Positions 1 through 64,000 of a DNA stretch of 64,000 bases are shown here, one piece after another; position 1 is the stretch's first letter, and each line of letters begins with the position of its first letter. Source of the DNA: Blastococcus sp. VKM Ac-2987 (lineage in GTDB: Bacteria; Actinomycetota; Actinomycetes; Mycobacteriales; Geodermatophilaceae); the NCBI RefSeq assembly GCF_026967805.1, contig NZ_JAPVBG010000001.1, positions 1,488,047-1,552,046 on the forward strand. The letters are read 5' to 3'. The position numbers were made by a program, and so were the translations under genes. The notes beneath the pieces are model-generated. The model was not told where the DNA came from and made no database searches. It worked only from the letters and a program-made list of their open reading frames with translations.

Positions 1-36
1 CGGCACGTGCGGCCCTGACCGTCCCGGCCGGCGCGG

Positions 37-528
37 CTACCGGTCGCGCCGGCCGGCCACGCGGGGAGGACGCGGTTCCAGCAGCGCCCGGCGGGCGCTC
101 TCCCTGCGCCGGCGCGACGCCCGCTGGATCGCGCGGCGGCCCCCGTACGGGTCGTCCGGCGAGAACGCCGACCACACCAGGTGGGCGTCCGGCGGCTCGG
201 GCGCCTGCTCGTCCGCACCCATCCGCTCGTGCAGCGCCGCGAGCACCCGGCCGGCGAGGCCGTCGTCGTCCAGCAGGACGGCGAGGTCCTGCGGGTCGCG
301 GCCCTCCGCGGCCAGGGCCTCGGCCAGCCAGCCGAGCACCCCGGGGCCGAAGGCGCGCCGGATCCCGTCGTCGAGCACCGCGTGCGCCGCGTCGACCCGG
401 GCGCCGCCCTCCAGGGCCAGCTCGACCTCGACCCAGCCCCGCAGCGTGTACCGGTCGGGGCCGGGCCACGGCCGCGGCTCCGGTGGGAAGCCTGGCCCGT
501 CGTCGTCGTCGAAGGCGTCGTCGGGCAC
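37..528 (-). CDS. Hypothetical protein, 163 aa, downstream of asd
   Basis: I do not recognise this protein. It starts at a GTG five bases after the asd stop codon, so it is probably the last gene of the ask-asd operon. The N-terminus is acidic (a run of Asp residues in the first ten positions). The middle part (about residues 30-105) looks like a compact helical domain, and the C-terminal 45 residues are very rich in Arg, as in a nucleic-acid-contacting or disordered tail. No signal peptide or membrane segment is visible. A longer reading of the same frame runs antisense-like through asd and is not real; the tight junction with asd fixes the start. Function unknown. Confidence 0.6.
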   Translation of the reverse strand: MPDDAFDDDDGPGFPPEPRPWPGPDRYTLRGWVEVELALEGGARVDAAHAVLDDGIRRAFGPGVLGWLAEALAAEGRDPQDLAVLLDDDGLAGRVLAALHERMGADEQAPEPPDAHLVWSAFSPDDPYGGRRAIQRASRRRRESARRALLEPRPPRVAGRRDR

Positions 529-533
529 GGACG

Positions 534-2851
<2,318 letters not shown>

Positions 2852-2926
2852 GGGTCCACAGGCTACCGACGATGTGCGCGGGACCGGTGGTTGCGTCCGC
2901 GCGTTCCCGCAGGTTGAGATCACCGG

Positions 2927-4522
2927 GTGGATGATCCGTCGGACTGGCTCCTGACCGCTGAGGAGCGCGGCAACCCTGGCACACCGCTGCCCGCCTGGAC
3001 CGAGGGCAACCGCGTGGTGCCGATCGTCCACGGGGCCGCGTACTTCGACCGGCTCGTCGAGATCGTGGACGGGCTCGGCGAGGGAGACCGGCTGTGGTTC
3101 ACCGACTGGCGCGGCGATCCTGACCAGCGGTTGCGCCCGGACGGGCCGACCATGAACGAGCTGTTCAGCGCGGCCGCCCACCGCGGGGTGGACGTGCGCG
3201 GCCTGGTGTGGCGCTCGCACACCGACTGGCTGTCCTACAGCAAGGAGCAGAACCGGGCGCTGGACCGGGAGATCGAGGAGGACGGGGGCCGGGTGGTCCT
3301 CGACCAGCGGGTGCGCCGGGTGGGCAGCCACCACCAGAAGATCGTGCTCGTCCGCTGCCCCGCCGAACCGTCGCGCGACGTCGCCTTCGCCGGCGGCATC
3401 GACCTGTGCCACAGCCGCCGCGACGACGCCAACCACCACGGGGACCCGCAGGCGGTGGACATGGCGTCGGCGTACGGGCCGACGCCGCCCTGGCACGACG
3501 TCCAGGCCGAGATCCGCGGCCCGGCCGTCGCGGTCCTGGACACGGCGTTCCGCGAGCGGTGGGACGACCCGACCAGCCCGGTGCAGGGGAACCCGATCGC
3601 CTACGTCATCGACCGGTTCCGCCGGGCGCGGCTCGACCCCTCGCCGCTGCCGCCGGAGCTCCCGCCACCGCCGGCGTGCGGGCCGCACCTGGTCCAGACG
3701 CTGCGCACCTACCCGAAGATCCTGCCGCGCTACGACTTCGCTCCTGAGGGCGAGCGCTCGATCGCCCGCGGGTACAGCAAGGCGGTCAAGCGGGCGCGGC
3801 GGCTGGTGTACCTGGAGGACCAGTACCTCTGGTCCTCGGAGGTCGCCCAGCTGTTCGCCGATGCGCTGACCGACAACCCGGAGCTGCACCTCGTCGTGAT
3901 CGTCCCGCGCATCCCCGACCAGGAGGGCGCCCTCAACGCGACACCTCAGTACGTCGGCCGCCGCCAGGCGCTCGACGTGTGCATCCGGGCGGGCGGGGAC
4001 GACCGGGTGCACGTGTTCGACGTCGAGAACCACGCCGGGACGCCGGTCTACGTGCACGCGAAGGTCTGCGTCGTCGACGACGTCTGGGCCAGCATCGGCA
4101 GCGACAACTTCAACCGCCGCTCCTGGACCCACGACAGCGAGCTGTCCACCGCGGTCCTCGACACGACCCTCGACCCACGCCCACCCGAGGACCCGGCCGG
4201 CACCGGCGACTGCGCCCGGGTATTCGCCCGCGACCTGCGGCTGGAGCTGAGCCGGGAACACCTCGACCTGGCCCCGGACGGCAGCGAGGACGACCTGCTG
4301 GTCGACCCCGAGCGCTTCATCGAGACCCTCGAGGCCCGGGCGGCCGCCCTGGACGAGTGGCACGCGGCCGGCCGGCGCGGCCCCCGCCCACCGGGACGTC
4401 TCCGGCCGCACCGGCCCGAGAAGCTGTCCTGGCGGACCCGGTTGTGGGCCACCCCGGTCTACCGGCTCCTGGTCGACCCCGACGGCCGCCCCCTGCGACT
4501 GCGCCTGCGCAAGCAGTTCTGA
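2927..4522 (+). CDS. Phospholipase D-like protein, 531 aa
   Basis: Member of the phospholipase D/cardiolipin synthase superfamily, which uses two HKD motifs (HxKxxxxD) to hydrolyse or transfer phosphodiesters. The second motif is canonical (His377, Lys379, Asp384 in [10 protein letters not shown], followed by GSDNFNRRS). The first motif (His136, Lys138 in HHQKIVLVR) has Arg where the Asp normally stands, although the following GGIDL block is kept. No signal peptide or membrane helix is obvious, so it may be cytosolic. It begins with GTG and is divergent from ask across 75 bp. Three palindromes follow its stop codon. The substrate cannot be deduced. Confidence 0.85.
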
Positions 4523-4572
4523 GCCGGCATCCCGCTCGGCACCGGTGCCCCCCCCCTGACCAGGTGTCCCCG

Positions 4573-4745
4573 CACTGTCCGTCTCTGCCCAGCCGGTGTG
4601 GGCAGAGACAGAAGAGCGGCGCACCACCACCCCCGGACAGTCCGTCTCTGCCCAGCCGGTGTGGGCAGAGACAGAAGAGCGCGCACCACCACCCCCCGGA
4701 CAGTCCGTCTCTGCCCAGCGGCTGTGGGCAGAGACGGACTGTCCA
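4573..4745. repeat. Tandem array of three GTCTCTGCCCA palindromes
   Basis: Three hairpin units with a 63-bp period. The core arms GTCTCTGCCCA / TGGGCAGAGAC lie at 4581-4591/4599-4609, 4644-4654/4662-4672 and 4707-4717/4725-4735, each with a 7-base loop. The third unit has perfect 20-bp arms (4698-4717 and 4725-4744). Between the units is a C-rich spacer that is also repeated. The array begins about 50 bases after the phospholipase D stop codon. Single related palindromes occur near 16.75, 32.5 and 39.4 kb, so this is a dispersed family; terminator or REP-like element are the plausible roles. Confidence 0.85.
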
Positions 4746-4798
4746 CAGACCACCAACAGGGGTCGACGGCTGCCTGCGACCAGAGCCACGCTCGGCCG

Positions 4799-5452
4799 GT
4801 GCCCGACGCCCCCTCCGCACCGGACTTCGACCTGAGCGGGCTGCTCCGACGCATCCGCCGTCGAGCCGATCTGTCGCAGCGGGAGCTCGCGACCGAGCTG
4901 CACGTCTCGAAGTCCACGGTCGCCGCCGTGGAGGCGGGCAGCGCGGGGATGGACGCATGCCTGCTCGCGGTCGCCGCGAGGCTGGCGGGGCTCCGGCTCG
5001 GACTGCTCGACGCCGATGGACGCGAGGTCTGCGGGATGGCCGCTGACACGGTCCGTGACGCGGCCGGACGACGCTTCCCCGCCCATCTGGACACGGTGCT
5101 GAGCGACGAGCGGTCCGGGTGGTGGGTCGACCGGCGCGACCGGCGGCAGCCGACCTACACGTTCGACCGCCGCTCCCCGTGGGACCTCCCGGGCAGCCGC
5201 ACCGAGAACCGGCCCGACGACCACCTGCGCCCGCAGCCCGGCGACTCGCCCGCGGAGCGCGCGGAGGCGCGCCGGGCGGCGCGGTGGCGCCGGTACCGCG
5301 AGGAGCTCGACCGGCGGTTCCTGGCGGGCGAGCTGGCCGGCCTGCCCGACACGTTCACCTGCACCTGCCCGCCGGTGTGCGACGAGCTGGACGACTGGGA
5401 CGGCCGCCCGGTCCACGCCGACGACTGCCCGTGCCGCTGCGATGCGAGCTGA
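4799..5452 (+). CDS. XRE-family regulator with cysteine-rich tail
   Basis: Probable DNA-binding protein of 217 residues. An XRE/Cro-type helix-turn-helix occupies about residues 12-65 ([23 protein letters not shown]). The middle resembles no domain I can name; it contains a [18 protein letters not shown] stretch. The C-terminus has six Cys within about 30 residues (CTCPPVC ... CPCRC) plus a His, which could bind a metal. The GTG start at 4799 is chosen because the frame upstream of it merely translates the palindrome array; there is no good ribosome-binding site. It sits between that array and the leucine leader of leuA. Target genes are unknown. Confidence 0.7.
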
Positions 5453-5473
5453 TCCGCTGCTACCGTGGGCGGC

Positions 5474-5521
5474 GTGCGCGGCAGCCTCCTGCTTACCCGC
5501 CGCGGCGAGGCCCTCTCCTAG
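5474..5521 (+). CDS. leuL: leuA leader peptide, 15 aa with Leu codon run
   Basis: Short reading frame (GTG start, TAG stop) encoding [15 protein letters not shown], with three consecutive Leu codons CTC CTG CTT and a fourth just before the stop. Such leader peptides are known upstream of leuA in actinobacteria, where ribosome stalling for lack of charged tRNA-Leu changes the fold of the leader RNA. Here the stop codon lies between the arms of a strong hairpin. Another in-frame GTG lies nine bases upstream (5465), so the true start could be there. Confidence 0.75.
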
Positions 5522-5540
5522 GTCGGCTTCCTCGCCGCGG
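5500..5540 (+). promoter_or_regulatory. Attenuation hairpin of the leuA leader
   Basis: A perfect 11-bp inverted repeat, CCGCGGCGAGG at 5500-5510 and CCTCGCCGCGG at 5530-5540, with a 19-base loop that holds the leader-peptide stop codon. The 5' arm is inside the leader frame, downstream of the Leu codons, so a ribosome moving through the leader would disrupt it. In addition the Leu codons CTCCTG (5486-5491) are complementary to CAGGAG (5612-5617), the leuA ribosome-binding site, giving an alternative pairing that could hide it. Role inferred from position and from known actinobacterial leucine attenuators. Confidence 0.65.
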
Positions 5541-5567
5541 GGTTCAGGCGTTCCCGACGCCCGCTGA

Positions 5568-7358
<1,791 letters not shown>

Positions 7359-7383
7359 GAGCACACCGCCGCGGAGGGCGGGG

Positions 7384-7875
7384 TCAGCTGGGCCGCTCCC
7401 GGTCGGCCCCGTCCTCCCGCTGGGCCCCGTCATCGCGGTGGACCTCGTCCTCCCGGCGGCTCTCCACCAGCGCCCGGCCCGGCTCCTCCGGCGGGGCGTC
7501 GGCCGGCTCGTCGCCGCGGTACACGCTGTCCCGTGCCTCGCCGCTCCGCAGGTCGTCGACCAGCAGCAGGTCCCGCCGCACGTGCCGCCGCCGGTAGGCC
7601 ACCCGGCTGATCATGTGGGCGCTCACCGGCGCGGTGAGCATCTGGAAGGCCGCGACCAGCAGCAGCATCCAGGTCGTCGACCAGCCCTGCAGCCGGATGG
7701 CGCCCCCCAGCATGATGAGCAGGAAGCCCAGCACCTGCGGCTTGGTCCCGGCGTGCATCCGGGTCAGGACGTCGGGGAACCTCAGCACGCCCAGCCCGGC
7801 GGTGAGGCACAGGAACGACCCGATGAGCAGGAGGACGACGGCGACGACGTCCCCCACGGAGCTGATGTCGTTCAC
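7384..7875 (-). CDS. mrpG: Mrp Na+/H+ antiporter subunit G
   Basis: Small membrane subunit of the multi-subunit Mrp cation/proton antiporter. Three transmembrane segments lie in residues 8-85 (VVAVVLLLIGSFLCLTAGLG; FLLIMLGGAI; WMLLLVAAFQMLTAPVSAH), with the conserved LRFPDVLTRMHAGTKPQ loop between the first two. The rest (about 90-163) is a charged hydrophilic tail, longer than in classical MrpG. The GTG start overlaps the mrpF stop (GTGA). It is the last gene of the operon and converges on leuA with only 25 bases between the stops. Confidence 0.93.
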   Translation of the reverse strand: MNDISSVGDVVAVVLLLIGSFLCLTAGLGVLRFPDVLTRMHAGTKPQVLGFLLIMLGGAIRLQGWSTTWMLLLVAAFQMLTAPVSAHMISRVAYRRRHVRRDLLLVDDLRSGEARDSVYRGDEPADAPPEEPGRALVESRREDEVHRDDGAQREDGADRERPS

Positions 7876-8183
7876 CGCGGCACCTCCCCGGCCGGCTGGT
7901 CCGCGGGCTCGTTCTTAGGCGAGCGCAGCATCATGCCGCCGATGTAGCGCGCCACCGACACCGAGCCCACGAAGGCCAGCAGCGACACCACGACCAGCAC
8001 GGGGACCACGGTCGGGTCCCGCTCCAGCGCCGCGTGCACGGCCAGCCCCGCCGCGATGATGACCAGCAGGGTGTCGGTGGCCACTACCCGGTCCAGCAGG
8101 GACGGGCCCCGGGCCAGCCGCACCAGCGAGAGCAGGGCCCCGGCGGCGAGCAACCCGTAGGCCAGCCAGTAGACGACGGTCAC
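7872..8183 (-). CDS. mrpF: Mrp Na+/H+ antiporter subunit F
   Basis: A 103-residue membrane protein with three transmembrane segments and the typical MrpF motif ARGPSLLDRVVATDTL after the first helix. It contributes to assembly and ion translocation of the Mrp complex. The start is the GTG that overlaps the mrpE stop (GTGA); the same frame extends much further upstream but only as an antisense-type reading through mrpE. The C-terminal 20 residues are polar. Confidence 0.93.
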   Translation of the reverse strand: MTVVYWLAYGLLAAGALLSLVRLARGPSLLDRVVATDTLLVIIAAGLAVHAALERDPTVVPVLVVVSLLAFVGSVSVARYIGGMMLRSPKNEPADQPAGEVPR

Positions 8184-8767
8184 GGCGTCCGCCTCCCCGG
8201 GGCCTCGGCCCGCTCGTCGGCCGACAGGCCGAGCGCGGCGATCTCGCCCGCGGACCCGAAGGCCCGCACCACCCGCTCCTCCTGGGCCAGGACCGACTCC
8301 CGCTGGCGCTCCACGTCCCCCTCGTCCGCGACGTGCAGGACGTGCACCGCCAAGGTCCGCCGCTCGCGGTCCATGTCGATCACCATCGACCCCGGCACCA
8401 GGGTGAGCGACTCGGCCAGGATGGTCAGCAGCAGGTCCGAGTCGGTGCGCAGCTGCACCCGGATGATGGCGCTCCGGCCGATCCCGCTCGGCCGGATGGT
8501 CTGCCACGCGACCTCCGCCCCGGAGGTCACCAGGTCGACGAGGAAGTAGCCGAGGAAGCGCAGGAGGCCCAGCGGCCGGATCTGCGTGCCGCCCACGACC
8601 GGTGGCAGCGGCAGCAGCACCGTCACCACCAGGGCGACCACGATGCCGCCGAGCAGGTTGGCCCACGACCACGTGCCCCAGAGGAAGTTCCAGACCAGCA
8701 CCAGCCAGACCAGCAGCGGCAGCTGGTGCCGCAGCTGGTGGGCGACGCCCGAGGGTTCGTCGGTCAC
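8180..8767 (-). CDS. mrpE: Mrp Na+/H+ antiporter subunit E
   Basis: A 195-residue subunit. Two or three membrane helices lie in the first 75 residues (LPLLVWLVLVWNFLWGTWSW; LLGGIVVALVVTVLLPLPP; LRFLGYFLVDLVTSGAEVAW), followed by a soluble domain with the MrpE signature LTLVPGSMVIDMDRERRTLAVHVLH. MrpE family members run 160-200 residues. The GTG start overlaps the mrpD stop (GTGA). Confidence 0.93.
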   Translation of the reverse strand: MTDEPSGVAHQLRHQLPLLVWLVLVWNFLWGTWSWANLLGGIVVALVVTVLLPLPPVVGGTQIRPLGLLRFLGYFLVDLVTSGAEVAWQTIRPSGIGRSAIIRVQLRTDSDLLLTILAESLTLVPGSMVIDMDRERRTLAVHVLHVADEGDVERQRESVLAQEERVVRAFGSAGEIAALGLSADERAEAPGRRTP

Positions 8768-10530
8768 GGCGCGTCCTCCACACCGCCGAGGACGGCGCCC
8801 ACGTACGGGTTCCGCTCGCGGAGGTCCTCGGCCGCACGCTCGGCGACGCCGTAGAGGGGGCCCGCGATGGCGGTGAGCCCGACGGTCACCACCACCATCG
8901 CCGTCGTCGCCGCCAGCATCACCCGCGGCAGCGGCCGGGCGGATGCAGATCCTTCCTCCGAGTCCCCGCCGAGCCCATCGGTGGACGGCGTCGCGGCGGT
9001 CGCGACGGCGGTGTGCCGGGCCCAGGCCGCACGCGCCGCCACCCGCCTGGGGGTGCCCGTCGACGAGGACGCGGCGGCGTCGTCGTCGGCGGTCTCCTTC
9101 TCGCCGGCGGGCTGGTGCTCGTCGGCGGGGCCGGGTACCGCAGCGGGGCCCAGCTCCGGCCCGGCGTCGGCCGCGGCCGCGGCGTCGGTGTCGGCGGCCG
9201 GCGGCTGGGCCGGGGGCCGCCAGAAGGCCCGGGTCCAGACCCGGGAGATGGCCAGGAGGGTGAGCAGGCTGGCCACCACGCCGGCCCCGACCACGGCGAC
9301 CGGCAGCGCGCCGCCGTCACCGATGCCGGCCTGGAGCAGCCCCAGCTTGCCGATGAACCCGGAGAACGGCGGGATGCCCGCCAGGTTCATCGCGGGCACG
9401 AAGAAGAGCACCGCGAGCAGGGGGGAGGCGGTGGCCAGCCCGCCGAGGCGGTCCACGGACGTCGAACCGCCCTGCCGTTCGACCAACCCGGCGACGAGGA
9501 ACAGCGTGGTCTGGATCGCGATGTGGTGGACGACGTAGAACGTGGCACCGGCCAGGCCCGCCTCCGACGCCAGCGAGATCCCGAAGATCATGTAGCCGAT
9601 GTGGCTGACCAGCGTGAACGACAGGATCCGCCGGATGTCGGTCTGCGCCACCGCACCCAGGATGCCGATCAGCATCGTGGCCAGCGCGGCCCACATCAGC
9701 ACCTGGTCCAGCCCGCCGCCGGGAAACAGCAGCGTCTGGGTGCGGATGATCGCGTACACACCGACCTTGGTGAGCAGGCCGGCGAACACCGCCGTCACCG
9801 GAGCCGGCGCCGTCGGGTAGCTGTCGGGCAGCCAGGCCGACAGCGGGAAGACCGCGGCCTTGATCGCGAAGGCGATCAGCAGCATCGACTGCAGCAGCAG
9901 CTGGGTGCCCTCCGGGAGCGCCGCGAGCCGGCCGGCCAGCTGCGCCATGTTGACCGTTCCGGTCGAGGCATAGATCAGCGCGATCGCCGCCAGGAAGATC
10001 AGCGAGCTGAGCAGGCTGACCACGATGTAGGTGATCCCGGCGCGGATGCGCGCGGCCGAGCCGCCCAGGGTCAGCAGCACGTAGCTGGCGGTCAGCAGGA
10101 TCTCGAAACCGACGTAGAGGTTGAACAGGTCGCCGGCCAGGAAGGCGTTGGCGACGCCGGCGATGAGGACGAGGAACGTCGGGTGGAAGATCGAGATCGG
10201 CGTCTCCTCGTCGCCGTCGGCCGCGCCCTGCCCCACGGCGAAGACCAGCACCCCGAGGGCCACCGTCGCCGCCACCACCAGCATCAGCGCCGAGAGCCGG
10301 TCGACGACCAGCACGATGCCCAGCGGCACCGGCCAGCCGCCCAGCGACACCGCCACCGCCCCTTCGGCGTCGGCGAGCACCAGGAGCGCCACCGAGACGG
10401 CGAGCACCGCGCTGAGCACCAGCGCGCTGAGCGCCCGCTGCACGTGCGGGTGCCGCCCGCCGACCAGCAGCGCGGCCGCGGCGCCGAGCAGCGGCAGCAG
10501 GACGGGCAGCGGGGCGAGGACGCTCGTCAC
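8764..10530 (-). CDS. mrpD: Mrp Na+/H+ antiporter subunit D
   Basis: A 588-residue polytopic protein of the NuoM/NuoN/MrpD family, a proton-conducting subunit. Conserved parts include FNLYVGFEILLTASYVLL, the KAAVFPLSAWLPDSYPTAPAPVTA motif with its ion-pathway Lys (about residue 230), and FVPAMNLAGIPPFSGFIGKLGLL. Fourteen or so helices can be drawn. Unusual is a hydrophilic Ala/Pro/Asp-rich stretch of about 100 residues (near 430-530) inserted before the final helix, which would be a disordered cytoplasmic loop. GTG start overlapping the mrpC stop. Confidence 0.95.
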   Translation of the reverse strand: MTSVLAPLPVLLPLLGAAAALLVGGRHPHVQRALSALVLSAVLAVSVALLVLADAEGAVAVSLGGWPVPLGIVLVVDRLSALMLVVAATVALGVLVFAVGQGAADGDEETPISIFHPTFLVLIAGVANAFLAGDLFNLYVGFEILLTASYVLLTLGGSAARIRAGITYIVVSLLSSLIFLAAIALIYASTGTVNMAQLAGRLAALPEGTQLLLQSMLLIAFAIKAAVFPLSAWLPDSYPTAPAPVTAVFAGLLTKVGVYAIIRTQTLLFPGGGLDQVLMWAALATMLIGILGAVAQTDIRRILSFTLVSHIGYMIFGISLASEAGLAGATFYVVHHIAIQTTLFLVAGLVERQGGSTSVDRLGGLATASPLLAVLFFVPAMNLAGIPPFSGFIGKLGLLQAGIGDGGALPVAVVGAGVVASLLTLLAISRVWTRAFWRPPAQPPAADTDAAAAADAGPELGPAAVPGPADEHQPAGEKETADDDAAASSSTGTPRRVAARAAWARHTAVATAATPSTDGLGGDSEEGSASARPLPRVMLAATTAMVVVTVGLTAIAGPLYGVAERAAEDLRERNPYVGAVLGGVEDAP

Positions 10531-11054
10531 CGGCGCCTCCGCCGGGTCGGGGGCAGATCGACGTCGTCGGAGGGGATGCCGGCGTAGTCCCGCTCGAGCC
10601 GGGCCACGACGTCCTCGTCGCCCACCCCGGTGTCGGCGTGGGCAGCCGACCGGTCCTCGGGCGCGAGGTCGTCGGGGTCGATCTCGTCGGCGTCGCTGCC
10701 CGAGCGGCGGGCGACCCGGCGGTCCTCCTCGTCGACCCCGACCACCTCCTGCCGGACCAGCCGCCAGGACCGGTAGATGATCGCCAGCACGAACGACGCG
10801 ATGCCGAAGGTGATCACGATGGCGGTCAGGATCAGCGCCTGCGGAAGGGGGTCGCTCATCTCCGCCGGCTCCGCGTACCCGACGATCGGCGCGAGCCCGG
10901 CCGGGCCACCGCTGGACAGGAGCAGCAGGTTGGTCGCGTTGCCCAGCACCAGGAAGCCCAGCAGTACGCGGGTCAGGCTCCGGTCGAGCAGCAGGTACAC
11001 CCCCGCGGCGTAGAGCGCGCCGATCACCACCGGCAGGACGACGGTCGGTGTCAT
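10527..11054 (-). CDS. mrpC: Mrp Na+/H+ antiporter subunit C
   Basis: NuoK-like subunit of 175 residues. Three membrane segments cover residues 5-105 (VVLPVVIGALYAAGVYLLL; LLGFLVLGNATNLLLLSSGG; PLPQALILTAIVITFGIASFVLAI), with the hallmark DPLPQALILTAIVI. The last 65 residues are a charged Asp/Arg-rich tail absent from short MrpC proteins. The ATG overlaps the stop of the mrpA-B fusion (ATGA). Confidence 0.94.
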   Translation of the reverse strand: MTPTVVLPVVIGALYAAGVYLLLDRSLTRVLLGFLVLGNATNLLLLSSGGPAGLAPIVGYAEPAEMSDPLPQALILTAIVITFGIASFVLAIIYRSWRLVRQEVVGVDEEDRRVARRSGSDADEIDPDDLAPEDRSAAHADTGVGDEDVVARLERDYAGIPSDDVDLPPTRRRRR

Positions 11055-13936
11055 CGGGCGATCACCTCCCCGGGGGTGGTCTCGATCGGGTCGTGCTCGT
11101 CGGCCTGGCGGTCCAGTTCGGCGCCCAGGCTGCGGAGGATGTCGAGGACCAGGCCCACCACGATGAGGTACACCCCGACGTCGAAGAACAGCGAGGTCAC
11201 CAGCTTGACGTCGCCCAGCACGGGGAGCGCCGTCTCCAGGATCGCCGTCTCCAGGACCTCCGCCCCCAGCAGGAGCCCGGTGACACCGGTCCCGCCGGCG
11301 AGCAGCAGGCCCATCCCGAGGAGCAGCCCCGGGTCCACCGGCGCGGCCTCCCCCAGCTCGTAGCGACCACCGGCCAGGTACCTCAGGACGAGCGCGAAGC
11401 CGGCGACCAGGCCGCCGGCGAAGCCGCCACCGGGCTGGTTGTGCCCGCTGAAGAGCAGGAACAGGGAGAAGACGACGATCGAGTGGAACAGGACCCGGGT
11501 GACCACCTCCAGCACCACCGAGCGCCGCTCGGGCGCCAGCGCGGCCGAGGCGGCGAGCCACTGCCGGCGCGGGGCACGACGGGAGCGCTTCTCCTGGCGG
11601 GCCAGGCGCACGGGGTCGAGCCGGTCGACGGTACCGGTGCGCCGGCGCAGGAACACGAGGCTGGCGATGCCGGTCGCCGCGACGACGAGCAGGGAGATCT
11701 CGCCGAGGGTGTCCCACGCCCGGATGTCGACCAGGGTCACGTTGACGACGTTCTGCCCGCCGCCGAGGTCGTAGGCCGCGTCCGGGTAGGCGAGGGAGAC
11801 CGGCTCGGCGGTGCGGGCCCCGAGCGCGACCGCCCCGGCGGCGGCCATCACCAGGCCGACGGCGACGGCGATGACGCCGCGGACGGCGCGCTCGCGGGGG
11901 CGGTGCCGCTCGGTGATGTCCTTGGGCAGCTTGCGCAGGACCAGGACGAAGACCACCAGGGTGAGCGTCTCGACGAGGAACTGGGTCAGCGCCAGGTCCG
12001 GGGCGCCCTGCAGGGCGAACAGCACCGCGATCCCGTAGCCGGAGACACCGACGACGAGCACCGCTGACAGCCGCTGGTGGATGCGCAGGGCCAGCAGCGC
12101 GGCGATGACCACGACCGCCCCCACGAGCGCCTGGATCGGGGTGTCCCACGCCCGCCACTCCCCCGGCCACGGGGCAAGGAACAGCAGCACCGAACCCGGC
12201 AGGGCCAGCACGACGACCAGGATCGTCCCGAGGTAGGCCGGCAACGAGCCGCGCTGCGTCGTCCCGGTGACGAGGACGGCGAGGCGGTCCAGCGCCTGCA
12301 TCGTGTTCCAGTAGCCCTCGTCGGCCGAGGCGCCGACCGCCAGCCGCCGCTGCAGGCGGAACACCCGTCGCCGGGCGGCGAACAGCGCGGCTCCGCCGAG
12401 CAGGGTGAGCGCCGACAGCCCCAGTGCGGGCTGGATGCCGTGCCAGAGCGCCAGCTTCTCCGCCTCGGGGGCGAGCAGCGGCATCCGGTCGGCGTAGCCG
12501 GCGACGAGCGGCTCGAGCAGCGAGCTGGCCGGTCCGGCGACCAGCCCGGTGAGGGCCAGCACCGCCGGCGCAGCGAGGAACAACCGCCCCGGCGGGTGCA
12601 CCAGCTCGGCCGGCGCGGTGGACGGGAGGCCGCCCTTGCGGGCGAAGGCGCCCCACAGGAAACGGGCCGTGTAGCCGGCGGTGAGCGCGGAACCGACGAC
12701 CAGACCGGTCAGCACGAGGACGGCGGCGGTGCGGTCGGGCAGCCCGCCCTCCCACAGCGCGGTGAACGCCGCCTCCTTGCCGACGAAACCCAGCAGCGGC
12801 GGCAGCCCCGCCATGGAGGCCCCGGCCAGGCCGCCGATGACCGCCAGCACGGGGAGCCTGCGGCCGAGCCCGGAGAGCAGGCGCAGGTCGCGGACCCCCG
12901 TGGCGTGGTCGATGACGCCGACGGTGAGGAACAGGGTGGACTTGAACAGCGCGTGCGCCAGCGTCATGGCCAGCCCGGCGGCGGCCAGCTCCCTGGTCCC
13001 CGCGCCCACCAGGACCATGAGGAAGCCGAGCTGGCTGACCGTGCCGAAGGCCAGCAGCAGCTTGAGGTCGTTCTGCCGCAGCGCCCGGTAGCCGCCGACG
13101 AGCATGGTCGCCAGGCCCAGCCCGAGCACCACCGGCCGCCAGCCCGGCACCTCGGCGAAGCCGGGGGCGAACCGCGCGACCAGGTAGATGCCGGCCTTCA
13201 CCATGGCGGCGGCGTGCAGGTAGGCGCTGACCGGGGTCGGCGCCTCCATGGCGGCCGGCAGCCAGAAGTGGAAGGGGATCATCGCCGACTTCGTGACCGC
13301 CCCGGCGAGCACGAGCATCGTCCCGGCGACCAGGAACGGCCCGCTGCCGGGCGCGGCGACGACCTCGGACAGCAGGTAGCTGCCGCTGGTCTCGCCGATC
13401 ATGATCAGCCCGACCAGCATGGCCAGACCGCCGGCCGTGGTCAGGATCAGCGCCTGGCTCGCCGCCCGCCGGGCCGCCAGCTTGGTCCCGGTGCCCCCGA
13501 TGAGCAGGAAGGAGAAGACGGTCGTGAGCTCCCAGAACACGTAGAGCAGGAGCAGGTCGTCGGCGAGGACCAGGCCGAGCATGGAGCCGGCGAAGGCGGT
13601 GAGGTTGCCGGCGAAGCGGGCGGCCCCGTCGTCGTCGGGCTCGAAGTAGCGCGAGCAGTAGACCAGCACGAGCGCGCCGACCCCGGTGACCAGCAGCGCG
13701 AACAGCAGCGCGAGCGCGTCCAGCCGCAGGGCGATGGCCAGGTCGAGCGCCGGCACCCACGGGACGGTCTCGGTGACCGCGCCGCCGCCGGTCACCACGG
13801 GCAGGCGGGTCAGGACCCAGCCGAAGCCCGTGGCCGGCACGAGCGCGAGCACGAGGAACGCCGTCCGGCCCCACCACCGCACGAGCACGGGTGCCAGCAC
13901 GGCGGCCAGCACGTGGAGCACCAGGACAGCGAGCAC
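11051..13936 (-). CDS. mrpA: Mrp Na+/H+ antiporter fused subunits A and B
   Basis: Large first subunit (961 residues) of the Mrp antiporter, with the NuoL/ND5-like MrpA part followed by an MrpA C-terminal region and a fused MrpB domain (about residues 820-935: RVLFHSIVVFSLFLLFSGHNQPGGGFAGGLVAG is the MrpB signature region). MrpA hallmarks include the VFWELTTVFSFLLIG block and the KSAMIPFHFWLPAAMEAPTPVSAYLHAAAMVKAG proton-channel region near residues 215-250. The complex exports Na+ in exchange for protons and supports salt and alkali tolerance. It starts with GTG and is the promoter-proximal gene of the A(B)CDEFG operon. Confidence 0.96.
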   Translation of the reverse strand: MLAVLVLHVLAAVLAPVLVRWWGRTAFLVLALVPATGFGWVLTRLPVVTGGGAVTETVPWVPALDLAIALRLDALALLFALLVTGVGALVLVYCSRYFEPDDDGAARFAGNLTAFAGSMLGLVLADDLLLLYVFWELTTVFSFLLIGGTGTKLAARRAASQALILTTAGGLAMLVGLIMIGETSGSYLLSEVVAAPGSGPFLVAGTMLVLAGAVTKSAMIPFHFWLPAAMEAPTPVSAYLHAAAMVKAGIYLVARFAPGFAEVPGWRPVVLGLGLATMLVGGYRALRQNDLKLLLAFGTVSQLGFLMVLVGAGTRELAAAGLAMTLAHALFKSTLFLTVGVIDHATGVRDLRLLSGLGRRLPVLAVIGGLAGASMAGLPPLLGFVGKEAAFTALWEGGLPDRTAAVLVLTGLVVGSALTAGYTARFLWGAFARKGGLPSTAPAELVHPPGRLFLAAPAVLALTGLVAGPASSLLEPLVAGYADRMPLLAPEAEKLALWHGIQPALGLSALTLLGGAALFAARRRVFRLQRRLAVGASADEGYWNTMQALDRLAVLVTGTTQRGSLPAYLGTILVVVLALPGSVLLFLAPWPGEWRAWDTPIQALVGAVVVIAALLALRIHQRLSAVLVVGVSGYGIAVLFALQGAPDLALTQFLVETLTLVVFVLVLRKLPKDITERHRPRERAVRGVIAVAVGLVMAAAGAVALGARTAEPVSLAYPDAAYDLGGGQNVVNVTLVDIRAWDTLGEISLLVVAATGIASLVFLRRRTGTVDRLDPVRLARQEKRSRRAPRRQWLAASAALAPERRSVVLEVVTRVLFHSIVVFSLFLLFSGHNQPGGGFAGGLVAGFALVLRYLAGGRYELGEAAPVDPGLLLGMGLLLAGGTGVTGLLLGAEVLETAILETALPVLGDVKLVTSLFFDVGVYLIVVGLVLDILRSLGAELDRQADEHDPIETTPGEVIAR

Positions 13937-14008
13937 GGGTCTCCGGGAGTCTCGGGGGGCTCGGGGACGACCACAGACGTGGGGACAGCCGACGGTGGTC
14001 GCCCCAGA

Positions 14009-14683
14009 TTACGGGTGGACGTCAGCGTCCGCCCGGCGTGACCAGGCCGCTCTCGTAGGCGACGCCACGGCCTGCACCCGATCGCGCAGCCCGAGCTTGA
14101 GCAGGAGCCGGCTGACGTGGGTCTTGACCGTCGCCTCCCCGAGGTACAGCCGAGCGGCGACCTCGGCGTTGGACAGACCCGCGGCCACCAGCGCCAGCAC
14201 GTCGGTCTCCCGCTCGGTCAGCCGGCCGAGCGCCGCGACCTGCCCGGCGTCCGGCGCCGGGACGGCGGCGAAGGACTCGATCACCCGGAGCGTGACGGCG
14301 GGGTCGAGCAGCCCCTGCCCGGCGGCGACCGTGCGGACGGCGGCGACGAGGTCCTCCGGTGGCGCGACCTTCAGCAGGAAGCCGCTCACCCCCGCCCGCA
14401 GCGCCGCGACGACGTACTCGTCCTCGTCGAAGGTGGTGAGGACGACGACGCGGCCGGGCAGGCCGGCGGCGAGGATGCGCCGGGCCGCCTCGAGGCCGTC
14501 CATGCCCGGCATGCGGACGTCGAGCAGCACGACGTCCGGCTGCAGGTCGGTGACCGCGCGGACACCGGCGGCGCCGTCGGCCGCCTCGCCGACCACCTCG
14601 ATGTCGGGTTCCGCGGCCAGCACCATGCGCAGCCCGGTGCGCACCATGGCCTGGTCGTCCACCAGCACGACCCGGATGCTCAC
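14009..14683 (-). CDS. NarL/LuxR-type response regulator
   Basis: A 224-residue two-component regulator. The receiver domain (1-120) has acidic residues Asp9 and Asp10, the phosphorylated Asp55 in LLDVRMPGMDG, the switch Thr in LTTFDEDEY and the conserved Lys in FLLKVAPPEDL. The output domain is a LuxR-type helix-turn-helix (about 150-205, LTERETDVLALVAAGLSNAEVA). The GTG start overlaps the stop of the preceding histidine kinase (GTGA), so the pair is cotranscribed. Targets are unknown; the divergent membrane-protein gene at 16012 is the obvious candidate. Confidence 0.93.
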   Translation of the reverse strand: MSIRVVLVDDQAMVRTGLRMVLAAEPDIEVVGEAADGAAGVRAVTDLQPDVVLLDVRMPGMDGLEAARRILAAGLPGRVVVLTTFDEDEYVVAALRAGVSGFLLKVAPPEDLVAAVRTVAAGQGLLDPAVTLRVIESFAAVPAPDAGQVAALGRLTERETDVLALVAAGLSNAEVAARLYLGEATVKTHVSRLLLKLGLRDRVQAVASPTRAAWSRRADADVHP

Positions 14684-15867
14684 GCGGTCACCACCGTGGC
14701 CGGCCGGGCCACGGGCACCGGGAAGGCCGCGCGGACCCGGTAGCCACCGCCGCGGACGGGACCGACCTCCAGGGATCCGCCGGCGACGGCCACCCGCTCC
14801 CGCATGTGCAGCTGCCCGTGCCCGCCGGGAGCCGTCTCGCCCGACCGGTCGACCACGGGCAACCGCCGGCGCCCGTCGTCGGTGACCGTGACGGTGACCC
14901 GGCCGGGGGCGTAGCCGACGTCGACGGTGGTGGCGGCGCCGCCAGCGTGGCGGAGCACGTTGGAGAGCGCCTCCTGCACGACGCGCACGGCGGAGACGTC
15001 GACCAGCTGCGGCAGCTCCACCGGCTCGCCGGTCACCCGGAGATCGATCGCCAGCCCCCCGGCGCGCAGCTCGTCGAGCACGGCGTCCAGCCGGGACAGG
15101 GACGGCTGGGGCGCCGGGTCGGCAGCGACCTCCCCGCCCGCCCCCTCGCGGAGGATGCCGACCACGCGGCGCATCTCGTCGACGGCCTCGCGCCCCAGCC
15201 GCTCCAGGCCGAGCAGCACCTCCTGCGCGGCCGGCTCGTGCGGCAGCAGCCGGCGCAGGCCGCCCATCTGCAGCACCATGACGCTGACCGAGTGCGCCAC
15301 CGAGTCGTGCACCTCGCGGGCGATCCGCGAGCGCTCGGCGACGACGGCCGCGTCCGCGACCGCCTCCTGCTGCTCCGCGAGGCGGGCGGCGAGGACCTGC
15401 AGCTCGCGCGAGCGGGCCCGCATCTGCCGCACGAGGGTGCCGACGCCCCACGCCGCACCGGTGACCAGCAGGTAGAAGAAGCCCTCCCAGGGCGACGGGG
15501 TGTAGGCGAAGCCGGAGACGAAGACGATCAGCGTGGCCGCCGCGGCCACGACCGCGCCACGCCGGGCGGGGAGGACCGCGGCGGCGTGGCCGACGAGGAT
15601 GCCCATACCGATCAGCTGGGCGCCGCCCGGACCCGGGGTGCCCACGGCGTAGTTGCCGAGCACGGTGAGCGATCCGGCGAGCGCGGCCGACGCGGGCCAG
15701 CGGGGGAGGAGCACGAGGAGCAGCCCGACGGCGACCCCGGGGAGCGCGGCGACCGGGCCGTAGTCGAAGACGGTGTCGATGGCGATCTCGACGAGGGACA
15801 TGCCGCCGAACACCACGCCCACGACCGGCCAGACGAGGGAGGCGGACGGGACGGGCCAGCGGGGCAT
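14680..15867 (-). CDS. Sensor histidine kinase, HisKA_3 type
   Basis: A 395-residue membrane sensor kinase. The first 150 residues contain about five hydrophobic segments and no sizeable extracellular domain, which suggests sensing within the membrane. A short coiled coil (RARSRELQVLAARLAEQQEAV begins it) leads to the phosphoacceptor region with His187 in REVHDSVAHSVSVMVLQMGG, typical of NarX/DesK-like kinases. The ATP-binding domain follows, with the N-box at VVQEALSNVLRHA. A conventional G1 box is degenerate: VTDDGRRRLP where the family has TDDGxG. It is followed in the operon by its response regulator. Confidence 0.92.
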   Translation of the reverse strand: MPRWPVPSASLVWPVVGVVFGGMSLVEIAIDTVFDYGPVAALPGVAVGLLLVLLPRWPASAALAGSLTVLGNYAVGTPGPGGAQLIGMGILVGHAAAVLPARRGAVVAAAATLIVFVSGFAYTPSPWEGFFYLLVTGAAWGVGTLVRQMRARSRELQVLAARLAEQQEAVADAAVVAERSRIAREVHDSVAHSVSVMVLQMGGLRRLLPHEPAAQEVLLGLERLGREAVDEMRRVVGILREGAGGEVAADPAPQPSLSRLDAVLDELRAGGLAIDLRVTGEPVELPQLVDVSAVRVVQEALSNVLRHAGGAATTVDVGYAPGRVTVTVTDDGRRRLPVVDRSGETAPGGHGQLHMRERVAVAGGSLEVGPVRGGGYRVRAAFPVPVARPATVVTA

Positions 15868-16011
15868 GCGGGCACGCTAGAGGCCGGAGCGGACCTGCGG
15901 GATCCCCCGCGCGGCCGAACCGCCGGGCGTCCCGGTCCCCCTTCCGGCGGAGACGGGTCGGTGCGTCCCGGCGGACGCGCCGGACCCTCGGCCGTCCCTA
16001 GCTTTCCGGCC

Positions 16012-16722
16012 ATGACTTCTCACCTGCTGGACCCGACCACCCCGAACACCCCCGCCGCCGCCGAGCGCGCCGGCCGCTCCGCCGGCTCGCTGCTGCTGCC
16101 CGTCGCCGGTGGCGCGCTGATCGCCGGCTCTCTTCTCTACGTCGCCGGCATGGCGACCTCGCCCGGTGCCGTCTCGGTCGAGCCCGCCGACTACATCGCC
16201 TCCCTGGCGCGCGACCCCGGCCAGACGACGCTGTCGGCGGTGCTCCTCCACTACGGCAACATGGCCCTGGCCCTGGCCTGGCTGGCCGCTCCGGCGCTCG
16301 TCCGGGGGCGCAGGGGCCGGATCGGGACCATCGCCGGTGCTCTGCTCTCGGCGGTCGGCCTGGTCACCGTGACCGGCTTCGTGCTCTACGACTACTGGAC
16401 CGGCGCCATCGGCCGGGTGCTGGAGGCCGGCACCGCCGTCGAGCTGTTCGAGACCGTGGCCGCCGATCCGGGACTCGTCCCGGTCGGTCTGCTCACGATG
16501 TTCGGTCTGCTCGGCCCGGTGATCGCCTACATCGGGCTGGCGCGGGCCGGGGTGACCGGCTGGTGGCTGCCCCTGCCCGCCGTCGCGAGCCTCGTGGGCT
16601 CGATGGTCGTGCCGTTCTCCCCGTTGGCACACGGCGGCTTCGCGCTCGTGGGGGCCGTCCCCGCCATCGTGGTCGGCCTGCGGCTGATCCAGCGCAACCG
16701 CGCCGAGGCGGCCGTCGCCTGA
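16012..16722 (+). CDS. Multi-pass membrane protein, 236 aa
   Basis: I do not recognise the family with certainty; the layout resembles DUF4386-type integral membrane proteins. A polar N-terminus of about 25 residues is followed by six hydrophobic segments (near 27-48, 80-100, 107-130, 155-175, 180-198 and 205-225). It is transcribed away from the histidine kinase gene across a 144-bp shared upstream region, and this head-to-head arrangement commonly marks the target of the two-component system. The ATG at 16012 is the first good start after the kinase promoter region; no strong ribosome-binding site is visible. Confidence 0.7.
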   Translation: MTSHLLDPTTPNTPAAAERAGRSAGSLLLPVAGGALIAGSLLYVAGMATSPGAVSVEPADYIASLARDPGQTTLSAVLLHYGNMALALAWLAAPALVRGRRGRIGTIAGALLSAVGLVTVTGFVLYDYWTGAIGRVLEAGTAVELFETVAADPGLVPVGLLTMFGLLGPVIAYIGLARAGVTGWWLPLPAVASLVGSMVVPFSPLAHGGFALVGAVPAIVVGLRLIQRNRAEAAVA

Positions 16723-16744
16723 CCCGACCGGGACCACTCCCCAC

Positions 16745-16791
16745 GGACGGTCCGTCTCTGCCCAGCCCGGCTGGGCAGAGACGGACCGTCC
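16745..16791. repeat. GTCTCTGCCCA palindrome, single copy, convergent genes
   Basis: Perfect inverted repeat with 21-bp arms (16745-16765 and 16771-16791) and a 5-base loop, built on the core GTCTCTGCCCA. It begins 22 bases after the membrane-protein stop codon and ends 22 bases before the stop codon of the convergent ABC-F gene, the position of a bidirectional terminator. It is the most perfect member of the dispersed family also found near 4.6, 32.5 and 39.4 kb. Confidence 0.85.
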
Positions 16792-16813
16792 GCACGAGCA
16801 CTACCGCGCCGGC

Positions 16814-18634
<1,821 letters not shown>

Positions 18635-18660
18635 CGGCTGCTCGCAGAAGTCATGGGCCC

Positions 18661-19959
18661 TCAGTATCCGACGGTCGCCCCACCGGGGGCCACGGCGGTG
18701 TCCGCGACGGTCGACCGGGGCAGCCGCAGGCAGCCGAGCACGCCGAGCGCGGCCACCGCCGCGACGGCCAGGAAGCCCGCCTCCAGCCCGGCCGCGGCGA
18801 CCAGCGGCGGCACTGCCAGGTTGCCGGCGATGCCGCCCAGCGCCATGGCCAGCGACATCGCCGAGACGGCGGTGGCCCGGTGGACCGCGGCCACCCGGGT
18901 GTGCAGCACCGCGCTGAGCAGCGGCCACGAGGCGCCGTGGGCGACGTAGTACAGCGCGAAGCCGGCGGCCGCGATCCCCAGGACGTCGGGGCCGGCGAGC
19001 GTGGCCAGTGCCAGCGCGCCGACGGCGGTGAGCACCGCGCAGGCGGCGCGGGTCGAGCCCCCCAGCAGCCGGCGCAGGGCCGGGACCGCCATCGCCCCGA
19101 CGGCGGCAGCGCCGAACGAGATCGCGAGCACGCTGCCGTAGACGGCGGCACCGCCGTCGCGACCGCCGGCCAGGTCGGCGAAGCGCACCGGGCCCAGCAG
19201 CTCGCAACCGACCAGGCCCACCCCGCCCACCGCGGTGAGCAGCAGGACCACGCGCATCGGCCCGTCGGTCACCGACAGGCGGACCGCGCCGGTGAGCGTG
19301 CGGGGCAGCTCCCGCGCCCCGGCCGCGAGCGCGGCGCCGACGCTGCCCTCCCGCGGCGGCCGGTCCTCGGTCAGCAGCCGGAGCACCGCCGCGAGGAAGA
19401 GCAGGTCGAGGCCTGCGGCGACGACGTAGGGCCAGGCCAGGGCATCGGCGCCACCACCCAGCAGGCCGGGCAGCAGCCCGCCGGCGACGGCGCCGACGGC
19501 CAGGCCGCCGCCGTCGGCGGCCGACCGCCGGGCCAGGCCCGGTGCGACGTCGGCGGCGGGGTCGATGCGGGCGACGGTGTCGACGTACCACGCCTCGACG
19601 GGGCCGGAGTCCAGCGCCCGGCCGACCCCGAGCAGCAGGATGCCCGCGAGGAAGCCGGAGAAGCTCGTCGCGGTGGCGAAGACCAGGCACGACGCCAGGT
19701 GCAGCACCGTCCCGGCGACCACCACGGGGCGCCGGCCGAGCACGTCGGCCAGCCCTCCGGTGGGCAGCTCCAGCGCCACCACCACGGCCCCGTGGACGGT
19801 GAACAGCACCCCGATCTCGGCCAGGGACAACCCCCGGGCCTGCGCCAGCAGCACCGTGATCGGCGTGGTGAGCCCCACCGGCAGCCAGCGCAGGGCGGTG
19901 AGGCCGACCAGCCGCCGGGTGGCGGAGCGGACGGTGGCCGGGCCGGTCACGACGGCCAC
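18661..19959 (-). CDS. MFS transporter
   Basis: Major facilitator superfamily permease of 432 residues with about twelve hydrophobic segments. The loop between helices 2 and 3 carries the family motif A in the form GGLADVLGRRPVVVAG. An acidic patch follows (DSGPVEAWYVDTVARIDP). It is probably a drug or metabolite exporter, but the substrate is not evident. Two starts are possible: GTG at 19959, or GTG at 19950, which would overlap the regulator's stop codon as GTGA, the style of most junctions in this window. It forms an operon with the upstream ArsR-like regulator and is likely controlled by it. Confidence 0.85.
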   Translation of the reverse strand: MAVVTGPATVRSATRRLVGLTALRWLPVGLTTPITVLLAQARGLSLAEIGVLFTVHGAVVVALELPTGGLADVLGRRPVVVAGTVLHLASCLVFATATSFSGFLAGILLLGVGRALDSGPVEAWYVDTVARIDPAADVAPGLARRSAADGGGLAVGAVAGGLLPGLLGGGADALAWPYVVAAGLDLLFLAAVLRLLTEDRPPREGSVGAALAAGARELPRTLTGAVRLSVTDGPMRVVLLLTAVGGVGLVGCELLGPVRFADLAGGRDGGAAVYGSVLAISFGAAAVGAMAVPALRRLLGGSTRAACAVLTAVGALALATLAGPDVLGIAAAGFALYYVAHGASWPLLSAVLHTRVAAVHRATAVSAMSLAMALGGIAGNLAVPPLVAAAGLEAGFLAVAAVAALGVLGCLRLPRSTVADTAVAPGGATVGY

Positions 19960-20555
19960 TCGTGGAGCGGCAGCACGTCGAGCAGGACGCTGACCTGCTC
20001 AGCACCCTCGACGGGGCGGGCGCTCGCCGGGTGGGCAGCCAGCCAGCGGGCCAGCGTGGCGGTCAGCTCCGCGGTGAGCGCGCGAGCCTGCGCGGGCGTC
20101 AGCCGGAGCGCGTAGTCGTTGAGGGAGGCGGCGTCGGTCCAGGCCGGGTCGAGCTGCTCCCGCTGCTCGTACCAGGCGTCCAGCACCCGCGCGTGCTGGT
20201 CGATCTGCAGCCGGGTCATCTCCTCCTGCACCTCGGCGCCGCCCTCCTGGGCGAGCAGGTCGGCGGCCCGCCAGCTGGTCATCCGGTGCCGGGCCCGCCA
20301 CCAGCGCTCGCGGCCGGTCCCCTGCCCCTCGACCTCCTCGACGAAGCCGTAGCCGGCCAGCTGCCGCAGGTGGTAGCTGGTCGACCCGCTGCTCTCGCCC
20401 ACGGCGCGGGCCAGCCGGCTGGCCGTCGTCGGCCCGTGCAGGCGCAGGTGCCCGAGGAGACGGTTGCGCAGCGGGTGGGACAGCGCGCGCAGGGCCCGGA
20501 TGTCGGTCACCTCGACGGCGGGTTCCAGCGGCTCGGGCTGCGTGGGCATGCTCAC
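19947..20555 (-). CDS. ArsR-like winged-helix regulator
   Basis: Transcription regulator of 202 residues. The N-terminal winged helix-turn-helix (about 18-90, LRALSHPLRNRLLGHL ... SRLARAVGESSGSTSYHLRQL) is of the ArsR/HTH_20 type. The C-terminal half is helical and may serve dimerisation or ligand sensing; I see no metal-binding Cys. The downstream MFS gene overlaps it, and a palindromic operator-like sequence built from TGCAAAG lies 11-42 bases upstream of the GTG start. Together these suggest an autoregulated exporter-regulator pair. An alternative start is the ATG two codons downstream. Confidence 0.88.
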   Translation of the reverse strand: MSMPTQPEPLEPAVEVTDIRALRALSHPLRNRLLGHLRLHGPTTASRLARAVGESSGSTSYHLRQLAGYGFVEEVEGQGTGRERWWRARHRMTSWRAADLLAQEGGAEVQEEMTRLQIDQHARVLDAWYEQREQLDPAWTDAASLNDYALRLTPAQARALTAELTATLARWLAAHPASARPVEGAEQVSVLLDVLPLHEWPS

Positions 20556-20565
20556 ACGCTAGCTG

Positions 20566-20597
20566 TGCAAAGAGGTGTTTGCAAAGCAATCTTTGCA
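20566..20597. promoter_or_regulatory. Operator-like TGCAAAG repeats before the ArsR-like gene
   Basis: Three half-sites of one 7-base word: TGCAAAG at 20566-20572 and 20580-20586, and its complement CTTTGCA at 20591-20597. The second and third form a perfect inverted repeat with a 4-base spacer, while the first is a direct repeat 14 bases away. The block sits immediately upstream of the regulator's start codon and is markedly AT-richer than its surroundings. Binding by the adjacent ArsR-like protein is an inference. Confidence 0.7.
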
Positions 20598-20662
20598 CCG
20601 AGCCGGCCGGCGCGACGGGGAGGGAGGACAACGAGCCCGTCCCGCGCTACAGTCTTCTGTTA

Positions 20663-20676
20663 GTTGAACACTCAAC
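20663..20676. promoter_or_regulatory. Palindrome GTTGAACACTCAAC upstream of first pirin
   Basis: Inverted repeat GTTGA-ACAC-TCAAC, 14 bases upstream of the pirin start codon and just downstream of a possible -10 hexamer TACAGT (20648-20653). This is the position of a repressor site near the transcription start. The sequence resembles MarR-family operators seen before pirin and quinone-stress genes, but no MarR gene is in the window. Confidence 0.45.
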
Positions 20677-20689
20677 CGAGGAGGCCGGC

Positions 20690-21700
20690 ATGCCTGCCGT
20701 GACCGTCGAGGACACCACCACCCTGGCCCGCGTCCCGCTGCCCGCACCCAGGACCGTCCGCCGGCGCACGCGGTCGGTCACCACCGCGCCGTCGGGCTTC
20801 GAGGGTGAGGGTTTCCCGGTCCGCCGTGCGTTCGCCGGTGTGGACCTGCGCGCTCTGGACCCGTTCCTGCACATGGACCAGATGGGCGAGGTGGAGTACG
20901 CCCCCGGCGAGCCCAAGGGCACCAGCTGGCACCCGCACCGCGGCTTCGAGACCGTCACCTACCTCCTCGACGGCACCTTCGAGCACGCCGACTCCCACGG
21001 CGGCGGCGGCACGATCAGCGACGGCGACACCCAGTGGATGACCGCCGGCGGCGGCGTCCTGCACATCGAGCGCCCGCCGGAGCACCTGGTCGTCAGCGGC
21101 GGGCTGTTCCACGGGCTGCAGCTGTGGGTGAACCTGCCCCGCGCCCAGAAGTGGGTGGAGCCGCGCTACCAGGACCTGCGCGCCGAATCCTCGGTGCTGC
21201 TGGCCAGCCCGGACGCCGGCGCCTTCCTGCGGGTCATCGCCGGGGACGTCGCCGGCCACACCGGTCCGGGCGCCACGTACACCCCGATGGCGATGGTGCA
21301 CGCGACCGTCTCCCCCGGCGCCACGCTCGACCTGCCCTGGCGGCCGGACTTCAACGCGCTGGTCTACGTGCTCTCCGGCGCCGGGTCGGTCGGCATCGAC
21401 GGCGCCCCGGTGCGCACGGGCCAGCTCGCGGTGCTCGGCCCCGGCGACACGGTGACCGTGCGGGGTGCGGTGCACCAGGAGTCGCGGACGCCGGCGCTCG
21501 ACGTCGTCGTCCTCGGCGGCCGGCCGATCAACGAGCCGATCGCCATGTACGGCCCGTTCGTCATGAACACCCGGCAGGAGGTGGCCGACGCGTTCACCGA
21601 CTTCTCCGCCGGCCGGCTGGGCTCGATCCCCGCGCAGCGCGTCGAGGGACCGGTTCCCCACGCCGGCGTCCGGGGTGAGACTGGGCAGACGCCGGCCTGA
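20690..21700 (+). CDS. Pirin family protein
   Basis: A 336-residue bicupin of the pirin family. Bacterial pirins are metal-containing and some act as quercetinases or stress-linked regulators. The N-terminal cupin has the metal-ligand motif HPHRGFETVTYLLDG (about residues 83-97) with a further His in FEHADSHGG. The TAGGGVLHIERP block and the second cupin near 220-300 follow. The ATG is preceded by a GAGGAGG ribosome-binding site. The C-terminus (FVMNTRQEVADAFTDFSAGRLG) is the usual pirin end. A second pirin gene follows after 28 bases. Confidence 0.92.
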   Translation: MPAVTVEDTTTLARVPLPAPRTVRRRTRSVTTAPSGFEGEGFPVRRAFAGVDLRALDPFLHMDQMGEVEYAPGEPKGTSWHPHRGFETVTYLLDGTFEHADSHGGGGTISDGDTQWMTAGGGVLHIERPPEHLVVSGGLFHGLQLWVNLPRAQKWVEPRYQDLRAESSVLLASPDAGAFLRVIAGDVAGHTGPGATYTPMAMVHATVSPGATLDLPWRPDFNALVYVLSGAGSVGIDGAPVRTGQLAVLGPGDTVTVRGAVHQESRTPALDVVVLGGRPINEPIAMYGPFVMNTRQEVADAFTDFSAGRLGSIPAQRVEGPVPHAGVRGETGQTPA

Positions 21701-21728
21701 CGCCGCGGCGCCGAGGAGGGGACGCGCG

Positions 21729-22697
21729 ATGAGCAACCTGGACCGCCACCCGCCCGCCCGCGACCTGGGCGGGCTGGCCGGCACCACCGCCGGGCCGGCG
21801 CTGGACCTGCTCCCGGGCAAGGAGGTGCTGCTCGGCGAGAGCACCCACGTGCGCCGGCTGCTGCCCACGCTCGGCCGGCGGATGGTGGGCGCCTGGGTCT
21901 TCGTCGACCACTACGGCCCCGACGACATCGCCGCGGGCCCGGGCATGCAGGTGGCGCCGCACCCGCACACCGGGCTGCAGACCGTGTCCTGGCTGCTCGA
22001 CGGCGAGGTGCACCACCGCGACTCCCTCGGCAGCGACGTGCGGTTCCGGCCCGGCGAGCTGGCACTCATGACGGCCGGGCACGGGATCGCCCACTCCGAG
22101 CAGTCGCCGGCGACCCACCCGCGGTACCTGCACGGGGCCCAGCTGTGGGTGGCACTGCCGGAGGCCGACCGCGAGGTCGCCCCGCACTTCGAGCACCACG
22201 GCGTGCTGCCCGGCTTCAGCTCCGACGGGCTCACCGCCACGGTGCTCATGGGCGGCTTCGGCGGCGCGACGTCGCCGGGGCGGGCCTACACCCCGCTGGT
22301 CGGGGTCGACCTGGAGCTCGCCGCCGGCGCCGACGTGGAGCTCCCGCTCGAGGCCGACTTCGAGTACGGGCTGCTGGCGTCGGCGGGGTCGGTCACGGTG
22401 GACGACGTCGTGCTCGAGCCCGGCGCGATGCTGTACCTGGGCACCGGCCGCACCACGCTGCGGGTGCGCGCCGGGACGGGGTCCCGGCTGCTGCTGCTCG
22501 GCGGGGAACCGTTCGAGGAGCGCCTGGTGATGTGGTGGAACTTCATCGGCCGGTCGGGCGAGGAGATCGCCGACTACGCCGAGCAGTGGAACGCCGAGTC
22601 GCGGCGCTTCGGCACGGTCGAGGGCTACGACGGCGACCGGCTGGCGGCACCGCCGCTGCCACCGGTCGCGCTCCGGCCGCGCGGCCGGGTCCGCTGA
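21729..22697 (+). CDS. Pirin family protein, second copy
   Basis: A 322-residue pirin with the metal motif HPHTGLQTVSWLLDGEVHHRDSLG near residues 78-100 and MTAGHGIAHSEQSP downstream, closer to the classical pirin pattern than the gene before it. The end block FNFIGRS-type sequence (WWNFIGRSGEEIADY) is typical of the family. The two pirins share the fold but little close sequence, so they are not a recent duplication. The GAGGAGGGG ribosome-binding site supports the ATG. Cotranscription with the first pirin is likely. Confidence 0.92.
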   Translation: MSNLDRHPPARDLGGLAGTTAGPALDLLPGKEVLLGESTHVRRLLPTLGRRMVGAWVFVDHYGPDDIAAGPGMQVAPHPHTGLQTVSWLLDGEVHHRDSLGSDVRFRPGELALMTAGHGIAHSEQSPATHPRYLHGAQLWVALPEADREVAPHFEHHGVLPGFSSDGLTATVLMGGFGGATSPGRAYTPLVGVDLELAAGADVELPLEADFEYGLLASAGSVTVDDVVLEPGAMLYLGTGRTTLRVRAGTGSRLLLLGGEPFEERLVMWWNFIGRSGEEIADYAEQWNAESRRFGTVEGYDGDRLAAPPLPPVALRPRGRVR

Positions 22698-22711
22698 GGC
22701 AGGCTGCGTCC

Positions 22712-23146
22712 ATGACCGCCTCCCCCGGCCCCGATCCCCGGCTGCTGGCCTTCGTCGCCGAGCAGCGCTGGGGCGTGCTCGCGACGGTCAAGCGCGACGG
22801 CCGGCCGCAGCTGTCCAACGTCGGCTACGCCTGGGACGACGGCCTGATCCGCGTCTCGGTGACCGCCGACCGCGCGAAGACCCGCAACCTGCAGCGCGAC
22901 CCGCGGGTGACGCTGCACGTGGCGTCGAAGGACTTCTGGACCTGGGTCGCCGTCGAGGGGACCGCTGAGCTCACGCCGGTCGCGCAGGACCCGCACGACG
23001 CAGCGGTCGAGGAGCTGATCGCCTACTACCGCGGCATCTCGGGCGAGCACGAGAACTGGGAGGACTACCGCGCGGCGATGGTGGCCGACCGCCGGCTCGT
23101 CGTCCGGTTCCGACCCGAGCACGCGTACGGGCAGCTGCCCGGCTGA
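22712..23146 (+). CDS. PPOX-class F420-dependent oxidoreductase-like protein
   Basis: A 144-residue protein of the split-barrel pyridoxamine 5'-phosphate oxidase superfamily. The actinobacterial TIGR03618-type members use F420 or FMN. Recognisable are LAFVAEQRWGVLATVKRDGRPQLSNVGYAWDDGLIRVS (residues 12-50), then SVTADRAKTRNLQRDPRVTLHV and the C-terminal RLVVRFRPEHAYG. The substrate is unknown. It follows the second pirin closely (14 bases) and may be in the same transcript. Confidence 0.88.
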   Translation: MTASPGPDPRLLAFVAEQRWGVLATVKRDGRPQLSNVGYAWDDGLIRVSVTADRAKTRNLQRDPRVTLHVASKDFWTWVAVEGTAELTPVAQDPHDAAVEELIAYYRGISGEHENWEDYRAAMVADRRLVVRFRPEHAYGQLPG

Positions 23147-23150
23147 GCCC

Positions 23151-23166
23151 GGCGCGCCGGCGCGCC
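23151..23166. other. GC-rich tandem palindrome between convergent genes
   Basis: The 8-base palindrome GGCGCGCC is present twice in tandem, just after the PPOX gene and before the convergent VOC gene. It could fold as a short hairpin and help end transcription, but it lacks a U-tract. Confidence 0.3.
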
Positions 23167-23193
23167 CCGTTCGCACCGGCTACCGGGTGGAGC

Positions 23194-23952
23194 TCACCCG
23201 GCCGCGACCTCCATGACGGAGAACGACGCGCCCCACGGGTCGGTGAGCACGGCGAACCGGCCGTACTCGGTGTCCTCGGCCGGGAGGAGCACCTTCGCAC
23301 CCGACGACGTCGCCGTGGCGACCGCGCCGTCGGTCGAGGTCACCGCGAAGCAGGTCGACCAGCCCTTCGGCACCCCGGGGACGACCGCGCCGAGCCCGCC
23401 GAGCGGGTCACCCCCGGTGGCGAAGGTCGTGTAGCCCTCCCCGCCGGGGATCTCCTCGAACCGGAACCCGAAGACGGCGGTGTAGAACGCCCGGGCCGCC
23501 TCCGGGTCGTCGACCGCCGCCTCGTTCCAGACCAGCGAGCCCGGCTCGTTGTACCGCTGCACGCCGGTGTGCTCGCCGGACTGCCACAGGCCGATCGGGT
23601 TCCCCTGGGGGTCGAGGGCGACGACCATCGTGCCCATGGGCCCGACCTCCATCGGCTCGACGAGCACCGTGCCGCCGGCCTCCCGGATCCGGGCGACCGC
23701 GGCGGCCGCGTCGTCCGTCGCGAAGTAGGTCGTCCAGCGGGGCGGGTCGTCCGGGTCCATCTGCGGACCGAGCCCGGCCACCTGCCGGCCGTCCTTCTCC
23801 GCGTTCAGGTAGCCGCCGAACTCGGGGTCACCGCCGGTGTACTCCCAGCCGAGCAGAGCGGTGTAGAACTCCTTCGCCGCCGCCAGGTCGGCTGCGCCGT
23901 AGTCCACCCAGCACGGCGTTCCGGCCGGCCAGGGGGTGTCTCGCGTGGGCAT
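23194..23952 (-). CDS. VOC-family protein, two glyoxalase domains
   Basis: A 252-residue protein with two vicinal-oxygen-chelate (glyoxalase/bleomycin-resistance) modules, residues 1-125 and 130-252. Each begins with the same pattern (WVDYGAADLAAAKEFYTALLGWEY; WNEAAVDDPEAARAFYTAVFGF). Both end with the family's DPxG block (ALDPQGNPIGLWQ; VLTDPWGASFSVM). Such proteins bind metal or small hydrophobic ligands; the activity here is unknown. The ATG start is clear. It converges on the PPOX gene. Confidence 0.9.
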   Translation of the reverse strand: MPTRDTPWPAGTPCWVDYGAADLAAAKEFYTALLGWEYTGGDPEFGGYLNAEKDGRQVAGLGPQMDPDDPPRWTTYFATDDAAAAVARIREAGGTVLVEPMEVGPMGTMVVALDPQGNPIGLWQSGEHTGVQRYNEPGSLVWNEAAVDDPEAARAFYTAVFGFRFEEIPGGEGYTTFATGGDPLGGLGAVVPGVPKGWSTCFAVTSTDGAVATATSSGAKVLLPAEDTEYGRFAVLTDPWGASFSVMEVAAG

Positions 23953-24028
23953 GGTTGCCTCCTCCGGTTGTGGGGGAGGTCACCGTCCCACCGGAGTACG
24001 ACAGTTCGGGGCGCCGGCTGCGCGACGG

Positions 24029-26101
24029 TCAGAACCGACCGCCGCCGGACCGGCCCCCGCCGCCGAAGGAGCCGCCCCCGGACCGGCCCCCGCCGCCGAA
24101 CGAGCCGCCGCCGGACCGTCCGCCGAAGCCGCCGCCTCCGCCGAAACCGCCCCCGAAGCCACCGCCGGAGAAGCCGCCGCCGAACCCACCCCGGCGGCCG
24201 CCGCCGAGCAGGATGCCGCCGAGCACCAGGCTGCCGAGGTCCACCCCGCCGCGCCGGTACCCCCCGCCGTAGCCGCCGCCCATGCCGCCGTAGCCGGAGT
24301 TCCACCGGTCGACGTCGTCCTGCGCCAGGTCCAGCGCGTGCTGGGCGAGCATCCCGGCCTGGTGCGCCTCGCGCACGGCGCTCACCGGATCGGTGCGGCC
24401 CAGCTCGACGGCGGCCTCGAAGTGCCGCTGCGCCTCGGCCAGCCGGGTGCGCGCCTCGGGGCCCACCGCGCCGCGCCGCGTGTCGATGAAGTCCGCGGCC
24501 GCGGCCACCGCCGAGCGGGCGGTGAGCAGCGCCTGGTCCAGCGCGGCCGCGGCCCGGCGGGCCTGGGTCTGCGCGTCGCGGGCCGCCGAGAGCGTCTCCT
24601 CCAGCGCGGCGTCGGCGTCCTCGAGCTGGCGCAGCGCGGCCAGCGGGTCCCCCGGCGTGCCGCCGGACGGCCGCAGCGCGGCGTCGGCCGCGGCCAGCGC
24701 CGCCTCGGCCCGGGCGATCTGCGGCTGCAGGCCGCTGCGGTCGCCACCGGCCACCAGGGCCCGGGCCTCGGCGAGGTCCTTCTCCGTCTCGGCCCGCGTG
24801 GCCGCCACCCGGCCGGCGGCCGCGTCGAGATCGGCGGCCAGCCGGCCCACGGCGTCGAGCAGGGTGCCGGTCTGCGCGACGGCGTCCTCGGCCGCGCGGA
24901 TGTCGCCGACGGCGTCCCCGGTCCGGCCGGCGGCGAGCGCCTCGCGGGCCTCGCGCACCTCCTGGTCGGCGGCGTCGAGCCGGGCCCCGGCCTCGCGCAC
25001 GTTGTCGGCGACGGCGGTCACCGCCGAGCCGGAGAACCGCTGCCGGATCCCGGCGAGCCGCTGCTCCTCCTCCGGCAGCCGCCCGCGCAGCGCCGCGATC
25101 CGCGGCTCGAGGCCGGCGAGCACCTGCGGAGCGGTCCGCTCCAGGTCGCGCAGCTCCTCGAACGCCGCGCGCTGCTCGTCGAGCCGGGCGTCGGCGGCCT
25201 GGGTCAGCGCCAGGATCTCGGCCAGCATCCGCCGCGTCGTGGGATCGTCCTCCGGAACCTCGTCGTCGAGCTCCTGCCGGATCGCGAAGGCGCGGCCGAC
25301 GTCCGCCTTGGACTGCGCGAGCGCGGCGCCGAAGCCGGCGACGGCGTCCTCGCCGTACTGCGACCGGGCGAAGTCCAGGTCCAGCTGCGAGGTCTTCACC
25401 GCCTCGTCCATCTCCAGCAGCGCCTCGCTGGCGCGGCCCTGGAGCTCGTCGGTGGGCACGCCCTCGTACGGGTCGGGCGCCGGCCGCTGCCGGCCCGCGG
25501 GCGGCGCCCCGCCGGCGCGGTTCCGGCGCGCGCGGCTCACCAGGTAGGCGCCGCCGCCGACGACCGCGATCCCGCCGACCACCAGCAGCGCCCCGGCGCC
25601 GCCGGAGCCGCCGTCGGACCCGGTCTCCGCCGGCTGCGTGGTCGCCGTGCCGTCCGACCCGAGCAGCCCGGCGAAGGTGGCCACGCCGCCGGGGAAGTCG
25701 CCGGCGGCGAACTGCGGCGCCACCTGCTCCTCGGCCAGCGCCTCGAGCTCGTCGCGGGAGAGCGGGGAGTCCGCCGGCCGGAGGAAGCCGTACAGCCCGT
25801 CGTCCAGGGCGACGGCGAGCAGCGCGTCCTCCGCGGAGAGCTGGCTGAGCTCGGCGGTCGCCTGCGCCCACTCCGACTCGTTCGCGCCGTCGAAGCTGGA
25901 CACGAACACCACGTAGAGGTCGGTGCCGGTGGCCGAGCGGAGGTCGTCGATCGCGTCCTCGACCTCGGCCGTGCCGCCGTCGAGCGCACCGACCTCGTCG
26001 ACCACCTGCTCCGGCAGCCGGAACGGCGGCACGGCCCAGGCCGGCCCCCCGGTGACCAGGAGGACGGCGAGCACTCCCAGGACGACGCACAGCCGGCGCA
26101 C
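24029..26101 (-). CDS. TPM-domain membrane protein with Gly-rich tail
   Basis: A 690-residue protein. A signal peptide (1-23, ending AWA) is followed by a TPM domain (about 28-150: VVDEVGALDGG ... YVVFVSSFDGANESEWA), found in membrane-associated proteins related to photosystem II repair factors and to YgcG. A single transmembrane helix lies near 168-190. A long Ala/Glu/Arg-rich helical region (about 220-590) should form coiled coils. The C-terminus (600-690) is almost pure Gly with Phe/Ser/Arg in repeated GGGRSGGGSFGG units. It starts with GTG. The function of these actinobacterial proteins is not established; a cell-envelope role is likely. Confidence 0.85.
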   Translation of the reverse strand: MRRLCVVLGVLAVLLVTGGPAWAVPPFRLPEQVVDEVGALDGGTAEVEDAIDDLRSATGTDLYVVFVSSFDGANESEWAQATAELSQLSAEDALLAVALDDGLYGFLRPADSPLSRDELEALAEEQVAPQFAAGDFPGGVATFAGLLGSDGTATTQPAETGSDGGSGGAGALLVVGGIAVVGGGAYLVSRARRNRAGGAPPAGRQRPAPDPYEGVPTDELQGRASEALLEMDEAVKTSQLDLDFARSQYGEDAVAGFGAALAQSKADVGRAFAIRQELDDEVPEDDPTTRRMLAEILALTQAADARLDEQRAAFEELRDLERTAPQVLAGLEPRIAALRGRLPEEEQRLAGIRQRFSGSAVTAVADNVREAGARLDAADQEVREAREALAAGRTGDAVGDIRAAEDAVAQTGTLLDAVGRLAADLDAAAGRVAATRAETEKDLAEARALVAGGDRSGLQPQIARAEAALAAADAALRPSGGTPGDPLAALRQLEDADAALEETLSAARDAQTQARRAAAALDQALLTARSAVAAAADFIDTRRGAVGPEARTRLAEAQRHFEAAVELGRTDPVSAVREAHQAGMLAQHALDLAQDDVDRWNSGYGGMGGGYGGGYRRGGVDLGSLVLGGILLGGGRRGGFGGGFSGGGFGGGFGGGGGFGGRSGGGSFGGGGRSGGGSFGGGGRSGGGRF

Positions 26102-26155
26102 GGATACCTCCTGGAAGGGCGAAGTCGAACCTGGACGACCCTACCGACGGGCGAG

Positions 26156-26191
26156 GGGTCCGGCCCGGCCGCGGTGGGTAGGGCCGGACCC
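26156..26191. other. Hairpin in divergent promoter region
   Basis: Perfect 10-bp inverted repeat (GGGTCCGGCC at 26156-26165, GGCCGGACCC at 26182-26191) with a 16-base loop, between the divergent TPM and Rieske genes and 30 bases before the Rieske start. It may be an operator or a 5'-leader hairpin; nothing further can be said. Confidence 0.35.
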
Positions 26192-26221
26192 GTCGCCGTC
26201 CACCGCACCGAGGAGAGCCAC

Positions 26222-26596
26222 GTGCCCGAGCCCGACGCCGTCCCCGCCGCCGAGCTGCCGCCCGGGACGGTCCGCCGCGCCGGCGACTGGGCCGTGGGCA
26301 ACCGGGGCCCGGGCCCGGACGGCGAGGACCGGTACTTCGCCGTCTCCCGGCGCTGCCGCCACCAGCTGGCCGACCTCGCCGAGGGCAGCGTGGACGCCGA
26401 CGGGTGCCTGGTCTGCCCCTGGCACCAGGCCCGCTACGACGTGCGCACCGGCGAGATGGTCGAGGGCCCGCGCGGGTTCCTCGGCTACCACGGGCCGACG
26501 CCGGTCTACACGCAGCTGGTGCGGGTGATCGGGCAGCTGGCGCGGCTGCGCGTGCGCCGGGCCACCCGCACCGGCGACGACGTCGTCCTGGAGTAG
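26222..26596 (+). CDS. Small Rieske [2Fe-2S] protein
   Basis: A 124-residue Rieske-type ferredoxin-like protein. The cluster ligands are all present: Cys45 and His47 (CRH) and Cys65 and His68 (CPWH), the spacing of the Rieske fold. It probably transfers electrons to an oxygenase or reductase, but no partner gene is adjacent. The GTG start is preceded by GAGGAG at good spacing. Its stop is only nine bases from the stop of the convergent peptide-transporter ATPase. Confidence 0.88.
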   Translation: MPEPDAVPAAELPPGTVRRAGDWAVGNRGPGPDGEDRYFAVSRRCRHQLADLAEGSVDADGCLVCPWHQARYDVRTGEMVEGPRGFLGYHGPTPVYTQLVRVIGQLARLRVRRATRTGDDVVLE

Positions 26597-26605
26597 CCGC
26601 CGCGC

Positions 26606-28303
26606 TCAGGTCCCCTGGAGCTGCTCCCACACCGACCGGCGCCGGGCCTGCTCGTCCGGGTCGGGCACGGGCAGGGATGCCAGCAGCCGCTGCGTGTAGG
26701 GGTGCCTCGGGTTGCCCAGCACCTCCGCCCCGGTGCCCTCCTCGACCAGCTCGCCCTGGTAGAGCACCGCGATGCGGTCGGCCAGCAGGTCGACGACGGC
26801 GAGGTCGTGGCTGATGAACAGGCAGGCGAAGCCCAGCTCGCGCTGCAGCTCGTCGAACAGCTCCAGCACCCGCTTCTGCACCGACACGTCCAGCGCCGAG
26901 GTGGGCTCGTCGGCGATCAGCAGCTCCGGGTCGAGGGCCAGCGCGCGGGCCAGGCTGGCGCGCTGCCGCTGACCGCCGGACAGCTCGTGCGGGAACCGGT
27001 CGCCGAAGGCCTTGGGCAGCTGCACCGCCTCGAGCAGCTCGTCCACCCGGCCGCGGGCGTCCTGCGGGTCCTCCGCCCGGCCGTGCACGACCAGCGGCTC
27101 GGCGACGGCGTCGGCGATGGACAGCAGCGGGTTGAAGCTCGACGCCGGGTCCTGGAACACGAACCCGATCCGCTCGCGCACCGGGCGGAACCGCTTCTCC
27201 CGGACCCCGTTCATCTCGGTGCCGAGCACCTGCAGGGAGCCGCCGGTCACCTTGGTCAGCCCGGCGATGGCGCGGCCGATCGTCGTCTTGCCGCTGCCGC
27301 TCTCCCCCACCAGGCCGAGCACCTCGCCGGGCCGGATGGCGAAGCTGACGCCGTCGACGGCGACGAAGTCGGGCTTGCGCAGCCGCCCCGGGTAGACGAT
27401 CCGCAGGTCCCGCGCCTCGACGACCGGGGTGGCGCTCTCCCAGGCCCGGGTGCGGGAGTCGGCCCGGTCCTGGGTGCGGGCCCGCCCCTCGCCCAGCCGC
27501 GGCACCGAGGACAGCAACTGCCGGGTGTAGGGGTCCTGCGGGGCGGAGAACAGCGTCCGGACGTCGGCCTGCTCGACGATCCGCCCCTGGTACATGACCG
27601 CCACCCGGTCGGCGAGGTCGGCCACGACGCCCATGTTGTGCGTGATCAGCACGATGGCGGTGCCGAACTCGTCGCGGCAGCGGCGCAGCAGGTCGAGGAT
27701 CTCCGCCTGCACCGTGACGTCGAGGGCGGTGGTCGGCTCGTCGGCGATGATGACGCCGGGGTCGAGCACCAGCGCCTGCGCGATGACGATGCGCTGCTTC
27801 TGCCCGCCGGAGAACTGGTGCGGGTAGGAGTCGACGCGGTGCTCGGGGTCGGGGATGCCGACCCGCCGCATCACGTCGATCGCCTTCTCCCGCGCCTCCT
27901 TCTTGCTGAACTTCCCGTGCGCGCGCAGGCCCTCGGCGATCTGCCAGCCGACCGGGTACACCGGGTTCAGCGCCGTCGACGGCTCCTGGAACACCATCGC
28001 CGCGTCCCGGCCCCGGACCTCCCCGAGGTCGGCGCGGCCGAGGGTGACGACGTCGGCGGTGCTGGCGCCGTCCTTGCTGGTGAGCAGCACCGCACCGCGG
28101 GTGGTGGCGGTCTCGGGCAGCAGGCCCAGGATGCTGCGCGCGGTCACGGTCTTGCCGCTGCCGCTCTCGCCCACGATCGCCAGCACCTCGCCGGCGGCCA
28201 CCGACAGGGTCACGCCCTGGACGGCGGCGACGTCACCGGCGTCGGTGGCGAAGGAGACCGTCAGGTCCTCGATGCCGACGACATCCCTCGTCGGACCGCT
28301 CAT
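26606..28303 (-). CDS. Oligopeptide ABC transporter, fused double ATPase
   Basis: A 565-residue protein joining the two ATPases of a dipeptide/oligopeptide importer (DppD-like followed by DppF-like). Domain 1 (1-275) has Walker A GESGSGKT, signature FSGGQKQRIVIAQAL and Walker B VIIADEPT. Domain 2 (about 300-565) has GESGSGKTT, LSGGQRQRASLARAL and LLIADEPT. Each ends with the oligopeptide-type C-terminal HPYTQRLL-like motif (DPYTRQLLSSVP; HPYTQRLLASLP). The ATG overlaps the permease stop (ATGA). It energises the transporter formed with the next three genes. Confidence 0.94.
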   Translation of the reverse strand: MSGPTRDVVGIEDLTVSFATDAGDVAAVQGVTLSVAAGEVLAIVGESGSGKTVTARSILGLLPETATTRGAVLLTSKDGASTADVVTLGRADLGEVRGRDAAMVFQEPSTALNPVYPVGWQIAEGLRAHGKFSKKEAREKAIDVMRRVGIPDPEHRVDSYPHQFSGGQKQRIVIAQALVLDPGVIIADEPTTALDVTVQAEILDLLRRCRDEFGTAIVLITHNMGVVADLADRVAVMYQGRIVEQADVRTLFSAPQDPYTRQLLSSVPRLGEGRARTQDRADSRTRAWESATPVVEARDLRIVYPGRLRKPDFVAVDGVSFAIRPGEVLGLVGESGSGKTTIGRAIAGLTKVTGGSLQVLGTEMNGVREKRFRPVRERIGFVFQDPASSFNPLLSIADAVAEPLVVHGRAEDPQDARGRVDELLEAVQLPKAFGDRFPHELSGGQRQRASLARALALDPELLIADEPTSALDVSVQKRVLELFDELQRELGFACLFISHDLAVVDLLADRIAVLYQGELVEEGTGAEVLGNPRHPYTQRLLASLPVPDPDEQARRRSVWEQLQGT

Positions 28304-29394
28304 CGCTGTCCCTCCTGCGGGTCGGTGGGTCGCTCGAGCCCGTCGGTGCCACCGGGGCTCTCGACCGGGGCGGTGTACGGGCCCACCGCGACCGAGGTCT
28401 CGGCGACGTCGGACGGCGCCGCGCTCCCGCGCCGCCGGCTGCGCAGCCGCGGGTCGGCGAGGTCGTTGAGGCTCTCCCCGACCAGGGTCAGCCCCATCAC
28501 CACCAGCACGATGGCCAGGCCGGGGAAGATCGACGTCCACCAGATGCCGCTGGTGACGTCGGACAGCGACTGCTTGAGGTCGTAGCCCCACTCGGCGGCC
28601 GCGGTCGGCTCGATGCCGAAGCCGAGGAAGCCCAGCCCGGCGAGGGTGAGGATCGCCTCGGAGGCGTTGAGCGTGAGGATCAGCGGCAGCGTGCGGGTGG
28701 AGTTGCGGAACACGTGCCGCGACATGATCCGCCAGTGGCCGGCGCCGATGACGCGGGCGGACTCGACGAACGCCTCCGACTTGATCCGCACCACCTCCGC
28801 GCGCACCACCCGCAGGTACTGCGGCACGAAGATCACCGTGATCGACAGCGCCGCGGCGAGGATGCCGCCGAAGAGGCTCGACTGCCCGCCGTTGACCACG
28901 ATGCCGATGACGATCGCCAGCAGCAGCGCCGGGAACGCGTAGATGGCGTCGGCGACGACGACCAGCACCCGGTCCAGCCAGCCGCCGAAGTAGCCGGACA
29001 GCAGCCCCAGCAGCACGCCCAGGAGCAGCGAGAAGATGACCGCGGCGACGATGACGAACAGCGCGGTGCGCGAGCCCCAGATGACCCGCGACAGCACGTC
29101 GTAGCCGCCGACGGTGGTGCCGAGCAGGTGGTCGGCCGAGGGCTCCTGCTGGGCCCCGAACGGGCCGGTCGCGTCGCGCAGCTGGTCGTACTCGTAGGGC
29201 GCGAGCAGCGGCGCGAAGATCGCCGTCAGCACGAAGAAGCCGGTGAGCACCAGGCCCGCGACCAGCATGCCGCGCTGCAGGCCCACGCTCTGCTGCACCT
29301 GCCGGAGCACGGGGAGGTCGCGCCAGCCGCGGCGCCGGCGCCCCGCGGGCTGCGATCCGGACGAGGCCTCGGGAGCGTTCACAGCGGTCGCCAT
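28300..29394 (-). CDS. Peptide ABC transporter permease, DppC-like
   Basis: A 364-residue inner-membrane permease with an N-terminal helix (about 38-60) and the binding-protein-dependent transport domain with five more. The EAA-loop that contacts the ATPase reads FVESARVIGAGHWRIMSRHVFRNS, near residues 210-235. The C-terminal 45 residues are polar. It lies two bases from dppB, whose product should be its partner subunit. Confidence 0.93.
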   Translation of the reverse strand: MATAVNAPEASSGSQPAGRRRRGWRDLPVLRQVQQSVGLQRGMLVAGLVLTGFFVLTAIFAPLLAPYEYDQLRDATGPFGAQQEPSADHLLGTTVGGYDVLSRVIWGSRTALFVIVAAVIFSLLLGVLLGLLSGYFGGWLDRVLVVVADAIYAFPALLLAIVIGIVVNGGQSSLFGGILAAALSITVIFVPQYLRVVRAEVVRIKSEAFVESARVIGAGHWRIMSRHVFRNSTRTLPLILTLNASEAILTLAGLGFLGFGIEPTAAAEWGYDLKQSLSDVTSGIWWTSIFPGLAIVLVVMGLTLVGESLNDLADPRLRSRRRGSAAPSDVAETSVAVGPYTAPVESPGGTDGLERPTDPQEGQR

Positions 29395-29395
29395 G

Positions 29396-30502
29396 TCAGT
29401 ACCTCACCCGGGGGTCGATCAGCGCCGCGATGACGTCGACGACGAAGTTGATGACGGCGACGATCACGGCGGCCAGCACCACGATGCCCTGGACGGCGAC
29501 GAAGTCGCGGGCCTCCAGGTACTGGACCAGCTGGAAGCCCAGGCCCTTCCACTCGAACGTCGTCTCCGTCAGGACCGCGCCGCCCAGGAGCAGGGCGATC
29601 TGCAGGCCGATGACGGTGACGATGGGGATCAGCGCCGGCCGGTAGGCGTGCTTGCGCAGCAGCCGCCGCTCGCTGACCCCGCGCGAGCGGGCCGCCTCCA
29701 CGTAGCCCATGCCCAGCGTGCCGATGACGTTGGTGCGCACCAGCCGCAGGAACACCCCGGCGGTGAGCAGCCCGAGGGTGAGCGCCGGCAGGACGGCGTG
29801 CTGGAGGACGTCGCTGACCACCTCGCCGTCGCCGGTCGAGAACGCGTCGATGAGGTAGATGCCGGTGGACGAGTCCAGCGTCTGCAGCTGGATCTCCGAG
29901 CCGGTGGTGGCCCGCCCGGCGACCGGCAGCCAGCCCAGCTGGACGGCGAAGACGAGCTTGAAGACCAGGCCCGCGAAGAAGACCGGGGTGGCGTAGCAGA
30001 GGATCGCGAACACCCGCAGCGCCGCGTCGGGCCACCGGTCGCGCAGGTAGGCGGCGAGGCGGCCCAGCGGGATGCCCACCAGGAAGGCGACGATCAGCGC
30101 GTAGCAGGCGAGCTCGAGGGTCGCCGCGCCGAAGGTGGTGAGCACCTCGGTCACCGGGCGGTTGTCGCTCTGCGTCGTCCCGAAGTCGCCCTGCACCAGC
30201 GCGGTCAGGTACTCCCAGTACTGCACCAGGATCGGCCGGTCGTAGCCGGCCTCGCGGACCCGCTCCTGGAGCTCGGCCGCGGGCAGCCGCCCGCCGAGCG
30301 CCGCGGTGATCGGGTCACCGGTCAGCCGCATGAGCACGAAGACCGTCGTCACGAGGATGAAGATGGTCGGGAAGATCAGCAGGAAGCGGACCAGCAGGTA
30401 GCTGCCCAGTCCGCCGCCCCCGCCGCGGCGCCGGCGGCGGGGCGCCGGCTCGTCGTCCGGGGCGTCGGTGCTCCCGGTGAGCTCGGTCGTGGTCGTGGTC
30501 AT
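29396..30502 (-). CDS. Peptide ABC transporter permease, DppB-like
   Basis: A 368-residue permease. A 30-residue polar Arg-rich start precedes the first helix (LLIFPTIFILVTTVFVLMRLTGDP, the typical DppB N-terminus). The EAA-loop reads GYVEAARSRGVSERRLLRKHAYRPAL. It forms the channel with the DppC-like protein. The ATG is clear. A strong hairpin separates it from the binding-protein gene upstream. Confidence 0.93.
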   Translation of the reverse strand: MTTTTTELTGSTDAPDDEPAPRRRRRGGGGGLGSYLLVRFLLIFPTIFILVTTVFVLMRLTGDPITAALGGRLPAAELQERVREAGYDRPILVQYWEYLTALVQGDFGTTQSDNRPVTEVLTTFGAATLELACYALIVAFLVGIPLGRLAAYLRDRWPDAALRVFAILCYATPVFFAGLVFKLVFAVQLGWLPVAGRATTGSEIQLQTLDSSTGIYLIDAFSTGDGEVVSDVLQHAVLPALTLGLLTAGVFLRLVRTNVIGTLGMGYVEAARSRGVSERRLLRKHAYRPALIPIVTVIGLQIALLLGGAVLTETTFEWKGLGFQLVQYLEARDFVAVQGIVVLAAVIVAVINFVVDVIAALIDPRVRY

Positions 30503-30541
30503 GTCTCCACCCAGATCGGTGCGGGAGTTCCGTACGTGGGC

Positions 30542-30580
30542 GGCCCCGGGTGACCCGCGCGCGGCGGGTCACCCGGGGCC
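30542..30580. terminator. Strong hairpin between dppA and dppB
   Basis: Perfect 17-bp inverted repeat (30542-30558 and 30564-30580) with a 5-base loop, placed 31 bases after the dppA stop codon and inside the operon. Such intercistronic hairpins after the binding-protein gene often give more binding-protein mRNA than permease mRNA, by partial termination or 3'-end protection. There is no U-tract. The role is inferred. Confidence 0.7.
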
Positions 30581-30610
30581 GGGTGGTACTGGCTCGGCGC
30601 GCCGGCTCGG

Positions 30611-32257
30611 TCAGCCCTTGCTCAGGGCGCCGTACCGGAACTTGAACGACGCGTCGAGGGTGTCCTCGGCGCCGGACACGTCGGTGCCGGTGACGGCGAC
30701 CTGCGCGCCCTGGAGGTAGGGCACGGTGGAGAGGTCGTCGGCGACGAGCTCCTGGATCTGCTCGATCAGGGCCTGGCGCTCGGCCGGGTCCTCCGTCGTC
30801 GCCTGCTGGAGGATCAGGTCGTTGACCTCCTGGTCCACGTAGTGGTTGCCCAGGAAGTTCTCCTCCAGGAAGAACGGCGTCAGGTAGTTGTCGGCGTCCG
30901 AGTAGTCCGGGAACCAGCCGAGCTGGTAGGCCGGGTAGACGTCGTTGGTGCGCTGCTCGGAGTACTGCGTCCACTCGGTGGTCTGCAGGTCGACCTGGAA
31001 CAGGCCGCTGGACTCCAGCTGGTCCTTGATCAGCGCGTACTCGTCACCCGAGGACGGGCCGTAGTGGTCGTTGGAGTACTGCAGGCTCAGCTGCACCGGG
31101 GTGGTGACGCCGGCCGCCTCGAGCACCTGCCGCGCCTGCTCGACGTCGGGGCCGCCCTCGCCGTCGCCGTACTTCTCCTGCAGCGGCTGGATGGCACCGG
31201 TCAGGCCCTCGGGGACGAAGGAGTAGAGCGGGGTGTAGGTGCCCTTGTAGACCTGCTCGGCCAGCTCCTCGCGGTCGATCAGGCTGGCGACCGCCTGGCG
31301 CACGGCGAGCGCCTTGGCCGGGTCGGCCTCCGGCGTCGTCGCGCCGTAGGGCTGGGTGTTGAAGTTGAAGACGATGTACCGGATCTCGCCGCCGGGGCCG
31401 TCGACGACCTGGACGCCGTCGTCGCTGCGCAGGTCCTCGATGTCGGTCGCGGAGAGGCTCCGCCACGCGACGTCGATGTTGCCCTCCTGCACGTCCAGCT
31501 TCAGGTTCGAGGCGTCGGCGTAGTACCTGACGTTGACCTGCTCGGTGCCCGGCTCTCCCAGCAGCCCCTGGTATTCGGGGTTGGCCGCGTAGGTGACCAG
31601 GTTGTTCTGGTCGTAGTTGGTGATCGTGTACGGGCCGGCAAAGGCCTCGCCCTCGACGATCTCCTGGTCGGGGGTCAGCTCGGTGGCCGAGAGGACGTCC
31701 TCGTCGACGATCGGGCCGGCGGGGCTCGACAGGATCTGCGGGAAGACCTGGTCGTTGGGGGACTTCAGGTTGAACACGACGGTCTGCTCGTCGGGGGTGT
31801 CCACGCTGTCCAGGTTGTAGAGCAGCGAGGCCGGGCCCTCGGGGTCGTTGATCGCCAGCTGCCGGTCGAAGGTGAACTTGACGTCCGAGGAGGTCAGCTC
31901 GTTGCCGTTGGCGAAGGTGAGCCCGTCCTTCAGCGTCACCGTGTACTCGGTGGGCGAGGTGAACTCGGCCGACTCCGCGATGTCCGGCTCGACCTCGGGG
32001 CTGCCGTAGGGCGTGTTCATCAGGAACGGGTAGACCTGGTTCATCACGGCGAACGAACCGTTGTCGTACGAACCGGCCGGGTCGATCGTGGTGATCTTGT
32101 CGCTGGTCCCGATGGTGATGCTGCCGCCGTCACCGCCGCCGGAGCCACCGCCGCTGCCGTCGCTGTCGCCGCCACCGCAGGCGCTGAGCACCAGGGCCGC
32201 GGCCGCGATGCCCGCCGTGGCGACTCCGCGCCGACGGCCGATCGAACCGGAAGTCAT
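30611..32257 (-). CDS. Peptide ABC transporter substrate-binding lipoprotein
   Basis: A 548-residue extracellular binding protein of the SBP_bac_5 (DppA/OppA) family. A lipoprotein signal peptide ends in the lipobox LSAC (Cys27), followed by a Gly/Ser linker. The family blocks are LDPAGSYDN-type start (TTIDPAGSYDNGSFAVMNQVYPFL), EYTVTLKDGLTFANGNELTSSDVKFTFDR (about 130-160) and ALAVRQAVASLIDREEL. It delivers peptides or similar ligands to the permease pair encoded downstream. The ATG follows a GAGG-containing leader. It is the first gene of the operon. Confidence 0.94.
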   Translation of the reverse strand: MTSGSIGRRRGVATAGIAAAALVLSACGGGDSDGSGGGSGGGDGGSITIGTSDKITTIDPAGSYDNGSFAVMNQVYPFLMNTPYGSPEVEPDIAESAEFTSPTEYTVTLKDGLTFANGNELTSSDVKFTFDRQLAINDPEGPASLLYNLDSVDTPDEQTVVFNLKSPNDQVFPQILSSPAGPIVDEDVLSATELTPDQEIVEGEAFAGPYTITNYDQNNLVTYAANPEYQGLLGEPGTEQVNVRYYADASNLKLDVQEGNIDVAWRSLSATDIEDLRSDDGVQVVDGPGGEIRYIVFNFNTQPYGATTPEADPAKALAVRQAVASLIDREELAEQVYKGTYTPLYSFVPEGLTGAIQPLQEKYGDGEGGPDVEQARQVLEAAGVTTPVQLSLQYSNDHYGPSSGDEYALIKDQLESSGLFQVDLQTTEWTQYSEQRTNDVYPAYQLGWFPDYSDADNYLTPFFLEENFLGNHYVDQEVNDLILQQATTEDPAERQALIEQIQELVADDLSTVPYLQGAQVAVTGTDVSGAEDTLDASFKFRYGALSKG

Positions 32258-32610
32258 CCGTTACCTCGTTCTCTTCGACAGCGACGGCGGACGATCTCCA
32301 CGCAGTCGCCCTTGGGACCAGAAGATCTCAAGGTCTAACACAGCGTTCCTCAGCGGTGAGAGGTGCCCGGAGCGCCGTTACCGCGTCGTGACTGCGGGGG
32401 CGAGGAGGTGGCGCACGGCGGGCCACCGCCCCCGGTGACCGACGGTGCGCGGGCGCCTGCGGGACGCGAGGCCATCGCACGGCGGGGCGCGGCAGCAGCT
32501 CTCCCGCGCGCGGTCGGTCTCTGCCCAGCCGGGGTGGGCAGAGACGGACCGCGGCCAGGGCAGCTGCCGCCCCCGGGCCGGTGGGGCGCACCGGTCGGCG
32601 GCGCCGGTAC
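32258..32610. other. 353-bp intergenic region, dppA promoter and one palindrome
   Basis: No gene is supported here; the short frames present are shadows with no recognisable start or domain. The first 90 bases next to dppA are comparatively AT-rich and should hold its promoter on the minus strand, but I cannot point to convincing -35/-10 boxes. The part next to recR holds one copy of the GTCTCTGCCCA palindrome (separate entry). Confidence 0.6.
32510..32552. repeat. GTCTCTGCCCA palindrome, copy after recR
   Basis: Arms 32510-32527 and 32535-32552 (18 bp, one mismatch) around a 7-base loop, with the shared core GTCTCTGCCCA. It starts 59 bases 3' of the recR stop codon and lies upstream of dppA, consistent with termination of the dnaX-ybaB-recR transcript. 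Confidence 0.8.
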
Positions 32611-33210
32611 TCAGGCGTCGATGCGGCGGCGGCCCTCGAAGGCTCGACCCAGCGTGACCTCGTCGGCGTACTCGAGGTCGCCGCCGACGGGGAGCCCGCT
32701 GGCCAGCCGGGAGACCGCGAGCCCCATCGGGCCGACCAGGCGGGCGAGGTACGCCGCCGTCGCCTCACCCTCGAGGTTCGGGTCGGTGGCGATGATCAGC
32801 TCGGTGACGGCGCCGTCCATCAACCGGGTCATCAGCTCCTTGACCCGCAGGTCGTCGGGGCCGACGCCGTCGATGGGGCTGATCGCGCCGCCGAGCACGT
32901 GGTAGCGGCCGCGGAACTCACGGGTGCGCTCGATCGCGACGACGTCCTTGGGCTCCTCGACGACGCAGAGCACGTCGTCGGCGCGGCGCGGGTCGCGGCA
33001 GATGCGGCACTGCTCCGCCTCGGCGACGTTGTAGCAGGTCACGCAGAAGCGGACCGACTCCTGGACCCGGGTCAGGGCGGCCACCAGCCGGCTGACGTCG
33101 GCGGACTCGGACGACAGCAGGTGGAAGGCGATGCGCTGGGCGCTCTTCGGCCCCACGCCGGGCAGGCGACCGAGCTCGTCGATCAGGTCCTGGACGGCAC
33201 CCTCGTACAC
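32611..33210 (-). CDS. recR: Recombination protein RecR
   Basis: Gap-repair protein that acts with RecF and RecO to load RecA at single-strand gaps. The 199-residue length is standard. An N-terminal helix-hairpin-helix ([24 protein letters not shown]) is followed by a four-Cys zinc finger ([16 protein letters not shown], residues about 56-71) and the Toprim domain ([17 protein letters not shown] ... [20 protein letters not shown]). The GTG at 33210 gives the conserved start [11 protein letters not shown]; the upstream extension of the frame is not conserved-looking. It is downstream of ybaB and dnaX, the classic bacterial order. Confidence 0.97.
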
Positions 33211-33253
33211 GGGGCTCCTCGGGTTGCGAAGTGGATCGGGCGGGCGGGCCCGA

Positions 33254-33592
33254 TCAGAGGCCGGGCAGCCCCAGGCCGCCGCCGAGACCACCGGCCAGGG
33301 GGCCCATGCGGTTCGCGGTCATCTCGTCGGCGGCCCGCTTGGCGTCCCGGACGGCGGCGACGACGAGGTCCTGCAGCGTCTCGAGGTCGTCGGGGTCGAC
33401 GGCGTCGGGCGCGATGGTGAGCGCGGTCAGGTCGCCGTCGCCGGTCATCGTCGCCGAGACCAGGCCGCCACCGGCGGTGCCGGTGACCTCGGTGGCCGCC
33501 AGCTCCTGCTGGGCGGCGGCGAGCTGCTGCTGCATCTGCTGCGCCTGCTTCATGAGCTGCGACAGGTCGGGCTGTTGGCCTCCGGGGAACAT
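33254..33592 (-). CDS. Nucleoid-associated protein YbaB/EbfC
   Basis: A 112-residue DNA-binding protein of the YbaB/EbfC family. The N-terminus starts [20 protein letters not shown], giving the long helix with Met/Gln, and the central [23 protein letters not shown] strand region is diagnostic. It forms dimers that bind and bend DNA. The Gly/Leu-rich end ([16 protein letters not shown]) is common in actinobacterial members. Gene order dnaX-ybaB-recR is kept. Confidence 0.95.
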
Positions 33593-33644
33593 GCCACGAG
33601 AGTAGGCCGCGGATGCGACAGGTGAGGGCGCGCCGCCCCGCCCG

Positions 33645-36056
33645 TCAGCCGTCGACCGGCCGGGCGCCCAGCTGGGCGCGCAGCAGCTGCAGGGCTGCCT
33701 GCTCCTGGTCCACGGCCGGTGCGGGCTCGCGGTCGCCGTCGGAGGAGGTCTCCGCCGCCCGCTCGGCCATCAGCTCCCGGGCCTCGGCGGCCTCCGCCGC
33801 CCGTGCCGCCTCGCGCGCCTCCTCCGGTGCCGCGTTCCGCGCACCGGCCGCCGGGCCGGCCCCCTCGACGACGGCGTCGACGCGCCAGCGGACACCCAGC
33901 AGCTCGTTGAGCGCCTCGCGGAGGACGTCCTTGTTGAGGTCGTCACCGAGCCGCCGGGCCAGCGCCGGCGACGACGTCGAGAGCGTGAGCACGCCGTTGG
34001 CCAGCTGGTGCACCTGGGCGTTCTTCAGCAGCGCCTCGGTGGTCCGCTTGTGCTTCTTCACCACCGCGAGCAGCTCCGGCCACACCCGGCGGACGTCGGT
34101 GGTGGTCAGCTCGCCGTCGGAGGCGGCCTCCGGCGGGTTGGCCGAGACGACCGGCGTCGGCTCCCCGCCCCGCGGTGCGGGCGCGGACTCCGCGGCGGCG
34201 CGCGGCGGCGACGCGGGCGGGCGTGGCTGCTCGAGCCGCGCGGCCGCGGCCTGCACCGCGGCCGGCTGCGCCGGGTGCGGCCAGTCCTCGTCGTCGGTCG
34301 GCTCCGGCGGCAGCGGGATGTCCGGCTCGTCGGCCGTGACCCGGGTGCGCCGGGCAGGCTCGGCCGCCGGGGCAGCCGGAGTGGTCGGCGCGGCGGGCGC
34401 GGCCGGCGGAGCGGTGCGCGCCCGGTTGCCCGGCTGCGCCGTCTCGGGCCAGTCGTCGGCCGGGGCGGCGGGTGCGGCCGCGGCGGACCGCGGGCGGCTC
34501 CCCGGCGTGGCGGTCTCCGGCCAGTCGTCGCCCGACGGGGCAGGTGCGGGCGCGGGTGCGGCCGGTTGCGCCGACGCGGCAGCAGCCGCGGCGGCCGGGG
34601 CCTGCCGCGGCGGGGGCTGCTGCTGCGCCGCGGCCTGCTGCTGCGGCGAAGCGGCCGGGGCCTGCCGCGCCGGGGCGGCCGGGGCCGGCTGCGCCTGCGG
34701 TGGGCCGGCCGTCCGGCCCGCCGCCTGCTGCTGGGCCTGCGACCTGCGGACGAACTCGCGCCGCGCCGCGCCTGCCTCCTCGGTGGGAGCCGGCGCGCGG
34801 GGCGTCTCGGCGGGCGCCGGCGCGCGGGGCGTCTCGGCGGGGACCGCCTCCTGGTGCCCGACCTCCGCGGCCGGCCGGCCGGCGTGCTCGCCGGCGATCG
34901 ACATCCGCCGCTCGAGCCGCTCCAGGCGCTGGAGGGTCGCGGCCGCCGAGCCGTCGGTGGCCGGCAGCAGCATGCGGGCGCACACCAGCTCGAGCAGCAG
35001 CCGGGGCGCCGTCGTGCCGCGCATCTCGGCGAGGCCCTCGTGCACGGTGTCGGCCATGCGCGACAAGGTGGCCGAGCCGAGCGCCTGGGCCTGCTGGTTC
35101 ATCAGGTCCAGCCGGTCGGGCGGGCAGTCGAGCAGGCCGTTGCCACCGGCGTCGGGCACGGCGTCGAGGACGATCAGGTCGCGCATCCGGTCGAGCAGGT
35201 CGGTGGCGAAGCGGCGCGGGTCGTGGCCGGCCTCGACCACGCGGTCGACGGCGCGGAAGACCCCGGGCGCGTCGGAGGCGGCGAGGGCGTCGATGGTCTC
35301 GTCGAGCAGCGCGTCGTCGGTGACCCCGAGCAGGCCGACGGCGCTCCGGTAGGTGACGCCCTCGGGTCCGGCCCCGGCCAGCAGCTGGTCCAGGATGGAC
35401 AGCGAGTCGCGCACCGAGCCACCACCGGCCCGCACCACCAGCGGGAAGACCGTCGGCTCGACCTGCACGCCCTCGGCCGCGCAGGTCTTCTCCAGCAGCG
35501 AGCGCAGCGTCGTCGGCGGGACCAGGCGGAACGGGTAGTGGTGGGTGCGCGAGCGGATGGTCGGGAGGACCTTCTCCGGCTCGGTCGTGGCGAAGACGAA
35601 GACCAGGAAGTCCGGCGGCTCCTCGACCACCTTGAGCAGGGCGTTGAAGCCCTGCGTGGTGACCATGTGCGCCTCGTCGACGATGTAGACCTTGTAACGG
35701 CTGCTCACCGGGGCGAAGAACGCGCGCTCGCGCAGATCGCGGGCGTCGTCGACACCGCCGTGGCTGGCCGCGTCGATCTCCATGACGTCCAGCGAGCCGG
35801 GGCCGTCGGGCGCCAGCGCGACGCAGGACTCGCAGACCCCGCACGGCGTGGACGTCGGCCCCTGCTCGCAGTTCAACGAGCGGGCCAGGATGCGCGCCGA
35901 CGACGTCTTCCCGCAGCCGCGCGGGCCGCTGAAGAGGTAGGCGTGGTTGATCCGGCCGCCGTCGACCGCGTTCATCAGCGGGGTGGTGACGTGCTCCTGC
36001 CCGACCACCTCGGCGAAGGTCGCCGGGCGGTACTTGCGGTAGAGCGCCAGAGCCAC
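33645..36056 (-). CDS. dnaX: DNA polymerase III subunits gamma and tau
   Basis: Clamp-loader ATPase of the replisome, 803 residues. Walker [10 protein letters not shown] (44-52), the four-Cys zinc module ([16 protein letters not shown], about 64-79), Walker B as DEAHMV (near 127) and the sensor-1 [24 protein letters not shown] block are all present. Residues 380-640 are an Ala/Pro/Gln-rich linker, and the C-terminal part (about 640-780, [29 protein letters not shown]) is the tau-type domain of actinobacteria. No slippery heptamer for a gamma product was noticed. GTG start. Confidence 0.96.
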
Positions 36057-36140
36057 GCCGTGGAGGTTACGTGGCCGGACCGACCGGACGGAGGTGCCGG
36101 TGGACGGCGGGCCGCGGGATCGGCCCCCGGAAAAGATAAG

Positions 36141-36227
36141 GACCCCCCGCGCACCCGCCAGAGCCCGCTTATCCTTGCTGCCTTCCGGCCCTGGGGAGGT
36201 TCACAGGGTGACGCCACACGAGGGGTC
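36141..36227 (-). ncRNA. ffs: Signal recognition particle RNA (4.5S type)
   Basis: On the minus strand the apical hairpin carries the near-universal SRP core GGGCCGGAAGGCAGCAAGG, followed by GATAAGC. The ends GACCCC and GGGGTC pair to close the rod. Length of about 90 nt fits the small bacterial form. It binds Ffh and targets nascent membrane proteins. The exact ends are uncertain by several bases. A CTTATCTTTTCC stretch follows and may end transcription. It lies directly upstream of dnaX, as in other actinobacteria. Confidence 0.9.
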
Positions 36228-36309
36228 GGACACCACTGTAGGGCACGCCGGCCGGAGCGCGCCGCCCCCCTCGCCGCCCCGGTCGGTCCTGCGCCCGCGC
36301 CACGGACGG

Positions 36310-36343
36310 CGACGGGCCCCGGTGCACGCACCGGGGCCCGTCG
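36310..36343 (-). terminator. Hairpin terminator after tRNA-Ser(GGA)
   Basis: Perfect inverted repeat with 15-16-bp arms (36310-36325 and 36328-36343) and an almost absent loop, six bases past the tRNA 3' end. It lacks a U-tract, which is common for actinobacterial terminators. Confidence 0.75.
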
Positions 36344-36348
36344 TACTG

Positions 36349-36433
36349 CGGAGGATGGGAGATTCGAACTCCCGAGGGGTTGCCCCCAACCCGCTTTCCA
36401 AGCGAGCGCCATAGGCCACTAGGCGAATCCTCC
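36349..36433 (-). tRNA. tRNA-Ser(GGA)
   Basis: An 85-base class II tRNA. The acceptor stem pairs GGAGGAT with ATCCTCC, and the discriminator base is G. The anticodon loop TTGGAAA gives anticodon GGA (reads UCC/UCU). A long variable arm (GGGTTGGGGGCAACCC region) and the T-loop TTCGAAT are present. CCA is not encoded. Confidence 0.96.
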
Positions 36434-36597
36434 AGGTACGGGAGCGATCGTACCGGGCGCCCGTGCGACGCTCGCCGGGACACCACCGGACGGGCCGTCC
36501 GGCGCGTGGTGCGGCATCCTGCACCCGAGCAGGGTTCACCGGGCCGCATGCGGGGAAGGGCCTGGAACTGCGGGCCGGAGACGAGGAGGCGCAGGAC

Positions 36598-36945
36598 ATG
36601 GCAGAGCACGGCGAGGTGCGGCCGGACGTCGTGGAGGCGATCGTCGGCGTGCTCAAGGGGGCCGATGCCGGGGAGTTGCCGGCCGGGGCCACCGCTGCGG
36701 AGAAGACCGCGGCGAAGGACCGCTACCTGTCCGAGTTCGTCGCCGAGCGCAGCAAGCGGGACCGCCAGGCGCAGGCATGGGAACTGCTGCTGACCCGCAG
36801 CTACGACGACCCGCCCACGTGGCGGCAGCTCTTCGACGACCTCGCCCCCGAGGCGCACACGGAGCTCGGGGAGCTCTACGACGTCCTCCCCGAGGGCGCT
36901 CGTGAGGAGTACGCGCGCCGGTACGGCGCGCCCTCCACCGTCTGA
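36598..36945 (+). CDS. Hypothetical protein, 115 aa
   Basis: I do not recognise this small, charged, helix-rich protein. It begins MAEHGEVRPDVVEAIVG and has a central Ala/Lys segment (AAEKTAAKDRYLSEFVAERS) and a conserved-looking SYDDPPTWRQLFDDLAPEAH part. No signal peptide or membrane segment. The ATG at 36598 is preceded by a strong GAGGAGG (36583-36589), which argues against the longer upstream reading. It lies 16 bases before the Ser/Thr kinase gene and is probably cotranscribed with it. Confidence 0.65.
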   Translation: MAEHGEVRPDVVEAIVGVLKGADAGELPAGATAAEKTAAKDRYLSEFVAERSKRDRQAQAWELLLTRSYDDPPTWRQLFDDLAPEAHTELGELYDVLPEGAREEYARRYGAPSTV

Positions 36946-36961
36946 CCCGCTGCGCCCGTCG

Positions 36962-38719
36962 ATGACCCCTCCCGCCACCGGGCCCGGCCGGCTCATCGCC
37001 GGCCGCTACCGGCTGGAGTCCCAGATCGGCGTCGGCGGGATGGGCACCGTCTGGCTGGCGCGGGACGAGCTGCTGGGCAGGCCGGTCGCGGTCAAGCAGG
37101 TGCTCTCGCCGCTGGGAGCCGACGAGCAGCAGATCGACGAGCAGCGCCAGCGTGCGCTGCGCGAGGGCAGGATCGCCGCCCGGCTCAGCCACCCGCACGC
37201 GATCTCCGTCTACGACGTGGCCCTCGAGGGCGGGGCGCCCTGGCTGGTGATGGAGTACCTCCCCTCCCGCAGCCTCGCGGAGGTCCTCAGCGCCGACGGC
37301 GTGCTGCGTGTCGACCAGGTGGCGCAGATCGGCGCGCAGGTCGCCGACGCGCTCGCCGCCACGCACGCGGCCGGGATCGTCCACCGGGACGTGAAGCCGG
37401 CCAACGTCCTGATCGGGCAGGGCGGCCGCGTCGCCGGCCTGGTCAAGATCACCGACTTCGGCATCTCGCACGCCCGCGGCGACGTCACCCTCACCCAGAC
37501 CGGCCAGATCACCGGCACCCCGGCGTTCCTGGCTCCGGAGGTGGCCCAGGGCCACGAGATGACCGAGGCCAGCGACGTCTTCTCGCTCGGGGCCACGCTC
37601 TACACCTGCCTGGAGGGCGTGCCGCCGTTCGGCATGGAGGACAACGCGCTCGGCATGCTGCACCGGGTCGCGGCCGGGCAGATCACTCCCCCGCACCGCG
37701 CCGGGGAGCTGACCGAGCCGCTGCTGCGGATGCTCGCCGGAGACCCCGCCGCGCGGCCACCCATGACCCGGGTGCGCGACGAGCTGGCCCGGCTGGCCGC
37801 CGGCCGGGACGGCGACACGACGACGGTGCTGCTGGCTCGCACCGACCTGCGTCCCTCCGCCGGCCCCGCCGGCACGGCGGTGTTCGCCACCGGGCCGGCC
37901 GCGACCCCTCCGGACGCCGCCGGAGAGCCTGCCCCCGCCCCCCCGGACGCGCGCACGCCCGCTCCCCCCGCCACGCGCACCCCGGCACCCCCGGGGCCCC
38001 CGGCCCGGGCAACCGCCGCACCCGCACCTGCTCCCGCACCGGCACCCGGCGGCCGCCGCGGACGGCGCCGGGGGGCGTGGGCGGCCGTGGGCGTCGCCGC
38101 CGTCGCGCTCCTCGGTGTGCTGGGGGTGTGGCTGGGCACCTCCAGCGGCCAGGATCCCGACGACACGGCGGCGTCACCCACGTCGGCTACCTCCGAGGCC
38201 CCCGCCTCCAGCGAGGAGCCGGCGCCCACGGAGCCGGTGCAGGAGGAGCCCCCGGCGCCCGTCGCCCCCCCGCCGGACGAGGACGGCGGGGACGACGAGG
38301 ACGGGGAGGGCGAAGGCGACGGAGGAGGCAACGGCGACGGGGAAGGCAACGGCGACGGGGAAGGCAACGGCGACGGGGACGCCGACGGCGACGAGGACCG
38401 CGGCGACCCGCTGTCCGAGCAGAACATCCGCGACTTCGTGCGGGACTACCACCAGCTGGTGATCCAGGACCCGGCCCGCTCGTGGGAGCTCACCGGCCCG
38501 ACGCTGCGCGCCAACATCAGCCGTGACGGCTACATCCGGTACTGGGGCCAGTTCGAGGACGTGCGCCTCGACGACGTCCGCGCGACCGACGGGCAGACCA
38601 CGGCGACCGCCACGATGGAGCTGCGCTATGCCGACGGCCGCCGGGAGACCGGGCCGCACGTGTTCACGTTCCTGGTCCGGGACGGGCAGCTGATCCTGGA
38701 CAGCGACTTCCCCGCCTGA
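36962..38719 (+). CDS. Membrane Ser/Thr protein kinase
   Basis: Eukaryotic-type (Hanks) kinase of 585 residues. The catalytic domain (about 15-275) has the glycine loop GVGGMGTV (23-30), catalytic Lys45, HRDVKPANV with Asp143, DFG (165-167) and APE. A Pro/Ala-rich juxtamembrane part (300-365) precedes one transmembrane helix (about 372-392). The outside portion has an acidic linker with three perfect 18-bp repeats encoding GNGDGE (38327-38380) and a 100-residue C-terminal domain of unknown ligand. No PASTA repeats. Substrates are unknown. Confidence 0.93.
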   Translation: MTPPATGPGRLIAGRYRLESQIGVGGMGTVWLARDELLGRPVAVKQVLSPLGADEQQIDEQRQRALREGRIAARLSHPHAISVYDVALEGGAPWLVMEYLPSRSLAEVLSADGVLRVDQVAQIGAQVADALAATHAAGIVHRDVKPANVLIGQGGRVAGLVKITDFGISHARGDVTLTQTGQITGTPAFLAPEVAQGHEMTEASDVFSLGATLYTCLEGVPPFGMEDNALGMLHRVAAGQITPPHRAGELTEPLLRMLAGDPAARPPMTRVRDELARLAAGRDGDTTTVLLARTDLRPSAGPAGTAVFATGPAATPPDAAGEPAPAPPDARTPAPPATRTPAPPGPPARATAAPAPAPAPAPGGRRGRRRGAWAAVGVAAVALLGVLGVWLGTSSGQDPDDTAASPTSATSEAPASSEEPAPTEPVQEEPPAPVAPPPDEDGGDDEDGEGEGDGGGNGDGEGNGDGEGNGDGDADGDEDRGDPLSEQNIRDFVRDYHQLVIQDPARSWELTGPTLRANISRDGYIRYWGQFEDVRLDDVRATDGQTTATATMELRYADGRRETGPHVFTFLVRDGQLILDSDFPA

Positions 38720-38736
38720 GGGACCCGCCGCAACGA

Positions 38737-38785
38737 CGACGGCGGCGCCCACCGGGTCGGGGGACCCGCGCGGACGCCGCCGTCG
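38737..38785. terminator. Nested hairpin between kinase gene and tRNA-Ser(CGA)
   Basis: An outer 11-bp inverted repeat (CGACGGCGGCG at 38737-38747, CGCCGCCGTCG at 38775-38785) encloses an inner GGGTC/GACCC stem (38754-38758, 38763-38767). It lies between convergent transcripts and could terminate both. Confidence 0.65.
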
Positions 38786-38794
38786 GACTGCTGG

Positions 38795-38879
38795 CGGTGG
38801 CGGTGGGATTTGAACCCACGGAGGCTTGCACCTCACACGCTTTCGAGGCGTGCTCCTTCGGCCGCTCGGACACGCCACC
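38795..38879 (-). tRNA. tRNA-Ser(CGA)
   Basis: An 85-base class II tRNA. Acceptor GGTGGCG pairs with CGCCACC, with discriminator G. The anticodon loop CTCGAAA gives anticodon CGA (reads UCG). A long variable arm and T-loop TTCAAAT are present. CCA is not encoded. It ends 10 bases before the tadA stop, on the same strand. Confidence 0.96.
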
Positions 38880-38889
38880 GCCGAAGAGA

Positions 38890-39354
38890 CTACAGGCCCC
38901 GCTGACCGCGGAAGAAGGCGCGTAGCAGCGCGCCGCACTCCTCGGCCCGGACACCGCCGGTGACCTCGGGACGGTGGTTGAGGCGCCGGTCGCGGACCAC
39001 GTCCCACAGCGAGCCCGCCGCCCCCGCCTTCGGGTCGTCGGCGCCGTAGACCACCCGGTCGACCCGCGCCAGCACGCTCGCGCCGGCGCACATCGTGCAC
39101 GGCTCCAGCGTGACCACCAGCGTGCAGCCGCCCAGCCGCCAGCCGTCCCCGTGCACCGCCGCCGCGGCGCGCAGGGCGAGCACCTCGGCGTGCGCAGTGG
39201 GGTCGCCGCGCTTCTCCCGCTCGTTGGCGGCCTCGGCCAGCACCGCGCCGTCGGGCCCCAGGACGACAGCGCCGATCGGGGTGTCGCCCCACTCCTCCGC
39301 GACAGCCGCCAGCTCCAGCGCGCGCCCCATCACCGCGTGGAGATCCGGGCTCAC
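38890..39354 (-). CDS. tadA: tRNA-specific adenosine deaminase TadA
   Basis: Zinc enzyme that converts adenosine-34 to inosine in tRNA-Arg(ACG). The 154-residue protein has the deaminase motifs: His55 and the proton shuttle Glu57 in HAE, and Cys86/Cys89 in EPCTMCAGA. The product of the gene three genes upstream belongs to a family named for association with it. The GTG start at 39354 removes a Pro/Arg-rich upstream reading that merely translates a palindrome and the neighbouring gene's complement. Confidence 0.93.
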   Translation of the reverse strand: MSPDLHAVMGRALELAAVAEEWGDTPIGAVVLGPDGAVLAEAANEREKRGDPTAHAEVLALRAAAAVHGDGWRLGGCTLVVTLEPCTMCAGASVLARVDRVVYGADDPKAGAAGSLWDVVRDRRLNHRPEVTGGVRAEECGALLRAFFRGQRGL

Positions 39355-39367
39355 GGGGTCTCCTGTC

Positions 39368-39413
39368 GACGGTCCGTCTCTGCCCAGCGCAGGTGGGCAG
39401 AGACGGACTGTCC
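39368..39413. repeat. GTCTCTGCCCA palindrome, copy before tadA
   Basis: Arms 39368-39386 and 39394-39412 (19 bp, one G-T wobble) with a 7-base loop and the same core as the other copies. It begins 24 bases 3' of the HAD gene's stop codon and lies 14 bases upstream of the tadA start, so it may end or weaken readthrough into tadA. Confidence 0.8.
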
Positions 39414-39436
39414 CGGGAACCGTCCCCTGGGCCGGC

Positions 39437-40084
39437 TCAAGCCGTCCCGTCCAGCGGGAAGCCGACCAGCTCGGACAGCTCCGCCAGCGCCGCCCCGGGC
39501 TCCACCACCTTGATGGTCGAGAACCCCAGCGCCCGGGCCGGCTTGAGGTTGATGCCGAGGTCGTCGAGGTAGGCGGAGTCGGCCGCCTCGACACGGTGGC
39601 CGACCGCCTCGGACAGCCGGTCCAGCGCCCGCCGGTAGATCTCCGGCTCCGGCTTCCGCACGCCCTCGGTCGAGGACTCGACGATCGCGTCGAACAGGCC
39701 GAGCAGGTCGCCCAGCCGGCCGGTCCGCTCCATCGGCGCCACGTTGTTCGACAGCAGCCCCACGGGGAACCCCGCCGCGCGCAGCCGGCGCACCGCGTAG
39801 ACCATCGCCGGGCGCAGCTCCCCCTGCAGGGCGGCCAGCACGCGGGAGGCGTCGATCCGGTGCCCCAGCGCGGCGGCCTCGGCCTCGAACGCGGCGGAGA
39901 ACCCGGCGACGTCCAGCTCGTTGCGCTCGTACCGCGCCCAGGCGTTGGTGTCCGGATCGGTCGAGTTCAGCTGCCTGATCAGCCCCTCGGGCAGCCCGGC
40001 CTCCCGCTCGTAGGCGGCGAAGGCGTGCATCGGGCTCTCGGTGAGCACGCCGCCCAGGTCGAAGATGACCGCCGTGACCGTCAC
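39437..40084 (-). CDS. HAD-superfamily hydrolase
   Basis: A 215-residue haloacid-dehalogenase-type phosphatase of the subclass IA. Motif I is FDLGGVL near residue 8 (nucleophile Asp). Motif II is LLSNN, motif III lies in the KPEPEIYRRAL block and motif IV is the acidic AYLDDLGINL. The cap domain is inserted after motif I. The substrate is unknown. The GTG start overlaps the stop of the TadA-associated gene (GTGA), so it belongs to that operon. Confidence 0.88.
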   Translation of the reverse strand: MTVTAVIFDLGGVLTESPMHAFAAYEREAGLPEGLIRQLNSTDPDTNAWARYERNELDVAGFSAAFEAEAAALGHRIDASRVLAALQGELRPAMVYAVRRLRAAGFPVGLLSNNVAPMERTGRLGDLLGLFDAIVESSTEGVRKPEPEIYRRALDRLSEAVGHRVEAADSAYLDDLGINLKPARALGFSTIKVVEPGAALAELSELVGFPLDGTA

Positions 40085-40584
40085 GGGGCCACCGCCGCGG
40101 CCAGCTCGTCGGCGAAGCCCAGCCGGGTGGCGATCCGGGCCACCATCTCGTCGGCCCACAGGTCGTCAGCGGTCACGATCGGTCTCAGCTCCTCTGCCGG
40201 CAACCCGTCGTCGGCGAACAGGTCCAGGTCGCCGCCGGGCCAGCCGGTCTCGTCGTCGTCGAAGGCGCCCTCGGTGTCGACGCCGATCCCGTAGCGTTCC
40301 ACCACCTCGGCGGCGAGCACCCACTCGAGCATGGTCGCGTCCGAGATCAGCGCCCGCACCATGCCCCCGGGGCCGTGCCGCAGCGCCACGAAGTACAGCC
40401 GTGAGTCGACGACGAGCACGATCGGCGGCGGCCATCCCCCGGCGCCGGGCTCGCCCAGGGCCCGCTCGAGCACCGGGAGCTCGTCACCGGCGTCGGCCGC
40501 GAGCAGCTCGACCTTCCAGCCTGAGTCGACGCGGGCCACCCGCACCGCGTAGCTCGCCGGTCCCGCCGCAGCGACCTCGCTCAT
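40081..40584 (-). CDS. TadA-associated protein (TIGR03941-like)
   Basis: A 167-residue protein matching the actinobacterial family named putative tRNA adenosine deaminase-associated protein from its constant genomic neighbourhood. Typical parts are the strand pattern YAVRVARVDSGWKVE, the RHGPGGMVRALISDATMLEWVLAAEVVERYG block and an acidic middle (FDDDETGWPGGDLDLFADDGL). The biochemical role is unknown. The ATG overlaps the O-methyltransferase stop (ATGA). The arrangement with tadA and tyrA is as in Mycobacterium tuberculosis. Confidence 0.88.
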   Translation of the reverse strand: MSEVAAAGPASYAVRVARVDSGWKVELLAADAGDELPVLERALGEPGAGGWPPPIVLVVDSRLYFVALRHGPGGMVRALISDATMLEWVLAAEVVERYGIGVDTEGAFDDDETGWPGGDLDLFADDGLPAEELRPIVTADDLWADEMVARIATRLGFADELAAAVAP

Positions 40585-41243
40585 CGCTTGCGCAGCAGGG
40601 TCAGGCCGTCGGCGAGCGGCAGCAGCGCCGTCTCCCACCGCGGATCGGCGGCCAGGGCGGCGTTGAGCTCGGCCAGCGCCCGGTCGGACTCGTCCTGCGG
40701 ATCGAGCACGCGCCCCGACCGCAGCGTGTTGTCCAGGAGCACCACCCCGCCGCGCCGGACCCGGGGGTGCAGCTCCGCGACGTAGGCGGCGTAACCGGTC
40801 TTGTCCGCGTCCACGAACGCCAGGTCGAAGGCTTCCTCCGCCGGCAGCGCCCGGAGGGAGGGCAGCGCGTCGCCGATGCGCAGCTCGATCCGCCCGGCCA
40901 CCCCCGCCCGCTCCCAGTGCCGCCGGGCGACCGCCGTCCACTCCTCGCTGCGGTCCAGGCACAGCAGCGAGCCGTCCTCCGGCAGACCCTGCGCGATGCA
41001 GAGGGCGGAGAACCCGGTGAAGGTGCCGATCTCGATCGCCGTGCGGGCACCCACCGCCGTGGTGAGCAGCCGCATCAGCACACCCTGCTCGGGGGCGATC
41101 TGCATCGTGCCCGGGACCTCGCCCCGCGCGGCCATCTCCGCCGTCTCCCGGATCAGGTCGGCCATCACCGGGTCGACCGGGTCCGAGGAGGCACGGACGT
41201 ACTCCGCGAGCTCCGGGGTGAGCAGGAAGGAACGGGGCGTCAT
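40581..41243 (-). CDS. SAM-dependent O-methyltransferase
   Basis: A 220-residue class I methyltransferase of the caffeoyl-CoA/catechol O-methyltransferase-like family (Methyltransf_3). The SAM loop is IEIGTFTGFSALCIAQGL (about residues 71-88), and the metal-binding Asp block is DLAFVDADKTGYAAYVAEL, followed by GGVVLLDNTLRSG. The acceptor is unknown. The ATG at 41243 is 49 bases from the divergent tyrA start, so the longer frame is excluded. Confidence 0.92.
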   Translation of the reverse strand: MTPRSFLLTPELAEYVRASSDPVDPVMADLIRETAEMAARGEVPGTMQIAPEQGVLMRLLTTAVGARTAIEIGTFTGFSALCIAQGLPEDGSLLCLDRSEEWTAVARRHWERAGVAGRIELRIGDALPSLRALPAEEAFDLAFVDADKTGYAAYVAELHPRVRRGGVVLLDNTLRSGRVLDPQDESDRALAELNAALAADPRWETALLPLADGLTLLRKR

Positions 41244-41292
41244 GGCGCGTGGGGCGGCAGAGGCGGGCGGGTCGGCGTCATAGCCTCTGATC

Positions 41293-42252
41293 ATGGCCGA
41301 CGCCGCACGTCCTGGGGGCACACCCACCGGCGGGGGCCCGTCCTTCCCGGTCCCGACCATGCCCGCTCCCCCGGTCGGCGTGGTGGGGCTGGGCCAGCTG
41401 GGCGGCTCGCTGGCCGCCGCGCTGGCGGCCGCCGGTCGCCCGGTGTCCGGCTGGGACGTCGACCCGGCCGCCCGCGAGGCGGCGGCCGCACGGGGGGTCC
41501 GCATCACCCGGGAGCTCTCCGGCGTCGTCGTCCTCGCCGTGCCCCTGCCGGCGATGGCGACCGCCCTCGACGGGCTGGCCGTCGACCCCGACGCGACGGT
41601 GACCGACCTGGGCTCGGTGAAGGTGCCGGTGCTCGACGCCGTCGGCCGCACCCTGGGACGGCGCTTCGTCGGCGGGCACCCCATGTGCGGCACCGAGCGG
41701 TCCGGCCACGGGGCCACCGACCCCGCGCTGTTCACCGGCGCCCGCTGGGCGCTGTGCCTGGAGCCGGACACGGAGCTGCCGCGGTGGCTGCGCGTCGCCG
41801 AGGTAGCGCTCGCGGTGGGCGCGGAGGTGGTGCCGGTGACCGCCGCCGAGCACGACGACGCCGTCGCCGCGATCAGCCACGTCCCGCACCTGCTGGCCGC
41901 CGCGCTCGCCGCCGCGGCCGCCGACGCCGGTCCGCTGGCCCTCGCGCTGGCAGCCGGGAGCTTCCGGGACGGCACCCGGGTGATCGGCAGCGACCCCGGC
42001 TTCGTGACCGCGATGGTCGAGGGCAACGCGGAACCGGCCGCCGCCGCGCTGGACCGGGTCCTCGCCCAGCTGTCCCGCCCCTGGCCGGAGCTCGTCACCG
42101 CAGGCCACGCCGTCGCCACCCGCACGCCCGGCCGGCGCACCGTCCGGGTGCCGCTGGAGCGCGCTGCCCTGCTCGCCCTCGGCCGCGCCGGCGGGGCGGT
42201 GCACCGCCGGCTGGCCGCCTTCGTCGAGGGCTGGGTGCCGGGCCAGGGTTGA
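41293..42252 (+). CDS. tyrA: Prephenate dehydrogenase
   Basis: Oxidative decarboxylation of prephenate to 4-hydroxyphenylpyruvate in tyrosine synthesis. A Rossmann-type dinucleotide loop GVVGLGQLGGSLAAAL lies near residues 29-44. The catalytic-region blocks TDLGSVKVPVL, GGHPMCGTERSG and AISHVPHLLAAAL (substrate-binding His) are present. At 319 residues it is close to the family size, with an apparently disordered 25-residue start. No ACT domain is fused. It is divergent from the O-methyltransferase gene. Confidence 0.93.
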   Translation: MADAARPGGTPTGGGPSFPVPTMPAPPVGVVGLGQLGGSLAAALAAAGRPVSGWDVDPAAREAAAARGVRITRELSGVVVLAVPLPAMATALDGLAVDPDATVTDLGSVKVPVLDAVGRTLGRRFVGGHPMCGTERSGHGATDPALFTGARWALCLEPDTELPRWLRVAEVALAVGAEVVPVTAAEHDDAVAAISHVPHLLAAALAAAAADAGPLALALAAGSFRDGTRVIGSDPGFVTAMVEGNAEPAAAALDRVLAQLSRPWPELVTAGHAVATRTPGRRTVRVPLERAALLALGRAGGAVHRRLAAFVEGWVPGQG

Positions 42253-42298
42253 CTCCCGTCCCGGTTTCGCGCCCGCGTCCCCGGGCACGGACCTGGGC

Positions 42299-42532
42299 AT
42301 GGACGAGAACGACCTTCTGCAGCGCATCCACGCCCTGGTGGACGAGGAGCACGCGCTGCGCGACAGCAGCGAGCACACCGACGAGACGCGGGCCCGCATG
42401 AGCAGGCTCGAGGCCGACCTCGACCAGTGCTGGGACCTGCTGCGGCAGCGCCGGGCGAAGCGCCAGTACGCCGAGGACCCGGACGAGGCCGAGGTGCGTC
42501 CGGAGCAGCAGGTGGAGAACTACCTCCAGTAG
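42299..42532 (+). CDS. DUF2630 family protein, 77 aa
   Basis: Small all-helical protein matching the DUF2630 pattern: an N-terminal MDENDLLQRIHALVDEEHALR followed by RMSRLEADLDQCWDLLRQRRAKR and VENYLQ at the end. It looks like a helical hairpin or coiled coil. The function is unknown. It lies 46 bases after tyrA on the same strand. Confidence 0.88.
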   Translation: MDENDLLQRIHALVDEEHALRDSSEHTDETRARMSRLEADLDQCWDLLRQRRAKRQYAEDPDEAEVRPEQQVENYLQ

Positions 42533-42534
42533 TC

Positions 42535-42551
42535 GGAGGACCCGGTCCTCC
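42535..42551. terminator. Short hairpin after the DUF2630 gene
   Basis: GGAGGACC (42535-42542) and GGTCCTCC (42544-42551) are perfectly complementary, two bases after the stop codon. A second GCTCGC/GCGAGC pairing follows within 30 bases. The site lies between this gene and the convergent PucR gene, so bidirectional termination is likely. Confidence 0.5.
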
Positions 42552-42606
42552 TCACCGCTCGCACGCTCACGGCGAGCCGCTGGACGGGCCCGCCCACGAA
42601 CGGTCA

Positions 42607-43827
42607 CTAGGCCGAGCGCCGGGCCGGCTCCCCGTGCTCGGTGCCCAGCAGGGCCAGCTGCCAGAGCAGCCGGGAGCGGGGGTCGGTCACCTTCCGGCCG
42701 GTCACCGACTCGATCCGCCGCAGCCGGTGCATGACCGTGTTCCGGTGGCAGTACAGGGCGTCGGCGGCGCGGGTCGGTGACCCGTCGGTGGCCAGGAACG
42801 CGGCCAGCGTGTCCAGCAGCACGTCGCGCTCGTCCTCCGGCAGCTCGAGCAGCCCGCCGAGGGACTGGCCCACCAGGCGGGAGCTGATCTCGGGCGAGTT
42901 GCTCAGCAGCGCCTCGGGCAGCCGGTCGTCGATGCTGACCACGCGGCTCGCCCCGGCCGGCAGGGTGCGCACCGCCGTCTCGGCCAGCCGGTAGGCCGCA
43001 CCGGCCGCCGCGGCACCCACCACGACGTCGGAGACCCCGACCGGACCCTTCGCGGCCCCGCGCAGCAGGGTCAGCAGATCACCGGGGCGGATGGCCGCGA
43101 GCACCACCACGCCCACCTGCGCGTCGCCGCGCACGCCCCACACCGACCGCACGCCGCGCTTCAGCAGCGCCTCGCCGGGGGCGCCGAGCGCCGGCTCCCC
43201 GTCGGGACCGGGCAGCGCCACGACCGCCATGAGCCGCCCGTCGAGCGGCATGGCCAGGACCTCCGAGGCGGTGCGCACGAAGGAGGGGTCGCTCCCCCGG
43301 CCCTCCAGCAGGCCGTCGAGCGCCTGCTGCCGGGCCTGCTCGTCGACGCCGTCGAGCCGCCGCTGCTCCTCCCGGTAGCCCTCGGCGACCGCGGCGCACT
43401 CCGCGTCGTTGCTGCGCCACACCGAGCCGGCGACCTCCAGCAGCAGGGTGTCGTGCTGCCCGGTGCCGTCGCGGGACACCGCGAGCAGCGCCTCCCAGGT
43501 GACCTGGCCGCCGAGGCGGTAGGCGCGCAGCACCGACTCCAGCGGGACGCCCTGGGCCGCCCGCCGGCGGCCCACCGCCCGGGCCGATGCCAGGTGCAGG
43601 GTGCCCGTGCCGGCGGCCGCGCTCATCAGCGACCGCAGCCCGCCCTCCAGGTTCGACCGCGTCGACGTGCGCACGTCCTGCTCGGACTGCTCGACCAGCT
43701 CCCGGTAGGCCGGCTCCGTGCGGGCCAGGACGTCGACCATGCGGTCGGTCATCGCGTCGAGCTGGTCCATCAGCCGCGGCGCCAGCTGCCCGAGCCTGGT
43801 CGCCACCTCCGGACGGAAGGGCTGCAC
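42607..43827 (-). CDS. PucR/CdaR-type transcription regulator
   Basis: A 406-residue regulator. The C-terminal helix-turn-helix of the PucR family (HTH_30) occupies the last 60 residues (FLATDGSPTRAADALYCHRNTVMHRLRRIESVTG). The N-terminal half (about 30-150) is the helical RsbRD/GGDEF-like sensor module found in actinobacterial members (ARAVGRRRAAQGVPLESVLRAYRLGG). The GTG at 43827 has a strong ribosome-binding site (AGGAGGTGA). It is divergent from the branched-chain-type transporter operon and probably controls it; two conserved sites lie between them. Confidence 0.9.
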   Translation of the reverse strand: MQPFRPEVATRLGQLAPRLMDQLDAMTDRMVDVLARTEPAYRELVEQSEQDVRTSTRSNLEGGLRSLMSAAAGTGTLHLASARAVGRRRAAQGVPLESVLRAYRLGGQVTWEALLAVSRDGTGQHDTLLLEVAGSVWRSNDAECAAVAEGYREEQRRLDGVDEQARQQALDGLLEGRGSDPSFVRTASEVLAMPLDGRLMAVVALPGPDGEPALGAPGEALLKRGVRSVWGVRGDAQVGVVVLAAIRPGDLLTLLRGAAKGPVGVSDVVVGAAAAGAAYRLAETAVRTLPAGASRVVSIDDRLPEALLSNSPEISSRLVGQSLGGLLELPEDERDVLLDTLAAFLATDGSPTRAADALYCHRNTVMHRLRRIESVTGRKVTDPRSRLLWQLALLGTEHGEPARRSA

Positions 43828-43857
43828 GCGATCACCTCCTCCTGACGCCGCCGCTGA

Positions 43858-43903
43858 CAGCACAACACGGGACGTGGATGACTGTGCGGTCAGCCCATTG
43901 TGA
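43858..43903. promoter_or_regulatory. Conserved 46-bp element, copy 1
   Basis: Shares with copy 2, at identical spacing, the blocks CAGCACAAC, GAT, CTGTGCGGT and GCCCATTGTGA; the bases between are not conserved. The outer CACAA and TTGTG are inverted to one another. It lies 30 bases upstream of the PucR start codon. Conserved blocks with free spacers at constant distance are what a DNA-binding protein site looks like. Confidence 0.65.
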
Positions 43904-44076
43904 GTGCGAACACAGGAGAGGAGGGTCGGCCCAGCACGGTCGTGACCCAATCGACGCCGGCCCCCGTGACCCGGCGGCCGTCGGCGAGCCCTCACCGGCC
44001 TCCGTCCCACCCGTCCCCACCCGGGTCCCGGAGGTCGCGTACACCCTCCTTCCCGCCGCGCGAGACGCGGGACACA

Positions 44077-44122
44077 CAGCACAACCCGATCTCGCGATCG
44101 CTGTGCGGTGCGCCCATTGTGA
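44077..44122. promoter_or_regulatory. Conserved 46-bp element, copy 2
   Basis: Second copy of the CAGCACAAC ... CTGTGCGGT ... GCCCATTGTGA element, 219 bp from the first and in the same orientation, about 95 bases upstream of the transporter operon start. The PucR-type regulator is the likely binder; this is inferred from position. Confidence 0.65.
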
Positions 44123-44217
44123 CCGCCGACACGGCCGTGCACTCTCAGCGGGACGTACTCGCGACCGACCGTCACCGTCCCCCTCCGGGGTGGTGACCTC
44201 GCCGATGCAGAGGAGCA

Positions 44218-45084
44218 GTGGGCCCCTTGGCGCAGCCGACCGGCAGCCAGCGAACGCAAGAATCACCGCCCACGGCCCGGCTCGAGATGACCGGGATCAA
44301 CGTCGCCTTCGGCGGCGTGCTGGCCCTCACCGACGTGTCGGTGACCGTCGAGCCTGGCCAGGTGCACGGACTGATCGGCCCCAACGGGGCCGGCAAGACG
44401 ACCCTGTTCAACGTCGCCTGCGGCCTGGTCCGCCCGACGTCCGGCCGGATCGTCTGGCGCGGGGAGGAGATGCGCCGGCTGCAGCCCAGCAAGCTCACCT
44501 CCCTGGGCATCGCCCGCACCCTGCAGGGAGTGGGCCTGTTCCCCGGCATGACCGTGCTGGAGAACGTCATGGTGGGCGCGCACCGGCACGCCCGGGCCGG
44601 CTTCTTCTCGGCGCTGGTGGCACTGCCCACGTCCGACAAGGACGAGCGGCTGCTGCGCGAGCGGGCGATGCGGGCGCTGACCGAGCTGAACGCCGAGCGG
44701 TACGCCGGGCGCTACCCCGGCTCGCTGCCCTACCCGGTGCAGAAGCGGGTCGCGCTGGCGCGGGCGCTGGTGTCCGAGCCGGAGCTGCTGCTGCTCGACG
44801 AGCCCGCCAGCGGTCTGTCCGAGGACGAGATGAACGAGCTGGGCGAGCTGATCCGCTCGGTCGTCGGCCGGATGAGCGTGCTGCTCGTCGAGCACCACAT
44901 GGACCTGGTCATGCGGGTCTGCGACCGGATCACCGTGCTCGACTCCGGCAAGCAGATCGCCGCCGGCACCCCGGCGGAGGTCCAGGCCGACCCGGCCGTC
45001 ACCGAGGCCTACCTCGGCGACGCCGTCGAGCCGGGAGACGCCGACGAGCTGACCCACGCCGACGGAGGACGCAACCATGCCTGA
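44218..45084 (+). CDS. Branched-chain-type ABC transporter ATPase, LivG-like
   Basis: A 288-residue ATPase of the HAAT (LivG) family. Walker A is GPNGAGKTT (near residue 53) and Walker B is LLLLDEPASGLSEDE. The signature region is unusual: SLPYPVQKRVALARAL, where LSYGQQRR is common. The C-terminal ITVLDSGKQIAAGTPAEVQADPAVTEAYLG is diagnostic for LivG. The GTG start has GAGGAG in front. First gene of the operon, so it would be the one controlled by the elements upstream. Confidence 0.92.
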   Translation: MGPLAQPTGSQRTQESPPTARLEMTGINVAFGGVLALTDVSVTVEPGQVHGLIGPNGAGKTTLFNVACGLVRPTSGRIVWRGEEMRRLQPSKLTSLGIARTLQGVGLFPGMTVLENVMVGAHRHARAGFFSALVALPTSDKDERLLRERAMRALTELNAERYAGRYPGSLPYPVQKRVALARALVSEPELLLLDEPASGLSEDEMNELGELIRSVVGRMSVLLVEHHMDLVMRVCDRITVLDSGKQIAAGTPAEVQADPAVTEAYLGDAVEPGDADELTHADGGRNHA

Positions 45085-45856
45085 GACCCACGGCAGCACG
45101 GCGGTGTCCGCCACCGGCGGCACCGCGGCCGGCGGCACCGCCACCACCACCCGCCTGCTGGAGGTGGAGAACCTCACCTCCACCTACGGGCCGGTCCGCG
45201 CCCTCGACGGCGTCTCCCTCTCGGCCGAGGCCGGGCGGATCACCGCCGTCCTCGGTGCGAACGGCGCCGGCAAGACGACGCTGCTGCGCACCGTCAGCGG
45301 CCTGGTGCGCCCGGTCTCCGGCCGCGTGGTCCTCGACGGCGAGGACATCACCAAGGCGCCGGTCGAGGCCATGGTCGGCAAGGGCATGGCGCACGTCCCC
45401 GAGGGGCGCGGCGTGATCTCCGAGCTGACCGTCGAGGAGAACCTGCGGGTCGGCGCGCTGTTCCGCGGCAAGGTCGGCAACGAGGAGTACGACCGGGTCT
45501 ACGACCTCTTCCCGCGCATCGCCGAGCGCAAGAACAACGCCGCGCACACGCTGTCCGGCGGTGAACGGCAGATGCTCGTCATCGGCCGGGCGCTGCTGGC
45601 CAAGCCGCGCGTCCTGCTGCTCGACGAGCCGTCCCTGGGCCTGGCCCCGCGCATCGTCGCGCAGATCTTCGGGCTGCTCCGCAAGCTGGTCGACTCGGAG
45701 AACCTCTCGGTGCTGCTGGTCGAGCAGAACGCCCGCAGCGCCCTGTCGGTCGCCGATGTCGGCGTCGTCCTCAACCTCGGCCGGGTGGTGGTCACCGACT
45801 CCGCCCGCACCCTGATGGCCGACGAGGACCTCCGGCACGCCTACCTCGGTTTCTGA
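45077..45856 (+). CDS. Branched-chain-type ABC transporter ATPase, LivF-like
   Basis: A 259-residue LivF-family ATPase. Walker A is GANGAGKTT (near residue 56), the typical MAHVPEGRGVISELTVEENL block follows, the signature is LSGGERQMLVIGRAL and Walker B is LLLDEPSLGLAP. The first 25 residues are a Thr/Ala/Gly-rich extension. Its ATG lies inside the last codons of the LivG gene (8-base overlap), which couples their translation. Confidence 0.94.
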   Translation: MPETHGSTAVSATGGTAAGGTATTTRLLEVENLTSTYGPVRALDGVSLSAEAGRITAVLGANGAGKTTLLRTVSGLVRPVSGRVVLDGEDITKAPVEAMVGKGMAHVPEGRGVISELTVEENLRVGALFRGKVGNEEYDRVYDLFPRIAERKNNAAHTLSGGERQMLVIGRALLAKPRVLLLDEPSLGLAPRIVAQIFGLLRKLVDSENLSVLLVEQNARSALSVADVGVVLNLGRVVVTDSARTLMADEDLRHAYLGF

Positions 45857-45890
45857 CCCTCCCCGCACTGCCAGGAAGGCTTCCTCCTCC

Positions 45891-46775
45891 GTGGACTACT
45901 TCGTCAACGTGACCCTCACCGGGTTGACCCAGGGCATGATCTACTCGGCCTTCGCCCTGGCCCTGGTGCTCATCTGGCGATCGACCCGCATCGTCAACTT
46001 CGCCCAGGGCTCGATGGCCGCGGCCACCACGTTCATCGCCCTCGCGCTGATCCAGGCCGGCCAGTCCTACTGGGTGGCGCTGATCGTCGCCCTGCTCTCC
46101 GGCTTCCTCCTGGGCGCGATCGTCGAGCGGGTGATCATCCGCCCGGTCGAGGGCGGCCCCGAGCTCAACGCCGTGATCGTGACCCTCGGCCTCTTCGTCG
46201 CGATCCAGGCGGCCATCGCCATCATCTTCGGCTCGTCGTTCCAGTCGTTCCCGACCCCGTTCGGCGTCCGGGGCTTCGAGGTCGGCGACACGACGATCCC
46301 GCTGACCCCCACCAGCCTCTACATCATCGGCTCGGTGCTGCTGACGATGGCGCTCCTGGTCGCCCTGTTCCGGTTCACCCGGATCGGCCTGGCCATGCGC
46401 GCCTCGGCGTTCAGCCAGGAGGTCGCCCGGCTGCTCGGCGTCAAGGTGGGCAGCATGCTCACCCTCGGCTGGGGGCTGGCCGCCGTCGTCGGTTCGCTGG
46501 CGGGCCTGCTCATCGCCGGTGGCACGTTCGTCTGGCCGGCCTACATGGACGCGCTGATCGTGTTCGGCTTCGTCGCCGCGATCATCGGCGGGCTCGACTC
46601 GCCGGTCGGCGCGATCGTCGGTGGGCTGATCCTGGGCCTGGCGCTGAGCTACGTGAGCGGCTACGCGCCGCGCGGCAGCGCGCTGGTCAACATCTCGGCC
46701 CTGGTGATCCTCATCGTCGTGCTGCTGGTGCGGCCCGGCGGCCTGTTCAGCAGCACCACGGCTCGGAGGGCATGA
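45891..46775 (+). CDS. Branched-chain-type ABC transporter permease, LivH-like
   Basis: A 294-residue permease with about eight transmembrane segments. The start (TLTGLTQGMIYSAFALALVLIWRSTRIVNFAQGSMA) and the AFSQEVARLLGVKVGSMLTLGWGLAA loop are hallmarks of LivH. It pairs with the LivM-like subunit encoded next. GTG start, 34 bases after the LivF gene. Confidence 0.94.
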   Translation: MDYFVNVTLTGLTQGMIYSAFALALVLIWRSTRIVNFAQGSMAAATTFIALALIQAGQSYWVALIVALLSGFLLGAIVERVIIRPVEGGPELNAVIVTLGLFVAIQAAIAIIFGSSFQSFPTPFGVRGFEVGDTTIPLTPTSLYIIGSVLLTMALLVALFRFTRIGLAMRASAFSQEVARLLGVKVGSMLTLGWGLAAVVGSLAGLLIAGGTFVWPAYMDALIVFGFVAAIIGGLDSPVGAIVGGLILGLALSYVSGYAPRGSALVNISALVILIVVLLVRPGGLFSSTTARRA

Positions 46776-47962
46776 CCATGAGCGACCTGCAGAGCCCCGC
46801 GTCCACCGGCACCGCCGGCAAGGCCAGCGACGATGCCCCGGTCAAGGCCACCGCCGGGGGCGACGCGCCCTCGGCTCCGGCGACGACCGGCCGCTCCTTC
46901 CTCCCGCAGTCCACGCTGCTGCGCCACCTGCTGGTGCTGGTCGTGTGCGCCGTGCTCGCCGTGGCGATCCTCGAGCTGACCAGTCCGTTCCAGAACTCGC
47001 AGCTGGCGACCCTCACCTACTACGCCATCGCCGCCGGCGGCCTGACCGTGCTCACCGGCATGAACGGCCAGATCTCGCTCGGCCACGGGGCGCTCATGGC
47101 GGCCGGCGCCTACACCACGGCGCTGCTCCTCGATGCCGAGGAGCCGCTCCCGCTGCCGGTCATCCTGCTGGCCGCCATCGTGGTGGCCACGGCGATCGGT
47201 GCCCTCGTCGGGGTGGCCGCCGCCCGCCTGCACGGCCCCTACCTGGCCGGTGCGACGCTGGCCCTGGCCGTGGGTCTGCCCGGTCTGGCGATCTACTTCC
47301 ACGACATCTTCGGCGGCGAGCAGGGCATGCGGGTGCGCGCCCCGCAGGCTCCGGAGTGGTTCGACGGCTTCATCTCCGCGGTGTCGGGCAACAACGCCTC
47401 GAGCACCAAGTGGCTGGCCTACGTCGGTGCGATCTGCCTGCTGATCACCTACTTCTTCCTGGCCAACCTGGTCCGCAGCCGGATCGGGCGGACCTGGCGG
47501 GCGGTGCGCGACCAGGAGGTCGCCGCCGAGCTGGCCGGCATCAACCTCGGGGCCTGGCGGGTGCTTGCGTTCGTCGTCAGCGCCGCTGCGGCCGGGCTGG
47601 CCGGTGGCGTGCTGGCCATCGTGGTCCGCCTCGCCGCGCCCAGCGGCTTCACCATCGTGCTGTCGCTGGCACTGCTCACCGCGATCGTCATCGGCGGGCT
47701 GGGCAGCCTGACCGGCGCCCTGCTCGGTTCGGCGCTGCTGGTCTTCCTCCCGCCGTTCGTCACCAACCTCGGCGGCGACTTCGGGCTCAGCCAGACCGAG
47801 GCCGCCCAGCTGGCGCCGTTCGTCTACGGCGTCGTGCTCATCGTGGTGATGATCTTCGTCCCGGCCGGCTTCGTGGGGACCATCCGCCTCCGCTGGATGA
47901 CCCGCAAGGCCAAGCGGGCGATGGCTCAGGCCGGCGCCGACGGCGCGAGCAGCAGGGGGTGA
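46772..47962 (+). CDS. Branched-chain-type ABC transporter permease, LivM-like
   Basis: A 396-residue permease. An Ala/Thr-rich polar leader of about 45 residues precedes the first helix, and the LivM hallmark GLTVLTGMNGQISLGHGALMAAGAY follows (about residues 88-112). The coupling loop reads RDQEVAAELAGINLGAWRVLAFVVSA. Its ATG overlaps the LivH stop (ATGA). The C-terminus is basic and cytoplasmic. Confidence 0.94.
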   Translation: MTMSDLQSPASTGTAGKASDDAPVKATAGGDAPSAPATTGRSFLPQSTLLRHLLVLVVCAVLAVAILELTSPFQNSQLATLTYYAIAAGGLTVLTGMNGQISLGHGALMAAGAYTTALLLDAEEPLPLPVILLAAIVVATAIGALVGVAAARLHGPYLAGATLALAVGLPGLAIYFHDIFGGEQGMRVRAPQAPEWFDGFISAVSGNNASSTKWLAYVGAICLLITYFFLANLVRSRIGRTWRAVRDQEVAAELAGINLGAWRVLAFVVSAAAAGLAGGVLAIVVRLAAPSGFTIVLSLALLTAIVIGGLGSLTGALLGSALLVFLPPFVTNLGGDFGLSQTEAAQLAPFVYGVVLIVVMIFVPAGFVGTIRLRWMTRKAKRAMAQAGADGASSRG

Positions 47963-48012
47963 GGGCGACCCCTTCGACCCGCCGCTTCCGGCCGCTCCAC
48001 CCCACCCATACT

Positions 48013-48032
48013 CCCGGGCACCGATGCCCGGG
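48013..48032. other. Intercistronic hairpin before the binding-protein gene
   Basis: CCCGGGCA (48013-48020) and TGCCCGGG (48025-48032) form a perfect 8-bp stem with a 4-base loop, 19 bases upstream of the TTG start of the binding protein. It could protect or set apart the highly needed binding-protein mRNA. Confidence 0.5.
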
Positions 48033-48051
48033 CCGCACCAGAGGAGAACCG

Positions 48052-49407
48052 TTGTCCAGATCCTCCCGTCGACTCATGACCGCCATCGCCGCGGCCACCG
48101 TCGCCTCCACCGTCGCCGCCTGCGGCGGCAGCGATGACAGCGGTGGCGGCACCAGCAGCGGCGGTGGTGGAGGCGAGAACGAGGCCTCCGACATCGGCGT
48201 CACCGAGGACACCATCACGCTCGGCGCGCACTACCCCCTGACCGGTGTGGCCGCGCCCGGCTACAGCGAGATCCCCACCGGCGTGCAGGCCTACTTCGAC
48301 TGCCTGAACCAGGAGGGCGGGGTCTACGGGCGCGACATCGAGTTCATCTTCCGGGACGACGCCTACAACCCCACCCAGACCAGCCAGGTCACCAACGAGC
48401 TCGTCCTCGAGGACGAGATCTTCGCGATGATGAGCGGCCTCGGTACGCCGACCCACAGCGCGGTGGTCGACTTCCTCAACGACGAGGGCGTCCCCGACCT
48501 GTTCGTCTCCTCGGGCTCGCTGCTCTGGGGCGAGGACCCGGAGCAGTACCCGATGTCGTTCGGGTGGCAGACCGACTACGAGAGCGAGGGCAAGATCATC
48601 GGCGAGTACATCGCCGAGAACTTCCCCGACGCGCAGGTCGGGCTCTTCCTCCAGGACGACGACTTCGGCGAGGACGGCGAGGCCGGCATCCGCCAGTACA
48701 TCGACGACCAGATCGTCGCGGCCGAGCGGTACACGCCGGGCAACACCAACGTCGGCCCGCAGATCGCGGCGCTGCAGGCGGCCGGCGCCGACTTCGTCGT
48801 CGGCTTCAACGTGCCCAGCTACACCGCGCTGTCGCAGCTGACCGCGCTGCAGCTCGGCTACGACCCGCAGTGGTTCTACTCCAACGTGGGTTCGGACCCG
48901 ACGCTGGTCGGCGGTCTGCTGAACCGCTTCAGCGAGGGCCAGGTCAGTGACGCCGCCCTGCTGGACGGCGCGCTGACCACCGGCTACCTGCCGACGGTCG
49001 ACATGACCGACAACCCGTGGATCACCGAGTTCCAGCGCATCTGGGACGAGTGCGGTGGCGAGGGCGACCTCACCAACTACCGCGTCTACGGCATGGCGCA
49101 GGCCTACACCATGACGCAGGCGCTGCAGGCGGCCGGCCAGAACCCGACCCGCGAGGGCCTGGTCGAGGCCGTCGAGACCGCCGGCGGCGAGTGGGAGGGT
49201 CCGGTGTTCGCGCCGTTCCGCTACTCCGAGGACAGCCACATGGGTACCGGCGGCATGACCATCGAGCGCATCGTGGGCAACGGCTCCGAGGAGGTGCAGC
49301 CGGTGCGCATCACCGACATCGGTGACGCCCCGATCGAGGAGTACGACGGCGAGGCGGCGACCCCGCCGGCCAACGCCATCCCGGACGAGGAGTCGGTCGT
49401 CGACTGA
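48052..49407 (+). CDS. Branched-chain-type ABC transporter substrate-binding lipoprotein
   Basis: A 451-residue extracellular binding protein of the Leu/Ile/Val-binding (Peripla_BP_6) family. The lipoprotein signal peptide has the lipobox TVAAC (Cys at about residue 24) and a Gly/Ser-rich linker follows. Mature start: GVTEDTITLGAHYPLTGVAAPGYSEI. The TTG at 48052 is selected because it has an ideal GAGGAG seven bases ahead and restores a complete signal peptide; starting at the later ATG would remove the basic N-region. The ligand (amino acid, amide or similar) is not deducible. Confidence 0.92.
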   Translation: MSRSSRRLMTAIAAATVASTVAACGGSDDSGGGTSSGGGGGENEASDIGVTEDTITLGAHYPLTGVAAPGYSEIPTGVQAYFDCLNQEGGVYGRDIEFIFRDDAYNPTQTSQVTNELVLEDEIFAMMSGLGTPTHSAVVDFLNDEGVPDLFVSSGSLLWGEDPEQYPMSFGWQTDYESEGKIIGEYIAENFPDAQVGLFLQDDDFGEDGEAGIRQYIDDQIVAAERYTPGNTNVGPQIAALQAAGADFVVGFNVPSYTALSQLTALQLGYDPQWFYSNVGSDPTLVGGLLNRFSEGQVSDAALLDGALTTGYLPTVDMTDNPWITEFQRIWDECGGEGDLTNYRVYGMAQAYTMTQALQAAGQNPTREGLVEAVETAGGEWEGPVFAPFRYSEDSHMGTGGMTIERIVGNGSEEVQPVRITDIGDAPIEEYDGEAATPPANAIPDEESVVD

Positions 49408-49477
49408 TCGCCCGGGCTCCTGACGGGGCACCCCTCCCCCGCCCCCTCGGGGTCGCGGAGGGCAGCACATCCGGCGG

Positions 49478-49507
49478 GCCGCCGGTCTCTCTCGGGAGGC
49501 CGGCGGC
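49478..49507 (+). terminator. Hairpin terminator after the transporter operon
   Basis: GCCGCCGG (49478-49485) and CCGGCGGC (49500-49507) form an 8-bp stem about 70 bases after the stop codon of the binding-protein gene. Further pairing of CTC with GAG is possible in the loop. No U-tract. Confidence 0.5.
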
Positions 49508-49540
49508 TCGTCCGTCGTTGCGGGCCCGGCATCGGCGCGA

Positions 49541-49560
49541 ACACTTCGAGGCCGAAGTGT
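49541..49560. promoter_or_regulatory. 20-bp palindrome before the decarboxylase-like gene
   Basis: ACACTTCGAGGCCGAAGTGT: perfect 8-bp arms around AGGC, 70 bases upstream of the sugar-nucleotide gene's ATG. A 15-of-20 match lies at 60299-60318 before the heptose operon. It is probably an operator shared by the glycan genes. Confidence 0.6.
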
Positions 49561-49630
49561 GTGCGAAGTTGATCTCCGGGTACGGGGCGGAGGATGCGCG
49601 CCACCCGCGCGCGGGTCGAGGGGGGCAGCG

Positions 49631-50620
<990 letters not shown>

Positions 50621-50737
50621 CGCTGCGTTGCCACTCGTGCGACGAGAGTCACCCCAGGGCGACCCACTTCACATCTACTCTGGAGCGGCGCGCTCGGTGG
50701 GAGCCGCGACCCCCCTAGTTGACCGCAGAGAGCGAGC

Positions 50738-52369
50738 ATGGGCCGCCACGCCGAACGCACGACCCAGCGCCGTACGGTGCCTCCCGTCCTCCTCGCCGCA
50801 GGTCTCGCGGTGGTGCTGGTCCTCGGCGGCCTGGGCTGGTGGCTGACGGCGAGCGGTGGTTGCGAGCGCGCGACCGTCGACGTCACCGTCGCCCCGGAAC
50901 TCGGCCCGCTGACCGAGGAGCTGCTGACCGACCTGGAGTCGCCCGACGGCGAGGTGTGCGTCGACGCCCAGGTGACCGCCCAGGAGCCGCTGCAGAGCGC
51001 CGGCGCCCTCGGCGCGCTGGCCGAGGACGCGCTTCCCGACGTCTGGGTCCCCGACTCCCGCCTGTGGGCCGCCCGCGTCGCCTCCGCCGAGCTCGAGCAG
51101 GAAGGCTCGATGGCGGTGTCCCCCGTGGTCCTGGGCACCAGTCGCGCGGTGGTCGACGACCTCGGCTGGAGCGACACCCCGCCCGGCTGGAGCGAGGCCA
51201 TGGGCACCGACCGGCCGCTCGCGGTGCCCGACCTCGCCTCCAGCGCCGAGGCCCTCTCCGTGCTCGCCGCCGTGCGGACCGCGCTGGGCGGCGACGCCGA
51301 CGCGGACAACGCCATCGTGCAGGCGGTGCTGGCCGCGGCGCGCAGCACGGCCCTCTCGCCCGGCGAGGCCCTGGACGCCGGCCGCGCGGGCAGCGCGGAG
51401 GCCCCGCTGGTGCCGGTCAGCGAGCAGGAGGTCTACGCGCTCAACCAGGACGCACAGGACGCCGAGCTCGTCGCCGTCTACCCCGCCGAGGGGTCGCCGG
51501 TGCTCGACTACCCGGTGCTGCGGGTCGGCGCCGCCACGGGGGCGCAGCAGCAGGCCGTGGACGTCGTGGTCGGCAGGCTGCTCTCCGACGAGGCGCAGAC
51601 CGCCGTCCGCGACGCCGGCTTCCGCGGGCCCGAGGGCGCCGCTCCGACCGGTGCCGGCCCGGAGACCGGGATCGTGGCGGCGAGCCCCGAGGTGGTGCCG
51701 CTGGAGGCCGAGCAGGTGCAGGCGCTGCTGACCCGGCTGAGCAGCCTCGCCGCGCCGTCCCGGATCCTGTCGGTCTTCGACGTCTCGACGTCGATGGAGG
51801 CGCCGGTCGGCGACGGCACCCGCGCCACGCTGGCCCGCGACGCCGCCAAGGCGGCGCTCTCGCTGGTCCCGGACAACTACGCGCTCGGCTCGTGGGTGTT
51901 CGCCTACCAGCTCGAGGGCGACCGGGACTGGGAGCAGATGGTGCCCACCCGCGAGCTGGACGACGTGGTGGACGGGCGCGTGCAGCGCGAGATCCTCGAT
52001 GAGCAGCTCGACACGCTCCCCGACCGGCTCACGCCGGGCGGGACCGGGCTGTACGACACCACGCTGGCCGCGGTCCGTGCGGCTCGGGAGGACTACGACC
52101 CGACCGCCGTCAACAGCGTCCTGATCGTCACCGACGGCGCCAACGAGGACGACGACGCGGGCCTCGGCCTGGAGGAGCTGCTGGGCACCCTCTCCGCCGA
52201 GGCGGACCCGGACCGGCCGGTCAAGGTCATCGGCGTCGCCCTCGGCCCGGACGCCGACGTGAGCGTCCTCGAGGAGATCGCCGACGTGACCGGCGGGGCG
52301 GCGTACTCCGCCGTCGACGAGACCGACCTGCAGACCGTCCTGTTCGACGCCCTCCGCCAGCGGGGGTAG
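50738..52369 (+). CDS. Substrate-binding-like and VWA-domain membrane protein
   Basis: A 543-residue protein. An N-terminal transmembrane anchor or uncleaved signal (about 14-38) is followed by a binding-protein-like domain (about 45-320). That domain has the Pro/Trp pattern PDVWVPDSRLWAARV seen in actinobacterial extracellular solute-binding/VWA proteins. The C-terminal von Willebrand A domain (about 340-543) has an intact metal site: Asp348, Ser350 and Ser352 (DVSTS), with a later Thr and the VTDGANEDD loop. Such proteins are extracellular and their roles are poorly known; adhesion or envelope assembly is likely. It sits between sugar-nucleotide and glycan genes. Confidence 0.85.
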   Translation: MGRHAERTTQRRTVPPVLLAAGLAVVLVLGGLGWWLTASGGCERATVDVTVAPELGPLTEELLTDLESPDGEVCVDAQVTAQEPLQSAGALGALAEDALPDVWVPDSRLWAARVASAELEQEGSMAVSPVVLGTSRAVVDDLGWSDTPPGWSEAMGTDRPLAVPDLASSAEALSVLAAVRTALGGDADADNAIVQAVLAAARSTALSPGEALDAGRAGSAEAPLVPVSEQEVYALNQDAQDAELVAVYPAEGSPVLDYPVLRVGAATGAQQQAVDVVVGRLLSDEAQTAVRDAGFRGPEGAAPTGAGPETGIVAASPEVVPLEAEQVQALLTRLSSLAAPSRILSVFDVSTSMEAPVGDGTRATLARDAAKAALSLVPDNYALGSWVFAYQLEGDRDWEQMVPTRELDDVVDGRVQREILDEQLDTLPDRLTPGGTGLYDTTLAAVRAAREDYDPTAVNSVLIVTDGANEDDDAGLGLEELLGTLSAEADPDRPVKVIGVALGPDADVSVLEEIADVTGGAAYSAVDETDLQTVLFDALRQRG

Positions 52370-52393
52370 CCGGGCGCGGCATCGACGCCTCGC

Positions 52394-52457
52394 CAGGCAT
52401 AGGAAGCTATGCCTGTGTTCCGGCGGCCCGAACCGCAGGCATAGCTTCCTATGCCTG
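52394..52457. repeat. Pair of mirror-image 22-bp palindromes, convergent genes
   Basis: Two hairpins, arms CAGGCATAG/CTATGCCTG at 52394-52402/52407-52415 and at 52436-52444/52449-52457. The second 22-mer is the exact reverse complement of the first, so the whole 64-bp block can also fold as one long hairpin. It lies between the VWA gene and the convergent glycosyltransferase gene, and the second copy supplies the latter's TAG stop codon. A bidirectional terminator or a small mobile palindrome are the options. Confidence 0.8.
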
Positions 52458-53408
52458 GGATGGGCAGGCTCCGTCGACGAGTCCGTCCAGGGCGTCCAGC
52501 ACCTCGTCGACGGTGATCTCGGCCAGCGCGGGGTCCAGCTCGGTGCCCCAGGGGTCGCCGGTGCCGTCGCCGTGCCAGAGGACGCGGTGCAGCGGTCCGT
52601 GCTCCCCGGGCCGGAGCGGCGGCCCCCACAGCGCCGGCGACACCGGGCCGAACAGCACCACCGAGGGCCGCCGGTAGGCGGTGGCCAGGTGCGCGACGCC
52701 CGTGTCGCCGCAGACGACCAGGCGGGCCGCGGCGACCACCGCCGCGAGCTCCGTGGACGTCGTCCGGCCGGCCAGCACCGCGGACTCCCCCAGCCCGGCG
52801 GCCGCGGCCACCGCGCGGGCCAGCCCCACCTCGGCCGGGCCGCCGGTGATCCGCACGTCGTGACCGGCGTCGGCGAGGTGGCGGGCGATGGCGGCGAACC
52901 GGTCCGGCGGCCACCGCCGTCCGGGGAAGGCCGCGCCCGGGTGGACGACGGCGGCGCCGCGCACCGGCGGCGGCACGGCCGGGACGGCGAGGTCGAGGGC
53001 GTCGGGGTCGGCGACCACCCCCAGCCCCTCGGCGACCAGCCGGCACCAGCGCCGGACCTCGTGCTCGTCGGGGTACCAGGTGGGGCCGGGGTAGCCGGGG
53101 CTGCCGAAGGTGAGCAGCCGGCCCGGCCGCAGGTCCGCCACGACCACGTGCGAGGCCGGGCCCTTGCCGTGCAGGTCGACGGCGAGCTCCGGCGGCGGGC
53201 CGGCCCAGTCCAGCGGCTCCAGCTCGCGGGCGGGCAGCACCTCGTCGACGGCGTCGACCAGCCGGGCGAGCGGCTCCAGCGGGGTCGTCGTCGCCAGGAC
53301 CAGCCGGTGACCGGGGACGGCGGCCCGCACCGCGCGGATGGCGGGCACGCCGGTCAGCAGGTCCCCCAGGCCGAGCGGGCGCAGGACGACCGCGGTCGGC
53401 CGCTCCAT
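52449..53408 (-). CDS. Glycosyltransferase family 9 protein (heptosyltransferase-like)
   Basis: A 319-residue GT9-type enzyme of the ADP-heptose:LPS heptosyltransferase family. N-terminal block: VVLRPLGLGDLLTGVPAIRAVRAAVPGHRLVLAT. C-terminal block: VVHPGAAFPGRRWPPDRFAAIA, then GDTGVAHLATAYRRPSVVLFGPVSP, which binds the nucleotide. It is expected to transfer a heptose (or another NDP-sugar) onto a glycan or lipid in the cytoplasm. The last codons lie in a palindrome. Its ATG overlaps the HldE stop by one base (TGATG). Last gene of the seven-gene operon. Confidence 0.9.
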   Translation of the reverse strand: MERPTAVVLRPLGLGDLLTGVPAIRAVRAAVPGHRLVLATTTPLEPLARLVDAVDEVLPARELEPLDWAGPPPELAVDLHGKGPASHVVVADLRPGRLLTFGSPGYPGPTWYPDEHEVRRWCRLVAEGLGVVADPDALDLAVPAVPPPVRGAAVVHPGAAFPGRRWPPDRFAAIARHLADAGHDVRITGGPAEVGLARAVAAAAGLGESAVLAGRTTSTELAAVVAAARLVVCGDTGVAHLATAYRRPSVVLFGPVSPALWGPPLRPGEHGPLHRVLWHGDGTGDPWGTELDPALAEITVDEVLDALDGLVDGACPSQA

Positions 53409-54805
53409 CACACCCGCGAGCGCTCGACCAGGGCCGTGGTCGAGTGGCCGTCGAGGTAGGGCAGGACGACGGCCTGACCACCCCAGCCGCGCAGCACCTC
53501 GGCCTCGGGCAGGTCCGCCCCGGCGTAGTCGCCGCCCTTGGCCCACACGTCCGGCCGCAGCCGGTCGAGCACCTGCGCCGGGGTGTCCTCCCCGAAGACG
53601 ACGACGGCGTCCACGAACTCCAGCGCCTCCAGCACCCGCGCCCGGTCCGCCGCGGTCACCAGCGGCCGCGAGGGCCCCTTGAGACGGCGCACCGAGTCGT
53701 CGGAGTTGATGCACACCACCAGGCAGTCGCCGAGGCCACGGGCGGCCCGCAGCGTCGCGACGTGCCCCGGGTGCAGCAGGTCGAAGCACCCGCCGGTGGC
53801 GACGACGGTCCCCCCGGCCGCACGGACCCGCGCGATCACCGACTCGGCACCGGGCTCCGCCACCACGTTCGGCTCGGCCCCGTCCGCGGCGTCCCAGGCC
53901 GAGGCCCCGCCGCGCGCGACGAACGCGGAGGCGAAGGCGACCGCGGCGGCCACCGCCTCGCCGGTGACCGCGCCGTCGGCGAGCGCCAGGGCCGCCGCGG
54001 CCGCGAAGGAGTCACCGGCCCCGCACGGGTCGCCCCCGGTGACCGCCGCCGCGGGCACCACCATGGGCGCACCGGAGCCGTAGGAGAGCAGCGCGCCGCG
54101 GGCACCGAGGGTCACCGCGACCGCGCCCACGCCCCAGTGCCGGATGAGGGCCTCGGCGCGGGCGCCGACGGCGGCCAGGCCCGCGCCGTCGCCGGCCACG
54201 CCGGCACCGGCCGCCACGCGGGCGGCCTCCGCGCCGTTGGGGGTGACCAGCCGGGCGTTCGGCACGGGGTCGGCGCCGCGCGGGTGCGGGTCCCAGACCA
54301 CGGGGCCGCGGGCGGCGGCCAGCGCGTCGCGGACCGCCGGGTCGGCCGTCGTCCCCCGCCCGTAGTCGGCCACCAGCACGGCGGCGGCGTCCCGGATGGC
54401 GGCGGCCGCCTCGGCCGGCAGCTCGCCGAGCACCGCCACCGGCGCGCCGCTGTCCAGCCGGGCCACCGAGTGGTCGCCCACGCGCACCCGCTGCTTCACG
54501 GCGGTGCCGCCGCCGGCCGGGATGGCGATCAGCCGGACGCGGCCGTCGAGCAGCGCCCGCAGCCGGTCGGCCCCCTCGTCGGAGTCCAGCGGCGCGACCA
54601 GCACCACCTCCCGGGCGGAGGCGGCGGCCGCGATGACGGCGGCGAGCGCCGCGCCGCCCGGGCGCTCCCGCCGCTCGATGTCCTCGACCACCGGCACGGG
54701 TGCGTCGGGGGTCAGCCGCGAGGCGGTGCCGACGAGGTCGACGTCGAGCAGCGCGTCGCCCACGACGACCAGCGGCCGCGCCGCCGGCGGGGTCCGGCGC
54801 GTCAC
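53408..54805 (-). CDS. hldE: Bifunctional heptose-7-P kinase / heptose-1-P adenylyltransferase
   Basis: A 465-residue HldE-type protein. The N-terminal PfkB-type sugar kinase (about 1-320) has VVGDALLDVDLVG at the start and the catalytic GGDPCGAGDSF motif. The C-terminal nucleotidyltransferase (about 330-465) has TGGCFDLLHPGHVATL, with the HxGH pair His345/His348, and the INSDDSVRRLKGPSRPL block. It phosphorylates D-glycero-D-manno-heptose 7-phosphate at C1 and later adds AMP to make ADP-heptose. The GTG start overlaps the GmhA stop (GTGA). The three other activities except the C6 epimerase are in the same operon. Confidence 0.92.
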   Translation of the reverse strand: MTRRTPPAARPLVVVGDALLDVDLVGTASRLTPDAPVPVVEDIERRERPGGAALAAVIAAAASAREVVLVAPLDSDEGADRLRALLDGRVRLIAIPAGGGTAVKQRVRVGDHSVARLDSGAPVAVLGELPAEAAAAIRDAAAVLVADYGRGTTADPAVRDALAAARGPVVWDPHPRGADPVPNARLVTPNGAEAARVAAGAGVAGDGAGLAAVGARAEALIRHWGVGAVAVTLGARGALLSYGSGAPMVVPAAAVTGGDPCGAGDSFAAAAALALADGAVTGEAVAAAVAFASAFVARGGASAWDAADGAEPNVVAEPGAESVIARVRAAGGTVVATGGCFDLLHPGHVATLRAARGLGDCLVVCINSDDSVRRLKGPSRPLVTAADRARVLEALEFVDAVVVFGEDTPAQVLDRLRPDVWAKGGDYAGADLPEAEVLRGWGGQAVVLPYLDGHSTTALVERSRV

Positions 54806-55485
54806 TGCGCGGCCCCCAGCGTCGGGCCGGAGGGCACCCGCGCGGGCTCGGCGAGCACCGCGGCGTCGAACGCCGCGCAGACCAGGTGCAGGGCGACCAG
54901 GTGGCACTCCTGCACGGTCGCCGTCCAGGGCGAGTCGATGCAGACCGCCTCGTCGGCGGAGGCGGCCAGCGGGTTGGGCGCCGGCCCGGTGATCGCCAGC
55001 ACGGTGATCCCGCACTCCCGGGCGCGACGGGCCGCGGCGACGGCGTTGGGCGAGCGGCCCGACGTCGACAGCAGGATCAGCACGTCGCCGGCGCGGCCGT
55101 GCGCCTCCACCTGGCGGGCGAACAGCTCGTCGGCCGGGTAGTCGTTGGCGATGGCGGTCAGCGACGAGGTCTCCGCGGTGAGGCAGATGGCGGAGAACGG
55201 CGGCCGATCGGCGCGGTAGCGGCCCACCAGCTCGGCGGTGAGGTGCTGGGCCTGCGCCGCGCTGCCGCCGTTGCCCGCGGCCAGCAGCCGTCCGCGGGAC
55301 TCCCCGCAGAGCACGTCGGCGAGCAGCCGGCCCCAGCGGTCGAGCACGGGCACCTGGGACTCCACCGACCGCAGCGCGGCGGTCAGCGAGGAGACGTGGT
55401 CGGCGCCGGTCAGGTGGGTGCAGGTGTCGGGGGACACCACCTCGGCGGCGGTGTTCGGGGCCGCACTCATCGGCATGCCGGTCAT
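54802..55485 (-). CDS. gmhA: Phosphoheptose isomerase-like SIS protein
   Basis: A 227-residue SIS-domain protein of the GmhA/DiaA group. It should convert sedoheptulose 7-phosphate to D-glycero-D-manno-heptose 7-phosphate, the first heptose step. Family blocks are RLLAAGNGGSAAQAQHLTAELVGRY (about residues 67-91) and LILLSTSGRSPNAVAAA. The C-terminal CHLVALHLVCAAFDAAV helix carries the conserved His. The N-terminus has about 30 extra residues. The ATG overlaps the stop of the upstream glycosyltransferase (ATGA). The heptose context makes the GmhA role more likely than DiaA. Confidence 0.88.
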   Translation of the reverse strand: MTGMPMSAAPNTAAEVVSPDTCTHLTGADHVSSLTAALRSVESQVPVLDRWGRLLADVLCGESRGRLLAAGNGGSAAQAQHLTAELVGRYRADRPPFSAICLTAETSSLTAIANDYPADELFARQVEAHGRAGDVLILLSTSGRSPNAVAAARRARECGITVLAITGPAPNPLAASADEAVCIDSPWTATVQECHLVALHLVCAAFDAAVLAEPARVPSGPTLGAAQ

Positions 55486-56726
55486 CGGGCGACCTCCACG
55501 GGACGACGGCGGGCGAGGACCTGCCGGTAGACGGTTTCGGTGTCGGCGACGACGCGCGCCCAGCGGTAGCGGGCGCGGGCCCGCTGCACGCCGGCGGCGC
55601 CGTAGGCGGCGCGCCGGGCGTCGTCGGAGAGCAGCGCGGCGAGCACCTCGCCGAGCCGCTCGGGATCACGCGGCGGCACGAGGTCCCCGGTGACGCCGTC
55701 GGCGACGGTGTCCTGGAGCCCGCCGACGGCTGTGGCGACCACGGGCCGCCCGCAGGCCATGGCCTCGAGCGGGGTGATGCCGAACGGCTCGTACCAGGGG
55801 ACGGCGAGGACCACGTCGGCCGAGCGCACCCAGGCGGGCACGTCGGCGCGGGCCACCGACCCGGCGAAGACCAGCCGGTCGGCCACGCCCGCCTCGGCGG
55901 CGATGCCGCGCAGCCGGCGCACCTCGGGGTCGGCGTCGATCGCGTCCGGGGCCGGGCCGCCGACGACCACCAGCTCGGCGCCGGGCACGGCGCGCAGCGC
56001 CCGGACGGCGTCGTCCTGGCCCTTGCGCTCGACCAGCCGGCCGAGGACCAGCAGCCGCTTGCGGTCCCCCCGCGGGGCGACCGGGCCGCGCGGGGTGAAC
56101 ACCGAGGTGTCCACGCCGCACGGCACGACCGAGACACGGTCGCTGGGCAGGCCCAGCCGGCGCAGCTCGAACACCTCGTCGGAGCAGGTGGCCACCACGT
56201 GACTGACGTCCCGGCACAGGCCGCGCTCGAGGTCGACCCGTTCGGCCGGGGAGGGATCGGCGTCGCCCTGGTGGCGGCGCTTGACCGAGCCGAGGGCGTG
56301 GAAGGTCTGCAGCACCGGGACGGGTGCGAGCAGGCTGGCCGACGCCTCGACCGACGCCAGGCCGCTCATCCAGAAGTGCGCGTGCACGACGTCGGGCGCC
56401 TGCGCGGCCCAGCCGTGCCGGAGCACCCGGGCGAAGGCCGGCATGTGCTCCAGCAGCTCGTCCTTGGGCAGCGGCTCGGCCGGGCCGGCGGTGACGTGGG
56501 CGACGTCGTAGCCGTCCTCGGTGGTCACCCGCTCGGGCAGGGCGGCGTCGTCGCGGCGGGTGTGCACGGTGACCTCGTGCCCGCGGGCGGCGAGCCCCGC
56601 GGCCAGGGCGGCGACGTGCACGTTCTGCCCGCCGGCGTCGACACCGCCGATCGCGGCGAGCGGGCTGGCGTGCTCGCTGACCAGGTCGATCCTGAGCCGG
56701 TACGTGCCCAGCTGGTCGGTCCTCAC
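55482..56726 (-). CDS. Glycosyltransferase family 4 protein
   Basis: A 414-residue GT-B fold enzyme. The N-terminal Gly-rich acceptor loop is AAIGGVDAGGQNVHVAALAAGLAARGHEVTVHTRRDD (about residues 22-58). The retaining GT4 nucleotide-sugar block is AVPWYEPFGITPLEAMACGRPVVATAVGGLQDTV (E-x7-E, near 325-350). The FWMSGLASVEA and LGRLVERKGQDDAVRAL parts are as in sucrose-synthase-like and mannosyl-type transferases. The sugar and acceptor are unknown. The GTG overlaps the previous gene's stop. Confidence 0.92.
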   Translation of the reverse strand: MRTDQLGTYRLRIDLVSEHASPLAAIGGVDAGGQNVHVAALAAGLAARGHEVTVHTRRDDAALPERVTTEDGYDVAHVTAGPAEPLPKDELLEHMPAFARVLRHGWAAQAPDVVHAHFWMSGLASVEASASLLAPVPVLQTFHALGSVKRRHQGDADPSPAERVDLERGLCRDVSHVVATCSDEVFELRRLGLPSDRVSVVPCGVDTSVFTPRGPVAPRGDRKRLLVLGRLVERKGQDDAVRALRAVPGAELVVVGGPAPDAIDADPEVRRLRGIAAEAGVADRLVFAGSVARADVPAWVRSADVVLAVPWYEPFGITPLEAMACGRPVVATAVGGLQDTVADGVTGDLVPPRDPERLGEVLAALLSDDARRAAYGAAGVQRARARYRWARVVADTETVYRQVLARRRPVEVAR

Positions 56727-57703
56727 CGGGTCACCTCCTCGAGCAAGCGGTCCCAGTCGCCCAGGAAGCGGTCCAGCCCGTAGCGCTCCAGGGCCGCCGC
56801 GCGGGCGGCCTTGCCGGCCAGCCGGGCGGCGTCCTCGTCGTGCACGAACTCCCGGACGGCGGCCCACAGGCGCTCGGGCCGGGTGGAGAGCACCCCGGCC
56901 TCGGCGGGCACCGCCTCCACGGCCTCGGTGGTGGCCAGGCCGACGACGGGCAGCCCCAGGTGCATGGCCTCCAGCAGCGCCAGGCCCAGCGACGTCCAGC
57001 GCACCGGGTGCACGTAGACGCGGCGGCGGGCCAGCTCGGTGTGCATGGCGGCCTGCGGCGGGTCGTCGTGCAGAGCGACCCGGGCCGGGTCCAGGCCGTA
57101 CTTCTCGTGCAGGCCGGCCAGGCCCATGCCGAAGACGTCGACCGGGGCCGCGGCGGCGAGGCCGGGCAGCAGGTCCGCGCCGACGGTGCGGCCCCGGCGC
57201 ACCGGCTCGTTGGTGACGACGGCGGCCCGGGCCAGCTCACCGGTGTACCGCTCCCCCGGGTCGACGATCCCGTGCTCGATCACCGTCGTCGGCGCCCGGC
57301 CGTTGTCGTAGAACAGCCTGTTGAAGAAGGTGACGTGCGCGATCGGGATGTCCGCCTGGTCGGCCATCGGGTGCCGGGTGTGCGGGACCGGTCCGTCACC
57401 CGGCTCCAGGCCGGGGGCGTTGTGCTCCAGGAAGACGGCGGGCAGGTCCCGCCCGGGCTCGCGACCGAGCCACTCGTGCACCAGCTCCAGGTCGCGGCGG
57501 CGCTGCAGCACGACGACGTCGACGTGCTCGTCGCGCAGCTGGGCGGGCGTCACCTCGCGGGCCGACGCCGGCCATTCCCAGGTGCGGGCGCGGCCGAGGC
57601 CGTCAGGTCCCCGATCGGCCACGACCGGCAGCAGGTACTGGTGCCGGCCCTGGACGAACGCCGTCGTCCACGAGCCGTGCACGTGCCAGAGCAGGATGTT
57701 CAC
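56723..57703 (-). CDS. Glycosyltransferase (GT-B, group 1-like)
   Basis: A 326-residue enzyme whose C-terminal half matches glycosyltransferase group 1 (HPVRWTSLGLALLEAMHLGLPVVGLATTEAVEAVP, near 240-275). The N-terminal half is peculiar to actinobacterial members (NILLWHVHGSWTTAFVQGRHQYLLPV). It is shorter than usual GT4 proteins. The GTG start overlaps the stop of the upstream gene (57700-57702). The long upstream reading of the same frame is antisense-like and discarded. The substrate is unknown. Confidence 0.87.
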   Translation of the reverse strand: MNILLWHVHGSWTTAFVQGRHQYLLPVVADRGPDGLGRARTWEWPASAREVTPAQLRDEHVDVVVLQRRRDLELVHEWLGREPGRDLPAVFLEHNAPGLEPGDGPVPHTRHPMADQADIPIAHVTFFNRLFYDNGRAPTTVIEHGIVDPGERYTGELARAAVVTNEPVRRGRTVGADLLPGLAAAAPVDVFGMGLAGLHEKYGLDPARVALHDDPPQAAMHTELARRRVYVHPVRWTSLGLALLEAMHLGLPVVGLATTEAVEAVPAEAGVLSTRPERLWAAVREFVHDEDAARLAGKAARAAALERYGLDRFLGDWDRLLEEVTR

Positions 57704-58779
57704 GCACTCACCTGGATCTCCGCCGCCTTCCCGGCTGCGGCGTCGGGACGGACGACGGCCGTGGCCTCGACCGTGCGGAGCTGCCCCACGGCGGCGACCA
57801 CGTCCTGCGCGGTCACCGAGGTCAGGCAGGGGTGGCCGGGCACGGGGCACTCGCGGGCCCGGGTGCCCCGGCAGGCCGCGGTCTGGTCGCCCAGGAGCAC
57901 CGTGGGCACGCCGTAGGGCGCCCAGCGCCCGGCGGGCACGACCGGCGCGAACAGCGAGACCACCGGGGTGCCGACGGCGGCGGCCAGGTGCGCGGGCCCG
58001 GTGTTGCCGACGACGACGGCGGCCGCACCGTCGAGCAGCGCGGCCATCTCGGCCAGGGAGGTCGCCCCGCCCAGGTCGACGCCCCGCGTACCCGCGACGA
58101 GGGCGGTGAGCTCGCGCTCGCCCGGCCCGCCGGTGACCAGCACCCGGTGGCCGGCGTCGGCCAGCGCCTCGACCGCCTCGGCGCACCGCTGCGCCGGCCA
58201 GGCGCGGGCCGGGACCGAGGCCCCGGGGTGCAGGACGACGTAGCCGGGCTCCGCGGCGGCCGGGTGCGCGACCGGGGGCAGGGGTCGCCGCACCACGAGC
58301 CGGCCGTCGTCGCCGGCCGGCAGCTCGAACCCCGCGGCCCGGGCCAGCGAGAGGGCCCGCTCGGGCTCGGGGAGGTCGTCGTCGACGCGGTGCCGGACGT
58401 CGAGCAGCGTGCCGGGGTAGTCCACGCTGATCGCCGAGATGCGGGGCACGCCCGCCGTGCGCAGCACCAGGGCCAGGGGCAGGGGCGACTGGTGGAACGA
58501 CGTGGAGAGCACCGCCTCGTCGGGCGCCAGCGCCCGGACGCGGTCGGTGAGCGCGGCGAGGTCGGCGGCGTCGACCGCCGGTGGGTCGCCGAGGATCCAG
58601 GGGCAGGACCAGGTCCAGACCTCGTCGACGCCGGGCAGCAGCTCGGCGGCCGCGGCGCCCGCCGGGCCGGCCAGGAACACGACCCGGTCGGCGGTCGCGG
58701 CGACGGCGCGCACGAGCGGGCCCTGCAGGAGGACGTCGCCGGCGTTGTCGAGGCGCGCGACCAGGACGGTGCGCGTCAC
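57700..58779 (-). CDS. Glycosyltransferase family 9 protein, second copy
   Basis: A 359-residue heptosyltransferase-like GT9 enzyme: VLVARLDNAGDVLLQGPLVRAVAATADRVVFLAGP at the N-terminus, VVLHPGASVPARAWPAQRCAEAVEAL in the middle and GNTGPAHLAAAVGTPVVSLFAPVVP for the nucleotide pocket. The region after it (TAACRGTRARECPVPGHPCL) has three Cys, as in some family members. It is only distantly like the GT9 at the end of the operon. Start: the GTG at 58779 overlaps the fusion gene's stop (GTGA); a GTG one codon earlier is equally possible. Confidence 0.9.
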   Translation of the reverse strand: MTRTVLVARLDNAGDVLLQGPLVRAVAATADRVVFLAGPAGAAAAELLPGVDEVWTWSCPWILGDPPAVDAADLAALTDRVRALAPDEAVLSTSFHQSPLPLALVLRTAGVPRISAISVDYPGTLLDVRHRVDDDLPEPERALSLARAAGFELPAGDDGRLVVRRPLPPVAHPAAAEPGYVVLHPGASVPARAWPAQRCAEAVEALADAGHRVLVTGGPGERELTALVAGTRGVDLGGATSLAEMAALLDGAAAVVVGNTGPAHLAAAVGTPVVSLFAPVVPAGRWAPYGVPTVLLGDQTAACRGTRARECPVPGHPCLTSVTAQDVVAAVGQLRTVEATAVVRPDAAAGKAAEIQVSA

Positions 58780-60266
58780 CACGTCCCACCCAGCACGTCG
58801 TCCACCGCGCCGGTGAGGGTGGTCACGACGTGCGGGGCGGCGGCGACCTCCTCGCGGCGGGTCACCGGCGTCGGCACCATGATCCCGGTCGCCCCGGCGG
58901 CGGCCGCGGCCTCGACGTCGGCGCCGATGTCCCCGATGACGACGACGCGGGCCGGGTCGACGTCCAGCTCGGCGCAGGCGGTCTTGACCATGCCGGGCGC
59001 GGGCTTGCGGCAGCTGCAGCCGTCGTCGGGGCCGTGCGGGCACACCTGCACCGTCTCGAACGGCCCCAGGAGCTCGGCCAGCCGCGCCATGCAGGCGTCG
59101 ACCTGCTCGCGGGTGATCAGCCCCCGGGCCACCCCGGACTGGTTGCTGACCACGCCCACCCGCACGCCGCGGGCGCGCAGCCGGTCGAGGGCCTCCTTCG
59201 CGCCGTCGACCGGGCGGACCCACGCCGGGTCGCCGTTGTAGGGGTAGTCGTGCACCAGGGTGCCGTCGCGGTCGAAGAGGACCAGGTCCGGCAGGCCCTT
59301 CCAGCGGCGGACACCCACGTGCTGCACCACCCCGCGCAGCCAGTGCCAGGTGGCCAGCGGCGGGATGAGCGCACTGGTCGCGAGCATCGTGCCGACCTCC
59401 GCGCGGTCGCGCGGCCCGGGGGCGATGCGCCGCCACGCGAACTCGGCGGTGCCGGCCGCCCAGGCGGCCGCGGTCGCCGCCGCCGATCGCGGACGGCCCG
59501 CCACGGCGAGACCGACCGCGGCCAGGCCGGCGGCGGTGACGGCGAGGTGCTGCGGACGCCGGCCGAGAGCGGCGTCGGCGCGCTCGCGCCAGCCGGGCCC
59601 GTGCAGCCGGCGCATCAGGACGTCGTCGGCGTTGCCGGCCTGCACCCGGGCGCTGACCCAGCGGTCGGTGGGCCGGACCGGGTGGGTGATCCACCGCTCG
59701 CCGCGCACCAGCCGGGCGCCGGTGTCCATGATCCGCAGCGCGAGGTCGGAGTCCTCGCGGAAGGCGCGGGGGAAGCGCTCGTCGAAGCCGCCGACCGCGG
59801 CCAGGGCGCTGCGGCGGTAGGCCAGGTCGGCGGTGATCCAGCTGGAGGTGGCCAGCCCGGCGGTGCCGCGCTCCCAGTCGGTGGGCCGCCGGTGCCCGGG
59901 GAGCGGGACGCGCACCCGGCCCTGGCTGCCGGCGACGTCGGCGGGCAGCCCGGCGAGGTCGGCGTCCAGCCGCTCGTACCAGTCCGGGTCGGTCACGACG
60001 TCGTCGTCGAGGAAGGCGATCCACTCGGTGCGGGCGGTGCGCCAGCCCAGGTTGCGGGCGCGGGCGGGCCCGCCGCCCCCGGTGCGCACGACGCGGACCG
60101 GCGGCAGACCGGGGCGGTCGGGGTGCAGCGGCTCGCCGGTGGGCCGGTCGTCGACGACGACCAGCTCCGCGGGCCGCGGGCCGGGCGCAGCGGCGAGCGC
60201 GTCGAGCAGGACGTCGAGCGAGGGACGCCCGATCGTCGGCACGACGACGGTGCACTGCGCGAGCAT
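58776..60266 (-). CDS. Fusion of family 2 glycosyltransferase and GmhB-type phosphatase
   Basis: A 496-residue protein. Residues 1-230 are a GT2 domain: VVVPTIGRPSLDVLL at the start and the metal-binding AFLDDDVVTDPDWYERL. A hydrophobic region (about 240-310) may touch the membrane. Residues 325-490 are a HAD phosphatase of the histidinol-phosphate/GmhB type, with motif I at FDRDGTL (Asp332, Asp334), SNQSGVARG and the zinc loop CPHGPDDGCSCRKP. GmhB removes the 7-phosphate of heptose 1,7-bisphosphate. The fusion therefore supplies the missing heptose step. First gene of the operon; ATG start. Confidence 0.9.
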   Translation of the reverse strand: MLAQCTVVVPTIGRPSLDVLLDALAAAPGPRPAELVVVDDRPTGEPLHPDRPGLPPVRVVRTGGGGPARARNLGWRTARTEWIAFLDDDVVTDPDWYERLDADLAGLPADVAGSQGRVRVPLPGHRRPTDWERGTAGLATSSWITADLAYRRSALAAVGGFDERFPRAFREDSDLALRIMDTGARLVRGERWITHPVRPTDRWVSARVQAGNADDVLMRRLHGPGWRERADAALGRRPQHLAVTAAGLAAVGLAVAGRPRSAAATAAAWAAGTAEFAWRRIAPGPRDRAEVGTMLATSALIPPLATWHWLRGVVQHVGVRRWKGLPDLVLFDRDGTLVHDYPYNGDPAWVRPVDGAKEALDRLRARGVRVGVVSNQSGVARGLITREQVDACMARLAELLGPFETVQVCPHGPDDGCSCRKPAPGMVKTACAELDVDPARVVVIGDIGADVEAAAAAGATGIMVPTPVTRREEVAAAPHVVTTLTGAVDDVLGGTW

Positions 60267-60298
60267 GATCGCGTCTTGCCCGTTCTCCTACCGGCGAA

Positions 60299-60318
60299 AC
60301 ACTACGGGCTTGAAGTGT
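60299..60318. promoter_or_regulatory. 20-bp palindrome before the heptose operon
   Basis: ACACTACGGGCTTGAAGTGT matches the perfect palindrome at 49541-49560 in 15 of 20 positions, keeping both outer ACACT/GAAGTGT parts. It is 32 bases upstream of the operon's first ATG on the minus strand. An operator for both glycan transcription units is inferred. Confidence 0.55.
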
Positions 60319-60426
60319 CCCTGGACTCAGCCCGACGGGCGACCGCCGGAGCTACCTGGACCGACCGCCGGAGTCCGCCGGGGACCGCCCCCGCTTCCCG
60401 GCGGGACCGGTTGGTAGCGCGGCGGC

Positions 60427-61104
60427 TCAGCGGCCGGAGGGGACCAGGACGCCGACCTCGTCGGCGAACCCGAGCGGGGCGGCGGTGCGCTGCTGCAGCT
60501 CCTCGCGGGACAGCCCGGCGACCATCTCGCGCACGACGAAGCCCGCGGGGCCCACGTCGATGACGGCGAGCTCGGTGTAGACGCGGTGCACGACGGCGGC
60601 GGCGGTCAGCGGGTAGCTGCACTCCTGGAGGAGCTTGGGCCGGCCGTCGGGCGTGGTGTGCATCATCAGCACCAGCACCCGCTTGGCGCCGACGGCGAGG
60701 TCCATGGCGCCGCCGACGGCCGGGGGCAGGTGGGCGTCGTCGGTGGCCCAGTTGGCGAGGTCGCCCCGCTCGGACACCTGGAAGGCGCCCAGGACCGTGA
60801 CGTCGATGTGGCCGCCGCGCATCATCATGAACGAGTCGGTGTGGTGGAAGTAGCAGCCGCCGGTGGCCAGGGTGACCGGTTGCTTGCCGGCGTTGATCAG
60901 CTCCCAGTCCTCCTCGCCGGGCGCCGGCGCGGGACCGAACCCGAGGATGCCGTTCTCGCTGTGGAAGACGATCTCCTTGCCGTCGGAGACGACGTCGCCG
61001 ACGAGGGTGGGCATGCCGATCCCCAGGTTCACGTAGGAACCGTCGGGGATGTCCTGGGCCACCCGGGCGGCCATGTCGGCGTGCGACAGCGGGGCGACGG
61101 TCAT
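60427..61104 (-). CDS. 3-oxoacid CoA-transferase, subunit B
   Basis: Beta subunit (225 residues) of a class I CoA-transferase of the ScoB/PcaJ type, which moves CoA from succinyl-CoA to a 3-oxoacid such as acetoacetate or 3-oxoadipate. The catalytic glutamate is Glu50 in HSENG. The VNLGIGMPTL and GAMDLAVGAKRVLVLMMH blocks are family-typical. The ATG overlaps the subunit A stop (ATGA). No aromatic-degradation genes are nearby, so the physiological substrate is open. Confidence 0.93.
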   Translation of the reverse strand: MTVAPLSHADMAARVAQDIPDGSYVNLGIGMPTLVGDVVSDGKEIVFHSENGILGFGPAPAPGEEDWELINAGKQPVTLATGGCYFHHTDSFMMMRGGHIDVTVLGAFQVSERGDLANWATDDAHLPPAVGGAMDLAVGAKRVLVLMMHTTPDGRPKLLQECSYPLTAAAVVHRVYTELAVIDVGPAGFVVREMVAGLSREELQQRTAAPLGFADEVGVLVPSGR

Positions 61105-61766
61105 CCCGCCACCTCCACGACCCGGTCGACGAAGATGCCCGGGGTCACGACGGCCTCGGGGTCCAGGTCGCCCAGCTCCACGAACTCCCGCACCTGGACG
61201 ACGCTGAGCGTGGCAGCGGTGGCCATGGTGGGGCCGAAGTTCCGCGCCGCCTTGTTGTAGACGAGGTTCCCCCAGCGGTCCGCGCGCTCGGCCTTCACCA
61301 GCGCGACGTCCCCCTGGAGGGGTTCCTCGAAGACGTGCCGCCGTCCGGCGATCACCCGGATCTCCTTGCCTCGGGAGAGCAGCGAGTCGGCGCCGGCCGG
61401 GGTGAAGAACCCGCCCAGGCCGGCTCCGGCCGCCCGCATCCGTTCGCTGAGCGTGCCCTGCGGCACCAGCTCCAGCTCGATGTTCCCCGCCCGGTAGAAC
61501 TCCTCGAACCAGATCGAGCCGGCCGAGCGCGGGTACGAGCAGATGATCTTCCGCACCCGCCCCTCCCGGATCAGCGCGGCGACGTCGGTCTCCCCCGCGC
61601 CGGCGTTGTTGGTCACGATCGTCAGGTCCCGGGCGCCCTGCTCCAGCAGCGCGTGCACCAGCTCCACCGGCACACCGGCGGCGCCGAAGCCGCCGACGAG
61701 GACGATGGCGCCGTCCGCGACCCCCTCGACCGCGTCGGCCAGCGACGCCACCCGCTTGTCGATCAC
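61101..61766 (-). CDS. 3-oxoacid CoA-transferase, subunit A
   Basis: Alpha subunit (221 residues) of the ScoA/PcaI type. The CoA-binding GGFGAAGVPVELVHALLEQG motif lies near residues 24-43, then TIVTNNAGAGETDVAALIREGRVRKIICSYPRS and the GNLVYNKAARNFGPTMATAA block. The GTG at 61766 gives the conserved start VIDKRVASLADAV; a longer frame upstream is proline-rich and not credible. Cotranscribed with subunit B. Confidence 0.92.
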   Translation of the reverse strand: MIDKRVASLADAVEGVADGAIVLVGGFGAAGVPVELVHALLEQGARDLTIVTNNAGAGETDVAALIREGRVRKIICSYPRSAGSIWFEEFYRAGNIELELVPQGTLSERMRAAGAGLGGFFTPAGADSLLSRGKEIRVIAGRRHVFEEPLQGDVALVKAERADRWGNLVYNKAARNFGPTMATAATLSVVQVREFVELGDLDPEAVVTPGIFVDRVVEVAG

Positions 61767-61839
61767 CGCTGCCGCCCCGGGGTCCGCCGCACCCTCGCCC
61801 GCGCGTCCGGGAGCCCTCGCCGGGAACGGGATCCGCCGG

Positions 61840-63477
61840 TCAGGATCGATCCCTCCCCACGCCGCTGTCCGACTGGGCCGAAGCCTCGTCGGTCGCGGTG
61901 CCGTCGGTGTTCTCCGCACCGGGCGTGCCCTCGGGCTCGGCGGTGGTCCCGGTCGCCGCGAGGTCCTCCTCGCCCGGCGTGGCCGGGCGGCTGCGCTGCC
62001 GCCTGCGGCGGATCCCCGCCACCGTGCTGATGATGATGACCAGCGCCATCAGGGCGAAGAGGGTCCCCGACATGGGACGGGTGAAGAAGATCGAGAACTC
62101 CCCGCCGGAGGTCAGCATCGCGCGGCGGAAGTTGGTCTCGAGGATCGAACCGAGCACGAAGGCGAGCACCAGCGGGCCCGGCTCGAACCCGGTCTTCTTC
62201 ATCAGCCAGCCGACGATGCCGAAGATCAGCACGACCCACATGTCGAACGGGTCGTTGTTGACCGAGAAGACGCCGGCCATCGTGACCAGCAGCGCGAAGG
62301 CGGCGAGGATGCCCGCCCGCACCCGCAGCAGCTGCACGAAGAACCCGACGAGCGGGATGTTCAGCGCCAGCAGCATGAGGTTGCCGATGTACATCGAGGC
62401 GATGACGCCCCAGAAGATCTCGGGCTCCTGGGAGATCAGCTGCGGGCCCGGCGTGATGCCCTGGACCAGCAGCGCGCCGAAGATCAGCGCGAGGACCACG
62501 TTCGCCGGGATGCCGAGGGTCAGCAGCGGGATGAACGCCGACGTGGAGGAGGCGTTGTTCGCCGTCTCCGGCCCGGCGACGCCCTCGATGGCGCCCTTGC
62601 CGAACCGGGTCGGGTCCTTGGCGACCCGCTTCTCCGTGGCGTAGGAGGCCAGCGAGGAGATGACCCCGCCACCACCGGGCAGGACGCCGATGAAGAAGCC
62701 CATCACCGAGCCGCGCGCGATGGGCCACCCCGAGGCGCGGAAGTCCGCCTTGGTCGGCCAGATGTTCTTGATCTTGCTCTTGACCGCCTGCGCCTTCTCG
62801 GTCTGCTCGACGTTGTAGAGGATCTCGCCGACGCCGAACAGGCCCATGGCCACCGCGACGAAGTCCAGCCCGTCGAACAGCGAGATCTGGCCGAAGGTGA
62901 AGCGGGTGGTCCCGGTGATGAGGTCCTGACCCATGGTGGCCAGCAGCAGGCCGAGCGCGGCCATGCAGAGGCTCTTCACCGGGTGGCGGGTGCCCAGGTA
63001 GGTGACCAGCAGGATGCCGAGGGCGGTGAGCGCGACGTACTCGGGCGCGCCGAACTCGACGGCGAGGTCGGCCAGCGGCGGGGCCAGCAGGGTCAGCCCG
63101 ATCACCGAGACCGTGCCGCCGATCCAGGACCCGATCGCGGCGATGCCCAGGGCCGGGCCGGCCCGGCCCTGCTTGGCCATCTGGTAGCCGTCGAAGGTGG
63201 TGACGACCGACGCGGCCTCGCCGGGCAGCTGCAGCAGCACCGAGGTGATCGTGCCGCCGTACATCGACCCGTAGTAGATGCCGGCCAGCAGGATGACCGC
63301 GGTGACGGGCTCGATCTCGTAGGTCAGCGGCAGCAGCAGCGCGATGGTCGCCGTCGGCCCGAGGCCCGGCAGCACGCCGATGACCGTGCCGATGAGCACG
63401 CCGAGGAAGACGTAGAGCAGGTTGGTCGGGTCGAGGGCGACCGAGAACCCCGTACCGATTCCTTCGAGGATGCCCAT
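61840..63477 (-). CDS. Tripartite tricarboxylate transporter, TctA subunit
   Basis: Large membrane subunit (545 residues, about 11-12 helices) of a TTT family importer driven by the ion gradient. The signature IGVLPGLGPTATIALLLPLTY is at residues 33-53, followed by YYGSMYGGTITSVLLQLPGEAASVVTTFDG and a second GVLPGGGGVISSLASYATEKR block near 265. The hydrophilic tail is rich in Glu/Thr/Gly. It takes up citrate or another carboxylate with TctB and an external TctC protein, whose gene should lie beyond the window. Confidence 0.93.
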   Translation of the reverse strand: MGILEGIGTGFSVALDPTNLLYVFLGVLIGTVIGVLPGLGPTATIALLLPLTYEIEPVTAVILLAGIYYGSMYGGTITSVLLQLPGEAASVVTTFDGYQMAKQGRAGPALGIAAIGSWIGGTVSVIGLTLLAPPLADLAVEFGAPEYVALTALGILLVTYLGTRHPVKSLCMAALGLLLATMGQDLITGTTRFTFGQISLFDGLDFVAVAMGLFGVGEILYNVEQTEKAQAVKSKIKNIWPTKADFRASGWPIARGSVMGFFIGVLPGGGGVISSLASYATEKRVAKDPTRFGKGAIEGVAGPETANNASSTSAFIPLLTLGIPANVVLALIFGALLVQGITPGPQLISQEPEIFWGVIASMYIGNLMLLALNIPLVGFFVQLLRVRAGILAAFALLVTMAGVFSVNNDPFDMWVVLIFGIVGWLMKKTGFEPGPLVLAFVLGSILETNFRRAMLTSGGEFSIFFTRPMSGTLFALMALVIIISTVAGIRRRRQRSRPATPGEEDLAATGTTAEPEGTPGAENTDGTATDEASAQSDSGVGRDRS

Positions 63478-63478
63478 G

Positions 63479-63931
63479 TCAGCGCCCCGTTCCCGCGAAG
63501 AGGATGCCGTCGGGGAAGGGCACGGCCAGTGCCACCTCGAACAGCAGGTAGAACAGCAGCGCCCCGCCGATCGCCAGCGGGACGGCCAGGCGCCACGGCT
63601 CCTTGGCGAACAGCCTGAGCCAGAACAGCAGCATGAGCACGGCCGGGATGACGAAGCCGATGGCCTCGAACAGCACGATGAACACCGCGAGGCTCAGCAG
63701 ACCACCCGCGATGCGCAGGGCGTTCCGGTTCCACGCCTCGTAGTCGTCGGGTTCGTCGATGAACAGCAGCAGCAGGGCGGTCGCGGTGAGCACCAGCGAC
63801 ACGATGAAGGGCCACAGGCCCGGCCCCGGGGCGCTCAGCTCCCCGACGCCCAGGCTCCAGGACCCCCACAGGGCGGCCGCCCCGAGGAGCAGCAGGACCA
63901 GCGGGGCTATCCGGTGCAACTGCTTGGACAT
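63479..63931 (-). CDS. Tripartite tricarboxylate transporter, TctB subunit
   Basis: Small membrane subunit of 150 residues with four hydrophobic segments (about 10-30, 36-58, 72-100 and 110-140) and the typical GPGLWPFIVSLVLTATALLLL start block. The gene ends one base before the TctA start. The ATG has a GGAG-like sequence ahead of it. Family assignment rests on size, layout and the TctA neighbour. Confidence 0.88.
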   Translation of the reverse strand: MSKQLHRIAPLVLLLLGAAALWGSWSLGVGELSAPGPGLWPFIVSLVLTATALLLLFIDEPDDYEAWNRNALRIAGGLLSLAVFIVLFEAIGFVIPAVLMLLFWLRLFAKEPWRLAVPLAIGGALLFYLLFEVALAVPFPDGILFAGTGR

Positions 63932-63977
63932 CCTGGTCTCCGGGGAAGGTGCGGGCGGGGCCGGGTCGGGCGTCGCG

Positions 63978-64000
63978 GGGGCCGGTGCGGCACCGGCCCC
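63978..64000. other. Hairpin at the window edge upstream of tctB
   Basis: GGGGCCGGTG (63978-63987) and CACCGGCCCC (63991-64000) are a perfect 10-bp inverted repeat with a 3-base loop. It probably separates tctB from a tctC gene lying outside the window, but the sequence ends here. Confidence 0.45.

Follow-up and report, generated by a model that had tools for sequence, protein, structure and literature searches.

The stretch of DNA that we analyzed (hereafter the window) is 64,000 nucleotides long and originates from the soil actinobacterium Blastococcus sp. VKM Ac-2987. An ORF reading of the window reveals seven minus-strand genes spanning 52449-60266, in which neighbors overlap by 1 to 7 bases. 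Together with a gene that lies nearby, they are as follows (Cwg names refer to the Streptomyces proteins discussed below).

58776..60266, minus strand: GT2-GmhB fusion (496 aa), GT2 glycosyltransferase plus GmhB-type HAD phosphatase; CwgC+CwgD equivalent
57700..58782, minus strand: GT9a, heptosyltransferase-like; CwgE equivalent
56723..57703, minus strand: GTx, GT4-like glycosyltransferase; CwgF equivalent
55482..56726, minus strand: GT4, related to sucrose-phosphate synthase and MshA; CwgG equivalent
54802..55485, minus strand: GmhA, predicted sedoheptulose-7-phosphate isomerase; CwgH equivalent
53408..54805, minus strand: HldE, predicted heptose-7-phosphate kinase/heptose-1-phosphate nucleotidyltransferase; CwgI equivalent
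52449..53408, minus strand: GT9b, heptosyltransferase-like; CwgJ equivalent
49559..50620, plus strand (start 49559 or 49631): UDP-glucuronate decarboxylase-like SDR, predicted UDP-xylose synthase; CwgA equivalent

A codon-usage gene caller returned the same seven genes, with GT9b three bases longer, an agreement that is not independent because the caller was trained on the operon genes and five neighboring genes. The seven-gene heptose/glycosyltransferase operon proposed by the first-pass annotation is nevertheless real. Indeed, in 71 of 80 loci chosen by their HldE, including loci of Streptomyces, Cellulomonas, and Pseudokineococcus, the same seven genes occur in the same order and on the same strand; the nine exceptions comprise two short contigs and seven rearranged loci. 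Synteny holds in 62 of the 64 closely related loci (L011-L070, L072, L074, L076, and L084; HldE 78-92% identical), the exceptions being the two short contigs. The operon is also syntenic in L071, a Geodermatophilaceae locus whose HldE is 66% identical and which was therefore grouped with the 16 more distant loci.

Predicted heptose-activation enzymes and glycosyltransferases

The complete GmhA-HldE-GmhB gene route claimed earlier is borne out, as the motifs of these proteins are intact and align with those of solved heptose enzymes. GmhA matches PDB entry 5i01 (133 bits), with aligned GNGGSAA, AQHLTAE, and QExHLVxxH stretches, and HldE matches 5x9q and the heptose kinase 4e84. The fusion protein, which is identified by Pfam PF00535 (60.9 bits) and PF13242 (60 bits), has a GmhB domain that matches 3l8h and the heptose bisphosphatase 4pnh and contains both the FDRDGT and the CPHGPDDGCSCRKP motifs. 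The motifs of GmhA, HldE, and GmhB are presumed to have their usual roles. As assessed with family models, the nucleotidyltransferase domain of HldE scores above the NCBIfam cut-off (TIGR02199, 183.4 versus 181.5 bits). The HldE kinase domain (121.7 bits, equivalog cut-off 345) and GmhA (147.2 bits, equivalog cut-off 209.45) match the right families but score below, as do the two HldE domains taken together (PRK11316, 263.4 bits, cut-off 521) and the GmhB domain (PRK08942, 119 bits, equivalog cut-off 178). Residue one of the STTR5 motif, a described sign of nucleotide promiscuity, is Tyr in 16 of 19 aligned rows and Phe in three; residue five is Arg in 15 of the 19 and His in the window and three others.

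Could these enzymes use another sugar phosphate, with no heptose made? Only one heptose-enzyme domain passes an equivalog-level cut-off, SIS, PfkB, and HAD are broad families, and the whole-cell sugars listed in published passages on Blastococcus and Geodermatophilus include no heptose (and xylose in some strains only). On the other hand, all steps of one route are found together, two of them encoded by neighboring genes and the third by part of a fusion gene at the opposite end of the operon, their motifs align with solved heptose enzymes, and GT9 and HldE co-occur in at least 33 of 35 genomes (see below). We thus find this explanation unlikely; the operon looks able, judging from its gene products, to make activated heptose. 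The same isomerase, kinase, and nucleotidyltransferase activities, predicted here, are combined in the tridomain NDP-heptose synthetases that have been described in actinobacteria (Tang 2022). Although the window isomerase is encoded by a separate, overlapping gene, GmhA and HldE are joined in a single reading frame in 3 of the 80 loci; overlap had at first given the impression of a fusion in many loci, and a frame check left these three.

Both heptosyltransferase-like proteins match PF01075 (GT9b 97.1 bits, GT9a 96.1 bits, Pfam cut-off 22) and display N-terminal GD and C-terminal (D/N)TGxxH motifs (DTGVAH in GT9b), whose roles we presume. They are encoded by the only two GT9 genes in the genome. 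GT9a matches PDB entries 3tov, WaaF (1psw), and WaaC (2gt1), whereas GT9b matches WaaF (1psw) with 57 bits. All 80 loci have the GD motif in the matched GT9a stretch (a pattern found 76, and reading the misses the other four), although the stretch in L055 is probably GT9b. GTx matches PF00534 (36.7 bits, cut-off 26.4), its C-terminal half matches GT4 structures in a profile search of PDB sequences, and its AlphaFold model has a pLDDT of 89.9 and a pTM of 0.86. GT4 matches PDB entries 6kih (214 bits) and 3c48 (167 bits), for which the protein names used here are partly presumed; it scores below the cut-off of TIGR03449 (216 versus 462.5 bits).

Likeness to the Streptomyces cwg operon

The published cwg ("cell wall glycan") operon of S. 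coelicolor, SCO6179-6190, consists of 12 genes (cwgA-L), among which cwgH is labeled a phosphoheptose isomerase and cwgI a bifunctional synthase/transferase. It is described as vancomycin-induced, responsive to wall-targeting antibiotics, and partly dependent on the envelope-stress factor sigma-E. In three other Streptomyces loci, we found a run of 12 neighboring genes on one strand, ordered decarboxylase, carbamoyltransferase, GT2, HAD, GT9, GTx, GT4, GmhA, HldE, GT9, GT2, GT2. These loci, which were compared in place of the S. coelicolor sequence itself, fit the published cwg description. Counterparts of cwgC-J occur in the window in the order that these loci define (GT2, HAD, GT9, GTx, GT4, GmhA, HldE, GT9); the cwgA counterpart is close by, and the genome has a cwgB-like gene at another place.

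The cwgA equivalent matches UDP-glucuronate decarboxylase 1 (2b69; 330 bits, 1.4e-97), and the genome contains a second copy. Among the closely related loci, 53 of 64 have the decarboxylase no more than 10 kb away from the operon, as have 9 of the 16 more distant loci. The CwgB-like carbamoyltransferase, 70% identical over 542 aa to a Streptomyces protein, is encoded on another contig (C5), so that the nucleotide-sugar SDR and the carbamoyltransferase are both present in the genome. None of the 64 closely related loci has cwgB at the operon locus, and the more distant Geodermatophilaceae genome L071 does. Hence, the interval 52449..60266 given by the first-pass annotation stands for the seven-gene operon, but the system is larger, including the plus-strand decarboxylase at 49559-50620 and the carbamoyltransferase encoded elsewhere.

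There are several differences from cwg. The cwgC and cwgD equivalents are fused, cwgA is ∼1.8 kb away, beyond the 3' end of the seven genes and on the other strand, cwgB lies on a different contig, and there is neither a cwgK nor an additional GT2 gene called at the window locus, the 64 closely related loci yielding no cwgK match. The window operon thus has seven genes rather than all 12 in one operon. A sigma-E-type promoter pattern was found upstream neither in the window nor in more than 1 of 55 related upstream regions (3.5% in shuffles), a weak scan because the pattern was also missed beside cwgA in two of the three Streptomyces loci. Taken together, these findings make it reasonably probable that the window operon represents the actinobacterial cwg operon in its Geodermatophilaceae form, with a heptose route and an envelope glycan as product. 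The kind of operon, which had been called undescribed, is therefore already known, its content and order matching a cluster in Streptomyces that agrees with the cwg operon as published. The description may still apply to the product alone, because the passages of the cwg literature that we used contain no product structure.

HldD, LPS, and distribution in the phylum

Gram-negative LPS (endotoxin) is the best-known setting of the heptose pathway. The window operon shares with the ADP-heptose pathway of the LPS inner core (GmhA, HldE, GmhB, HldD, WaaC, and WaaF) the GmhA/HldE/GmhB steps and the GT9 family, but it has three non-GT9 transferase units, and a carbamoyltransferase and a UDP-xylose enzyme are associated with it. 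Moreover, the genome gives no LpxC match, which supports the earlier view of an actinobacterium without LPS, and its 10 matches to the HldD model TIGR02197 are all below the cut-off (best 113.7 versus 274.6 bits). Four of the 10 were given identities: the two with the highest scores are UDP-glucose 4-epimerase GalE (380 and 318 bits, GalE cut-off 262.3), and two more are the cwgA-type UDP-glucuronate decarboxylase and its second copy. The absence of HldD reported for the window thus extends, above this cut-off, to the whole genome. Across 246 genomes of the phylum, no HldD exceeded the threshold among the 5 to 9 top-ranking candidates of each genome, and since none did, the D,D-heptose is probably used directly.

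That these are LPS genes acquired by transfer or contamination and have no role is suggested by where the pathway is best known, and we consider it effectively refuted, to the point of being negligible, because the synteny described above is family-wide, from the 62 close loci to L071. The operon also sits on a 1.8-Mb contig, in the genome lacking an LpxC match.

In the same 246 genomes, GT9 was found in 35, HldE in at least 35 (a count that takes in partial and single-domain matches), and both in at least 33. GTx scored more than 300 bits in at least 27 genomes, 26 of which have HldE and 23 a CwgB of 745 bits or more; high-scoring CwgB was missing from the other four among their best 5 to 9 candidates. 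Because searches for HldE, GTx, CwgB, the decarboxylase, and HldD scored only the 5 to 9 top candidates in each genome, the counts may be low, and the GTx and CwgB thresholds were chosen after seeing gaps in the scores (306 to 128 and 746 to 406 bits, respectively). By E-value only, at least 58 genomes have a match to the GTx model (1e-10) and at least 45 to CwgB (1e-40). Of 76 genomes from the family to which the window belongs, 65 have an HldE match (E 1e-20), of which 57 are full-length and above 600 bits. In seven large genomes of one family that had given zero matches, the best HldE match was 65.7 bits when all candidates were rescanned, whereas two known Streptomyces genomes used as controls scored 679 and 683 bits. 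This argues against a search failure and indicates that cwg is patchy.

ADP-heptose synthesis in LPS-free actinobacteria, as predicted for the window, has been published for the Streptomyces antibiotics septacidin and hygromycin B, which raises the possibility of a comparable secondary-metabolite cluster. We regard this as very improbable. The route in the window is accompanied by several glycosyltransferases and is conserved across the family, with HldE matches in most of its genomes and synteny across several genera and orders, and the operon has no antibiotic-type tailoring, resistance, or export genes. Its five transferase units presumably exceed the number in antibiotics of this type.

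Predicted assembly and nature of the product

In the scheme that we infer for every reaction, donor sugar, carbamoylation, and the envelope destination, GmhA would convert sedoheptulose 7-phosphate to heptose 7-phosphate, the HldE kinase domain would produce the 1,7-bisphosphate, the GmhB domain would strip the 7-phosphate, and the HldE transferase domain would generate ADP-D-glycero-D-manno-heptose. The D,D form would be the donor sugar because no HldD is seen. The two GT9 enzymes would attach heptose, the CwgA decarboxylase would provide UDP-xylose, the GT4, GTx, and GT2 enzymes would attach xylose and/or other units, and CwgB, encoded elsewhere, may carbamoylate the product. None of the seven proteins has a strong transmembrane segment (highest 19-residue hydropathy 1.92), and all look soluble or peripheral. 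Assembly would for this reason be cytoplasmic, on an acceptor encoded outside the operon, with export through unlinked genes.

Indeed, the operon contains no transport, priming, or ligase genes, and its lack of a flippase, polymerase, ligase, or any membrane protein would also suit a non-wall product of the same heptose route, i.e. a heptosylated glycolipid (built on phosphatidylinositol, for instance), a glycoprotein, or an oligosaccharide that is soluble in the cytoplasm. It can be added that PimA and PimB-type structures are among the matches of GT4, which is nearest to sucrose-phosphate synthase and MshA, and that published descriptions mention glycophosphatidylinositol in Klenkia marina, and glycophosphatidylinositol and unidentified glycolipids in Blastococcus aurantiacus. 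However, the similarity of GT4 does not fix the acceptor, and the S. coelicolor operon is described as partly controlled by the envelope-stress factor sigma-E. We give a non-wall product a minor share of the probability. Our best reading of the gene content is a cytoplasmically assembled envelope glycan with D,D-heptose and probably xylose, possibly carbamoylated. An envelope glycan, as the first-pass annotation suggested in naming a wall polymer among the candidates, is still likely, although the published cwg operon removes the novelty of the operon kind.

What is new here is the extension to cwgA and cwgB, the phylum-wide co-occurrence of HldE and GT9, and the absence of HldD above threshold. 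These data indicate that GT9 in the phylum travels with HldE and without HldD, so that heptose genes do not serve as an LPS marker. The concrete prediction is a glycan with D,D-heptose and xylose, possibly carbamoylated, for an operon whose S. coelicolor counterpart reportedly responds to wall-targeting antibiotics. More broadly, and tentatively, at somewhat less than even chances, many actinobacteria, from Geodermatophilaceae to Streptomyces and Thermoleophilia, might make an uncharacterized D-glycero-D-manno-heptose/xylose/carbamoyl envelope glycoconjugate without epimerization, with oxidized heptose perhaps where an extra SDR and an aldehyde dehydrogenase occur, and cwg would be its locus. 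If so, these Gram-positives would be a source of ADP-D,D-heptose, which would be of wider interest because NDP-heptoses reportedly act as innate immune agonists.

Layout and enzymes of the operon

As the first-pass annotation had described, seven genes form an overlapping operon. They correspond to seven open reading frames on the minus strand, with overlaps of 1–7 bases. An identical set was recovered by a codon-usage gene caller, which was trained on these seven genes and five neighbours and hence is not independent. The window covers 1488047–1552046 of contig C1. The genome (4.61 Mb, 12 contigs, 99.7% completeness) has Blastococcus and Geodermatophilus as its closest named relatives by HldE, mostly at 82–92% identity.

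Genes of the operon (open reading frames) and the decarboxylase gene nearby
60266–58776, minus strand, GT2-GmhB fusion
58782–57700, minus strand, GT9a, heptosyltransferase-like
57703–56723, minus strand, GTx, GT4-like glycosyltransferase
56726–55482, minus strand, GT4
55485–54802, minus strand, GmhA
54805–53408, minus strand, HldE
53408–52449, minus strand, GT9b, heptosyltransferase-like
49559–50620, plus strand, UDP-glucuronate decarboxylase relative (2b69, 330 bits)

The transferase domain of HldE scores above its NCBIfam cut-off (183.4 versus 181.5 bits). Scores are below the cut-off for the HldE kinase domain (121.7 versus 345), whole HldE against PRK11316 (263.4 versus 521), GmhA (147.2 versus 209.45) and the HAD half of the fusion against PRK08942 (119 versus 178). 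Alignment with solved enzymes shows that HldE retains PxAPVPVV, which we take to be a substrate-loop stretch, GAGD, HxGH and KGGDY. The alignment of GmhA to solved phosphoheptose isomerases covers its GNGGSAA, AQHxxAE and QExHxxxxH segments, and the HAD half retains FDRDGT and the cysteine/histidine stretch CPHGPDDGCSCRKP, as in GmhB-type structures. At STTR5, a position tied to nucleotide promiscuity, HldE of the window has His, as do three Geodermatophilaceae rows of a 19-row alignment; the remaining 15 rows carry Arg. This may mean a change in nucleotide preference.

Both GT9 proteins match WaaF, WaaC and one further GT9 structure. The nearest structures to GT4 are Tll1590 (214 bits), presumably a sucrose-phosphate synthase, and 3c48 (167 bits), which we take to be MshA. 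GTx shows weak GT4 matches to family profiles and profile matches to GT4 structures, and its AlphaFold model is confident (pLDDT 89.9). A 19-residue hydropathy scan found no strong transmembrane segment in any operon protein (maximum 1.92).

Correspondence with the cwg operon

The cwg ("cell wall glycan") operon of Streptomyces coelicolor was reportedly introduced by Hong in 2002. Three Streptomyces loci (L080, L081 and L089) carry a run of 12 same-strand genes in the order decarboxylase, carbamoyltransferase, GT2, HAD, GT9, GTx, GT4, GmhA, HldE, GT9, GT2, GT2, with family matches identifying the carbamoyltransferase, the HAD and the two GT2 genes at the end, and tblastn the others. The gene following the run is on the opposite strand in L080 and L089; in L081, a further same-strand gene lies 150 bases on. 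According to excerpts of published work, S. coelicolor cwg comprises 12 genes (SCO6179–6190), is vancomycin-induced and partly sigma-E-dependent, and includes a putative dehydratase (cwgD), phosphoheptose isomerase (cwgH) and bifunctional synthase/transferase (cwgI) (PMC6767563, PMC5839063). The cwgD label would fit a HisB-like HAD. We equate the Streptomyces clusters with cwg on the basis of gene content, order and number rather than S. coelicolor sequence.

The cwg system of the window extends past the seven-gene operon. Among 80 compared loci, 64 closely related and 16 distant, the decarboxylase is found 10 kb or less from the operon in 53/64 and 9/16, respectively, some loci ending early. 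It is not cwg-specific, since it is commoner than cwg (145 of 246 genomes sampled across the phylum). A second copy in the same genome (C6:707464–708408, on another contig) is 71% identical. The carbamoyltransferase (PF02543 and PF16861; in NCBIfam it matches NodU best, at a score far under the cut-off) adjoins the operon in 12/16 distant loci, among them one from Geodermatophilaceae (L071), and in 0/64 close loci. In our genome it is on contig C5, away from all other cwg genes (70% identity over 542 aa).

A plus-strand gene (50738–52369) separates the decarboxylase from GT9b. Its product is predicted to have a membrane segment at the N-terminus and contains a solute-binding-like domain (PF13531), with VWA matches that stay below threshold; relatives lie near the operon in 57/64 close and 0/16 distant loci. 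Just upstream of the operon (60427–63931, minus strand) are a CoA-transferase pair and a TctA-type tricarboxylate transporter, which probably do not belong to cwg, being matched in only 11/80 loci, every one titled Blastococcus. An extra short-chain dehydrogenase (SDR2) is accompanied by an aldehyde dehydrogenase of one family in 10/14 loci (L075, L077, L082, L087, L088, L090, L116–L119) versus 0/6 distant loci without SDR2, a count in which three of the ten loci supplied the query, the L119 SDR2 scores weakly, at 112 bits, and some loci are cut short. Among the 64 close loci, four show weak matches only (146–179 bits), at the locus edge. This aldehyde dehydrogenase may oxidize a product sugar.

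Distribution in the phylum and the family

Of the 246 genomes, 35 have HldE (E 1e-20 or better), 35 have GT9 (E 1e-12) and 33 have both (Fisher p 3.6e-36, with independence overstated by genome kinship). Strong GTx matches (>300 bits) occur in 27 genomes, 26 with HldE and 23 with a high-scoring CwgB carbamoyltransferase. CwgB reaches at least 745 bits in 25 genomes, two of which (G193 and G206) are without strong GTx. Genome searches of G193 gave no strong HldE, GTx or GT9 match, and its locus L115 (G193:C1:6198000–6217900) is a truncated cwg locus retaining only cwgA, cwgB and GT2 cwgC equivalents. HldD was found in 0/246 genomes at E 1e-60; in the accompanying control panel, both Escherichia coli and Caulobacter gave positive results.

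Within the family, HldE matches occur in 65/76 genomes, 57 of them full-length (>600 bits). In four genomes of one genus (G250, G283, G287 and G297), the kinase and transferase parts are two separate weaker matches (e.g. 319.5 and 241.2 bits), which suggests that this HldE has diverged or split; the 76-genome search gave no strong match in the remaining genomes of that genus. Seven sampled genomes of another family, all candidates scored, are without cwg-type HldE, so the cwg system is far from universal.

Donor sugar and product

The initial interpretation holds in part. The enzyme sequences support ADP-D,D-heptose as the probable donor; the operon, seen at first as unexpected in an actinobacterium, is of a type already known as cwg. 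Whole-cell sugars of Blastococcus, determined by thin-layer chromatography, are given in the available parts of two papers as ribose, glucose, mannose, galactose and arabinose, with rhamnose and xylose in one strain each and no heptose; Klenkia marina has an unidentified sugar (PMC9686282, PMC5742155). We assume that these Blastococcus runs included no heptose standard. The lists are real evidence against abundant wall heptose. Streptomyces ADP-heptose serves septacidin and hygromycin B, according to an excerpt (PMC10221265), and another paper deals with the enzymes of NDP-heptose in different kingdoms (PMC11461863). The accessible portions of two further papers mention cwg and give no product (PMC13011467, PMC3902916). 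No open-access paper joining cwg, heptose and Streptomyces was found, most subscription literature being beyond the search; a link of cwg to heptose is implied in print, since one paper labels cwgH a phosphoheptose isomerase. The cwg product can now be tested.
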